Shown here: positions 1 through 41,973 of the stretch, one piece after another
Position numbering within the stretch: the stretch's first letter is position 1
How the letters are laid out: the number at the start of each line of letters is the position of its first letter
From: a virus
Length of the DNA stretch: 41,973 bases
IMG/VR virus record: IMGVR_UViG_3300023174_000310
Span: 1-41,973 of that record
Strand: one strand, 5' to 3'
Notes under the pieces: model-generated
What the model saw: only the letters and a program-made list of their open reading frames with translations
Told to the model about the DNA's origin: nothing
Database searches by the model: none
Made by a program: the position numbers and the translations under genes

Positions 1-140
1 AAAGGATGTCCATCATTAGAAGTGCCTCCTCTATAATAAGCAGAAGGTCCATCAATAATATACTTATTTCTGGCAACCTTCGTAACTAATCTAGGCTGTC
101 CATACCTTGATATAATTTTAAATGTTTCATTAATTTTCAT
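1..140 (-). CDS. Hypothetical protein, 3' end beyond the window
   Basis: An open frame begins at the ATG at 138-140 and runs off the left edge, giving at least 46 residues (starts MKINETFKIISRYGQPR). Its ATG overlaps the TGA of the upstream deaminase gene (ATGA), the usual coupling in this phage. The visible part is basic and contains a GGTSNDGHP stretch. I recognise no family. The start is supported by the overlap only; no strong Shine-Dalgarno sequence is seen. Confidence 0.6.
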   Translation of the reverse strand, partial: MKINETFKIISRYGQPRLVTKVARNKYIIDGPSAYYRGGTSNDGHP

Positions 141-490
141 AGTTCAACAAGAATCCCTTCTTCATTAGTATAATAAATTTTATCAAACATATTAGTACAC
201 CAAGGCATACAATACTTGCATGGCCTTGACATTCCAATATGACCAGTCTTACTAAACCTAGTATTAACAAGAATAAGTTTATCCATACTACATTGAATTT
301 TCCTTACTGCATCTAACTCAGAGTGAAGATAAGGTAACATATAACCAAGTTCAACAGTCTTAGGATGTGTCTTCCAGTTATTAGTACCAACAGCAATTAC
401 TTTATTTTTTCTAATAACCAAAGAAATATGAGCACGATCTCTTTGAACTGTTTCAGAAATTTTACGAGAGAGTTCTATCCAATGATTCAT
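137..490 (-). CDS. Cytidine/deoxycytidylate deaminase-like protein
   Basis: This 117-residue protein has the zinc-dependent deaminase signature. HSE at residues 56-58 stands where the family has H(A/C)E, giving the zinc-binding His56 and proton-shuttling Glu58. PCKYC at 90-94 supplies the two cysteine ligands (Cys91, Cys94). The family deaminates cytidine or dCMP, and in phages this usually feeds dUMP to thymidylate synthase. The neighbour directly upstream is ThyX, overlapping by 29 nt, which fits a dCMP to dUMP to dTMP route. The exact substrate cannot be read from sequence; tRNA or guanine deaminases share the motif. The protein is shorter than most dCMP deaminases, so it may be a minimal form. 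Confidence 0.75.
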   Translation of the reverse strand: MNHWIELSRKISETVQRDRAHISLVIRKNKVIAVGTNNWKTHPKTVELGYMLPYLHSELDAVRKIQCSMDKLILVNTRFSKTGHIGMSRPCKYCMPWCTNMFDKIYYTNEEGILVEL

Positions 491-1121
491 TTACTAGTGC
501 GCTCCAGCTTATTGGGAATAAATTACTACAAATTGAACCAACAGCTTTAGCATATACTCTCACTTCTGCCTGTGCCGTATCGTGTGACCGAAGCATGGCC
601 ATCCTGAGCCACGCATACAACGAACCTGTCCAGATCCACTCGGTGTACATAGCCTGCGGCAGAACAGCCCGTGCTTGCTCAGGACACACGCCACGCTCAA
701 GTAGTCTATCGTACATGATCAAGGCAGCCGAACACATGTTTTTATAATCAAGCATTATTGATGGATCATTAATAACCTCATCAGATGAACCTTGTTTTTT
801 ATTTTCAGCACGCATTCTAAATGCATCTGGAATCCAACAATCTGGAGTAAAGTCAACATAACGACGGCTAATTTCATTCCAAGCAAAACCAACCTGATGC
901 TTTGCTAATTGCCGTGCGATAAAAACAGGAGCCTTAAATCTCATAGAAATACTTGTATGAGAGAAAGGACTCCAATGCTTATGCTTTGCTAAGAACTTAA
1001 TAAGTTTATCGTTTTGTTCTGGAGAATAGTTTTCAGCAAGTTTATCAAAAGAAACTCTTGCTGCATTAACAACAGAAGCATCAGTACCCATATGATCAAT
1101 ATATTCTACTAATTTATCCAT
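462..1121 (-). CDS. thyX: Flavin-dependent thymidylate synthase ThyX
   Basis: A 219-residue protein of typical ThyX length. ThyX methylates dUMP to dTMP using methylene-tetrahydrofolate and FAD, and works as a tetramer. The ThyX motif is at residues 74-88 (KHQVGFAWNEISRRY); the canonical form begins RHR, so the first and third positions vary. Other family marks are LPQAMYTEW near 154-162 and LRSHDTAQAEVRVYA at 177-191. The gene follows a 67-residue gene by 1 nt and overlaps the deaminase, so these form one pyrimidine-supply unit. GC content is uneven: the segment at about 560-720 is visibly richer than the rest. Confidence 0.95.
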   Translation of the reverse strand: MDKLVEYIDHMGTDASVVNAARVSFDKLAENYSPEQNDKLIKFLAKHKHWSPFSHTSISMRFKAPVFIARQLAKHQVGFAWNEISRRYVDFTPDCWIPDAFRMRAENKKQGSSDEVINDPSIMLDYKNMCSAALIMYDRLLERGVCPEQARAVLPQAMYTEWIWTGSLYAWLRMAMLRSHDTAQAEVRVYAKAVGSICSNLFPISWSALVNESLDRTLS

Positions 1122-1122
1122 T

Positions 1123-1326
1123 TTATTTTTCCTCTATATCAAGTGTATCATTACAATGAATTGTAAATTGATTACTATTCATAAACTTTAATTCACCAGA
1201 CGAACATAATACAATAGCAAATAAATCGTTTTCATAAGGTCCACAATCTCTTACATATAAAATGTAACCTTCTCCAAGTGGAGTATGTACTGAAATAAGT
1301 TGTTCAAATTCATGTATATATTTCAT
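1123..1326 (-). CDS. Hypothetical protein (67 aa)
   Basis: I chose the ATG at 1324-1326 because AAGGAT lies a few bases before it; the longer frame would run into the T-arm of the tRNA-like element upstream. The product starts MKYIHEFEQLISVHTP and ends DTLDIEEK, with an acidic C-terminus and alternating hydrophobic residues suggestive of a small beta-rich fold. Its stop is 1 nt before the thyX start. I do not recognise a family; the setting suggests a small accessory protein of the nucleotide or replication unit. Confidence 0.6.
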   Translation of the reverse strand: MKYIHEFEQLISVHTPLGEGYILYVRDCGPYENDLFAIVLCSSGELKFMNSNQFTIHCNDTLDIEEK

Positions 1327-1338
1327 ATTAATCCTTAA

Positions 1339-1421
1339 ATCGTTGGGGTGGATTTGCACCACCATTTTTATACACGCTTGGGGTAAATGTATACTGTTCT
1401 ACTAACTTAAACTACCAAAGA
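1339..1421 (-). tRNA. Atypical tRNA, oversized anticodon loop
   Basis: This intergenic stretch folds as a tRNA except in the anticodon arm. Acceptor strands TCTTTGG and CCAACGA pair with one T-C mismatch. The D-arm is GTTT-AAGTTAGTA-GAAC and the T-arm is GGTGG-TGCAAAT-CCACC. The anticodon stem TATACA/TGTATA pairs over 6 bp but encloses about 13 nt (TTTACCCCAAGCG) instead of 7, so no anticodon can be assigned. It fills the gap between RusA and the 67-aa gene exactly. It may be a decayed tRNA, carry an insertion, or act as a processing signal. No CCA is encoded. Confidence 0.5.
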
Positions 1422-1424
1422 CAC

Positions 1425-1802
1425 TTACTTGGATTTATTAACACCAAGTACAAAATAACCATCAGAGCTTTTATCAGCCCATTCTTTGGTTACATACATG
1501 GAAACGATCTGCGAATCGTCTTCCCATAATTTTCCATTCATAACATCAAACACAGCCTTAGTGTAATTATCCAAGTCTGCTCTCGGATGACTACGCTCTG
1601 TTTTCTTTGGCCTCTTTATATAGAGTTCTAGAGTAATAGCTAATGGGCCGGAAAGTAATTCTCTTTCTGTTCCAATTACTTCATATACTTTTGAAGCAGC
1701 TTGTTCTCTAAATTCTTTATAAGGACCAGAGTAGTAAGCTCCCCACTTACCTACTCTTGGCCTAGAAGCAGCGACTGGTGATATTTCAAACTTCCATTCC
1801 AT
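1425..1802 (-). CDS. rusA: RusA-family Holliday junction resolvase
   Basis: A 125-residue protein of RusA length (E. coli RusA is 120). RusA is a homodimeric Mg-dependent endonuclease that cuts four-way DNA junctions. The family core is clear: ADLDNYTKAVFDVMNG at 75-90 with acidic Asp76 and Asp78 and Lys82, then WEDDSQI at 93-99, placing the last catalytic aspartate at 95 or 96. The N-terminus AASRPRVGKWGAYY resembles the basic junction-binding segment. The ATG overlaps the SSB stop by one base (TAATG), so the two are translationally coupled. It probably resolves recombination or concatemer intermediates before packaging. Confidence 0.93.
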   Translation of the reverse strand: MEWKFEISPVAASRPRVGKWGAYYSGPYKEFREQAASKVYEVIGTERELLSGPLAITLELYIKRPKKTERSHPRADLDNYTKAVFDVMNGKLWEDDSQIVSMYVTKEWADKSSDGYFVLGVNKSK

Positions 1803-2332
1803 TAAAACGGAATGTCATCGTCTGTAACTTCTTCTGTCTCTGTAGTTGATGCAGACTTAGTGTTGGTATTAGCACCAACAAAACCACCTTCTACTGGTGC
1901 AAAACCACTACCAGAACCACCACCAAGGTTATTCTTTTCAATGATTTGAACACCGTTCAGATATAGACTGAGAGAGTTATCACGACTCAGAACCATTGGC
2001 TGAAGCTTTAAGCGAACCTTATCGCCACCAAAAGCAACAACTTCTGTTTCCTTTGCAAGAGCATCTACACAAGGGAACTTAATCTTGTCGATGTGATTCT
2101 TGCTCTTAAACTTTACATACTTAACGCCATCCTTATCAACCATACCATTGATCTTCTTTGCTCCACTCTTCTTAAGAATGTCTGCAAGAGTCTTCTGCAA
2201 ATCCTTATCAGCAATAACGGTGATATTGTGATTAGCAGAGTTTTCTCCGAAGTTAGTATCTGGCTTAAGTAGATTACTCCACTTAACTTCAAGGGTATCA
2301 GTTACTAGCGGTGGCAACTTCGCGGTCTTCAT
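1802..2332 (-). CDS. Single-stranded DNA-binding protein (T7 gp2.5-like)
   Basis: A 176-residue protein with a presumed OB-fold body, a Gly/Thr-rich linker (about 138-165) and an acidic, aromatic-ended tail (DDDIPF, 171-176). T7 gp2.5 and bacterial SSBs use such tails to contact replication partners. The start at 2332 follows AAGGAGAATTCAA, a strong ribosome site lying inside the end of the 69-residue gene upstream. The core is not close enough to name a subfamily by eye, so the call rests on tail, size and neighbours (RusA, RNA polymerase). It should coat single strands during replication and recombination. Confidence 0.75.
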   Translation of the reverse strand: MKTAKLPPLVTDTLEVKWSNLLKPDTNFGENSANHNITVIADKDLQKTLADILKKSGAKKINGMVDKDGVKYVKFKSKNHIDKIKFPCVDALAKETEVVAFGGDKVRLKLQPMVLSRDNSLSLYLNGVQIIEKNNLGGGSGSGFAPVEGGFVGANTNTKSASTTETEEVTDDDIPF

Positions 2333-2507
2333 TTGAATTCTCCTTATTTAGATTTGTAGTAGCAGTAGTCTGAGCGGCAATAAGACGAGTAACTTGTTCA
2401 TTAATATTAGTCGTAATTCCAGCTAGAACTGTGCTAATATTTGAAAGATACTCAATTACGCTTACTCCAGTTACAGCTGGACCGTTATTTGTAGTTTCTG
2501 TATTCAT
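2298..2507 (-). CDS. Small Thr/Asn-rich protein upstream of SSB
   Basis: A 69-residue product (starts MNTETTNNGPAVTG) with a strong AGGAGG 9 nt before the ATG. It is the first gene after candidate promoter P1, whose predicted start is about 30 nt upstream. It overlaps the SSB gene by 35 nt, so both frames are used there. The middle (about 17-50) could form an amphipathic helix; the ends are low in complexity. No family is recognised. The good ribosome site and promoter argue that it is translated. Confidence 0.65.
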   Translation of the reverse strand: MNTETTNNGPAVTGVSVIEYLSNISTVLAGITTNINEQVTRLIAAQTTATTNLNKENSNEDREVATASN

Positions 2508-2534
2508 TGTTATACTTCCTCCTTTCTGATAGTA

Positions 2535-2553
2535 CCTATCATTAGCCCCAACT
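2535..2553 (-). promoter_or_regulatory. Candidate phage RNAP promoter P1
   Basis: The minus strand reads AGTTGGGGCTAATGATAGG, nearly identical to the site at 9440-9458 and related to 16180-16198. The arrangement (a conserved block, then ATAGG where initiation would fall) recalls T7-type promoters, which start at a G after TATA. It lies just before the strong ribosome site of the 69-residue gene and the SSB gene. The first transcribed bases could form a small hairpin (GATAG-GTA-CTATC). Confidence 0.6.
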
Positions 2554-2554
2554 A

Positions 2555-2863
2555 TCAGGGCCAGTCGTTATAGAAAACCTTACCATTTCCGTCCTTGTCA
2601 AGAACCTCAACGGCATTGGCCTCGTATGCGGATAATAGACGAAGACCAAGTTCAGACATATCAAGGTTTTTCCATTTGCTTTTAATACATTGTTCAATAT
2701 TATGCTTCATCCAACTATCATCAGCAACAAAATCATCAGAAGTTGGGTAAAGATCGTTTTGACTAAATGGTTGAGTTAGTGGAAGCCACATTCTAACAGT
2801 AAACTTAGGAGTAACAAACTTAAACATTTCTTCAGTAAGCACAGCAAACTTTTTTTGTTCCAT
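2555..2863 (-). CDS. Hypothetical protein (102 aa)
   Basis: The product starts MEQKKFAVLTEEMFKF and ends KVFYNDWP. I chose the ATG at 2861-2863 because GAGG lies about 6 nt before it; an upstream GTG at 2875 would place that site inside the gene. A conserved-looking segment MWLPLTQPFSQNDLYPTS lies at about 25-42. Downstream, the gene ends inside the P1 promoter region. Upstream is the metallophosphoesterase. I do not recognise the family and no membrane segment is visible. Confidence 0.65.
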   Translation of the reverse strand: MEQKKFAVLTEEMFKFVTPKFTVRMWLPLTQPFSQNDLYPTSDDFVADDSWMKHNIEQCIKSKWKNLDMSELGLRLLSAYEANAVEVLDKDGNGKVFYNDWP

Positions 2864-2871
2864 ATTATACC

Positions 2872-3531
2872 TCACATATTCATAAGTTCAAGATAAGGAT
2901 GACCATCAATTACAACGCCACAAGAAATGACTGGCTTCTTAATTAGGTTCTTACCATAAGCCATTTCATATCTATTCTTGTCTACACCGCACCCAACATC
3001 CATGCCAAAGATCCTACGATCAGGGCCACAAAGCCAATTGATGCCAGCAATAGAATGGTGATGTCCCATGCAAATGGGGAATGCCGACATCTTAGCCGTA
3101 TTAAAAGCTGGATATTGAGAAGAAGACCCAGTACCGTGTTGATAGCGAACGCCGTCAATAACATGAGCATACATCCACTCCCATTTAGTTGTTGTATAAA
3201 CTCCATTATAGTCTTTCAGATAAAAATCTGGAATACCCATATTTGAAGCTAATCTATAAACTCTTTCGTCGTGATTACCAATACAAACCTTTAACTCTGG
3301 AAACTCTTTTTCCCATTGCTTAATACAAATCGAAGCCTTCTTGTATTCAGTAACAGCACCCTCGTTTTCAGGATGCTTTGCATGAAACGAAATACAATGG
3401 TGATCAACAACATCACCCATATGAACTACTTCATTACACTTGTACTTATCACGAATCTTTTTAACAAATGTAAAATAATTCTTGTGAACCGCAGGAAAAT
3501 GCGTGTCACCTATAACTAAAACTCTAGACAT
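2872..3531 (-). CDS. Calcineurin-like metallophosphoesterase
   Basis: A 219-residue protein with all metal-binding motifs of the calcineurin-like superfamily in order: GDTHF (8-12; Asp9, His11), GDVVD (39-43; Asp40), GNHDE (85-89; Asn86, His87), a later His in YQHG (130-133) and GHHH (156-159). These proteins use two metal ions to hydrolyse phosphomono- or diesters; family members act on nucleotides, nucleic acids or phosphoproteins. The phage substrate is unknown. It sits between the RNA polymerase and SSB genes, which suggests DNA metabolism or nucleotide processing. The ATG is 2 nt after the stop of the 80-residue gene upstream. Confidence 0.88.
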   Translation of the reverse strand: MSRVLVIGDTHFPAVHKNYFTFVKKIRDKYKCNEVVHMGDVVDHHCISFHAKHPENEGAVTEYKKASICIKQWEKEFPELKVCIGNHDERVYRLASNMGIPDFYLKDYNGVYTTTKWEWMYAHVIDGVRYQHGTGSSSQYPAFNTAKMSAFPICMGHHHSIAGINWLCGPDRRIFGMDVGCGVDKNRYEMAYGKNLIKKPVISCGVVIDGHPYLELMNM

Positions 3532-3533
3532 TA

Positions 3534-3776
3534 TTAATCCTCATTTATATAGATGTTTATGTTCATATCAGTTTGTTCTGGAACATTTTTTAACATCATT
3601 TCACTATGACAGTTATCTAAAAATATAGCACCAAATCTTCCAGTTGGAAACCACAAGTTTATGGTTTTTTTAACTTGGTCAGACAAAGCCAAATCAACAA
3701 CACGCTTAACAGCATTTTCCATGTCACCTTCATTTTGTACCTTTATAATCTTTCTTTTCTTTTTCTTTTTTGCCAT
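3534..3776 (-). CDS. Small protein with a poly-lysine N-terminus
   Basis: An 80-residue product opening with a run of lysines and arginines (MAKKKKKRKIIKV), followed by an acidic-to-neutral body (WFPTGRFGAIFLDNCHSEM) and an acidic tail. The basic head could bind nucleic acid, which is inference. It lies 8 nt downstream of the RNA polymerase stop and 2 nt upstream of the metallophosphoesterase gene, with AAGGAATT before its ATG. No family is recognised. Confidence 0.7.
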   Translation of the reverse strand: MAKKKKKRKIIKVQNEGDMENAVKRVVDLALSDQVKKTINLWFPTGRFGAIFLDNCHSEMMLKNVPEQTDMNINIYINED

Positions 3777-3784
3777 ATAATTCC

Positions 3785-6280
3785 TTAGTGAAAGAAATAC
3801 TCTGCTTCAAGAACAGAAGAAATATTTAAAGATCCAATTGCAGGTGTGCTTGGAAGTTCAACCCCTAATGAATTCTCAACTTCTAATTTTAGTTTTTCAA
3901 GCAAAGGTTTTTTATGCATAGCATAAAATTCTTCTCTTGTATACTGACGCATCAATGGAACATATGGAGCAGAACACCCATATGAATCATGGACAAAACT
4001 AAAATTAGTAATACCAGCTGTAAGCATTTTATCCATAGTCATCCACATATGACTTGCATCAAGACTGTGGATATAATTTGGACTTACTGCCAAGTTAACT
4101 TGAGTATCATCAATCTGACTTGAATCTGTAGAACCAAAATGAAGTTCTTTCATGTTGAACAACTTTGCAATTGATCGCCTTGTTAGAATTTCATAATACT
4201 GATGGACGACTTTAAAACCACATGGAGTAGTCCACTCAAGATTTTTACCCATATTGCTTGCTATATCAGCAATTTGCTTTAGCCATACCTTACCATAATT
4301 TGCATTAGTTAAAGTATTCTTTAAGCACTTGTCAATATAAGTAGCCAGCTCCATAACTGCACCAGCAATACGATCTTTATTAACCCAATCCAAATGTCCT
4401 TCAGTCTTACAGTATCTTCGAATACCGTAGAATGTAACACCGTATGGATCTGTCATAACAGCTCTCTTGCATACTGATCTTGGAATTTTGTTATCCCAAT
4501 GATTTAAAAATAACTGTGCCCAATCCTTCGTATCTGGATCTGCATTGTCATCTTTAGAATCCTTTGACATTGAATTAGTCATAGAATCAGCAACAAAACC
4601 ATATAAATCCTGTGGATCTTTATGTCCAGTAAGATTTACTTTATAAGCAAGATCAACATCACGCATAATAGCAGCCCAATGTTGAACACCATTACATGAA
4701 CCATCAATTTGAATTGGTAGTTGAGTAAAACCATCTGTTCTACAAAGTTCAAAGATTGCAGCTAGTCTTTGAAAACTAGGATTCTTTTTCTTTTTGTCAC
4801 TAACCCAAAACCATCGTGTTTCAAATGGATCTTTTGCAGTATCTTGAATAAGATTAAGATTATCATTAACCCATTTAATACGATCTGCAAATGGTAACTT
4901 ATCTTGATCAAACAAATTAGCAAGATGAATCTTTAACCAGTATATACCGTTTTCAGTTTGCTTTATTGGTTTAGCAAAGTGAATTAAACTACGATCAAAA
5001 TCTGAACTCTGTGGTGACAATAAATCACAAGCAGTATAAGCACGACCTCTAAAGTCACATGTGTAGATATGATAAAAGAAATTCCACTTCATCAAATCAT
5101 TTGCAACCTTAAGCCTTACCAACATACGACCACGGGATCGTTCTTCTTTATACCAAGAAGACCAAGACTCTTCTTTACGCTGACACCACTTAGCCTTTTC
5201 TTCTTTTGTTCCAGTTTCAGGATAAGCCTCACCAAAATCAAAAGCATCAAAGTTATACGCTGGAAGATTAGCTTCTCTTGTATTGTTGTGGAACATTGCA
5301 TTCATTACTGCATAGACTTTATAATTAATAGCCCACTCAGTATGCATCAATGCATTCAATCCACGAACAACCATTTCACTAGGAGTAGAGTTTTTTTGAA
5401 CTACAGTCTCATCCCAATGAACATCTCTAAACTTCTGAACAACTGGCTTACGAATCCAAGGCATTAAGTTACCACCAGACGAAGTAACAGTATGTTCAGC
5501 AGGAGGAACAATCATAGGACGATACAGTAGACTTGCTCTTGAAATCAAATCCTTGTGTCTATTATGAAGCTCCCGAAGAAGTTCATCGGTAAAACTTACA
5601 ACAACTCGTTCATACCAACGATTACCAATACGCTTTCTAAAGTTTCTGATGGTAATGATATTACTCATCTCAGCAATACGAAGCATATGATGACCAAAAT
5701 CTTCTCGTTGTTTTCTAGTAAATTGCTTTTTGTTAATGCAATTCATTTTACCAGAAAAAGCACGGCATCGCTTAACAGTCCAATTCTTTTGGTAATGAGA
5801 CTGCTTTAACCAATCATCTCTAAAATCTTTCTTAGCTGCTTGATATGAAACAATATCAATAGCCATGTTAGAAATCTGATGTGCCATATGCTGTGCAGAT
5901 GGTAAAGGTAAGCTATGAATATCTCCATCCTTACCATCCATCTTACGATCCCAAGTGTTTGAGTTAAACCACTCAAGCATTAGACATCGGATAGTAATGT
6001 CAGCCATCTTACCAGCACCAACAGCAAACAAAGGATATGCCCAATCAGGAGTCTTACGATTCTTTGAAACCATATCAATCCACTCTTGATAGAATGGAGT
6101 GAGATGAATAACACAACTATCTAATAGACCTTGTTCAGGATATCCTTCGTCAGGCGATCTGTTATACTCTTCCCAATATCTATTGTTGGAAAGATTTAAC
6201 ATTTCTTCTTCAAGCATTGCTTGATAGTTTTTTCTACTTTCCTGAACTTCTGGCTTTAGTAAATCCCATAACTCAGGCAT
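3785..6280 (-). CDS. Single-subunit DNA-directed RNA polymerase (T7 type)
   Basis: An 831-residue T7-type polymerase (T7 gp1 has 883). Motif A, LPIQIDGSCNGVQH, carries the first catalytic aspartate (Asp526, T7 Asp537). Motif B, KRAVMTDPYG, gives Lys605 and Tyr613 with the same 8-residue spacing as T7 Lys631 and Tyr639; it reads TDPYG where T7 reads TLAYG. Motif C, FVHDSYGC, carries the second catalytic aspartate (Asp765, T7 Asp812). It should transcribe middle and late phage genes from dedicated promoters; the three AGTTGGGGCTA sites are the best candidates here. AGGAGG lies before the ATG. The gene stands downstream of the small-gene region, as in T7. Confidence 0.97.
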   Translation of the reverse strand: MPELWDLLKPEVQESRKNYQAMLEEEMLNLSNNRYWEEYNRSPDEGYPEQGLLDSCVIHLTPFYQEWIDMVSKNRKTPDWAYPLFAVGAGKMADITIRCLMLEWFNSNTWDRKMDGKDGDIHSLPLPSAQHMAHQISNMAIDIVSYQAAKKDFRDDWLKQSHYQKNWTVKRCRAFSGKMNCINKKQFTRKQREDFGHHMLRIAEMSNIITIRNFRKRIGNRWYERVVVSFTDELLRELHNRHKDLISRASLLYRPMIVPPAEHTVTSSGGNLMPWIRKPVVQKFRDVHWDETVVQKNSTPSEMVVRGLNALMHTEWAINYKVYAVMNAMFHNNTREANLPAYNFDAFDFGEAYPETGTKEEKAKWCQRKEESWSSWYKEERSRGRMLVRLKVANDLMKWNFFYHIYTCDFRGRAYTACDLLSPQSSDFDRSLIHFAKPIKQTENGIYWLKIHLANLFDQDKLPFADRIKWVNDNLNLIQDTAKDPFETRWFWVSDKKKKNPSFQRLAAIFELCRTDGFTQLPIQIDGSCNGVQHWAAIMRDVDLAYKVNLTGHKDPQDLYGFVADSMTNSMSKDSKDDNADPDTKDWAQLFLNHWDNKIPRSVCKRAVMTDPYGVTFYGIRRYCKTEGHLDWVNKDRIAGAVMELATYIDKCLKNTLTNANYGKVWLKQIADIASNMGKNLEWTTPCGFKVVHQYYEILTRRSIAKLFNMKELHFGSTDSSQIDDTQVNLAVSPNYIHSLDASHMWMTMDKMLTAGITNFSFVHDSYGCSAPYVPLMRQYTREEFYAMHKKPLLEKLKLEVENSLGVELPSTPAIGSLNISSVLEAEYFFH

Positions 6281-6292
6281 AGTAACCTCCTA

Positions 6293-6682
6293 TCAAAGAA
6301 TTTCAATATTTTTCTTAATAATTTTAGCAATATCCTTAAAAGTATAGTGCTTATCGTAATCACCGTCATTTAAACCTGACAGATGAATACCATTTAACCA
6401 ACCTTTATTGGTTGACATTCCAGCCCAATTCTTAACAGCAACTGGAAGAAAATCCGTTTGATTACCATACTTAAAACAAGAAAAGTTTTTATTTCCATTA
6501 TACTTTGCATTAGTAATCTTGATAGATCTCTTTTTCTTTTGCTTACGATCTTTGTCATACAGATCGCAAAGAACTCCAAGACAACAGAAACAATCATTCT
6601 CGGATCTAAGGGCAAAATGACCCTGCTTATAGTCACCAGATTCAAGAGCTTTAATCCACATATTTGCAATCTTTTTATCCAT
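6293..6682 (-). CDS. Conserved phage hypothetical protein (129 aa)
   Basis: The product starts MDKKIANMWIKALESGDYKQ and has a cysteine cluster, FCCLGVLCDLY, near 32-42, then a basic stretch (RKQKKKRSIK). The pattern of WIKALESGDYKQG followed by CCLGVLCD occurs in many phage proteins of unknown function; that is recalled, not searched. The cysteines could bind a metal or be structural. It ends 12 nt before the RNA polymerase start, and AAAGGTGATATAT precedes its own ATG. An overlapping frame (6394-6717) looks like a shadow. Confidence 0.75.
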   Translation of the reverse strand: MDKKIANMWIKALESGDYKQGHFALRSENDCFCCLGVLCDLYDKDRKQKKKRSIKITNAKYNGNKNFSCFKYGNQTDFLPVAVKNWAGMSTNKGWLNGIHLSGLNDGDYDKHYTFKDIAKIIKKNIEIL

Positions 6683-6736
6683 ATATCACCTTTATAATGC
6701 GTTATAGGTATGCGCATCCCACCATCAAATTAATGA

Positions 6737-7744
6737 TTAGACAAGAGTAAGAGCGTGACGGAAAACTTTCATAGTATCATCCTGAGTAAGTCCTGCAAGA
6801 TTATCCCATGCACGATTCTCAGGCTTTGCCACACGACCTCTAGCAGCAGTACGATGCTGGATAAACTTGCTAACAGCATTAGCAGCCATCCAGATACTAG
6901 CTCTACTCTTAGTCTCATCCCTTTCACGGTCAAAGGTTTCAGACCAATTAGACACAGCCTTTAGAGCATTGTCGTAATTATTCTGTTCATGTCCATTGCT
7001 TGGATTAGAAACAATAGGAGCCTCAATCATACCCCAAACATCCATCCAAAACTTCTGGATATCATTCTTGGTAAGTTCACGGCTTGCAAGAGTATTAACA
7101 GTCTCACGGAAGAACTTACCAGTAGACTTGAATTCACGAAGTGCTTCACGCATTGCATCCTTCTTGTCTTCCATAGTAGAACCCTTGTGAGTAATTCTAA
7201 ACATATTCTTTCCACGACGAGCCTTAGCAATTGCCATGCTAAGAGTATTCTGACAAACAATACGAACACTTGTTGGCAAGGCAGAGAAAGCAATACTACC
7301 ATCATGGCTATTGATTAAACCCATGTATTCCGTAACAGTATCGCCACTAGAGCCAGCAACATCAAAGGTATCACCACGAAGAAGAAGAACAACTTTGCGA
7401 CCATTCTTAAGACTAAGCGCAGACTCAACCTTAACATCATTACTAAGTTCATAAGCCATCTCAAAGTGTTCCTTATTCTGAATCACCTGATAATCAGCTG
7501 ACTGAACACTAAGAATTTCCTTCGTATCTTCACGAATAAGAGCAGCGTAATCAGTACTAAACACATCATCACAATCAGGAATACTAGCCTTAATGAAAGA
7601 AGACTTGTAAACATTCCAGTCAAGACCAGCAGCACTAAGTGCATCATTTGGCGACATATCCGAATCAACAACAGTACCAAGACGATGCCAAGCAGCAACG
7701 CGGTTAAACACAGCAGTATCCTTTTCCATAATCTCGTGAGCCAT
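6737..7744 (-). CDS. DUF932 phage/plasmid-like protein
   Basis: A 335-residue protein with the features of the DUF932 (phage/plasmid-like) family: an N-terminal AAWHRLGTVVD, a central VVLLLRGDTFDV, SVRIVCQNTLSMAI near 160-175 and a C-terminal helical segment. The biochemical function is unknown; members occur in phages and plasmids of many bacteria. AAAGGTGTGCTATA precedes the ATG. GC content is higher than in the RNA polymerase gene downstream. The gene lies between the tRNA group and the RNA polymerase gene. Confidence 0.85.
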   Translation of the reverse strand: MAHEIMEKDTAVFNRVAAWHRLGTVVDSDMSPNDALSAAGLDWNVYKSSFIKASIPDCDDVFSTDYAALIREDTKEILSVQSADYQVIQNKEHFEMAYELSNDVKVESALSLKNGRKVVLLLRGDTFDVAGSSGDTVTEYMGLINSHDGSIAFSALPTSVRIVCQNTLSMAIAKARRGKNMFRITHKGSTMEDKKDAMREALREFKSTGKFFRETVNTLASRELTKNDIQKFWMDVWGMIEAPIVSNPSNGHEQNNYDNALKAVSNWSETFDRERDETKSRASIWMAANAVSKFIQHRTAARGRVAKPENRAWDNLAGLTQDDTMKVFRHALTLV

Positions 7745-7777
7745 TATAGCACACCTTTCTGCATCAACAGATGCTAA

Positions 7778-7909
7778 TTAGTAATCAGAACGATCACGAA
7801 CTTTGAAATCTTCTTTAATACGATCTCTTTTTTGTTTGCCCCAACCTTTATTTTGTTCTTTCTTTTTATACTTATATCTGTCTTTATCTTTGTTTCTACT
7901 TTGTTTCAT
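7778..7909 (-). CDS. Very basic 43-aa protein
   Basis: I chose the ATG at 7907-7909, with TTGGAG about 6 nt upstream. The longer frame runs through both tRNA genes and is not credible. The product starts MKQSRNKDKDRYKYKKKEQ and is about half Lys/Arg, with scattered Asp/Glu and no hydrophobic core, so it is probably disordered and may bind nucleic acid. It starts 14 nt after the tRNA-Glu gene and precedes the DUF932 gene. No family is recognised. Confidence 0.6.
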   Translation of the reverse strand: MKQSRNKDKDRYKYKKKEQNKGWGKQKRDRIKEDFKVRDRSDY

Positions 7910-7923
7910 ATAAACTCCAATAG

Positions 7924-7995
7924 TGAGGCTACGGAGATTCGAACTCCGGTCAAGAGGATGAAAGCCTCCTATCCTAACCACTAGACGATAGCCCC
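7924..7995 (-). tRNA. tRNA-Glu (TTC)
   Basis: A full cloverleaf: acceptor GGGGCTA/TAGCCTC (one G-T pair), anticodon stem GGAGG/CCTCT with loop CTTTCAT (anticodon TTC), and T-arm with loop TTCGAAT. Discriminator A; no CCA encoded. It lies 4 nt from tRNA-Leu, so the pair is probably cut from one transcript. GAA codons are frequent in this AT-rich genome. Confidence 0.95.
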
Positions 7996-7999
7996 AACA

Positions 8000-8072
8000 T
8001 GACCAAGATGGGATTCGAACCCACACTACAAACATTTTAAGTGTCTTGACTCTGCCGTTGGTCTACTTGGCC
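8000..8072 (-). tRNA. tRNA with TAA anticodon (Leu), short variable loop
   Basis: Acceptor GGCCAAG/CTTGGTC, D-stem GAC/GTC, anticodon stem AGACA/TGTTT with loop CTTAAAA (anticodon TAA) and T-arm GTGGG-TTCGAAT-CCCAT. Only five bases (GTAGT) separate the anticodon and T stems, so this is a class I tRNA. Bacterial tRNA-Leu is class II with a long variable arm, so either charging is unusual or identity has drifted. Discriminator A, as in Leu tRNAs. Confidence 0.85.
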
Positions 8073-8079
8073 GTAGTAT

Positions 8080-8244
8080 TTAAATCTTACCATCAAACAA
8101 ATCATCAAGTTGCTTAATAATTTTTTCAGTATTCTTTTTCTTAGGCTTCTTCTTACCAAAGATAGCCTCATAGTTCTTATCGTATTGCTTCTTATCCAAT
8201 GGGCGATACTTATCACCCTTACCAGCTGAATGCTTGCCGCTCAT
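8080..8244 (-). CDS. Small conserved phage protein (54 aa)
   Basis: The ATG at 8242-8244 is preceded by AAGGAGATGTGATATA. The product starts MSGKHSAGKGDKYRPLDKKQ and contains YDKNYEAIFGKKKPKKK. The order AGKGDKYRP then YxxNYxxIFGKK is one I associate with small phage proteins of unknown function in T7-like and related viruses; this is recall and unsearched. It is basic, with an acidic C-terminal helix (QLDDLFDGKI). The gene sits 4 nt downstream of the 55-aa gene and 7 nt before tRNA-Leu. Confidence 0.75.
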   Translation of the reverse strand: MSGKHSAGKGDKYRPLDKKQYDKNYEAIFGKKKPKKKNTEKIIKQLDDLFDGKI

Positions 8245-8248
8245 TATA

Positions 8249-8416
8249 TCACATCTCCTTGCGCTTGTCAAGTTTCTTTACTTCATAATTGTCTGGATGA
8301 ACAGTATGACTTCTACGCCACTTATCGGCCTCTTTATCAGATTCCCAATAAGCAATGTCGTTTTTATTTTCCATCATCCAATCTTTTAAATTTTTACACC
8401 ATAGACCATATTTCAT
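8249..8416 (-). CDS. Hypothetical protein (55 aa)
   Basis: A short frame from ATG 8414-8416 to TGA 8249-8251, encoding a product that starts MKYGLWCKNLKDWMMENKND and ends KRKEM. It is rich in Trp, Lys and Asp. Its last codons contain the ribosome site of the next gene (AAGGAG). The ATG lies 4 nt after the tRNA-Arg 3' end with no obvious ribosome site, so translation may depend on tRNA processing. The compact packing supports it; no family is recognised. Confidence 0.6.
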   Translation of the reverse strand: MKYGLWCKNLKDWMMENKNDIAYWESDKEADKWRRSHTVHPDNYEVKKLDKRKEM

Positions 8417-8420
8417 AAAG

Positions 8421-8494
8421 CGTTCCTGAATGGAATCGAACCATTAGCCTTAGCATTAGAAGTGCCACGCTCTATCCAATTGAGCTACAGGAAC
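8421..8494 (-). tRNA. tRNA-Arg (TCT)
   Basis: Perfect 7-bp acceptor GTTCCTG/CAGGAAC, D-stem GCTC/GAGC, anticodon stem TGGCA/TGCTA with loop CTTCTAA (anticodon TCT) and T-arm with loop TTCGATT. Discriminator G, no encoded CCA. It reads AGA, the favoured Arg codon of an AT-rich phage. Confidence 0.95.
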
Positions 8495-8501
8495 ACATTA
8501 A

Positions 8502-8897
8502 TCAATTACCCTTGTATGGAGGAGTAGATTGAACAAAACCATTCAACTCCTTCATAACGGATTGATAAATTGTAGTCACAGCATTGCAAAGACGCTCATC
8601 AACAACAGACTTAATCAGATCATTAATATAACGCATATCGTTATTATTAATAGTACTGCCGTTCTGCTTAAGTTCTTCAAGCCTATCTCCAATAACATCA
8701 TTAACCATAGCATCGACTTCAGAAAGAATGTCATCCTTCATGTCTGAGATATTAGAATCAACCAACTGCTCAGTCTCATAACGAATGTTTTCAACATCAT
8801 CCCTAAAGTCACTAAGTTCGGTTTCAATCTTCTCATCAATAAGATCACCAACAGTATCCTTAATCAGTTCATCAAGCTGCTCTGCAAAAGTACTCAT
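8502..8897 (-). CDS. Acidic coiled-coil protein (131 aa)
   Basis: The product starts MSTFAEQLDELIKDTVGDLI and is almost entirely helical and acidic for its first 80 residues (SEVDAMVNDVIGDRLEEL), with heptad-like spacing that suggests a coiled coil. The C-terminus (VQSTPPYKGN) is polar. GGAAAGTGTA precedes the ATG. It is flanked by tRNA-Ile and tRNA-Arg. The function is unknown; a small host-targeting or scaffold role is possible but not shown. Confidence 0.7.
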   Translation of the reverse strand: MSTFAEQLDELIKDTVGDLIDEKIETELSDFRDDVENIRYETEQLVDSNISDMKDDILSEVDAMVNDVIGDRLEELKQNGSTINNNDMRYINDLIKSVVDERLCNAVTTIYQSVMKELNGFVQSTPPYKGN

Positions 8898-8938
8898 TAC
8901 ACTTTCCTTTCAAATAGAATTAAACAACAAAACAATAG

Positions 8939-9012
8939 TAGGGATGGCGGGACTCGAACCCGCATATACGCGATTATAAGTCACGGCCTTCCTCCAGTTC
9001 AGGCACATCCCA
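8939..9012 (-). tRNA. tRNA-Ile (TAT)
   Basis: Acceptor TGGGATG/CATCCCT (first pair T-T mismatch), D-stem CCT/AGG, anticodon stem CGTGA/TCGCG with loop CTTATAA (anticodon TAT), variable TATAT and a strong T-arm GCGGG/CCCGC. It would read AUA directly; most bacteria instead use a modified CAT anticodon, so this adds decoding capacity for a codon common in AT-rich genes. Confidence 0.9.
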
Positions 9013-9017
9013 GTAAA

Positions 9018-9338
9018 TTATCTATACTCTGAATTATCCTTAGTATACTTGTGGCACGCTTCGTAAATGTTGATAGCGAATGCAGAATCAAAAGACTCAA
9101 TTGGTTTGAGTATTGAGTTTTCATCTTCATCAAACTCAATAATTGAAATATCAGATATCTCTACATCACCAAGTTCCCATTCCCATTCTTCATGGATACC
9201 TGTAGCACCAAAGTAATCATACCAACCAATACCATTATCAACAAGATGCCAGAATTCAAGGGATCTAAAGTTAACTAAGTAATCAACACAATTAATATTA
9301 ATATTGATTTCTTCATAGTCTCTAAATAACTCTTTCAT
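9018..9338 (-). CDS. Acidic hypothetical protein (106 aa)
   Basis: I chose the ATG at 9336-9338 (MKELFRDYEEI) because GGAG lies 7 nt upstream; an ATG 12 nt earlier would put that site inside the gene. The product is strongly acidic with aromatic stretches (EWEWELGDVEI) and probably compact and soluble. It lies between tRNA-Lys and tRNA-Ile. No family is recognised. Many early phage proteins of this size and charge bind host factors, but nothing here proves that role. Confidence 0.7.
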   Translation of the reverse strand: MKELFRDYEEINININCVDYLVNFRSLEFWHLVDNGIGWYDYFGATGIHEEWEWELGDVEISDISIIEFDEDENSILKPIESFDSAFAINIYEACHKYTKDNSEYR

Positions 9339-9353
9339 AAGATTCTCCATAAG

Positions 9354-9426
9354 TGCCCACTGTAGGGATCGAACCTACGACCTATTGATTAAAAGTCAAC
9401 TGCTCTACCAACTGAGCTAAGAGGGC
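9354..9426 (-). tRNA. tRNA-Lys (TTT)
   Basis: Acceptor GCCCTCT/AGTGGGC (one T-T mismatch), D-stem GCTC/GAGC, anticodon stem ending TTGA/TCAA with loop CTTTTAA (anticodon TTT), T-arm GTAGG-TTCGATC-CCTAC. Discriminator A, no CCA. It is the first gene downstream of candidate promoter P2, whose predicted start is about 14 nt upstream. Confidence 0.95.
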
Positions 9427-9439
9427 GAGTATTGTGGTC

Positions 9440-9458
9440 CCTATCAGTAGCCCCAACT
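9440..9458 (-). promoter_or_regulatory. Candidate phage RNAP promoter P2
   Basis: The minus strand reads AGTTGGGGCTACTGATAGG, differing from P1 at one position in 19. It abuts the stop of the 58-aa gene at 9459 and precedes tRNA-Lys. It would drive the tRNA group, DUF932 and RNA polymerase genes, allowing the polymerase to amplify its own expression. Confidence 0.6.
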
Positions 9459-9635
9459 TTAGGGATAGAAACCGATCAGATTACCGTCCTTATTCTCAAG
9501 CCAAGACTTAAAATTAAAAGCGTCTGACTCATCTTCAAAGGCATCAATAACCTCGACATTATTCGAACCGTTACCATAAGAACGGCGGACCTCATACCAT
9601 CCAGTATTAACCTTCATAACATAGTAATTAATCAT
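9459..9635 (-). CDS. Hypothetical protein (58 aa)
   Basis: An open frame from ATG 9633-9635 to TAA 9459-9461. The product starts MINYYVMKVNTGWYEVRRS and ends ENKDGNLIGFYP, with an acidic centre. The pattern of short strands, a loop and a helix is that of a small alpha/beta protein. Its start overlaps the end of the preceding gene by 8 nt, and it is the last gene before promoter P2. No family is recognised. Confidence 0.65.
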   Translation of the reverse strand: MINYYVMKVNTGWYEVRRSYGNGSNNVEVIDAFEDESDAFNFKSWLENKDGNLIGFYP

Positions 9636-9795
9636 TGATCATTTCCTTCATGTCAAACATAAAATCTTCTGGGGACTTACCAAGAAGATAATAATGGTGC
9701 GGCATAAACTGAGCAACATCTTCCCAAACAAGAGCATCATCAAGTAACATCATATCTAGACGATGAACCCAATCAACATACTTGATATCCATCAT
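9628..9795 (-). CDS. Hypothetical protein (55 aa)
   Basis: Open frame from ATG 9793-9795 (a second ATG follows immediately) to TAA 9628-9630. The product starts MMDIKYVDWVHRLDMMLLDD and contains FMPHHYYLLGKSPEDFM. It is acidic and probably helical. GAAGG lies a few bases upstream. It overlaps both neighbours (23 nt and 8 nt), a tight early-gene arrangement. Unknown family. Confidence 0.65.
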   Translation of the reverse strand: MMDIKYVDWVHRLDMMLLDDALVWEDVAQFMPHHYYLLGKSPEDFMFDMKEMIND

Positions 9796-9952
9796 CTAAA
9801 CCTTCTTCCTTAAAAGCATTAAGCAAATTAAAATATGCCTCTCCCTTTTTAGTTACACTATAATAATCAACACCATCCTCATCCCAACTAACAGAAACAA
9901 GATCATTAATTAAAAGCCAATCAAGAGCGTCATTAAGTTCAGCTTCAGACAT
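9773..9952 (-). CDS. Small winged-helix-like protein (59 aa)
   Basis: Open frame from ATG 9950-9952 to TGA 9773-9775. The product starts MSEAELNDALDWLLINDLVS and continues VSWDEDGVDYYSVTKKGEAY. A helix, then a two-strand turn (VDYYSVTKKG), then a helix (EAYFNLLNAFKEEG) is the layout of the C-terminal half of a winged-helix domain, in which the phrase LTxKG is common. DNA binding is inference. The ATG directly follows the stop of the preceding gene (TAAATG). Confidence 0.65.
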   Translation of the reverse strand: MSEAELNDALDWLLINDLVSVSWDEDGVDYYSVTKKGEAYFNLLNAFKEEGLDDGYQVC

Positions 9953-10318
9953 TTACCACCACCCTCTCAGATGAAGATTGTTATCAAGACAAACATTAAA
10001 AAACTTAAGAAGGTTACGAACCTCATTAACAGTATGGGCATAATCAATCTGCTTTGTATTATAAAACAATTCATTCAGAAGTTCCTGTGCTTTAGTGTCA
10101 TCAGGATTCTCAGTAAAGAACAAAGCAAACTGATCAGCAAGTTTACGAAGATCGTCAAAAGGAATAACCTGTTGATAAAGAGTAACCTCATCACCAGTCA
10201 TCCATTGAACAAGAGACTCGTAAACCTTACCACGAAAACTAGTAGTATCAGTATGCAGCTCACCGCCACAAAGATTAATCCCAGCAAATAATTTGGGATC
10301 AGCATTCTTGGTTTCCAT
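9953..10318 (-). CDS. Hypothetical protein (121 aa)
   Basis: The likely product starts METKNADPKLFAGINLCGGE and ends LHLRGWW. I chose the ATG at 10316-10318, 11 nt after the previous stop, although no strong ribosome site is visible. An in-frame ATG at 10372 (MNCTNIFGRT) would overlap the previous gene by 44 nt and is possible. The body is mostly helical with an acidic segment (FFTENPDDTKAQELLNELF). No family is recognised. Confidence 0.65.
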   Translation of the reverse strand: METKNADPKLFAGINLCGGELHTDTTSFRGKVYESLVQWMTGDEVTLYQQVIPFDDLRKLADQFALFFTENPDDTKAQELLNELFYNTKQIDYAHTVNEVRNLLKFFNVCLDNNLHLRGWW

Positions 10319-10328
10319 TGCATAGATA

Positions 10329-10532
10329 TCAAGACCCACTATAGTTCTCCCAAAAATATTGGTACAATTCATTACCAAACTCATCATCCTCTGTTGGCTC
10401 AATATGAGAGCCATAGATATCCTCAATGTGATCAATCTCAACATGAGGAGCACCATCAGGGTCTTCAATATGACTCAGGTGAGCAACATACTCATCACCC
10501 ATATATTCAAACTTGTATTGACTGTTATCCAT
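10329..10532 (-). CDS. Acidic hypothetical protein (67 aa)
   Basis: The product starts MDNSQYKFEYMGDEYVAHLS and is dominated by Asp, Glu and His (VEIDHIEDIYGSHIEPTEDD), giving a strongly negative, DNA-mimic-like charge. The ATG at 10530-10532 is preceded by AAGATTAAGA. The longer frame upstream overlaps a better gene and is rejected. It overlaps the 69-aa gene by 8 nt. Mimicry is a guess from charge alone. Confidence 0.65.
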   Translation of the reverse strand: MDNSQYKFEYMGDEYVAHLSHIEDPDGAPHVEIDHIEDIYGSHIEPTEDDEFGNELYQYFWENYSGS

Positions 10533-10734
10533 TCTTAATCTTCCTTGAAAAGTCTGCCTTCCATTGATCCGCAATGCTAGGATACTGAATATTATTACGC
10601 ATGATAGGAGCATACACATCAATAATACCATCAAAGTGATCCTTCTGTGTCTGATTCCACGAATCATACAGATCACCCCAACGATAATGTCTACCATTCA
10701 ACTTCTTACTAGTCTTCAACTCAAACCGCTTCAT
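10525..10734 (-). CDS. Basic hypothetical protein (69 aa)
   Basis: The product starts MKRFELKTSKKLNGRHYRWG and contains DLYDSWNQTQKDHFDGII and a C-terminal FSRKIKNG. The ATG at 10732-10734 follows AAGGAGAATACCG. It overlaps the upstream gene by 14 nt. The protein is basic at both ends with an aromatic centre. No family is recognised. Confidence 0.7.
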   Translation of the reverse strand: MKRFELKTSKKLNGRHYRWGDLYDSWNQTQKDHFDGIIDVYAPIMRNNIQYPSIADQWKADFSRKIKNG

Positions 10735-10966
10735 CGGTATTCTCCTTATATTGCTTGAGATCATACTCCAACTTATGAATCTTATCAAGTGCAACTTCAA
10801 GGTTACGCTTATAGAAATCAATAGAGTCTAGAATATTTGACAAGCATCCAACATACTCTTCTCCAACACCATTGATACCATAAACCTTACGGAATACAGC
10901 AGGATTAACATTTCGTGGGTTGTCATTAGAAAGACTGTTAAACACATGGTATTCAAACAAGAGCAT
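10721..10966 (-). CDS. Hypothetical protein (81 aa)
   Basis: I chose the ATG at 10964-10966, preceded by AAAGGATATCT; the longer frame runs into the upstream gene without a better site. The product starts MLLFEYHVFNSLSNDNPRNV and contains VYGINGVGEEYVGCLSNIL, then a C-terminal coiled-coil-like helix (EVALDKIHKLEYDLKQYKE). No known family. Confidence 0.7.
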   Translation of the reverse strand: MLLFEYHVFNSLSNDNPRNVNPAVFRKVYGINGVGEEYVGCLSNILDSIDFYKRNLEVALDKIHKLEYDLKQYKENTDEAV

Positions 10967-11312
10967 AGATATCCTTTCCAGTAGACTGTGCTGCGGAGAA
11001 CATAACACTAACTTCTGTATAAGTAACCATAACAGATTCCTGACCAAGTTGCTTGCAAAGTGTATTGATTAGAGCCTGAACACAAGCATCAACTTCTTCC
11101 TGCTTGTCATAGGTAATACTAACCTTCCACCATTCATCACATTGAACCTTGGTGTCACTCATCTTATAGAATCCCTGTCCTTCAACAACAGAACATCCAC
11201 CAAAATGAGTAGACACATACCAAACAAAGGTTTCAAAGATAGACTGAGCAACATCAGTCTTAGCATACTGATTGTCATGCTTAGGAATAATCACACTAGT
11301 TTCAGTCGGCAT
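10953..11312 (-). CDS. Hypothetical protein (119 aa)
   Basis: The product starts MPTETSVIIPKHDNQYAKTD. The ATG at 11310-11312 is preceded by GGAGATTGAGA. The sequence alternates strands and helices: a first strand with SVIIPKHDN, a helix (AQSIFETFVWYVSTHFGG), a strand (WWKVSITYD), a helix (VDACVQALINTLCKQL) and a last strand (SVMVTYTEVSVMF). This suggests a ferredoxin-like alpha/beta sandwich. No function is known; it overlaps both neighbours. Confidence 0.7.
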   Translation of the reverse strand: MPTETSVIIPKHDNQYAKTDVAQSIFETFVWYVSTHFGGCSVVEGQGFYKMSDTKVQCDEWWKVSITYDKQEEVDACVQALINTLCKQLGQESVMVTYTEVSVMFSAAQSTGKDIYALV

Positions 11313-11817
11313 TCTCAATCTCCTTTACTTCATAGAAACCATCACCATTGTCAACAAGTTCATACTCGGTATCCTCAAACATCTCTTGAATACCAAACAT
11401 CTCAACCAACTCAGCAGGAATAGGTTCATTATTGATCTCATACGATTCCTCGTAGATACCATCAAGATCAGTACCATACTTACCAACAAACCCCATACCG
11501 GGTTCATAGAAGTAAGCAGTAATATTCCAACCATCCTGAATCATAGCCTCATAAACATTCTCTGGAGGACACCAAGCAGACTCAAAAGAAATCTCAAGAT
11601 AATCATTACCAGTCCTACCATCCGGGAACTTCATCCAAGAAATATCAGATGCTTCCCACTTGGTAGACCACTTATCAATAGCCTTGTTATAATCCCATTC
11701 ACCAATAGGAATAATATGCTCAAAGAACATATCAAGAACAAGAGCATCCTTAAGATCATTAATCTTATTAGGATCAGAGTGCTTTGCAACAACAGTATTC
11801 ATACACCAGTTAGGCAT
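11302..11817 (-). CDS. Api92-like ferredoxin-fold protein (DUF1281-type)
   Basis: The product (171 residues) starts MPNWCMNTVVAKHSDPNK. The MPNWCxN start is the hallmark of the Api92-like (DUF1281) proteins of phages and plasmids. Further marks are EHIIPIGEWDYNKAIDKWSTKW and the aromatic segment ESAWCPPENVYEAMIQDGWN, then an acidic C-terminus. I chose the ATG at 11815-11817, overlapping the upstream gene by 8 nt; the longer frame is hydrophobic and overlaps real coding. The function of the family is unknown. Confidence 0.82.
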   Translation of the reverse strand: MPNWCMNTVVAKHSDPNKINDLKDALVLDMFFEHIIPIGEWDYNKAIDKWSTKWEASDISWMKFPDGRTGNDYLEISFESAWCPPENVYEAMIQDGWNITAYFYEPGMGFVGKYGTDLDGIYEESYEINNEPIPAELVEMFGIQEMFEDTEYELVDNGDGFYEVKEIENAD

Positions 11818-12022
11818 TTGCGTTATCTCCAAGATAGAGTTCAAGATCATCACGGTGAACACACACAACATCAGCACCAACAACACCAAACATTGCTTGC
11901 ATTGCTGCACGATTAGCATCATACTTAGTATCGTGATAACTGAGAGTACGCCACTTGCGATCATCAGCAGTACGATACACTACCCACCAATCCATATAAG
12001 TATTAGGTGCACTAGTTTCCAT
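11810..12022 (-). CDS. Hypothetical protein (70 aa)
   Basis: The product starts METSAPNTYMDWWVVYRTAD and ends DLELYLGDNANA. It contains RKWRTLSYHDTKYDANRAAM followed by a hydrophobic strand (GVVGADVVCVHRDD), compatible with a small alpha/beta domain. CAGGAGTTGGCAA precedes the ATG. It overlaps the 47-aa gene upstream by 11 nt and the Api92-like gene by 8 nt. Confidence 0.7.
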   Translation of the reverse strand: METSAPNTYMDWWVVYRTADDRKWRTLSYHDTKYDANRAAMQAMFGVVGADVVCVHRDDLELYLGDNANA

Positions 12023-12155
12023 TTGCCAACTCCTGATAAGAATTCCACAGAGAACGAGGAATAGAAATCACAACATAATCATCTTCTTCAGCGATTAGTT
12101 CTGATTCAACAATACAATCAACAGCAGCATAAGCTGCCCAATAATCATTGTCCAT
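12012..12155 (-). CDS. Small acidic protein (47 aa)
   Basis: A short frame from ATG 12153-12155 to TAG 12012-12014. The product starts MDNDYWAAYAAVDCIVESEL and ends NSYQELANGN, with an acidic centre (IAEEDDYVVIS). It is overlapped on both sides, which supports it. The ribosome site of the following gene (CAGGAG) lies within its last codons. Unknown family. Confidence 0.55.
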   Translation of the reverse strand: MDNDYWAAYAAVDCIVESELIAEEDDYVVISIPRSLWNSYQELANGN

Positions 12156-12258
12156 TTAAGTTTCGCTTATCCTTGTAATAAAGAAACAAGATCACGGGGG
12201 ACAGTACACAAAGAACAGTAACCTTTATGTACCAACTGATAATAATAAACTCATCCAT
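12145..12258 (-). CDS. Small single-span membrane protein (37 aa)
   Basis: A short frame from ATG 12256-12258 to TGA 12145-12147. The product starts MDEFIIISWYIKVTVLCVLS and continues PVILFLYYKDKRNLNGQ. Residues 4-28 form one hydrophobic span, followed by a positively charged tail, predicting N-out/C-in insertion. It overlaps both neighbours by 8-11 nt. The function is unknown; small early membrane proteins of phages often alter host envelope functions, which is inference. Confidence 0.6.
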   Translation of the reverse strand: MDEFIIISWYIKVTVLCVLSPVILFLYYKDKRNLNGQ

Positions 12259-12520
12259 TGTCAGTTTCTCCAGAATTTTCAACATAATCACATTGAGTAA
12301 CCATCTCATAATACAATGTACTAACTTGAGACATTTTATAAACTAGCGTACTCATGTGTAGGTTATAACGCCAATCATCATCACCATGACAACCTTCACC
12401 ATTATCTGAATGGTATGGTGCTTTCTTCATATCTTCTGCAATACTAACCATTCTATCGCGCAAACAAATAAGAACGATTTCAAATTGTTCCCCACAAAGT
12501 GTAGTTTCACGATTCTTCAT
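12251..12520 (-). CDS. Hypothetical protein (89 aa)
   Basis: The product starts MKNRETTLCGEQFEIVLICL and contains an acidic, His-rich middle (HSDNGEGCHGDDDWRYNLHM) and a C-terminal helix. TAGGAGAATCAA precedes the ATG, a strong site. It is the first gene after the branched RNA element at 12557-12760, so that element may form its 5' untranslated region. Scattered Cys and His could bind a metal; no family is recognised. Confidence 0.7.
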   Translation of the reverse strand: MKNRETTLCGEQFEIVLICLRDRMVSIAEDMKKAPYHSDNGEGCHGDDDWRYNLHMSTLVYKMSQVSTLYYEMVTQCDYVENSGETDNG

Positions 12521-12556
12521 TTGATTCTCCTATAAGATGGAAAAGAACAGACAAGT

Positions 12557-12760
12557 ACATCGTAGGGGATTCTCCCGAAAGAGAATCCCGTGGCGAACCA
12601 CTTGCCTACCTAGGTTATGGACTACGCGTTTACCTAGTACCCTACATGTGTCTCCTTTGTATAGGTGTAGTTGCTATACAACATATGTGGTTATCTAAGA
12701 GGCTACCACGCGAAATGCCTGAAACACTCCCATGATATTTCTACCATGAGAATGCGGGAG
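12557..12760 (-). ncRNA. Multi-branched structured RNA element
   Basis: No convincing ORF is present. On the minus strand, CATGTAGG (12641-12648) pairs with CCTAC-G-ATG (12558-12566), closing a junction with three hairpins: CTAGGT/ACCTAG; GTGG-TTCG-CCAC, a UUCG-loop hairpin; and GGATTCTC-TTTCGG-GAGAATCC. Further upstream are GTATAG/CTATAC (12659-12679), GTGG/CCAC (12687-12709) and CTCCC/GGGAG (12727-12760). The element lies between a 29-aa gene and the 89-aa gene. It could be a stand-alone RNA, a riboswitch-like leader or a processing module. Confidence 0.55.
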
Positions 12761-12767
12761 AGATCAG

Positions 12768-12857
12768 TTATCCAAGTTTGTTTACATTGTGCAATGCAAC
12801 ACAAGTAATAACAATACAAGTAACAACAACCAAAGCAATGGCAAGAAGCTCAAACAT
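12768..12857 (-). CDS. 29-aa membrane peptide
   Basis: A short frame from ATG 12855-12857 to TAA 12768-12770. The product starts MFELLAIALVVVTCIVITCV and ends ALHNVNKLG. It is almost entirely one transmembrane span. The ATG overlaps the stop of the 123-aa gene upstream by 8 nt, the same coupling as its neighbours, which is the main support. Function unknown. Confidence 0.5.
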   Translation of the reverse strand: MFELLAIALVVVTCIVITCVALHNVNKLG

Positions 12858-13221
12858 TCTCAAACCTCTGAACCTTCTTCATCAGAGCACGATTCAACAT
12901 CTGTTCGATTTCAAGACTTGCCTGCAAATCCTTAACAGTATCCTGCAAAGACTTGACAGTAGAGCGAAGTTCCTTCAACTCAGCATCAGTCAGATCAACA
13001 CCTGCAATGTCTTTCCAGTTCATATCGTTTTCCTTTATTGGTTCAAGAACTTTGGGGTCATACCAACGCTCACCACAACACTCACAGAAATCTGTAGTAA
13101 ACCACTCTTGCTTCTTTAGTTCAGCCCAAGCACCATCCACAGATTCAGCACGAACAACAAACTCAGCAGGGCCAACATAATAGCCTCCGCTATTGTTCTG
13201 AACAAACTTATAGGTGTTCAT
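12850..13221 (-). CDS. Hypothetical protein with a Cys cluster (123 aa)
   Basis: The product starts MNTYKFVQNNSGGYYVGPAE. An N-terminal domain resembles phage proteins with the pattern VRAESVDGAWAEL followed by FCECCGERWYDP (45-56), whose cysteines may bind zinc. The C-terminal half (DLTDAELKELRSTVKSLQDT onward) is a coiled coil. The start overlaps the end of the 65-aa gene by 4 nt. The fold is plausible as a small phage early protein; no function is known. Confidence 0.7.
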   Translation of the reverse strand: MNTYKFVQNNSGGYYVGPAEFVVRAESVDGAWAELKKQEWFTTDFCECCGERWYDPKVLEPIKENDMNWKDIAGVDLTDAELKELRSTVKSLQDTVKDLQASLEIEQMLNRALMKKVQRFENV

Positions 13222-13415
13222 GCTGAAGCCCTATCAATCTGCATCTGAAGGCTTTCAACTTCCTGAGCATAGAGGTTCAATGATTCATACATTGAATCAA
13301 CTAATCCATGCTTATGGAGTGGCAAAGATGCCTTCAGGCGTTCACGGAAACCTTCCTGAAGAGCAATGATACAACGGTTAGTTCTGTCTCGGAAGTTTGA
13401 CGAATGCTGAATCAT
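13218..13415 (-). CDS. Hypothetical helical protein (65 aa)
   Basis: I chose the ATG at 13413-13415, preceded by GGGAAAGGTTTGCAC. The product starts MIQHSSNFRDRTNRCIIALQ and continues with helices (EGFRERLKASLPLHKHG, MYESLNLYAQEVESLQMQI). The longer frame to 13562 crosses clear RNA hairpins and is rejected. A small hairpin (CCGGC-AAT-GCCGG) lies immediately upstream of the ribosome site and could modulate initiation. It is the first gene after the large RNA region. Confidence 0.65.
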   Translation of the reverse strand: MIQHSSNFRDRTNRCIIALQEGFRERLKASLPLHKHGLVDSMYESLNLYAQEVESLQMQIDRASA

Positions 13416-13608
13416 GTGCAAACCTTTCCCGGCATTGCCGGATAAGAGAGTGTGATTTATGTCTACAGTTATTCCATAAGGAATAGTTAGAGTCCTTACA
13501 CAAGACCCAACATTACAAGGTTTACCACAAACCCTAGTTACTTCTACAATCCCAAGGCACACAAAGAGGGTGCTACTTGTTGCAGAGATAGTGACTATTC
13601 AACTGAAA

Positions 13609-13640
13609 GATATCCATAGGATGTTTCACCTAGGGATACC
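13609..13640 (-). repeat. 32-nt covarying hairpin, copy C
   Basis: The minus strand starts GGTATCCCTAGGTGAAACAT and ends CCTATGGATATC, followed by TTT. Same length, closing stem, GG/CC collar and GTGAAA loop as copies A and B, but different middle-stem bases (C-G, T-A and A-T pairs). Confidence 0.75.
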
Positions 13641-13812
13641 CGATCTGATCCTATTATATTCTTCTAGTGGATCAGCTAGAGTATACTATGAACGGCATAC
13701 AAGCGTTGATCTATTGTTGGTTTGGATTCTTTCCTAGTGCTCCAACCGCATAAGGAAGAACCAATAGATCAGTAAATACCCCCATTCACATCCGTCGATA
13801 TGAATGGGACGC

Positions 13813-13905
13813 ACTATGCCTAAAGTCTATTTATACTCGCATAGTCGAGTGTTATCTCTATAATATAACTATTGATGGATTAGAGATAACAACAACCTCC
13901 ATCAA
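13813..13905 (-). other. Two loop-to-flank pseudoknots within the giant RNA
   Basis: First, the 10-bp hairpin at 13851-13890 has TCCATCAA in its loop (13872-13879), complementary to TTGATGGA at 13898-13905. Second, the hairpin ACTCG/CGAGT at 13835-13850 has loop ACTATG, complementary to CATAGT at 13813-13818. Both are perfect over their length. Confidence 0.6.
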
Positions 13906-14167
13906 CCATTGTCCCCTAAATGGCCTACCATAGTGGGAGGACTACTAATCCACTACTACACTCTTGCGGAGCGTTTCCCATATTGGTTTGCAGCCAATAC
14001 AGAATCCTATTGTGTTCTTCCCGTTGCAACGGTTCACACCTTGAAGTTCATGTATGGTTTGACCTTCCTACCATAAAGGGATACAACATTTGGATATGTT
14101 TGGGGTAGTATCATTCCCAAACACATAGTTATTCTGTACGCTCACGACAAGCGCAATATCGGGAACT

Positions 14168-14210
14168 ACCCTTTGCTAATACTTTACGGGTTGATGGTTA
14201 GCAAACCATC
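14168..14210 (-). other. Kissing-loop pair within the giant RNA
   Basis: Two adjacent hairpins have complementary loops. One is GATGG/CCATC (14193-14210) with loop TTTGCTAA; the other is ACCC/GGGT (14168-14191), whose loop holds TTAGCAAA (14172-14179 region). The eight loop bases are fully complementary. Confidence 0.6.
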
Positions 14211-14237
14211 CATAGAATCTTGTCTATGGTCAATAAA

Positions 14238-14269
14238 GATATCTCATGGGTATTTCACCGTGAGATACC
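14238..14269 (-). repeat. 32-nt covarying hairpin, copy B
   Basis: The minus strand starts GGTATCTCACGGTGAAATAC and ends CCATGAGATATC, followed by TTT. It sits at the tip of a longer helix made by AGAATCTT/AAGATTCT (14214-14284) and TATGGT/ACCATA. Middle-stem pairs T-A, C-G and A-T differ from A and C while pairing is kept. Confidence 0.75.
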
Positions 14270-14481
14270 ATAAGGGAAGATTCTGTGGTGTCATCGTATT
14301 AGTTGAGTAGTGTTCACGGTACTTGCATAGTTGAATCCTATGGTGGATAACCCTATGCAACACATAGCGACCTACTCTTTACGGTTCGCTTCCACAATCC
14401 TGCCTAGTTACGTGGGTAACAACTCCCGCCCGTGCTTTCTCCAATACTGAAATGGAGGGCGTGACCTACAGTACAGGGAAA

Positions 14482-14513
14482 GATATCTATGGGGTATCTC
14501 ACCCGTAGATATC
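14482..14513 (-). repeat. 32-nt covarying hairpin, copy A
   Basis: The minus strand starts GATATCTACGGGTGAGATAC and ends CCCATAGATATC, followed by TTT. The 8-bp base is perfect. It begins 7 nt after the stop of the 74-aa gene, marking the 5' edge of the large RNA region; it could also end translation-coupled transcription. Confidence 0.75.
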
Positions 14514-14519
14514 AGAAGA

Positions 14520-14744
14520 TCAGCGAATCACGATCATCTTATCCTTCGCATTCCACGACACAGGGGCAGCCTTGTCGATCAGGAGGATAGCCAACACCAC
14601 ACGCTTTCCGCTCACCTCATTAGGCTGTACACCATACTTGACAGACAGGAAGGATCGAACGCGGATAATGAACTCCGCGATACCCTTGCGACTACCGGAC
14701 AGATTCACCCATTCCTTGCGCCAGTCGATACGATGGTGATCCAT
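14520..14744 (-). CDS. Hypothetical protein (74 aa), GC-rich gene
   Basis: The product starts MDHHRIDWRKEWVNLSGSRK and ends NAKDKMIVIR. I chose the ATG at 14742-14744, preceded by GGAG; the long N-terminal extension of the frame is Arg/Leu-rich and overlaps the 94-aa gene, so it is rejected. The protein is basic with a helical middle (GIAEFIIRVRSFLSVKYGV) and a strand-like end. Base and codon use is far more GC-rich than in most of the phage. It lies between two structured RNA regions. No family is recognised. Confidence 0.65.
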   Translation of the reverse strand: MDHHRIDWRKEWVNLSGSRKGIAEFIIRVRSFLSVKYGVQPNEVSGKRVVLAILLIDKAAPVSWNAKDKMIVIR

Positions 14745-14776
14745 AGTGTCTCCATTTCTCCCATGAAAGGGATAAA

Positions 14777-14796
14777 CCCCGGTATTACTACCGGGG
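14777..14796 (-). terminator. Hairpin between two small genes
   Basis: The minus strand reads CCCCGGTA-GTAA-TACCGGGG, a perfect 8-bp stem with a GNRA-type GTAA loop, followed by TTTATCCCTTT. It lies in the 70-nt gap between the 94-aa and 74-aa genes. The T-tract is broken, so it may attenuate transcription or protect an RNA end instead of terminating fully. Confidence 0.55.
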
Positions 14797-14814
14797 AGAA
14801 TCCATGCCATTGGA

Positions 14815-15099
14815 TTAGAGGCCAAGGTCGATAGAGACAGACAGAGCCTCGGCCAACTTGCGGGCATTGCGAGCCTCAGCATTCTCCACACTAGCGGGAA
14901 TCGAAGCCTCCACGAAAGTCTGCCACGCAATCTGATTCGTGGTAATCGTGCAGCCAAAATAGTCTTCGATCTTGCCACGAATCACGGTAGCGTTGCGCTT
15001 ACCCTTGTTCGACAGAATCCCCGCCTTCACCAGCGCATTGAACACCTTCACGACACAGGCACGCTGATCAGCAATCGACAGACTGTTCCACTTGTTCAT
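14815..15099 (-). CDS. Hypothetical protein (94 aa), GC-rich gene
   Basis: The product starts MNKWNSLSIADQRACVVKVF and ends LAEALSVSIDLGL. The ATG at 15097-15099 is preceded by AAGGATTCCGA. It is helical and basic in the first half (NALVKAGILSNKGKRNATVI), with a possible DNA- or RNA-binding helix-turn-helix layout (GKIEDYFGCTITTNQIAWQT). Codon use is GC-rich, like the 74-aa gene and unlike the rest, suggesting the pair was acquired together with the surrounding RNA region. No family is recognised. Confidence 0.65.
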   Translation of the reverse strand: MNKWNSLSIADQRACVVKVFNALVKAGILSNKGKRNATVIRGKIEDYFGCTITTNQIAWQTFVEASIPASVENAEARNARKLAEALSVSIDLGL

Positions 15100-15124
15100 T
15101 CGGAATCCTTGCCCATTCCGGGCG

Positions 15125-15800
15125 GTTATAGTAACCCTATGCACCAGACCATCTGATGCATGGGATTCGATACCCTACCATAGCAGGATACCGAATCCCC
15201 CCCGAACAGGTTGCCAAGGATTCCTGATATTCACGCTGTATCTTTCGGGAACCATGCGGGTGCATGGACTCGGTACTCGACCATCGCTAGAAAAGAGCAG
15301 GAATCCACCCATTCGGGGAGGATCGGAAATAGTAAACATTGGCTGTACACTTGCATGGTAGCGGATTACGCCGAAGCATTACCATGCACGCCCATTTCGG
15401 GCAGCCTTGACCAGTCCACACACACTAGCGGCCCCCCGATCATGCGGGGGCCATTGCGCCTTTTGGGCACTAGGTGTAGAATCCGGGCCAACCATCCAGT
15501 CGCGTGGATGGAAAAACCGCGTAGGCGATACCCTCGACCTCGCATCGTGTGCATCACGCAGGGGATAACTGTTACCTTGTTGCCGCCCAACTAGCGCGGA
15601 GTCCAACATAGAGTACTGGTTTCACCACCCATGATGCCCTTGCGGGTCATTAGAGATCGTTGAATGTCGCATTTGCGCCCCACCCCCGCACAACTCGGGG
15701 GACACCCCATCATAGCGGATACCCAATTCCCCACTAAACCATTCCGAGGGTTTAGCGTTATCGGCCCCTTGGATGTAGGCCGTCCGATAACCTGCACAGG
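15125..15800 (-). ncRNA. GC-rich hairpin array, no credible gene
   Basis: Overlapping frames exist on both strands, but none has a ribosome site with a plausible protein. Instead there is a run of stems: GTTA/TAAC (15125-15135); ATGCAC.. (15139-15161); a 14-bp stem with a 10-nt loop (15162-15199); CCATGC-GGGT-GCATGG (15252-15267); TGCATGGT/ACCATGCA (15352-15388) holding GCG/CGC; GGCCCCC/GGGGGCC (15430-15452); CCATCC/GGATGG (15492-15511); CCCCCG/CGGGGG (15683-15701); CTAAACC/GGTTTAG (15734-15755); and GTTATCGG/CCGATAAC (15757-15791). The last two and many others abut without spacers. It may be one folded RNA or a terminal region. Strand is assumed from neighbours. Confidence 0.45.
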
Positions 15801-15901
15801 GCCGTGTCCGGTAACGCGAGGGGGGGCACGGGGGGACGCGCGCGGGGGATTTAGGGGGATACCCTCTTATAAATTTTTGACCCCTAAGCCGATTTTCCAA
15901 A

Positions 15902-15974
15902 CTCTCCCAGATGGACTTGAACCAACGACCCGAGAGTTAACAGCTCTCTGCTCTACCGACTGAGCTATAGGAGA
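15902..15974 (-). tRNA. tRNA-Asn (GTT)
   Basis: Acceptor TCTCCTA/TGGGAGA (one T-G pair), D-stem GCTC/GAGC, anticodon loop CTGTTAA (anticodon GTT), and T-arm with loop TTCAAGT. Discriminator G, no CCA. It is the first gene downstream of promoter P3 and stands alone, away from the other tRNAs, at the head of the structured-RNA region. Confidence 0.95.
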
Positions 15975-15979
15975 ATGTA

Positions 15980-16109
15980 CCCCTTAGGTATCTGGGGCTA
16001 CCGTAGGGGATTGTATTATTCAATTTATATCGAAATCGACCGGGATCATAGTGTAGTGTTATTTTGTATTGATTACAATGAATCCCCTTAGATCCCTTTC
16101 GGGAACTAA
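15980..16109 (-). other. Structured leader upstream of tRNA-Asn
   Basis: No gene. Three pairings are visible: CCCCT/AGGGG with inner GGTA/TACC (15980-16009); GGGGATT/AATCCCC (16006-16012 with 16081-16087), which competes with the first; and TTAG-A-TCCC/GGGA-A-CTAA (16088-16109). The competing stems could form alternative structures in a leader between P3 and the tRNA, or mark a processing region. The bases between are AT-rich. Confidence 0.4.
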
Positions 16110-16145
16110 AGGTATAAATACAAATATTTTAAAAACTATAGAATT

Positions 16146-16178
16146 CCCATAGGAGTATCTTAAGGATACCCCTATGGG
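16146..16178 (-). terminator. 13-bp hairpin after the late operon
   Basis: CCCATAGG/CCTATGGG and GTATC/GATAC stack with one A-C mismatch and a 5-nt loop, 27 nt past the stop of the 3435-aa gene. A T-run (TTTTT) follows about 10 nt later on the minus strand, so it is an imperfect intrinsic terminator. It also lies just downstream of P3 and would sit near the 5' end of that transcript as a stabilising hairpin. Confidence 0.55.
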
Positions 16179-16179
16179 A

Positions 16180-16198
16180 AATATCTATAGCTCCAACT
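16180..16198 (-). promoter_or_regulatory. Candidate phage RNAP promoter P3 (diverged)
   Basis: The minus strand reads AGTTGGAGCTATAGATATT. It shares AGTTGG-GCTA and the ATAG step with P1 and P2 but differs in the last third. It lies between the end of the late genes and the small-gene region, a natural promoter position. Weaker evidence than for P1 and P2. Confidence 0.4.
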
Positions 16199-16204
16199 AT
16201 TTGT

Positions 16205-19200
16205 TTACTGATTATTGGACATGTCTTTCAATAGGTTGGCCAAGTCTGTAGATACACCTTTATTATTGGTATATGTTATTGGTCTTTGTATTGAATTCTT
16301 TCTATCTTGTAAGAACTTGTTGGTTTCTTCTAGGTATCTAGCTCTATTATCCTTTAGTTTGTTTTCAATTTCTCTAGACTGAACTGGGACAATATTATGA
16401 TTACTAGTTACATTCTCAGGTTTATTAATATACTTATTCTTTCCTTTTTGGATAAGCTTAAGATATTTATTTAATGAGTTGTTTTCATCAATTACTTCTA
16501 GTTCTTGTAATAACCTAGCTGGTACTGCAACTGGGCTTTTATTGAATGTAATGTTATAAGGAATAATATCACCAAACTTGGCAATCATTTCTTCCTTAGA
16601 CATTTCACCACCCCTAGCTAATAATTCCTTACCAGAACCCATTGCCTTGCTTACATAAGCATTGAGTACACTAAAGGCTGGAGGAGAAATTGGGTTTGAG
16701 AATCCCTTGTAGGTTCCTCCAGTTAGTTCTGAGAAGGTAGCTAGCGTTCCTGAGAACAGGCCGGATAGAGAACCAAAGACTGGGAGTGTACTAGCCATTC
16801 TAAATACTGATGTACTTGGGTCTTTTAACTCTTCCTTAATATCTTTAACATCTCTGCCATTTAACCAATCTATTATAAGTTCAGACATATATGTTAAAGC
16901 TGAATATAGAATAACTATTTCAGCTAGAACAACTGTTGGTTTCTTTAGCTGTAGATTTTCAAGTACACCGCTTTTGAATGATTGTGACCATTGCAATAGC
17001 GATCTAATAAATCTACCAATACCAGTTTTAGAGGTAATTGAAATATCTTTATTTAATCCTCTTGATTCTGAAATTAAACCATCAGTTGAGATCTGTGTTT
17101 CAAGTGCGTACACGAAATCACTAAAGGCTTCATCTAATACTTCTTTTGGAATAGGACCAATGGGGCCAGTCATATAAGCATCTACCTTTGCTTGTAGTGC
17201 TGTTAGATTAAAGACTCCATTCTTGTTAGTTCCTGTTTGTTCCATGATATACTTTAGTGCCTTTAACTTATCAGCATCTAGTAATCTAAATCTCATAAAA
17301 GTTAAAGCATGATCCCAGTTACCACCAAACCCAGCTTCTCTAGCTAGTTTCTTTTGAAGAGCTGCTAATTGTCTATCTGCCTTTTCTGAAGTAATAGACA
17401 ACGCTTGTAGTCTTTCTAGTTCTGCTTTATTGGCTGGATTTTCCATTAATGCCAACAGTCTTAAAGCAGCTCCGTTTACAATATACTTAGCATTTCTTTG
17501 TGTAAATCTTCCTAGTGCAAAGTGTTTTGAAATACCAGTAATATACTTTACTGAACCAACTTCTACACCAAGATTACCTATTGTTTCAAGAGCAGCTGTT
17601 AGTTTATTGCTATCTTCTCTTGTCTTAGTCAATCTTTTCCACCAACTATCATTTAAAGATGGAACACCTGAAACGGAGTTTGTTTGTAAATATCTATCTT
17701 CAATTTCAGAAAGATAACTACGAATTCCGTGTACGGTTAAGAATGCTTGTTGTTTTAATGCTTCTGATGGTCTTCTATCTAAGAACATCTTAAATACACC
17801 AAACGCATTATTTATAGTTTCTTTAATACCAACTTCTGGTAGTGCTGTAATAACATTGATAAAGGATTCAGCAGTGCTACGAAGACCCCAACCCTGACCT
17901 GATGTTGCTCTTAGAATACCACCAGCAGATCTACTAAGTTGTTCTCCTGTCTCACCGTATGCAGACATAATGCGGGGATTTCTACCAGCATATTCAGCAT
18001 AATCTTCAGCGAGTCTTTTCATACCACCTTGAAGATCTTTCTGTAGTGATTCATTTGATCCAGCCATTCTCATTAGTAGTTTACTGGCTGCATCAAATAG
18101 TTCATAGATACGAACACCCTTTACACCAAGCATTCTATCCAGTTCTGCTTGTACTAATAATTCAAAACCTCTATGGTTAATTAGATTATCATAAGCAGCT
18201 AGTGGGTTGGTTCTGATAATATCTTTTATTAGAGGACTATTAAATACTTCCTTCCAATCAAGATTCTTAACAGCAAATCCTTGATTATCTCCACCCTTAC
18301 CAAATAATTGTAAGAATGCATTATCACCCATTTCTGGCTTTTGAATATATCTATGGTAATTACCTTCTCTTAATTTAAAGGCTAGTAGTTCTTCCATCAT
18401 AACTTGAAGAACTGGTTTTGTATTACCAAAGTTAGCCTTCCATTGATCTGCAATGTGAGTAGTAACTCCATCTACTGTTTCCATATATCTAGCTAAATCT
18501 CTTGGACTTAGATCGTCTACCTTTTCTGGAATAGCACAGATTACAATTTGACCTGTTGCTGGATCTTCATAAGAGAAGAACTTAGTATCAGCTTCTCTTC
18601 TAATTTCAGGAATCTTCTTAAGATCAGTACCGGGAGCATATCGTCTATTACCAGCCTTAGCCTCTAGTCTTGAAAGAGTATCAGCATCAAAACCAGTCTC
18701 TCCAATATGTAGTTGATCTCTACCTTCCTTACCACGGTTTGTTAATGGGTTTGATTCTGTATCCCATAACCAACCCATAGCAAGCATAATACTACGATCT
18801 AATGTTTCATCGTTTCTAATAGTATCTTTTCTTACTCTAACCATTTCATCAACGATTTGAGTACGGTCATTCTTAGTTACTTTATCACGATCAAATGTTA
18901 GTGCAAAGTAATTTTCGGCTGGAACTGGATTACCAGCGTCATCCTTAATACTAATCCATTCAGTAGAATTTTCTAGATCTAGGATGAACTTATTTCTACG
19001 AATTGTTTCATCTCTTAGATTCTTTGCTGAAGTAAAGACAGCATCAATGTATGCTGGTTGAGCAGCTGAGTTAATAGCAAGAACTGCTGTTTGAATATCT
19101 GCTCTTTGTAGTGGTCGTTTAGTTGATACTAAAGATTTAACAATTTCTAGTTCAACTGCTTGCATTACTCGTAGATCTCCTGTTTGAATAGCAAGATCTC

Positions 19201-22200
19201 TGTTTAGTGTAATTAAAGCTCTCTTTGATCTTTGAACCTGATTAGCAACACCTTCCCAAGTTTTAAATGCGTGTGTACCAGACTTTACTAACTGGTGTGT
19301 CATTACCTTTCCGTTTTCTGCCATTGAAGAAAGCCATCGTAGTAGGTTGTTCATACTACGAAGAGTTTTGCCTTCACCAGTAGCAAATGAGGTAAGACCA
19401 GACATCCAACTTAGTGTTTTTCTAAATGCGTTTCTATTTGTCTTTTCAGATCCTCTAAACAAACTAGCAATCCAGTTAGTAGATCTAAATACTTCTGTAT
19501 GCTCTGTTGCTAGGTTATTTAAGAAGTTAATTAAGATACCTTGTGTTGGTGGTAGCTTTTCTGGTTCTATATCAATTAGTACACCCAAACCTAAATCTCT
19601 TTTAGCAGATTCAATATCTACTTTTACTTTTGCTCCAGCATAAGTTTGTGCTGCATAACTACCCTTTTTCATTCTAACTTTATCAGGATAATTTAGTGTA
19701 ATGTTATCTGCACTAAATACAAAATCATGTGGAGATGGTGGTCTAGTAAACTCTGGTAACTCTGTGCCATATCTTGCGTTATAAGACGCAATAGCTTGAT
19801 CAGTCTTTGCTTTTGCAAAGTCTAGAATTTGATCCATAGTCTTTACTGAGATTTGTTCAGTTGGAGTACTTCTTGCATCTAGTTCTTTTGCAATTTCAAT
19901 ATCATAGTATGACCAGAAAATATTATTAATTGTTTCAAACCTAGTACCAAACTTTTCTTGATTAATATTAGAAATTGTTGAATAGATGTTATATACTTTA
20001 TCTAAGAAGTGTAAGAATTGATCTGGAATTGTTTCAATCTTTTTACCAAGATTTTCTCTTAATCCAGAAGTAATTCTATGGAAGTTAAGTAGTAGAATCT
20101 TAACAAACTTAGGATCTGTTCCAGAGTTTCTAAGTAAAGATTCTCCAGCCATCATCTGAGCATCAAACTTATCTACATCATTAAGAACAACTGTTTCAGC
20201 TTTTCCTGCTTTAATTTTTGGATCAGTAGCTGGTGTTCTACCAGTCTTTGGGTCCATATCAACAGGAAGTTTTTCTGGATTAACTACTGGCTTATCTATA
20301 ATAACTTTTGGATCGTCAGCTACAGGAGGTTCTATTGGTTTTCTTATTACTGGTAGTCTACTAGTTGTATCAAGCGTTGTTTCTTTCTTAACTACACCTT
20401 CTTTAGTTGGAACAACAGCTACAGTTTTCTCTTTTTTCATAAAGCTAACTAAATCAATATTTTGTTCTTTTAAAATATCAATTAATGTTGTTTCTGGTGT
20501 TTCAGATTCTTTTACAATAGAAATTAAAATATCTTTTTCTAAACCAAAATCAGAAAATCGTTCTTCTGGTGTTGCTTCTAAAGCAGAAATAATATCTGGT
20601 TTATCTAAAACTAAAGTTAATGTTCTAGTAGTACTTTTAACCTTTGTTGTACTTACAAAAATTGGTTCAGTTTTATCTGCTGATACAGTTACTTTATCTT
20701 CTGGTAATAGTACAGAACCACCTTTAATTGAATCATCTTTAGTTTCACCAGAAACAAACATAACAGTTTCTCCAACTTCAGTTTTAACTTCTGGCATTGC
20801 TACTGGAAGTTCAGTTGTTTCTTTTGAAATAGCAGCTTCAATATTAGTTCTAATTTTTCTAGATGCTTCTAGTTTTGCTCTAGCTTCTTCTAATGAAACA
20901 ACCTTTGGTTTTTCTTCACCACTAAGAATAGCATCAGACTTTTTGGCAAGAACTGCTTTTGCTGTTTCTGTAATATTTTCAGTTAAAGATGTTGGTCTTA
21001 CTTCGTCATTAACAAGTTTAATTTCTCCATCAATCTGCTGTACTTGTTTTCTTAAAGCAGCCTTAGCATTCATTACTTGTTTATCAGTAATTCCAAGTAG
21101 TTTTGCAATACCCTTATCAGTTACTTCTGGGTTGTTTTGTTTAGCAATTAAATACTTAGAAACTATATCCTTTACATTTGGCGATAGTGTTGTTTGTGTA
21201 ACAATAGAAAGAACAGTTTCTGCTTGTTCTTTAGAAATTGGTTTACTACTTTCAACCGCTATTCTTGCATCAGGAATATTAATTTCTTTTCCATCTTCTC
21301 TAACAAGACCATAAGAAACTTTTTGTGCTTTGCGCTTTTGTTTTACCGCAGCTTCTTTTGCTACATTATTAGCAAAACCAAAAGCATAATTAAACTTTTC
21401 TTTTTCTGTAGTCATCTGAGACAAGGCAGCATTAACCTTATCTCTATTCATAAGAATTTTTTCAATGACTTTTTGTACTAGGTCTTCTACAGATTCTGTT
21501 TTAATACCACTCCAGTTATCTTTTAAATACTTTCTAATACTAGCACCAAGTTTTGTTTTTGCTGTTACTTTTAGACCGGATACTCCAGCTTCTCTTTCTT
21601 TTTTAGTAGATACTGTTTTAGTTACAACCTCTCCAATCATAGTTACAAAGGTATCAGCATCTTTAATTTGACCAATGTCTTCTGTTATGTATGTATCAGG
21701 AATTTTAACTTCTTCTTGTTTATCTGGTACTTCTACAACCTTTTCAACTAGCTTTCTTTCTTTCTTAATCTTCTTTTTCTTTTCATCAACAAGAAGACCA
21801 GATAGTGCTTTAGCAAATCCATCAATATCTGGATTTTCTTTTGCTGCATTTAATAGCTGTGCTTCAAATGCTTTATCTGTTTCAAGACGCTGGAAAACTG
21901 GTTGTAGGCTAAATACCTTACCTACTTCTGTGTCTTTCATGTAAGTTTCTAGTAAATACTTAATAATACTATTTTCAGTAGTTGTATCTAATAAAGCATT
22001 TATAAGAGTATCAAAATCTTTAATACCATGTGGTTGGTTTGGGTTTCTAGATAATTTGGTTACTATTATATTATCATTAAATACAAATTCTCTTGCAAAT
22101 CTTTCTTCAATACCGGATAGAATTAAGTTTTCTGTGCTTTGATATAACTTGTGATCAATAGTAATTCCAGTATACTCTGCAATATTATTTAATACATCTT

Positions 22201-25200
22201 CAAAGAAAGTAAATTGAGTTAGGTATTGTCCAGCAATAGTTTGTGTTGTTTCGTATGCTTTATCTACAAAGAAACTACCAATTTTATTTTGTAAAATTTC
22301 AGTAGCTTCTTTATCGTTTTTAATTCGTTTTAAAAAGTCTACAATACTATTAACATTTCTATACATCTCAGCCATAGTAATGTTTTCTTCAAATAAAGAC
22401 GGTAAAACAAAGGCAATAGATTTTGCTTTATATCTATCTGAAAGATCAGATAATTCTATAAAGTTTTTTATAAAATCTGTTTGAGTATTAAGAAGCTGTT
22501 CTCCTGTTGGAGAAAACATTTTATAGTAGTTTGCTTGTAATAGTTCTTGTACTTTATCTGGAATTAACCAATAAGATAATGCTAGTAAGTTTGTATAATA
22601 ATCATCTTTATATGCAATAACCTCTTTTATTAAATCTTTAATGTCAGAGTCTACAAAATTACTTAAGCTTTCTACCTGTTCTCTATTTAATGTACCATCA
22701 TATAATTTTGTTACTAACTTTCGTTGTACTTCTCTTACACTAGTAGCATCTAAAGTTGTTTCTGCAATTATATCAGCAAGTAATTTAGATGGTGTATCAA
22801 CCGATGCTTTTTCCATTAAAGTTTCAAAAATAGAATCTATATAACTAGTGTAAGAAATACCATCAAAAGTTTTTCCAAGGTTCTGTGCTAATCTTGTTTG
22901 AACCCTCAATGAGTGTAATCCTAAAGAAGCTGAATTAGTAACAGTTCTATAATCAATTTCATCAGCTACTTCAATTAAACCATTAATAATATTATCTAGA
23001 TCATTAAATTCTGATTTTCTTATAATATTAGATAGTTTACCCCATACATCTTTAATAAACTTAAAGAATGGACTCATTACTCTTGTAAGTAAGCTTTGGT
23101 TTTCTAGTTTAGATATTGCTTCTACTGATCTAGAATAAACAAGGCTTTCAAACATATTTGCAAAAAATTCTGCTACATTTCCAAAAGAATAAACAAAATT
23201 ACCGTTTAAATTTCCCTTTTCAAACACTGCGTTATCAAGATCAGTAAAGAATCTTACTAAATCAAAATCTACATAATCTGAGTATGCTTTATATAATTCT
23301 ATTTGTTGATCAATATCTAATACGAATGAGTAGATATGACCCAGTTCGTGTAAAGCAACTTTAGTTATTAAGTGTGCTGTTTGGTTTGGTGTTAAAGAAC
23401 CAGCTTCAGCTCCTTTTACTATTTCATTAACAAATACAGAAAAACCAAATTTAATTTCTCTTACACCAGCATCCGGTAGTGCTTCACCATAGAGACCACT
23501 TTCACCAATTCTTTCTAAATAAGTTACTAGTTTAGTTGGATTTAGTTTTAAATTAGCAATAGCAGAAGCAATTAACTTTACTGTTTTTTCTTTAAGTTCT
23601 TTTGCAGCTTTAATATCAGTATGTGGGAAACTATTATCAAAATATTTTTGTAATACTTTTTCAAAATAATTTATAAGTTTTTCATGTTCTGGTGAAATTT
23701 TCTTAGCAAAAGAAATATCTGTAAATGCTTTTTGTGCTTTCTTTGTTTGAGCAGCATTTAATGATCTTGGTTTAGTCTTTCGATTAGCAAGAATAGCATT
23801 TTCTTTTTGCTTTAGTTTTCTAACTAATGGAGAATCTGTGTCTTTAACCTTTAGTGTTTCAGTTGGTTTTTCTTTACCAAAAAGATATTCACTTAATGCT
23901 TTTCTAAACTTTCTATTGAGATTTTTTTCTTCGTTAATACGACGATCAAAATCTTCTCTTGAAACATCTTTATATTTTTCAGCTAACTCTAAGAATTGAG
24001 TTTTCTTTTCATTGCTTAAAGTAGAGAAGCCTTTGTTTTCTTTTCCAATTAGATCTCGTTCTAGTTTTTGTAAATCGGCAATGTGTCGATTTAAGTTTAT
24101 TTCTTGATCTGTAAACCAAGTAGAGTCTTTGGCTGTTCTTCCACTTTCTTTTAATTGCTTAAGAACATCTAAAGATCTTGTTGCAAGTTCTTTTATTTTT
24201 CTAATCTTCAAATAAGGTTTTGGTTCAGCTTGAATAGTTTTAATATCTTCAGCTGTTGCTACAACTCTTAACCAATCCTTTTCATCTTTTATTTGATTAG
24301 CATCAATAGATCTCTTACCGTAATCTAAAATACTTTCTCCAGTAACCTTATTAAAGATTGGGGACTCTGGAGCAGAACCTAGCTTACCTGCTCTACCGTC
24401 TTCTTTAATTGTAGCAGAGTCAGCTGCTTTTTCAGCATCGCTAGCAATTCGTTCTAGTCTAGTAGGAACCTCTCCAGTAACTGGAGGCAATCCTTCTACC
24501 TCAACAGCTCTAATCTTAGCTTCATCTAAACTTAGTTTTGGTATTTCATAGATACCATCTTCTCTTCTAATATATACATTTTCAATAGTGTTTTGTTTTG
24601 CTGTTTCATCTATCTTTCTAATTTCATCTTCTCTAAACTTATACTTAGTACCTTCAATATCAATGTCTATTGTTCTAACACCTTCTACTGCTGGTACGGC
24701 TGTAATTGGATCTACTTTAGTTTCTTCAACAGCTAAGGTAGCAGTTTCAATAATAGCATCTTTTGTAAGTGGAGTTGGGCTAGTAACAATAGCATCAGTT
24801 CCTTCTGGTGTTTCTAAACGAGCAACGCCAGTTTCATCTGTTTTTTTAAATAGTTTATTTTTTAATTTACCAAGTCCTTGAGTTGCGCCATATAAACTTG
24901 TTCCAAATAGGAAACCTACAGTACCAGCAATAGCTAATTCTTTTTTAGAATACTCAAATTCATGGTCTGTTTGAAGACCAGTCATTGACATAGCTATTCT
25001 TGTTGTTTGGTCCTTTGCGCTTGCAATTGTATTTAATACAGCACCAGAACCACCAATATAACTAAGTCTTTTTAAATGACCCATCTTTTGCATAAAGCTT
25101 GGTAGTTCACCTGTTGCCAACGCGGTACTAATACTAAGTCCTTTTTGTACAGCTTGTAATGATTTTTGTAGTTTGATTGCTTTATTAGTATAACCAGCTG

Positions 25201-26512
25201 CCTTTAGTGCTGCAAGTCCACCCTTTGCTGCTGTTCCAAAACCAGCAGTAGCTACTGTGGCTGCAATACCAATTCCAATGTCTGGATCATTAACAGCAAT
25301 TGTTGGAAGATCGGTAATAAAGCCAATAATATCTCCAACAAAATTATCAAATAGTACACTATCTTTTTGGTATGCTTCTATTTTTTCTTGAAGAGTTGAT
25401 TTAAATACTTTATCCTGTAATATAAATAAAGCATGATCCTTATTGTTTGTTCCAATAAAATCAATACCATCAATACCCTTTTTTGATAAAGTTTCTTTTA
25501 CTTCTTTTGGTAGATTAAGTTGATTAAACCACTTTGCTCCATCAAAGTTTGGATCTTTTTTATCAATAAGCGTTTTAAGATCGTCCGCAATTGATCCAAC
25601 TCCCTGTTCAAAAATATCAAAACCGCTGTTATATTTTGCTAAAGATAATTGAATTGCTGATTGTTTAGCATATTCATCGTCTAAGTTATTTTTATATAGT
25701 GGGTTGTCAAATGCGGTATCAACCAAAGCACCAATAAGAGCGTTACCAGATAGATAACCACCTTCAGCTTGTGTAGATAACATCCATCTACTGATTGAGC
25801 CAGCATCTATAAATGCTTTATTTCTTTCCTTAAATTGTTCTAGTGTCATTGGTTCTGGTACTATATGTGATGGAATTTCTTTACCATCATACTTAATATC
25901 TACACCACCACTAGATGACCATGCTAGCTTGCCTTCTGCTGTTTTTGGAACACCTTCTTCATAGTAAGCAACTGGTTCATTATCATTACCAAGATTTACT
26001 TTAACAGCTTGCTTTGCTGCTTTAATTTGATTTAAATAATCATTATAATCCTTTTCAACCTGATCCATGTTTTCAATTAATGGGTTTTGAATCTTGAAAT
26101 AAGGACCACTCCAATATCCTCTCTTTGCTCTCTCTAAAGCAAATCTATCTACATCTCTGCCTAAGAAACCAGAACCAGCTCCTCCAGTTAATAGATAGTT
26201 TGCTTTTCTAAATTCCCAAAAATCATCATTGTTTGGTTTTTTAATTGACCAATTTTCCTTTGAACTAATAGCCTGTAGATTAGTATCAGGCATTACACCA
26301 TAACGCTCTGCTTCAGCTCCTTCTAGTGTATTAAAAGTAAATGGAGCTGTTAAGGTTTGCCAGTTATTAAAGAAAGACCTACCAAACATTACTGGAGCAG
26401 TTGCTGTAAAGTAAAGTTCTGGTAGTTCTTGTTCTGGTTTATAGTTAACACTTGGACCTAGTTGAAAATTAAAATTATTTAAACCATCAATGTTGATTTT
26501 TTCTGTACTCAT
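16205..26512 (-). CDS. Giant internal virion/polyvalent protein: zincin and sigma-like domains
   Basis: A single 3435-residue frame, the last late gene, in the place of T7 gp16. Visible parts in order: a hydrophobic Gly/Ala segment near 410-435 and another near 525-550; charged coiled coil; a zincin metallopeptidase with HELGH at 1055-1059 and a downstream NVAEFFANMFE that would supply the third zinc ligand; a segment near 1655-1830 resembling sigma-70 regions 2 and 4; a Pro/Lys-rich linker near 2030-2110; long helical regions; and a hydrophobic C-terminal segment near 3190-3215. Giant phage proteins with such metallopeptidases are called polyvalent proteins (Iyer, Aravind and colleagues). 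It is probably ejected with the DNA. AAAGG precedes the ATG. Confidence 0.9.
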   Translation of the reverse strand: MSTEKINIDGLNNFNFQLGPSVNYKPEQELPELYFTATAPVMFGRSFFNNWQTLTAPFTFNTLEGAEAERYGVMPDTNLQAISSKENWSIKKPNNDDFWEFRKANYLLTGGAGSGFLGRDVDRFALERAKRGYWSGPYFKIQNPLIENMDQVEKDYNDYLNQIKAAKQAVKVNLGNDNEPVAYYEEGVPKTAEGKLAWSSSGGVDIKYDGKEIPSHIVPEPMTLEQFKERNKAFIDAGSISRWMLSTQAEGGYLSGNALIGALVDTAFDNPLYKNNLDDEYAKQSAIQLSLAKYNSGFDIFEQGVGSIADDLKTLIDKKDPNFDGAKWFNQLNLPKEVKETLSKKGIDGIDFIGTNNKDHALFILQDKVFKSTLQEKIEAYQKDSVLFDNFVGDIIGFITDLPTIAVNDPDIGIGIAATVATAGFGTAAKGGLAALKAAGYTNKAIKLQKSLQAVQKGLSISTALATGELPSFMQKMGHLKRLSYIGGSGAVLNTIASAKDQTTRIAMSMTGLQTDHEFEYSKKELAIAGTVGFLFGTSLYGATQGLGKLKNKLFKKTDETGVARLETPEGTDAIVTSPTPLTKDAIIETATLAVEETKVDPITAVPAVEGVRTIDIDIEGTKYKFREDEIRKIDETAKQNTIENVYIRREDGIYEIPKLSLDEAKIRAVEVEGLPPVTGEVPTRLERIASDAEKAADSATIKEDGRAGKLGSAPESPIFNKVTGESILDYGKRSIDANQIKDEKDWLRVVATAEDIKTIQAEPKPYLKIRKIKELATRSLDVLKQLKESGRTAKDSTWFTDQEINLNRHIADLQKLERDLIGKENKGFSTLSNEKKTQFLELAEKYKDVSREDFDRRINEEKNLNRKFRKALSEYLFGKEKPTETLKVKDTDSPLVRKLKQKENAILANRKTKPRSLNAAQTKKAQKAFTDISFAKKISPEHEKLINYFEKVLQKYFDNSFPHTDIKAAKELKEKTVKLIASAIANLKLNPTKLVTYLERIGESGLYGEALPDAGVREIKFGFSVFVNEIVKGAEAGSLTPNQTAHLITKVALHELGHIYSFVLDIDQQIELYKAYSDYVDFDLVRFFTDLDNAVFEKGNLNGNFVYSFGNVAEFFANMFESLVYSRSVEAISKLENQSLLTRVMSPFFKFIKDVWGKLSNIIRKSEFNDLDNIINGLIEVADEIDYRTVTNSASLGLHSLRVQTRLAQNLGKTFDGISYTSYIDSIFETLMEKASVDTPSKLLADIIAETTLDATSVREVQRKLVTKLYDGTLNREQVESLSNFVDSDIKDLIKEVIAYKDDYYTNLLALSYWLIPDKVQELLQANYYKMFSPTGEQLLNTQTDFIKNFIELSDLSDRYKAKSIAFVLPSLFEENITMAEMYRNVNSIVDFLKRIKNDKEATEILQNKIGSFFVDKAYETTQTIAGQYLTQFTFFEDVLNNIAEYTGITIDHKLYQSTENLILSGIEERFAREFVFNDNIIVTKLSRNPNQPHGIKDFDTLINALLDTTTENSIIKYLLETYMKDTEVGKVFSLQPVFQRLETDKAFEAQLLNAAKENPDIDGFAKALSGLLVDEKKKKIKKERKLVEKVVEVPDKQEEVKIPDTYITEDIGQIKDADTFVTMIGEVVTKTVSTKKEREAGVSGLKVTAKTKLGASIRKYLKDNWSGIKTESVEDLVQKVIEKILMNRDKVNAALSQMTTEKEKFNYAFGFANNVAKEAAVKQKRKAQKVSYGLVREDGKEINIPDARIAVESSKPISKEQAETVLSIVTQTTLSPNVKDIVSKYLIAKQNNPEVTDKGIAKLLGITDKQVMNAKAALRKQVQQIDGEIKLVNDEVRPTSLTENITETAKAVLAKKSDAILSGEEKPKVVSLEEARAKLEASRKIRTNIEAAISKETTELPVAMPEVKTEVGETVMFVSGETKDDSIKGGSVLLPEDKVTVSADKTEPIFVSTTKVKSTTRTLTLVLDKPDIISALEATPEERFSDFGLEKDILISIVKESETPETTLIDILKEQNIDLVSFMKKEKTVAVVPTKEGVVKKETTLDTTSRLPVIRKPIEPPVADDPKVIIDKPVVNPEKLPVDMDPKTGRTPATDPKIKAGKAETVVLNDVDKFDAQMMAGESLLRNSGTDPKFVKILLLNFHRITSGLRENLGKKIETIPDQFLHFLDKVYNIYSTISNINQEKFGTRFETINNIFWSYYDIEIAKELDARSTPTEQISVKTMDQILDFAKAKTDQAIASYNARYGTELPEFTRPPSPHDFVFSADNITLNYPDKVRMKKGSYAAQTYAGAKVKVDIESAKRDLGLGVLIDIEPEKLPPTQGILINFLNNLATEHTEVFRSTNWIASLFRGSEKTNRNAFRKTLSWMSGLTSFATGEGKTLRSMNNLLRWLSSMAENGKVMTHQLVKSGTHAFKTWEGVANQVQRSKRALITLNRDLAIQTGDLRVMQAVELEIVKSLVSTKRPLQRADIQTAVLAINSAAQPAYIDAVFTSAKNLRDETIRRNKFILDLENSTEWISIKDDAGNPVPAENYFALTFDRDKVTKNDRTQIVDEMVRVRKDTIRNDETLDRSIMLAMGWLWDTESNPLTNRGKEGRDQLHIGETGFDADTLSRLEAKAGNRRYAPGTDLKKIPEIRREADTKFFSYEDPATGQIVICAIPEKVDDLSPRDLARYMETVDGVTTHIADQWKANFGNTKPVLQVMMEELLAFKLREGNYHRYIQKPEMGDNAFLQLFGKGGDNQGFAVKNLDWKEVFNSPLIKDIIRTNPLAAYDNLINHRGFELLVQAELDRMLGVKGVRIYELFDAASKLLMRMAGSNESLQKDLQGGMKRLAEDYAEYAGRNPRIMSAYGETGEQLSRSAGGILRATSGQGWGLRSTAESFINVITALPEVGIKETINNAFGVFKMFLDRRPSEALKQQAFLTVHGIRSYLSEIEDRYLQTNSVSGVPSLNDSWWKRLTKTREDSNKLTAALETIGNLGVEVGSVKYITGISKHFALGRFTQRNAKYIVNGAALRLLALMENPANKAELERLQALSITSEKADRQLAALQKKLAREAGFGGNWDHALTFMRFRLLDADKLKALKYIMEQTGTNKNGVFNLTALQAKVDAYMTGPIGPIPKEVLDEAFSDFVYALETQISTDGLISESRGLNKDISITSKTGIGRFIRSLLQWSQSFKSGVLENLQLKKPTVVLAEIVILYSALTYMSELIIDWLNGRDVKDIKEELKDPSTSVFRMASTLPVFGSLSGLFSGTLATFSELTGGTYKGFSNPISPPAFSVLNAYVSKAMGSGKELLARGGEMSKEEMIAKFGDIIPYNITFNKSPVAVPARLLQELEVIDENNSLNKYLKLIQKGKNKYINKPENVTSNHNIVPVQSREIENKLKDNRARYLEETNKFLQDRKNSIQRPITYTNNKGVSTDLANLLKDMSNNQ

Positions 26513-26553
26513 ATGTTACCTTTCTGGGAACTTGTGTGCCATGAATAAGTAGA

Positions 26554-29500
26554 TTAAACTTTATTTGGATTGTGAATACGATTCATATTGCTCATTAGCT
26601 CATTTACTCTTTGCTCATAAAAAATTAAGGGATTGTTATAATTCCAATTACCTTTTGAATCTCTTTGTGGTTTTTCTTCCGACTTAGTAAAGAACTTAGT
26701 ACGCATTAGTTCTTTTTTAGTTTTACGAGCATCTTCTTCAGCTTTAACAAGATCGGGGTGATCTTTATTTAATTGCATATATAATTTATCATCACTACCA
26801 TCAAGAGGTCTTCCAAGTTTTAGTTCTATTTCTTTAGTGTATTTTTCAAATAAAACTCTTGCTTTTACTCTAGAAATAATAGCGTTGTATATAATGTCTA
26901 ATTCATCTTTTGGTATTTGTCCTATTTCTAAATCAAAAGCTTGATATTCCTTTTTTAGATATTTTAAATTTCGTTCATCAAACTTTTCTGAAAGTTCTGT
27001 ACCTTGTACCCAAAGCTGTCCTTCTTTTTCTCTTCTTTTTACAAGACCGCCTTGAATTTCTTTTTTACCCGTTTCTTTATTTAATCCCTTATTATATAAT
27101 TTAAGTGCTTTTGGTACATCAACAAAATTTTCTTTATCTGATAATGCTTTTGTTATTGTTTCAAAATTTGGTTTACCATAAAAATATTCACCATAATTAT
27201 ATGCAAACGAAACAATAGCAGCTTGTTGGTTTTCATTCATATCATTCCAAGTTGGTATTCTTTTTTCTAAAGTTGGAATAATATCATTATAAATTTTATA
27301 ATTAGCCATATCAACAGCTTCTTCTTCTGTTACAGTATCTCCCTTTTTTACTGTAGTACCATCTGAATATCTTGTTGTTCCGTAACCAATAGTCCAAACA
27401 CCGCCATTATCTTGATATGCCTGTAGTTTTAAACCTTCTCCAGCTCCCTTTTTATCTCCTAATATTTGCCACCATATATCACCTTGTTTATCACTAACAG
27501 CACCGGGAGATATTTGTTTTGTTTGTTTTTCTCCAGTAAAGAAATCTCTAATTGTTCCAATTGCCCCACCATACTTGAAATTAGGATCACTAGTAAATGT
27601 TTGTTCTTTTACTACTGGTACTTTTTCCCAAGATAATGTATCATAGTTCCATTCCATCTTTGTTTGTGGGGTAGTTTCTTGTTTTTTTATCTCTGCTTGT
27701 TTAATAGCTTGTGCCATTAACTTGGTTGGTGTAATTGTAATTCTATCTTGAATACCTTTTAAGATATCGTTATTACTAGAATCTATTGGTGGTAAATTTG
27801 GAACGCTTGTTTGTGCGTTATTTAAGAACTGTTTTGTAGATAGAGTTACATCTGCTAAAGTAACAATAAATTGTTTTCCTTTTGCTTTTTCAAATAATGC
27901 AGCAGATGTTTCATCTGTTAACAGGGCTGAATATAATTCAACAGCTTGTTGCTGATTTAAACCCATATTTTGTTGTGCGTTCTTTACTAAGAAAGGCATC
28001 TCGGATTGTAATGCCATTCTAAATTCTGCAATTGTATCCATACTAGAATCTTGACCAACAAAAATAGAATCTTTACTAGTATTTCTATTTGGTGTTTTTA
28101 ATAAACTATCTTTAATTTCAACAACTAATTCATCTTTAGTTTTTGGTGCAACAAAGTAATCAATCTGATTCTGTACGGTTTTTGGACTAGTTGTTAGTTT
28201 AATCTGATTTGGGTTTGTTCCACTTTGTAGACTATTTGCCCATACATTAAAATCAGAAGCAGGACCATAAATATCTATTGCTCCGCTTTCGTCTTTAATA
28301 TCAGAAAAGAATGACATAGACTGTCCATTTACTGGGTTAATAAATGAACGCCCATTTTTCATTTCAATTGGTATTACTGTTGAGTCTGTTAATAGCTCTC
28401 CTACTCCATCTTTATTATAGAGTGGAATGCTTGTTAAAACCATATCTACTCTGGCTTCACCCATAGTTTTATTTCTATAGGCTCCTTTTGATTCAGATAG
28501 GTTTGGAGTCCAGCCCCATTGATCTGCTGTTGGAATTGCTTCCATAGCGGTATAAAAAGATTTTTGAATTTCTTCTTCGGTTTGTGGTCTTACTCCACCA
28601 TTAAACTTAGTCAATACTTGGTCGCTAGATGCAAAAGCAAGCTTATAAATAGTTGCCTTGTTTGGACCAGCGTCATAAATTTGACCAGTACTTGGATTAG
28701 TTCTTTCAATATGAATTGTAGACACTAATCGTTGTAGTTTATCTACTGGGAATAAGGTTCTTTGTTGAGAAAATGATTCGTCAATACTACTAGCAATAAC
28801 TCCTGTATAGCCACTAACATCACCTTCTAAATTAGTCATTGCTAGTTGAGAAGCATAACCAAGTTTCAATTCCCCAGTTGAACCATCATTTAAAGATTCT
28901 TTTATTGATTTTGGTAATAGTTGGTTTTGTTTTAATTGTTGTAAAGTTCTTTTTGTTGGCTCTGGTCTAAAAATAGAATTTGGAGATACTAAGCCAGTAC
29001 GAGTAAATCTTGGATTATTGTTTGCATCTACACCTTTGATTGTATAGGTGGATGGTGTTAATAAAGAAGATACAATAATATTTTGAGATATTTTTTCTCG
29101 CTCATCCTTGTTTAACTCTTGGTCTGGTGTAATATAAAAAGATAAACCAGACATATAGGCTTCTCTAATATCTCTATTTTCTCTTAGAGTTTGGTTTAAA
29201 TTATCTTGTGTAATATTTAATCCAGATGTTTTTAATTGATCAATAAAGAAGGATGAATATGAGTTTTCTAATGAAGTATACTTACTACCAATACCGCTAA
29301 CACCAGCCTGTTGACTTAATGATGTTCGTGTTGACATTGCTTTTGTTAGTGCACCCATTGTTTCTAGGTTTGTTTTACTAACAAGTTGTAATACTTCACC
29401 ACTTGATTTGTTTGTATTTCTTGAAAGATATCTAATAATTCTAAGTCTATTCATTCCCTCTTCAGAAATATTACTATCTTGAGTTTGCATATACTCAAAA

Positions 29501-30528
29501 GATTCGTCACTAATTTGTGGAGCAATGTGATAAAACATATCAAATGTTTTTGGATTTTCTGTTCCTAAAGAAGGAGCTGAAGCTAGAGCAGTAGCAAGTC
29601 TTTTAAATTGATCTGGTACTTGAATACCTGCTTGTGGATAATATTCTTGAACATATTGTGCATATTGTTGTTTTCTAATATCTTCAGGAAGCTCCATAAA
29701 CCTATTATTATCAATTAATGTAATTCCAGTATTTGGATCTTGCTTAATAATTAAACTTTTATCTTGAAGTAAATCTGCTTGTTCTTTTGGCAATAGGATT
29801 TGTTTTAATCCCGGTTCGTTTTGATCTACTACTTGATTGTACTTCTTTTGTGCATCTGTTGGTTGAACTTTACCAAGCTTGCCATTATTAAAAGCATTTG
29901 CTAGATTCATTTGTTCATTCATAGTTAGCAAAGCATCTCTTTGAACTCTTTCTCCTGCTTCTGCTAATGACTTATAACCTTTTCTAGCGTTATCAATTAC
30001 ATCAAACCACCTACTACCAAAACCATCATACTTAAAAGATTCATTTGATTTATAGTTTCCATTTGCATCCTTAACAAATAAAGGATTTTCAAATTCAAAT
30101 ACACTATTTATTTTTTCGGCAGCTTCATTTTGTTGCTTATAAAACCCATCTTGTATATTGTTTATACCGCTTACTGCACCATCTGATGCAAAGTCAGAAG
30201 GCAGTCCTTGTTGTTTTTTGTTTGAGTATGAGTCATATACTTTAGTTTCAGCATCATAAATAATATCAGAAATTTCAGCACCCTTTTTTTGGATATTATA
30301 TTCTAATACTCTTGGAAGGATATTACCAGCTACTTCAAATGCTTTTGCTCCAACACCATACCAATCAAAAGCACTAGTATCAATACCACCAATCATTTCT
30401 CTTGGAGCGGCCATAGATACTTCACCTTCTTTTACAAAGGTAGCTCCTGCAATTTGTTCCTGAACTTTTGGTGCTTGTATATTTACTTGGTCTGGATTAA
30501 TTATAAAATTATTTGGTGTTGGGGGCAT
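26554..30528 (-). CDS. Internal virion protein with GH24 lysozyme domain
   Basis: A 1324-residue protein. Residues about 1015-1175 form a T4-type (GH24) lysozyme: Glu1031 in GEGLKL, Asp1040 in AYQDNGG and Thr1046 in VWTIGYGT have exactly the 9- and 6-residue spacing of T4 lysozyme Glu11, Asp20 and Thr26. The domain should cut peptidoglycan during DNA entry, as the transglycosylase of T7 gp16 does. The N-terminal 1000 residues are mostly helical and Gln/Asn-rich with no recognised domain; the C-terminal 150 are charged helices. It overlaps the upstream gene by 20 nt and precedes the giant gene. AAGGAG precedes the ATG. Confidence 0.93.
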   Translation of the reverse strand: MPPTPNNFIINPDQVNIQAPKVQEQIAGATFVKEGEVSMAAPREMIGGIDTSAFDWYGVGAKAFEVAGNILPRVLEYNIQKKGAEISDIIYDAETKVYDSYSNKKQQGLPSDFASDGAVSGINNIQDGFYKQQNEAAEKINSVFEFENPLFVKDANGNYKSNESFKYDGFGSRWFDVIDNARKGYKSLAEAGERVQRDALLTMNEQMNLANAFNNGKLGKVQPTDAQKKYNQVVDQNEPGLKQILLPKEQADLLQDKSLIIKQDPNTGITLIDNNRFMELPEDIRKQQYAQYVQEYYPQAGIQVPDQFKRLATALASAPSLGTENPKTFDMFYHIAPQISDESFEYMQTQDSNISEEGMNRLRIIRYLSRNTNKSSGEVLQLVSKTNLETMGALTKAMSTRTSLSQQAGVSGIGSKYTSLENSYSSFFIDQLKTSGLNITQDNLNQTLRENRDIREAYMSGLSFYITPDQELNKDEREKISQNIIVSSLLTPSTYTIKGVDANNNPRFTRTGLVSPNSIFRPEPTKRTLQQLKQNQLLPKSIKESLNDGSTGELKLGYASQLAMTNLEGDVSGYTGVIASSIDESFSQQRTLFPVDKLQRLVSTIHIERTNPSTGQIYDAGPNKATIYKLAFASSDQVLTKFNGGVRPQTEEEIQKSFYTAMEAIPTADQWGWTPNLSESKGAYRNKTMGEARVDMVLTSIPLYNKDGVGELLTDSTVIPIEMKNGRSFINPVNGQSMSFFSDIKDESGAIDIYGPASDFNVWANSLQSGTNPNQIKLTTSPKTVQNQIDYFVAPKTKDELVVEIKDSLLKTPNRNTSKDSIFVGQDSSMDTIAEFRMALQSEMPFLVKNAQQNMGLNQQQAVELYSALLTDETSAALFEKAKGKQFIVTLADVTLSTKQFLNNAQTSVPNLPPIDSSNNDILKGIQDRITITPTKLMAQAIKQAEIKKQETTPQTKMEWNYDTLSWEKVPVVKEQTFTSDPNFKYGGAIGTIRDFFTGEKQTKQISPGAVSDKQGDIWWQILGDKKGAGEGLKLQAYQDNGGVWTIGYGTTRYSDGTTVKKGDTVTEEEAVDMANYKIYNDIIPTLEKRIPTWNDMNENQQAAIVSFAYNYGEYFYGKPNFETITKALSDKENFVDVPKALKLYNKGLNKETGKKEIQGGLVKRREKEGQLWVQGTELSEKFDERNLKYLKKEYQAFDLEIGQIPKDELDIIYNAIISRVKARVLFEKYTKEIELKLGRPLDGSDDKLYMQLNKDHPDLVKAEEDARKTKKELMRTKFFTKSEEKPQRDSKGNWNYNNPLIFYEQRVNELMSNMNRIHNPNKV

Positions 30529-31564
30529 TTACATCTCCTTGAAATAAATCTTTATATTGATTTAAAGCCATATATAAAGTTTTCATTATATCCTTTTCGT
30601 TTTTTATACGACCGCTGTTAATTTCTCCCATCATACCTCTCTCAATTAGAGTTTGATATTCTGGTTTTGCAAACATAGAAAAAGCCTCATTCCACTTATC
30701 TGGTGTTAGTGAACCAGTTTCAAGCATATTGGCAGCAACACCTTCTGATGCTTTATTATCTAAGTTTATTTTAGCTCGTTGATTTGCAACATTAGTTTTA
30801 ACAAAGTTTTTAATAAACTCTGGTGCTAGCTCATCAACCATAAGTTGTTCATCTGTATTTGGAGTTCCATATGGATCTTGTGGAAACACTTGAGATCTAT
30901 CTTCCAAATCAAAAGCTGGAGTAAAAACACCATCTTTATTTGCTACACCAAAACGTCCGTTTATTGCATTAGATACATCTAAAAGATTCATTCTTTCTAG
31001 TTTTAATAAATCTTCAATATGAGCATCTTCTGATACATCGGGATCTAATTCTTTAGGAGTCAGTTGTTTAAGTCTTTTACTAAGATCATCTTTATAAACT
31101 TGCTTTGCTTTATTAAGATTAATATCTGCGTTTCTAGTTGAGAAGTTTTGAAGATCATCTTTAAATTCTTCTATCATCCACTTTGGCCATCTTGAAACTT
31201 TATCTCTTAAGAAATGTTCTTTTTCAGTTGGACTTTGAAACATTTCCATTTCTCTTTCTGTTCTAGAAATAAGTTCTTCTTTAGCTTTGGATTCTCCGTC
31301 TGGGTGTAACTCAAGATACTTTTTCCAATACTGTTCTTTTATTTTATCTGTTGGTAATGGAAGGTCTTTTGTTGCTTGTAACCAAGTATTAAAAAACTCT
31401 TGTTTATTATTTGGGTACATTTGTTTAATACTGGCTTCAATTTTTTCTAGTTTGTTTTTAGTTTGGTCAGCTCTTATATCTGAAAATCTTTTACTATTAG
31501 TTTTTCCAGTATAAGTTGTGCCTTCAGCTATTTGTTGTAGTTTGTTTAGTTTATCAGTATTCAT
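30509..31564 (-). CDS. Probable internal virion protein (gp15-position)
   Basis: A 351-residue product starting MNTDKLNKLQQIAEGTTYTG; the ATG at 31562-31564 follows GAGAGATAAA, and the longer frame overlaps the 245-aa gene. It is highly charged and helical throughout, with repeated Lys/Glu heptads and no membrane segment. Position between the gp14-like protein and the lysozyme-bearing virion protein suggests part of the inner core or ejection machinery. No direct family match is recognised, so the role is inferred from gene order. Confidence 0.7.
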   Translation of the reverse strand: MNTDKLNKLQQIAEGTTYTGKTNSKRFSDIRADQTKNKLEKIEASIKQMYPNNKQEFFNTWLQATKDLPLPTDKIKEQYWKKYLELHPDGESKAKEELISRTEREMEMFQSPTEKEHFLRDKVSRWPKWMIEEFKDDLQNFSTRNADINLNKAKQVYKDDLSKRLKQLTPKELDPDVSEDAHIEDLLKLERMNLLDVSNAINGRFGVANKDGVFTPAFDLEDRSQVFPQDPYGTPNTDEQLMVDELAPEFIKNFVKTNVANQRAKINLDNKASEGVAANMLETGSLTPDKWNEAFSMFAKPEYQTLIERGMMGEINSGRIKNEKDIMKTLYMALNQYKDLFQGDVNAPNTK

Positions 31565-31575
31565 TTTATCTCTCT

Positions 31576-32313
31576 TTATGCTGCGCCCATAGCACTTCCA
31601 CCGATAGATGAAGCATTGCCCCAATCAGTTATACTCTCACCAAGACTACCACTAGGACCGCCACCACTACCCTTACCGTATAATAGACCAGCTGTAATAC
31701 CAGCCTGTAGGCCGCTAAGAGCACCGCTAGCAAGAATCTGTCCAGTATTGTTTGCACTAATCATTCCATCATAACCGGGTAAATAAGTCTGTAGTTCTTG
31801 ATAATTAAAATCTCTTTGTGCTAGTTTATTTTGATAACTAGTTTGAATATCTCTCATTTGATTCATTCTATTTACTCTGAGATTTGCCATATTAACTGTA
31901 GCGTTTTCAAGATTTTGTCTTAATAATGCTCTGGCTGTTCCTGAAGATGATGATATATTTCTACCGCTTACACTAGATAGTAATGCTGAGTTTACTTGGT
32001 TTGTTTGTTTACTAAACTGACCTTTTGCATTGTCATAACCAAGCTCTGTATAAACTTCTTGAATTGCTCGTTCGCTAAGTGCTGTTCTTTCAATTGCTTT
32101 ATTATTAATTGCTTTAGCTAAATTAGCTTTTTCAATATTACGATTATTTGCTTGAATCTGAGATTTTCTTTGGAAATTAGCGTTTTGTGCAATTAATTGT
32201 TGTTGCATTGCTTGGGCTTGTGCTTGATTCTGAGCACCAAAACCCTGCATTAAGCTTTGACCAATAGACAAAGCAGCCATTCCACCACCAACTGCTAATG
32301 TTGCATATGACAT
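31576..32313 (-). CDS. Internal virion protein, T7 gp14-like
   Basis: A 245-residue product starting MSYATLAVGGGMAALSIGQS. The N-terminus is a Gly/Ala hydrophobic segment, followed by a long Gln/Ala/Asn-rich helix (residues 28-75), further helices, and a Gly/Ser-rich tail. That order is characteristic of gp14-type podoviral ejection proteins, which insert in the outer membrane as the first part of the DNA channel. AAAGGAAATTAATA precedes the ATG. It follows the cupin-like gene by 2 nt. Confidence 0.82.
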   Translation of the reverse strand: MSYATLAVGGGMAALSIGQSLMQGFGAQNQAQAQAMQQQLIAQNANFQRKSQIQANNRNIEKANLAKAINNKAIERTALSERAIQEVYTELGYDNAKGQFSKQTNQVNSALLSSVSGRNISSSSGTARALLRQNLENATVNMANLRVNRMNQMRDIQTSYQNKLAQRDFNYQELQTYLPGYDGMISANNTGQILASGALSGLQAGITAGLLYGKGSGGGPSGSLGESITDWGNASSIGGSAMGAA

Positions 32314-32315
32314 TA

Positions 32316-32774
32316 TTAATTTCCTTTATCAATAAGTATTGTATTATTTTTTATTTTTTCTGTCTGTAGTTTTTCAATTTCACTGGTAAATTCTTTTTCA
32401 GCTTCTTCAACACTAGTTTTGTTTGTGTGTATTAGCGTAGTCCAATATGTATCAGCATGGGCTATTCCAGCTCTCTTTGCACCCCGTATAGCAGGGATAA
32501 CATGATAACCAGTAAAGCGTTGTGGGCCATCATTTGTAGTGACTGTTATATCACCACTTATAATACAGATATTATCTATATTTGAAAAAGCACCAGTAAT
32601 TAAAGTACCTGCTGGTATAAAAATTGTTCTTGAATACATAGATCCAAATATAAGACCTTCTGTTTGTAGAAATACTTGTGGCATATCTGAAGCAATTTTC
32701 TCCAACTCAGTTACTTTTTGATTATTAATTCTTTGTAGTTCTTCTTTATCAACTATTGGGAGTATATCTGTCAC
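32316..32774 (-). CDS. Cupin-like virion-region protein
   Basis: A 152-residue product using a GTG start at 32772-32774, with GGAG upstream and a GTGA overlap with the TerL stop. The central part, FIPAGTLITGAFSNIDNICI followed by ISGDITVTTNDGPQRFTGYH and GIAHADTYWTTLIH, has the strand pattern of a cupin barrel. The usual two-His metal site is incomplete, so enzymatic activity is doubtful. Small cupin-like proteins occur in virion gene blocks of other podoviruses. The flanks are helical and acidic. Confidence 0.65.
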   Translation of the reverse strand: MTDILPIVDKEELQRINNQKVTELEKIASDMPQVFLQTEGLIFGSMYSRTIFIPAGTLITGAFSNIDNICIISGDITVTTNDGPQRFTGYHVIPAIRGAKRAGIAHADTYWTTLIHTNKTSVEEAEKEFTSEIEKLQTEKIKNNTILIDKGN

Positions 32775-34459
32775 CTTCTAAATCTCCTTTTTATGATGCT
32801 GGGATATACTTTTTGGTTAATATTTGGATTACCATTAACTATTAAAGCACCACTTACTCTTTCTCCAAGTAATCCTAAAGATCTTTTATTACTCATCCAA
32901 TCTTTAATCTGCTGTTTATATTCTTCTTTTTTATTCTTTTCTATTTGAGAATCAGCATCAATTGATAAAGAATCTTGCCAATAGGCTACAGCACTAGCTA
33001 AAATATCTACTCTATCGTCATGCTTAAGACTTCCACGACGCTCTGTTATTCTTGTTATTTGTTTTTGATTTTCTTGATTCTTAATAGCTTTAGTATTAAA
33101 AATTAATTTATGTACTGCCATTATTGGTTCAAGAACTCTAATAATTCTTTGTTCTTTATTTCCAGTAACTTTAAAATCTTCTATTGCTACTTGTCCACAG
33201 ATCTCAGAAACGACTGGCCTTAGTAAATTACAATACATAGCATCACCAAAGTTAGCTTCAACTCTAATTAGATTAATATCATATTGATAAGCTAACTTAG
33301 CAATCTTCTTTAATAAGGCTTCTTCGTATCCTCCTTGCAAACCAAGCAATTCATGTATGATGACATAGCCATTGACAAATGACGCAATGCAAATAGCCGT
33401 TTCATCTGATCCACGGCCACTAGGGTCAACAAACATTGCAGTCTGCATATACGGTATAAAATTAGGGCTAATCCATTGTGGTTCATATAGTAGATCTCCT
33501 GAAATACCAAACGATTCAATTTGTTTCTTTGGAGTACGCTTTTCCCAAGTAATCTTTTCAGGGAATACTTCAGGATTAACATCAATAACTATTAAATCTT
33601 CTAACTTAAGAGGATACTTAGCTCTATCACTAAGTGTAGGATCTAATTTATAGTGAAGTGCAAATAATCTTGGTCCAATCTTAGCTTCTCTAGACTTAAG
33701 TACATCTATAGGGAATCTCTCTGGTTGTGTTGATTCTCCTACTTCTAGCTCCAACTTTAGGATATATTCTGCACAGTTATCTATTTCACCCGGAACATCC
33801 GGATTTGGCATAACTGCTGGAAACTTTATAATAGGATAAGAGTTAGATAATTTAAGATAAACACTATCTGTTGATTGATATGTTCCTAGAATACGAATAC
33901 AACCATCTGGTGTATTGTTTCTAATTTGTTCTAACTCAGCCAACTTATTTAAAAGTTTTTCTCTTGCTGAAGGAGTATCTGCGTTTTCTTCAATCTCAAC
34001 ATCGTCTACAATAATATCATCGGCGTGGCTACCAGTTATCTGACCAGTAATACCTCTAGCATAGCAAGATAAATCCTGACCGAATACTGTACGACAACCA
34101 ATATTAAAACCGAATGCACTATCTTTATCAAACTCTTTTGGTTTAAGATGGTTGCAGTATGGAACAACTTCTAGGATTTGTCTTACCTGAGCAATAAAGT
34201 TAATTGCTCTTAAAGTTGTTGCAGATATAACCATAATAGTTCTATCTGGGTTTGTTAGTAATCTCCAACTAGCAAAGCAAGCATTGATTACAGATTTACC
34301 TGCACCACGACCAGCCTGTAATTGGAAGTCTCTTGGTCCAGTTTGCATTAGATCTGCCATAGCGTATTGTAATGGTGTTGGCTCTCCAAGACCTAGGTAC
34401 TTAAAACAGGCCCATAGGTGGTTTCTAAAGTCTTCAACCATTTCTTGTGGTGCTTGCAT
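32771..34459 (-). CDS. terL: Terminase large subunit (T7 gp19-like)
   Basis: A 562-residue packaging motor. The ATPase half has Walker A AGRGAGKS at 49-56, Walker B with acidic pair DIIVDDVE at 148-155 and a coupling-type motif LGTYQSTDSVY. The nuclease half has acidic metal ligands in MFVDPSGRGSDE near 345, VEANFGD and KHDDRVDILASAV. It translocates concatemeric DNA into proheads and cuts it. GGAGGATGT precedes the ATG. TerS lies 49 nt upstream. Length agrees with T7 gp19 (586). Confidence 0.96.
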   Translation of the reverse strand: MQAPQEMVEDFRNHLWACFKYLGLGEPTPLQYAMADLMQTGPRDFQLQAGRGAGKSVINACFASWRLLTNPDRTIMVISATTLRAINFIAQVRQILEVVPYCNHLKPKEFDKDSAFGFNIGCRTVFGQDLSCYARGITGQITGSHADDIIVDDVEIEENADTPSAREKLLNKLAELEQIRNNTPDGCIRILGTYQSTDSVYLKLSNSYPIIKFPAVMPNPDVPGEIDNCAEYILKLELEVGESTQPERFPIDVLKSREAKIGPRLFALHYKLDPTLSDRAKYPLKLEDLIVIDVNPEVFPEKITWEKRTPKKQIESFGISGDLLYEPQWISPNFIPYMQTAMFVDPSGRGSDETAICIASFVNGYVIIHELLGLQGGYEEALLKKIAKLAYQYDINLIRVEANFGDAMYCNLLRPVVSEICGQVAIEDFKVTGNKEQRIIRVLEPIMAVHKLIFNTKAIKNQENQKQITRITERRGSLKHDDRVDILASAVAYWQDSLSIDADSQIEKNKKEEYKQQIKDWMSNKRSLGLLGERVSGALIVNGNPNINQKVYPSIIKRRFRR

Positions 34460-34508
34460 ACATCCTCCATAATAAGAACTACAACAATTATGTCATAGTT
34501 CCTTGTTA

Positions 34509-34739
34509 TCAGCCATTGGCTGCTTTAAATTTAAATGGAGCCTTGGAAGCCATCTTAGCTTCTAGCTCATCTAGCGTAGCGTGGGAGATACCATCCAGTA
34601 CCTCCCTATTGTCGTTTATAAGCCCTCTGATGACCGTATAAAGCCCCGGAGTACATCGGGTGGGGTCATCTAGGTCTAACAGCAGCTGGCTCAGTAAACG
34701 GTCGTTAAGGCGTTTAATGAGATCCTTGTTATCGGACAT
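34509..34739 (-). CDS. terS: Terminase small subunit (T7 gp18-like)
   Basis: A 76-residue product starting MSDNKDLIKRLNDRLLSQLL. The segment LLLDLDDPTRCTPGLYTVIR and the following INDNREVL parallel the T7 gp18 segment around MLADLSDDERRSPQLYNAIN, and the length is close to gp18 (89). TerS binds DNA and loads TerL for packaging. It directly precedes TerL in transcription and starts 2 nt after the stop of a 36-aa membrane protein. GC content is higher than in its neighbours. Confidence 0.85.
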   Translation of the reverse strand: MSDNKDLIKRLNDRLLSQLLLDLDDPTRCTPGLYTVIRGLINDNREVLDGISHATLDELEAKMASKAPFKFKAANG

Positions 34740-34741
34740 GT

Positions 34742-34852
34742 TCAGCCCTTAATCCAAGTCTTGATCTTATCAACACTTACGATATGGCCAGCTACATAAC
34801 CAGCAAATAACATAAAGCAACCAAACCAAACACTTCCTAAAAATGATTCCAT
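34742..34852 (-). CDS. 36-aa single-span membrane protein
   Basis: A short frame from ATG 34850-34852 to TGA 34742-34744, with AAGGAGAATAACT upstream. The product starts MESFLGSVWFGCFMLFAGYV and ends AGHIVSVDKIKTWIKG: one membrane span (4-25) and a basic tail, predicting N-out/C-in insertion. In T7, the holin and TerS genes are neighbours (17.5 and 18), so a holin-like role is possible; the protein is shorter than T7 holin (67). Confidence 0.7.
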   Translation of the reverse strand: MESFLGSVWFGCFMLFAGYVAGHIVSVDKIKTWIKG

Positions 34853-34866
34853 AGTTATTCTCCTTA

Positions 34867-35190
34867 TTAATCTAAATAAATTAACTCAACTGCATCACAT
34901 GCAGCCGCTTCAGTTTCCTTATTTCCATCCCATACAATAGATTCAATTTGACTTTCTTTTTGATCTGAAAGAATTCTAATACTTTGAATATCTTGTTTTA
35001 TCTTATCTGTTTCTTCGTTACTTAATAAACCCAAAGCAGCATTTCTTTGTTTATATTCTGGTGCTTTTTCTAGTATTAATTCCATCGCTCTATCTTTTAT
35101 TGCTTTTATTTGGTTTTGTTTTACTATTGAAAAAACTCTTAAATCTATTAAAGTAGTTGACCCATCCAAATTAGTTTGTACTATTTTCAT
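34867..35190 (-). CDS. Tail-fibre-associated hypothetical protein (107 aa)
   Basis: The product starts MKIVQTNLDGSTTLIDLRVF, has a long charged helix (KAIKDRAMELILEKAPEYKQ) and ends in an acidic, hydrophobic tail (EAAACDAVELIYLD). The centre resembles the helical C-terminal part of small fibre-assembly proteins. It follows the 323-aa fibre-like gene by 1 nt and precedes the membrane protein and terminase genes. Assembly chaperone is the best guess; unknown is equally fair. Confidence 0.6.
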   Translation of the reverse strand: MKIVQTNLDGSTTLIDLRVFSIVKQNQIKAIKDRAMELILEKAPEYKQRNAALGLLSNEETDKIKQDIQSIRILSDQKESQIESIVWDGNKETEAAACDAVELIYLD

Positions 35191-35191
35191 G

Positions 35192-36163
35192 TTATTGTAT
35201 CTGTAAATATATACAGGGTAATGTTGTGTTTAATGATGCTCCATTAGACTCTGTTAAAGATCCTACTGTTGATGGTGCTGTTGATCCAGATGTTACTGTT
35301 TCTGTGAAACAATAAAAAATATAGTTTGTTCCAGATTGAACTTCTCCTCCAACAGTTCTATATGAAGAAGCTTGATCTATTTGTATTCTTCTTAACACAG
35401 GAGCAGCACTAAATTTATAACCAACCCAATAATGTCCGGGAGGTAATGAAACTGTTGTATCACCAATAAACGCAGCTTGTATTGTATTTGTTAGTGTTAT
35501 TGTTCCTAAATCATAAAGAGAGTTTCCAGATGGATTTCCTGTTGATGATGATGCACTATATATTTTTGCTGTTATTGTTCCGGGACTTGCTCCGGGACTT
35601 GTGCCAGTACTTTGAACCGCTGCTTTTACTGAAATATTTCCCGGTCCTCCAATAGTAAATGGTAAATAATATACAAGAGTGTTTGTTGCAGCAGAAGCAG
35701 AAACAGTACCACCTGTACAATAAGGAGGATGTAAGTATTTTAAATTGTTTCCGGTTCCACCAGAAAGTGGTTTAAAAACACCTACTCCTGTCCAAGTAGA
35801 TAATGCTGTGTTTTCGACATCTCCTAAACCAACATCTGATTTTGAAACTGTATCCCATGCAGGAACAGCAGATATAGAGCCAGTTCCTGTTTGTGATAGA
35901 ACTTTTTTAGTTGTAGTTGTATTTCCAGAAAGTTTAGTAAGAGTATTTGTTGCAGATGAATATATTAAATCACCAAGAGTATAACTTGTCTGTCCTGTAC
36001 CACCTTTAGTTTCACCTATTGCAGTTCCATTCCAATTACCATAAAAGTTAACAGCAGTTACATCTCCAGTAGTGGTTGTATAATTACCAGAAGAATCTAT
36101 AAGGTTTACTGTAGGATCGCTGATTGAATAACCAGCTTTTGAATTAAATCTATTAATAGCCAT
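35192..36163 (-). CDS. Tail fibre/appendage protein (323 aa)
   Basis: The N-terminal half has standard fibre modules: TKGGTGQTSYTLGDLIYSSA followed by LTKLSGNTTTTKKVLSQTGT and the collar-like WDTVSKSDVGLGDVENTALS. The last 200 residues are Gly/Ser/Thr-rich beta structure, likely a receptor-binding or decoration domain. It is the third of three small appendage genes downstream of the membrane proteins. Probably a trimeric virion appendage exposed on the surface. Confidence 0.78.
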   Translation of the reverse strand: MAINRFNSKAGYSISDPTVNLIDSSGNYTTTTGDVTAVNFYGNWNGTAIGETKGGTGQTSYTLGDLIYSSATNTLTKLSGNTTTTKKVLSQTGTGSISAVPAWDTVSKSDVGLGDVENTALSTWTGVGVFKPLSGGTGNNLKYLHPPYCTGGTVSASAATNTLVYYLPFTIGGPGNISVKAAVQSTGTSPGASPGTITAKIYSASSSTGNPSGNSLYDLGTITLTNTIQAAFIGDTTVSLPPGHYWVGYKFSAAPVLRRIQIDQASSYRTVGGEVQSGTNYIFYCFTETVTSGSTAPSTVGSLTESNGASLNTTLPCIYLQIQ

Positions 36164-36173
36164 ATATTATTCC

Positions 36174-36884
36174 TTATGGGATTGCAACTGCTGGAGCATT
36201 CCAATTTCTATCCATACCAAACATACAGAATGCAATAACTCTGTGACGCATGGTATTATTAGTTAATGGAGTAACTTCAATATTAAATGTTTTTGTAGCA
36301 GACCTATAAGCAAAGTTATAAGTACAAATATTAGTAGTTGTTGCTGTATGGCCATACTCAGTATGATCTGGAGATGGTGATTGTGGATTAGAAGTTCCAT
36401 TCCAATCGTGATCCATAAGAACTAACATCTTAGTAAGTCTTCTTTTTGTTACTGCTTCTGGAGTAGCACCAGTTCCTGTTGTATCTCCAACATCAGTTTG
36501 AATAATAACATCAGCAGAACCAATAATAACATTAGTAGCTATATCAGTTCCTTGATATAAAGGAAAAGACATCAATACTTGGTTTGCTGTTGTAGCTCCT
36601 GTAGTTACTTCGCTAGTTATAATTCTAGAGACTGTATCAATTTGAGGGGTATATAAAATTGGATTAGCGTTATATACAATACTACCAGTTCCAGTTTCAT
36701 CTGTAATAATTGCCGCTAGTTCTGCTGAAGTAGTAGCACCAAACTGACCCAAAGAGTTTTCTTTATTAGCAAATCCAGAAAGATTTTCTTCTTTAAAACT
36801 ATTTATTACTCCAGTAGTATTTCTTTTTAGAATACCACGGTCTGATGAGTGTTGTCCAATATCAATCGGTTTTCTTCCGGGCAT
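36174..36884 (-). CDS. Tail appendage protein (236 aa)
   Basis: The product starts MPGRKPIDIGQHSSDRGILK. Its centre carries a widespread fibre module, ATTSAELAAIITDETGTGSI, often followed by the phrase VYNANPILYTP as here. The C-terminal 130 residues are beta-rich and end in MFGMDRNWNAPAVAIP. It lies between two other appendage genes, 9 to 10 nt from each. Likely a minor fibre or baseplate-edge protein. Confidence 0.75.
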   Translation of the reverse strand: MPGRKPIDIGQHSSDRGILKRNTTGVINSFKEENLSGFANKENSLGQFGATTSAELAAIITDETGTGSIVYNANPILYTPQIDTVSRIITSEVTTGATTANQVLMSFPLYQGTDIATNVIIGSADVIIQTDVGDTTGTGATPEAVTKRRLTKMLVLMDHDWNGTSNPQSPSPDHTEYGHTATTTNICTYNFAYRSATKTFNIEVTPLTNNTMRHRVIAFCMFGMDRNWNAPAVAIP

Positions 36885-36893
36885 GTTTTACTT

Positions 36894-37742
36894 TTAATAA
36901 ATTGATACTGGAGCAACAAAAGCATTGCAAATGCTGCTAGTTGTTGTTGTTTTAAATTCTATTTCAATTAAAGAACTACCTAAAGTATCAAGAACAATAC
37001 AACCACCAGATGATGTTCCTGTTGTTCCAGTAACTACTGTAAAGTGTGATGGTATATTTGTTGCTGCCCATGCTGGTTCTAAAGTGCTCATTGTTGTTAC
37101 TGGATATAAGCTTGTTGATGTTCCTGTATATCCCGGAAAGTCTGTACTTGCTACTGATGCATTTATATTAGCTACAGTTCCTAAAAATAACATATGTGGA
37201 ACCCAAACACCACCAGTATCGGTTTGTGACCACCCAGTAACTCTAATTTGACCTGTATTTACTGCACTAAGAAATGGAATTATTTTAATACAATTATGTT
37301 CATTTGGCATTGCATAAACAGCACCACCAATAGGGTTTGTTGTTGTAATACTTGTAACTGTACCAGCAGTAGGTGTTGTACCACCAGTTACTGTATAAGT
37401 AATAGAGGTACTACTAACAATACTAGCAACTACAACTGATGTTGGTGAGCCTCCAAATAATGTACCAGTACCAGCTGTTGCGGTGAGTGGTGCTCCTACT
37501 ACAAGCCCACCAGTACTAGTCATTCCTGTTATTGTTGCTGTCCAAGGACCAGTACCAGTAATTGAAGAACCAATAGTACCACCACCAAAGCTAGTTGATG
37601 CTGGAAAATTTGGTAATGTGGTTCTTGTTGCTTTGTTTGCAAGGCTTCCAGTAGTAGAAGCTATATGTAAAGAGCCTTTTTGTAGTAAAGTAAGAGGAAC
37701 TCTTTCTGCTTTTAAAGAAGATGTAACTGATGTTTTAATCAT
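36894..37742 (-). CDS. Appendage protein with Gly/Thr-rich insert (282 aa)
   Basis: The product starts MIKTSVTSSLKAERVPLTLL. Residues about 50-135 are a repetitive Gly/Thr/Ser domain (GPWTATITGMTSTGGLVVGA and similar), seemingly inserted in a beta-sandwich protein, because the parts before and after it look like one fold. The C-terminal part (SGGCIVLDTLGSSLIEIEFK) is a typical beta strand pair. The insert resembles the immunoglobulin-like or similar domains added to phage surface proteins. No direct family match. Confidence 0.68.
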   Translation of the reverse strand: MIKTSVTSSLKAERVPLTLLQKGSLHIASTTGSLANKATRTTLPNFPASTSFGGGTIGSSITGTGPWTATITGMTSTGGLVVGAPLTATAGTGTLFGGSPTSVVVASIVSSTSITYTVTGGTTPTAGTVTSITTTNPIGGAVYAMPNEHNCIKIIPFLSAVNTGQIRVTGWSQTDTGGVWVPHMLFLGTVANINASVASTDFPGYTGTSTSLYPVTTMSTLEPAWAATNIPSHFTVVTGTTGTSSGGCIVLDTLGSSLIEIEFKTTTTSSICNAFVAPVSIY

Positions 37743-37754
37743 TGTTTTTCCTTT

Positions 37755-38213
37755 TTATTTTTGTTCTTTTTTCCATGCAGCATCAAACTCAGGATCACTA
37801 AGTCGTTTAGCTGCAATCCATTCTCTAACTGTTTCTGGATTCTTATCATTAAGAACATCTCTAGCTAAAGCAGCTTCTTTTTTCTTATTGCTAGGAATCC
37901 AACCGATTGCTAATCTAATAGCTTGACCAATACCAGTTTGCCATAGTACAATAACTAAAGCAATACCAATAATAGATATAAATCCATACTGTAATAGGGT
38001 AGCCCACCACGGAGTTATATCCTTAATATTACCAAGTACACTTGCTATATCAGATGTTTCATCTAGAATAATCTGAGCATGTTTATGTGCAACGGTAATA
38101 TTTTGAGTGTCTAGAATCTTAATTGCGTTTTCCTGAACTATATGATTGCTAGTAGAGATCTCGTTTACAGAGGAGCAACCACATAGCAATAATATACTTA
38201 GGAATCTTTTCAT
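37755..38213 (-). CDS. Putative lipoprotein with a second membrane span (152 aa)
   Basis: The product starts MKRFLSILLLCGCSSVNEIS, a signal peptide with lipobox LCGC (Cys13 lipidated). A second hydrophobic segment lies at about 73-91 (FISIIGIALVIVLW) after an amphipathic helix, and the C-terminus is charged. Its ATG overlaps the stop of the 87-aa membrane gene. Location and topology point to lysis (spanin-like or holin partner) or to superinfection exclusion; neither is proven. The lipobox implies a Gram-negative host. Confidence 0.65.
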   Translation of the reverse strand: MKRFLSILLLCGCSSVNEISTSNHIVQENAIKILDTQNITVAHKHAQIILDETSDIASVLGNIKDITPWWATLLQYGFISIIGIALVIVLWQTGIGQAIRLAIGWIPSNKKKEAALARDVLNDKNPETVREWIAAKRLSDPEFDAAWKKEQK

Positions 38214-38473
38214 AGCATTTGTCTTTCTAAAACTTCTATACGATGTCTTAGTTCTTTAAGATCACCTATCATAACAATTATGCTTTTACCTTGTTCAATA
38301 TCTGTTTTAAGAAGGTCTTTTGCAATATCTCGTAATACAATTAATTCTTCTATATTACGATCTATCATAGCATCTCTTTTTCCTATTTTAAGAATAACGG
38401 TAACTACACCAACAGTCAGAATAGCCAACTGCATCATAGCTACATAAATACCAATATTATTTTGATCTGACAT
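38210..38473 (-). CDS. Small membrane protein with coiled coil (87 aa)
   Basis: The product starts MSDQNNIGIYVAMMQLAILT. One membrane span at about 8-27 is followed by a basic linker and a coiled coil (ELIVLRDIAKDLLKTDIEQG, then LKELRHRIEVLERQML). One span plus a long coiled coil is the layout of Rz-type inner-membrane spanins and of some holin-associated proteins. With the lipoprotein next to it, an i-spanin/o-spanin pair is plausible. No endolysin gene stands beside them; the GH24 domain in the virion protein is the only muralytic domain seen. Confidence 0.65.
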   Translation of the reverse strand: MSDQNNIGIYVAMMQLAILTVGVVTVILKIGKRDAMIDRNIEELIVLRDIAKDLLKTDIEQGKSIIVMIGDLKELRHRIEVLERQML

Positions 38474-38485
38474 GATATAGTTCCT

Positions 38486-41400
38486 TTATGAAGCCGCTAT
38501 ATAAGTTACATCTACTGAAACCCAAACACCAGCTAATCCCCAATATTGAGTTGTATCTGAATAGATTAAATTACCAGATGCATCAATATCTATACGAGCA
38601 AATCCTTCAGCAGAGGCTCCTCCGGTAGCTGCTGCAAGTGATCTACGAACAACAAACATTTTTCTTGTGTTTGTTTCTACTGGAGGAAGACCAACTAATA
38701 AATTAGTACTAGTTGTAATTTGTTGGTTATTTGAAGCACTACTTGTTGGGCCATATTCAACTAAACCAGATACAACAACAATACGACCAGTTTTGGTGTA
38801 TTTTACAGGCCATAAACCAGTAGGACTAAATTGTTTTGTGTTTGTTCCAAATCTAAAACCACTAGCAGCTGATGCAGCTTGAGCTAAAACTGATGTTTCT
38901 GGATAAGCTAATGGGACTGCCCCATATAGCGGTGGGTTGGCAAATACAACTACACCACTAGAGTTAATAGTCATATCTGCGGTAGTACCACCAGAAGCAT
39001 CATAATCACTACGGAATTCTAAAGTACCAGTACTTTGAATTACATCGGTTTCAACTGTTGGAGATACTAGTTTCTTTGCAGACGCTATAGTAACATTGTC
39101 ATTAAATGTGGTTGCTGTATTAAATGAATTTTCATTACTAGTATTGACTGAAAAATTTGTAGAAGGATTACTACCACCATAAGTTAATGTATAATTACTA
39201 GTACTTGTAATACCATCGGTGAATGCCCATCCTGATGACCAAATAGCATCTGTTGTACCAGAATAACCAGTATAAACACTAGATAAATTAATTCTAGGAT
39301 AATTCCAAGCTGTTGTTGTTTCTCCAAGAAGAATTACTGGTTTATTAGTTGTTGTGTTATAACCAAGTCTAACTACTTTAAATGGACATTTTCCTGTAAT
39401 TTCAACACCACTACTATGCCATTGTGTACCATTTGCGTAATGATACGCACTAATTTTTACTTGCCAAGATGCTGATGGAACATAATTAGCTCCATCAATA
39501 GTAATGTTTAACATTGTGTTCAGGTTAGCACTACTCGCATTTTGCCAGTTTGTTGTTGGAAGGGCTATTTCTACTATTCCAGTTTTATCTCCACTTCCAC
39601 CAAAATATCCATAGTTAGCAAGATCTCTATAATGAATAGTATTAACTGATGCGGTTTGAGTAACAAGTGGTTTATTATAGATATGTAAACCGTTTATTGG
39701 ACTGCCAGTATTAATACCAACATTACCAGCAGAATCAATACGCATTCGTTCGGTGCTTCCGACTGAAAAACGCATGTGAGCCGCAGTCGCAGTGTCAGTG
39801 TTATTAAAAACAAATCCGCCAGTCTGATACTTGATGATTTGACCAATTGCAGACGCGGCTCCGCTCACGTTATTGGTAATCAATCGGATGATGGATGATG
39901 CAGATGATCCATTTGCATAATTGTAAATGTCCAAGTTTCTACTTGTGTCGCCAGCCGCAGTCACATTTCCAATGATTAGGTTGCCGCCCGGTTCAATTCG
40001 CATTCGCTCGTCTGAACTTGCAAAGTCTCCTGATCCTCCGTTATTGGCATTGTTGTAAAAGCAAAGATTTCCAACTCCATTGGGTTGGGCACGCAGCAAT
40101 CCAATTCCAGCCTTGGTTGAACTCGTTTCGCCAGTAGCGGAAACATTGAATCCCAAAGCAGCAACACCTGTTCCAGAATTTGCATTTCTAACAGCAGCAA
40201 GAACTTCCAAATTGTTCGCTGCGGCGGTTGAGACTTCAAGTTTCCTGGTTGGACTTGCGGTTCCAATTCCAACACGATCATTAGTAGCATCAACAAATAA
40301 AGTACTTGTATCTATTGCAAAGTCACCGTTATTAAATAACCGTGCTCTATAGTCCATTGTTTGGTTATCTGCACTTGCTGTAGCTAAGGTTCCTAAATAT
40401 AGACCGCCAGAAGTATCAGAGACAATACCAGCACCCTTAATACCTCTAGTTCTAAAGGTATTGTTATTAGTTCCTTGTTCTGCGCTAAATGCAATAAAAC
40501 CACCACCACCTCCAACTAAATGACCAAGAGTGTTATTATATCCAGCTTGATTAGGATGTCCCCATTCTATTCCGTTTCCAGTAGTTCCACCTCTTATACT
40601 AAGGTTTGCATTAGACTGTGTATTAGTTATCGCTGAAGCACCAATGTCAACCTGACCACTAGTTTCAACTCTAATATTACTAGTGTTGTTGGTTCTAATT
40701 TCTAATGGGTGATTTGTATGTGTACCAAGAATACCTTTAGCTGAGTCTACATAATTCATTAATTCTATATTATCTGTAGAATTTCTAATTGCTAAGTTTG
40801 TAGTGCCATCATTTGTTACAATTAATGGAGCATTGCCAGCTGCTGAAGTGTCTTCACCACTACCAATTGACATAGCAGTACCAGCAAAAGCACCAAGTTC
40901 TACTCTACGACCAGTATAGGCAAGGGTTGTATGCAGTACTGATGTTGGGAGTGGTCCTGCGTATAGTGTTGGACCAAGAATTAGTGTTGGGTCTGCTAAA
41001 TCAAAACAATGTTTATTATCTGAAATAGCAGCATCATAAAAATGAAGAACACCATCAAAAGTCCAACCATATATATTTGCACCAGTAGAATAATAGTATA
41101 GACATACCCAATCAACACCACCATCGTTTACTTTAACAAGTTGTAAAGTATCATTACTTGTTGGTTCAAACCCTAAATAACCATAATGAACACATCCTTC
41201 TAGTGATGCTGCACTATATCCTGTTGTAGAATAAGCTTTACTTATATAGAGATATTGACTTGTTGTAACACCTAAATCATTTGCTCTATTAGCCATCATA
41301 GTACCACATATGGTAAATGATGTTTGATTCCAACTATCTGCAATAGCTTCTGGTAATCTAAATAATTTTAGATAACAGTGTGAATAATCTGTATGACCAT

Positions 41401-41973
41401 GACTATTTAATACTTGTTTCCAAGTTTTATATAATTTTTTAGTTGTATATGCACCAGTATAAGCTGTTGAAATATCTAGTTTTGCTTTTGGTGCTGTAGT
41501 ACCAATACCAATATTTCCAGAAGAATCAATAGTAACTTTTTCTGTACTTCCAATACGAATTTTAAAATCGCTTGCTCTTAAGTCCATTGTATCATAGGTA
41601 CTATCAGATCTATTATAAGTTTGAAGAACTGTGAGACCTGCGCTATTTCCGGGTGCAATTTCTAAACCTTCTGAACCAGCATTTGAAACAACAAGTTTAT
41701 GATTTGGGCTTGCAGTACCAATACCAACACGATGATTAGTAGCATCTACAAATAGTGTATTTGTATCTACAGTCAGATTACTACTTAGTGTCATAGCACC
41801 GCTAAATGTTTTATTTCCAGCAACAGTTTCATTACCAGAAAGACCAACATAATTAGCTAGAGTTGTGGTGCTAATTTGAGTCCAAGCACTTCCATTATAA
41901 ACCTTAAAAGCAGTATTAGCTGAATCATACCAAATAGTACCAGCAATTGGGTTTGTTGGTGAACTAGATCCAT
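38486..41973 (-). CDS. Long tail fibre protein, 5' end beyond the window
   Basis: The frame is open to the right edge (the residues before the first ATG at 41794 read AGTIWYDSANTAFKVYNG, a common fibre module), so the gene is truncated by the window; at least 1162 residues are visible. Repeats of the type VGIGTASPxxKL occur at about 41710, 41505 and 40260, with related SAGNVGI and SSGNIGI units, giving a shaft of beta modules. The C-terminal part (YPETSVLAQAASAASGFRFG onward) is likely the receptor-binding head. Part of the shaft (about 39740-40260) is notably GC-richer than the rest, suggesting recent exchange. It determines host recognition. Confidence 0.9.
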   Translation of the reverse strand, partial: GSSSPTNPIAGTIWYDSANTAFKVYNGSAWTQISTTTLANYVGLSGNETVAGNKTFSGAMTLSSNLTVDTNTLFVDATNHRVGIGTASPNHKLVVSNAGSEGLEIAPGNSAGLTVLQTYNRSDSTYDTMDLRASDFKIRIGSTEKVTIDSSGNIGIGTTAPKAKLDISTAYTGAYTTKKLYKTWKQVLNSHGHTDYSHCYLKLFRLPEAIADSWNQTSFTICGTMMANRANDLGVTTSQYLYISKAYSTTGYSAASLEGCVHYGYLGFEPTSNDTLQLVKVNDGGVDWVCLYYYSTGANIYGWTFDGVLHFYDAAISDNKHCFDLADPTLILGPTLYAGPLPTSVLHTTLAYTGRRVELGAFAGTAMSIGSGEDTSAAGNAPLIVTNDGTTNLAIRNSTDNIELMNYVDSAKGILGTHTNHPLEIRTNNTSNIRVETSGQVDIGASAITNTQSNANLSIRGGTTGNGIEWGHPNQAGYNNTLGHLVGGGGGFIAFSAEQGTNNNTFRTRGIKGAGIVSDTSGGLYLGTLATASADNQTMDYRARLFNNGDFAIDTSTLFVDATNDRVGIGTASPTRKLEVSTAAANNLEVLAAVRNANSGTGVAALGFNVSATGETSSTKAGIGLLRAQPNGVGNLCFYNNANNGGSGDFASSDERMRIEPGGNLIIGNVTAAGDTSRNLDIYNYANGSSASSIIRLITNNVSGAASAIGQIIKYQTGGFVFNNTDTATAAHMRFSVGSTERMRIDSAGNVGINTGSPINGLHIYNKPLVTQTASVNTIHYRDLANYGYFGGSGDKTGIVEIALPTTNWQNASSANLNTMLNITIDGANYVPSASWQVKISAYHYANGTQWHSSGVEITGKCPFKVVRLGYNTTTNKPVILLGETTTAWNYPRINLSSVYTGYSGTTDAIWSSGWAFTDGITSTSNYTLTYGGSNPSTNFSVNTSNENSFNTATTFNDNVTIASAKKLVSPTVETDVIQSTGTLEFRSDYDASGGTTADMTINSSGVVVFANPPLYGAVPLAYPETSVLAQAASAASGFRFGTNTKQFSPTGLWPVKYTKTGRIVVVSGLVEYGPTSSASNNQQITTSTNLLVGLPPVETNTRKMFVVRRSLAAATGGASAEGFARIDIDASGNLIYSDTTQYWGLAGVWVSVDVTYIAAS
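40252..40314 (-). repeat. Tail-fibre module repeat, copy 2
   Basis: Encodes LFVDATNDRVGIGTASP; DNA closely matches 41706-41768 with a few differences. It marks one border of the GC-rich shaft segment. Confidence 0.7.
41706..41768 (-). repeat. Tail-fibre module repeat, copy 1
   Basis: Encodes LFVDATNHRVGIGTASP; DNA closely matches 40252-40314. Such direct repeats allow exchange or loss of the shaft segment between them. Confidence 0.7.

Follow-up and report, generated by a model that had tools for sequence, protein, structure and literature searches.

A candidate modular array of structured RNAs, punctuated by a conserved hairpin, in a T7-like phage

Large gene-free structured regions, often close to tRNA genes, are known in phages from the GOLLD and ROOL RNAs, the function of which is unknown (PMC12286853). 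A stem-rich stretch of about 1.1 kb in the genome of a T7-like phage raises the question whether such a region encodes one giant RNA, as an earlier note on this DNA proposed, or several smaller RNAs placed side by side.

The gene-free region and its strand

The window, which is the whole stretch of DNA analysed here, is a virus record of 41,973 bases whose main genes are all on the minus strand. It encodes a T7-type single-subunit RNA polymerase (3785-6280) and a T7-type terminase, as expected of the T7-like phage named in the earlier note. Six tRNAs are present in the window, and tRNA-Asn is found at 15901-15975 (minus), about 1.4 kb upstream of the region as had been claimed. The structured RNA region lies between two small minus-strand genes, at about 14519-13416. 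It had been placed at 13430-14516; the location is correct, but the exact limits are slightly wider, from the upstream stop codon to about 13416.

14520..14744, minus: upstream small gene (left boundary), an open reading frame with its stop codon at 14520 and no family match
13218..13415, minus: downstream small gene (right boundary), an open reading frame with a ribosome-binding site and no family match

The absence of a credible gene was borne out. The longest minus-strand stop-to-stop frames measure 30-60 aa, and the region has no conserved reading frame: the few differences between the window and L009, one of the related contigs retrieved with the RNA polymerase as query, are spread evenly across codon positions. 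The density of stems is also beyond chance, as had been supposed. In the region, ten perfect Watson-Crick stems with 8 or more bp inside an 80-nt span were counted. One hundred dinucleotide shuffles gave 0.99 such stems on average (maximum 5), and six control windows from the same genome gave 1-4 each. The fold z of 13425-14420 on the minus strand is -8.60, much better than shuffled sequence, while 12 controls of 996 nt elsewhere in the genome range from +0.3 to -4.3. Windows of 1 kb separate the region well, whereas z-scores of 250-nt windows separate it poorly because stems are cut by the window edges. Since the plus strand scores almost equally (-8.4), folding energy does not decide the strand. 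The minus strand is identified as the RNA strand by the gene direction, a ribozyme match and the G.U bias of a repeated hairpin, both described below.

In an Rfam scan of 12400-16300, GOLLD, ROOL, OLE and HEARO were all absent at E up to 10, and nothing of interest besides the Pistol ribozyme and tRNA was found either at gathering score or at E up to 10. Weak microRNA-type matches at 16121-16203 are due to chance, caused by a long hairpin. Thus, the description of a dense, gene-free structured RNA region near tRNAs that is neither GOLLD nor ROOL holds, and the rest of the region, apart from Pistol, is outside every Rfam family.

The punctuating hairpin

A repeat search detected a 40-nt direct repeat in the region, which was identified as a hairpin on inspecting relatives. 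It consists of a 12-bp stem, a conserved GAAA-type loop, UGAAAUAU or a shorter variant, and UUU on the 3′ side of the stem. Three copies are found in the region:

14482..14513, minus: punctuating hairpin 1, GAUAUCUACGGG-UGAGAUAC-CCCAUAGAUAUC then UUU (CM R1, 54.9 bits; covariation over 21 copies)
14238..14269, minus: punctuating hairpin 2 (CM R1, 54.5 bits)
13609..13640, minus: punctuating hairpin 3 (CM R1, 58.0 bits)

Copies within one genome are nearly identical, and comparison between genomes shows covariation. When 21 copies found in nine contigs are compared, 96.4% of cells are paired. Double changes are seen in 28 cells, where shuffled controls give 7.6 and slid controls 2-7. Among the first 20 copies, 32 G.U but only 4 A.C cells were counted. 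The 32 G.U cells would be A.C mismatches on the other strand, so the conserved entity is the minus-strand RNA. CM R1 recovers all copies at 47-64 bits, solely in the islands and on the gene strand, with the next best match at 20 bits; as the model was built from the copies themselves, the informative part is the absence of others elsewhere in the relatives' records. The hairpin pattern had no match in 84,980 bacterial and archaeal genomes.

The hairpin is also found in more distant phages. In contig 3300036770_001519 (G006), whose polymerase is 42% identical, a single hairpin is found in some 240 nt of gene-free DNA about 6 kb upstream of the polymerase; its relative position matches that in the window. 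In contig 3300035661_000293 (L040), with a polymerase 78% identical to that of G006, one hairpin precedes the equivalent gene and lies at the 3′ end of some 500 nt of gene-free DNA, which has a fold z of -5.5. In both, letters of the stem are changed and the pairing is preserved.

What, then, does the hairpin do? A role as a processing or end signal has about an even chance of being right. None of the known nuclease sites could be recognised in the hairpin, and the scanned proteins yielded no phage ribonuclease; stems of 12-14 bp are short for RNase III. The hairpins might instead be transcription terminators, or pause sites of a phage polymerase, that end each RNA. Indeed, they are stable, lie between units and always carry UUU on the 3′ side. 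However, their tail is short and their stem rich in A+U compared with the terminator consensus, and none of the three was among the sites flagged by a scan for intrinsic terminators (a G+C-rich stem, then at least 5 T in 8), which makes this explanation very unlikely.

Several other candidates were rejected. A hammerhead reading of GAAA...UC lacks the CUGAUGA partner. The stem and loop lengths of an N4-type hairpin promoter differ from those of the hairpin, and the window's 3435-aa protein has no polymerase family match. In L019 and L021, the hairpin TATAGGGGGT-GAAAT-ACCCCCTATA followed by T6 scores 17 bits and is probably an ordinary terminator of an unrelated phage.

Modules and the Pistol ribozyme

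The hairpins divide the region, which holds the following parts, most of them referred to here as modules:

14410..14481, minus: module B, with a core (14428-14472) conserved in 6 contigs
14272..14405, minus: module A, a rod-like structured RNA of about 134 nt (4 distinct homologues; RNAalifold; CM R2)
14050..14237, minus: module D, structured, within the low-energy region, found in the window only and without a homologue in relatives
13851..14049, minus: module E, which accompanies the Pistol module on its upstream side and is shared with L009
13774..13850, minus: Pistol self-cleaving ribozyme (Rfam RF02679, 57.3 bits, gathering score 34.5)
13642..13778, minus: 3′ domain of module P, three stems, predicted Pistol release product (RNAalifold; covariation with L008 and L014; CM R3; fold z -4.1)
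13446..13608, minus: module C, from the last hairpin to the leader of the next gene, cleanly absent from L008 and L011

In a hand-made structural alignment of module A with 4 distinct sequences, 133 of 140 cells are paired and double changes occur in 11 pairs; its main helices agree with RNAalifold. In the core of module B, ACUG...CAGU is invariant, and a possible pseudoknot between these two motifs would cross a GCCC/GGGC stem. The stretch containing module E is 409 nt long with 98.8% identity to L009, in which a hairpin immediately precedes it.

Pistol ribozymes have a known association with phages (PMC4604425), and the array element shares this trait. The match is full length (model positions 1-68 of 68) and agrees with the consensus of sequence and structure, including the pseudoknot; by both, the element is clearly a Pistol member. 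Two pseudoknots had been claimed for the region, of which only that of Pistol gains independent support here; one in module B is plausible. The cut is presumably between G13779 and U13778. Matches of 57-60 bits were also detected in L008, L009 and L014, with differing surroundings. What differs from known cases is that Pistol makes up the 5′ portion of the module here; the module is exchangeable and continues into a conserved 3′ domain of its own and a hairpin. Fold z values of module P are -4.1 and -5.1, and compensatory changes are found between the window, L008 and L014, in a hand-made structural alignment of 3 distinct sequences in which the P3 stem of Pistol is counted. Covariation, which the earlier note had named as a check, is thus present in modules A and P as well as in the hairpin.

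The 3′ domain of module P has no Rfam match, and none was found downstream of the Pistol ribozyme of Cellulosimicrobium phage DS1. In that phage (MW590223; L036:1501-1960), a 66-bit Pistol ribozyme starts a gene-free stretch of about 450 nt, which was rejected as a relative of module P as it is not homologous. The nearest published case of ribozymes trimming phage RNAs is that of theta (HDV-like) ribozymes beside phage tRNAs (PMC10879173). The two cases would be alike in that small ribozymes trim RNAs from a multi-RNA phage transcript, and they differ in that the ribozyme here belongs to another class and the RNA predicted to be released is not a tRNA. No HDV-family match was found in the region, and the module does not adjoin a tRNA as a theta ribozyme does.

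Module exchange, the array model and neighbouring islands

The order of modules between hairpins differs among relatives, though the flanking DNA is often about 95% identical:

Window: hairpin-B-A-hairpin-D-E-Pistol/P-hairpin-C
L003: hairpin-A-hairpin-B'-hairpin-C
L009: hairpin-B-A-hairpin-F-hairpin-E-Pistol/P-hairpin-C
L008: hairpin-B-Pistol/P-hairpin
L011: hairpin-F-hairpin
L014: hairpin-B-A-hairpin-C, with a divergent Pistol/P in the next island, near L014 3160-3421

Junctions without a hairpin are B|A and D|E in the window and B|Pistol in L008. Of the ends of blastn matches, 56% lie no more than 10 nt from a hairpin, compared with 10.7% when the hairpins are shifted. The first figure is inflated by hairpin-only matches; for matches of at least 80-120 nt only, the values are 37-38% and 10.6%, reached in 0 of 2000 shifts. 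As the contigs are few (about 10) and all related, these counts are not independent and are descriptive rather than proof. In a blastn search of 50,697 phages, matches were limited to tRNA-Asn and the Pistol core; short matches to Konstantine and crAss-type phages (E about 5) were ascribed to chance.

The claim of one giant RNA does not stand up to these comparisons: Pistol lies in mid-region, the hairpin occurs in three copies, and segments are independently present, absent or replaced in relatives. A single ornate RNA of about 1.1 kb, forming a new class functionally like GOLLD and ROOL with the hairpins as internal elements, is unlikely. The contiguous low-energy region, the phage host and the nearby tRNA would all suit it, and GOLLD likewise has one conserved and one variable part (PMC12286853). 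Against this, a mid-region Pistol would cut such an RNA, its modules are found singly, reordered or in other islands (L003, L008, L011 and L014), and the GOLLD and ROOL models gave no match. Likeness to these RNAs is in setting only; the array here differs in having several modules, a repeated hairpin and an internal ribozyme. GOLLD is a single RNA of roughly 800 nt that forms homo-multimers, and module exchange argues against a GOLLD-like single RNA here. Instead, distinct structured RNAs are very probably arrayed here as modules, together with an RNA hairpin that is conserved.

The clustering of homology breaks at hairpins and the near identity of copies within a genome would also be explained if the hairpins were mainly sites of DNA recombination or mobility, like integron cassettes or REP-type elements, with no role as RNA. 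This is improbable, as it leaves the strand bias of G.U over A.C unexplained; the compensatory changes, the conserved loop and the 3′ UUU suggest RNA, and no integrase, transposase or Cas protein was recognised among the scanned proteins. Alternatively, the modules may be cis-acting leaders that control the small downstream gene at the level of translation or stability. The next gene has a ribosome-binding hairpin into which the last module extends, and in G006 and L040 one hairpin lies directly before a gene. However, one and the same gene follows different modules, one and the same module stands before different genes (L003 versus L014), and 1.1 kb with a self-cleaving ribozyme is too much for a leader; there is little chance that this accounts for the region.

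Returning to the modular array, we consider it fairly probable that it acts as a polycistronic noncoding RNA array whose units are marked by hairpins, one of these units being freed by Pistol. The array and its neighbouring genes would be transcribed together, by a polymerase of the phage or of the host. The hairpins may set or protect individual RNA ends, as a nuclease entry site or an end-stabilising structure, and RNA ends would then be expected after ...GAUAUCUUU at the hairpins and also where Pistol cuts. Self-cutting by Pistol would generate the 5′ end of an RNA composed of the 137-nt P domain plus hairpin. Recombination between near-identical hairpins may cause modules to be gained, lost and exchanged.

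Genes in conflict with hosts typically turn over fast. Because the modules turn over fast, our preferred guess is that the released RNAs most likely act in trans against host or defence factors, and for the same reason the array is a natural place to seek RNA-based counter-defence. Such RNAs may serve in host interference, as decoys of defence systems or in regulation. A type III toxin-antitoxin RNA or decoy role is possible; ToxI-type antitoxin RNAs consist of pseudoknot repeats in tandem, and no such tandem arrangement was seen here.

Phage noncoding RNAs are known mostly as single families, whereas one locus here holds several apparently undescribed structured families. The array looks like a previously undescribed way of storing and swapping phage noncoding RNAs. 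Phage tRNA arrays, integron cassettes and CRISPR repeat arrays also combine interchangeable units with common structured separators; this is an analogy only, and unlike in those arrays the units here are varied structured RNAs. No comparable arrangement was found in the literature searched, which is weak evidence of absence. More tentatively, there might be a genus- to family-wide system in which an open-ended range of structured RNAs can be swapped for one another, the hairpin serving all of them as joint and end signal, with ribozymes assisting their release and hairpins guiding recombination. If true, this would be an RNA counterpart of phage accessory-gene islands. The hairpin model can serve as a search key for further islands of this kind.

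Other structured elements are found near the array. The next noncoding island (12723-12540) is opened by a hairpin of a second class:

12724..12755, minus: second hairpin class, with a 14-bp stem and a GAAA loop, followed by UU

In this island (window 12540-12755, minus), a conserved structured stretch with GGCAAGTGGTTCGCCACGG follows the hairpin, and relatives insert various extra RNA domains. Farther upstream, directly after the gene of a 3435-aa open reading frame (16205-26512, minus; it matches no Pfam family above cut-off and may encode a giant virion protein), two strong hairpins and then a conserved CCCGGTCGATTTCGATATAA stretch are found at 16085-16204 (minus). The latter could be a promoter for the tRNA and the RNA region; a mismatch k-mer search found no repeated phage promoter. 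A second gene-free structured slot is located at 15331-15700 (minus), between tRNA-Asn and the gene at 15144-14815. In L004 (1525-1850) and L008 (1475-1800) it holds a common RNA, about 320 nt long, in which many stems are compensated, in the window and L014 a different G+C-rich sequence (fold z -2.4), and in L003 and L009 a protein gene instead; it has no Rfam match at gathering score. Finally, uncalled tRNA-like elements with the T-arm GGTTCGANTCC and an acceptor-like stem are present at L009:3328-3480, L014:3600-3745 and L031:2030-2085. Among the loci checked, this T-arm string is otherwise found in called tRNAs, and the element of L009 has a fold z of -5.7.
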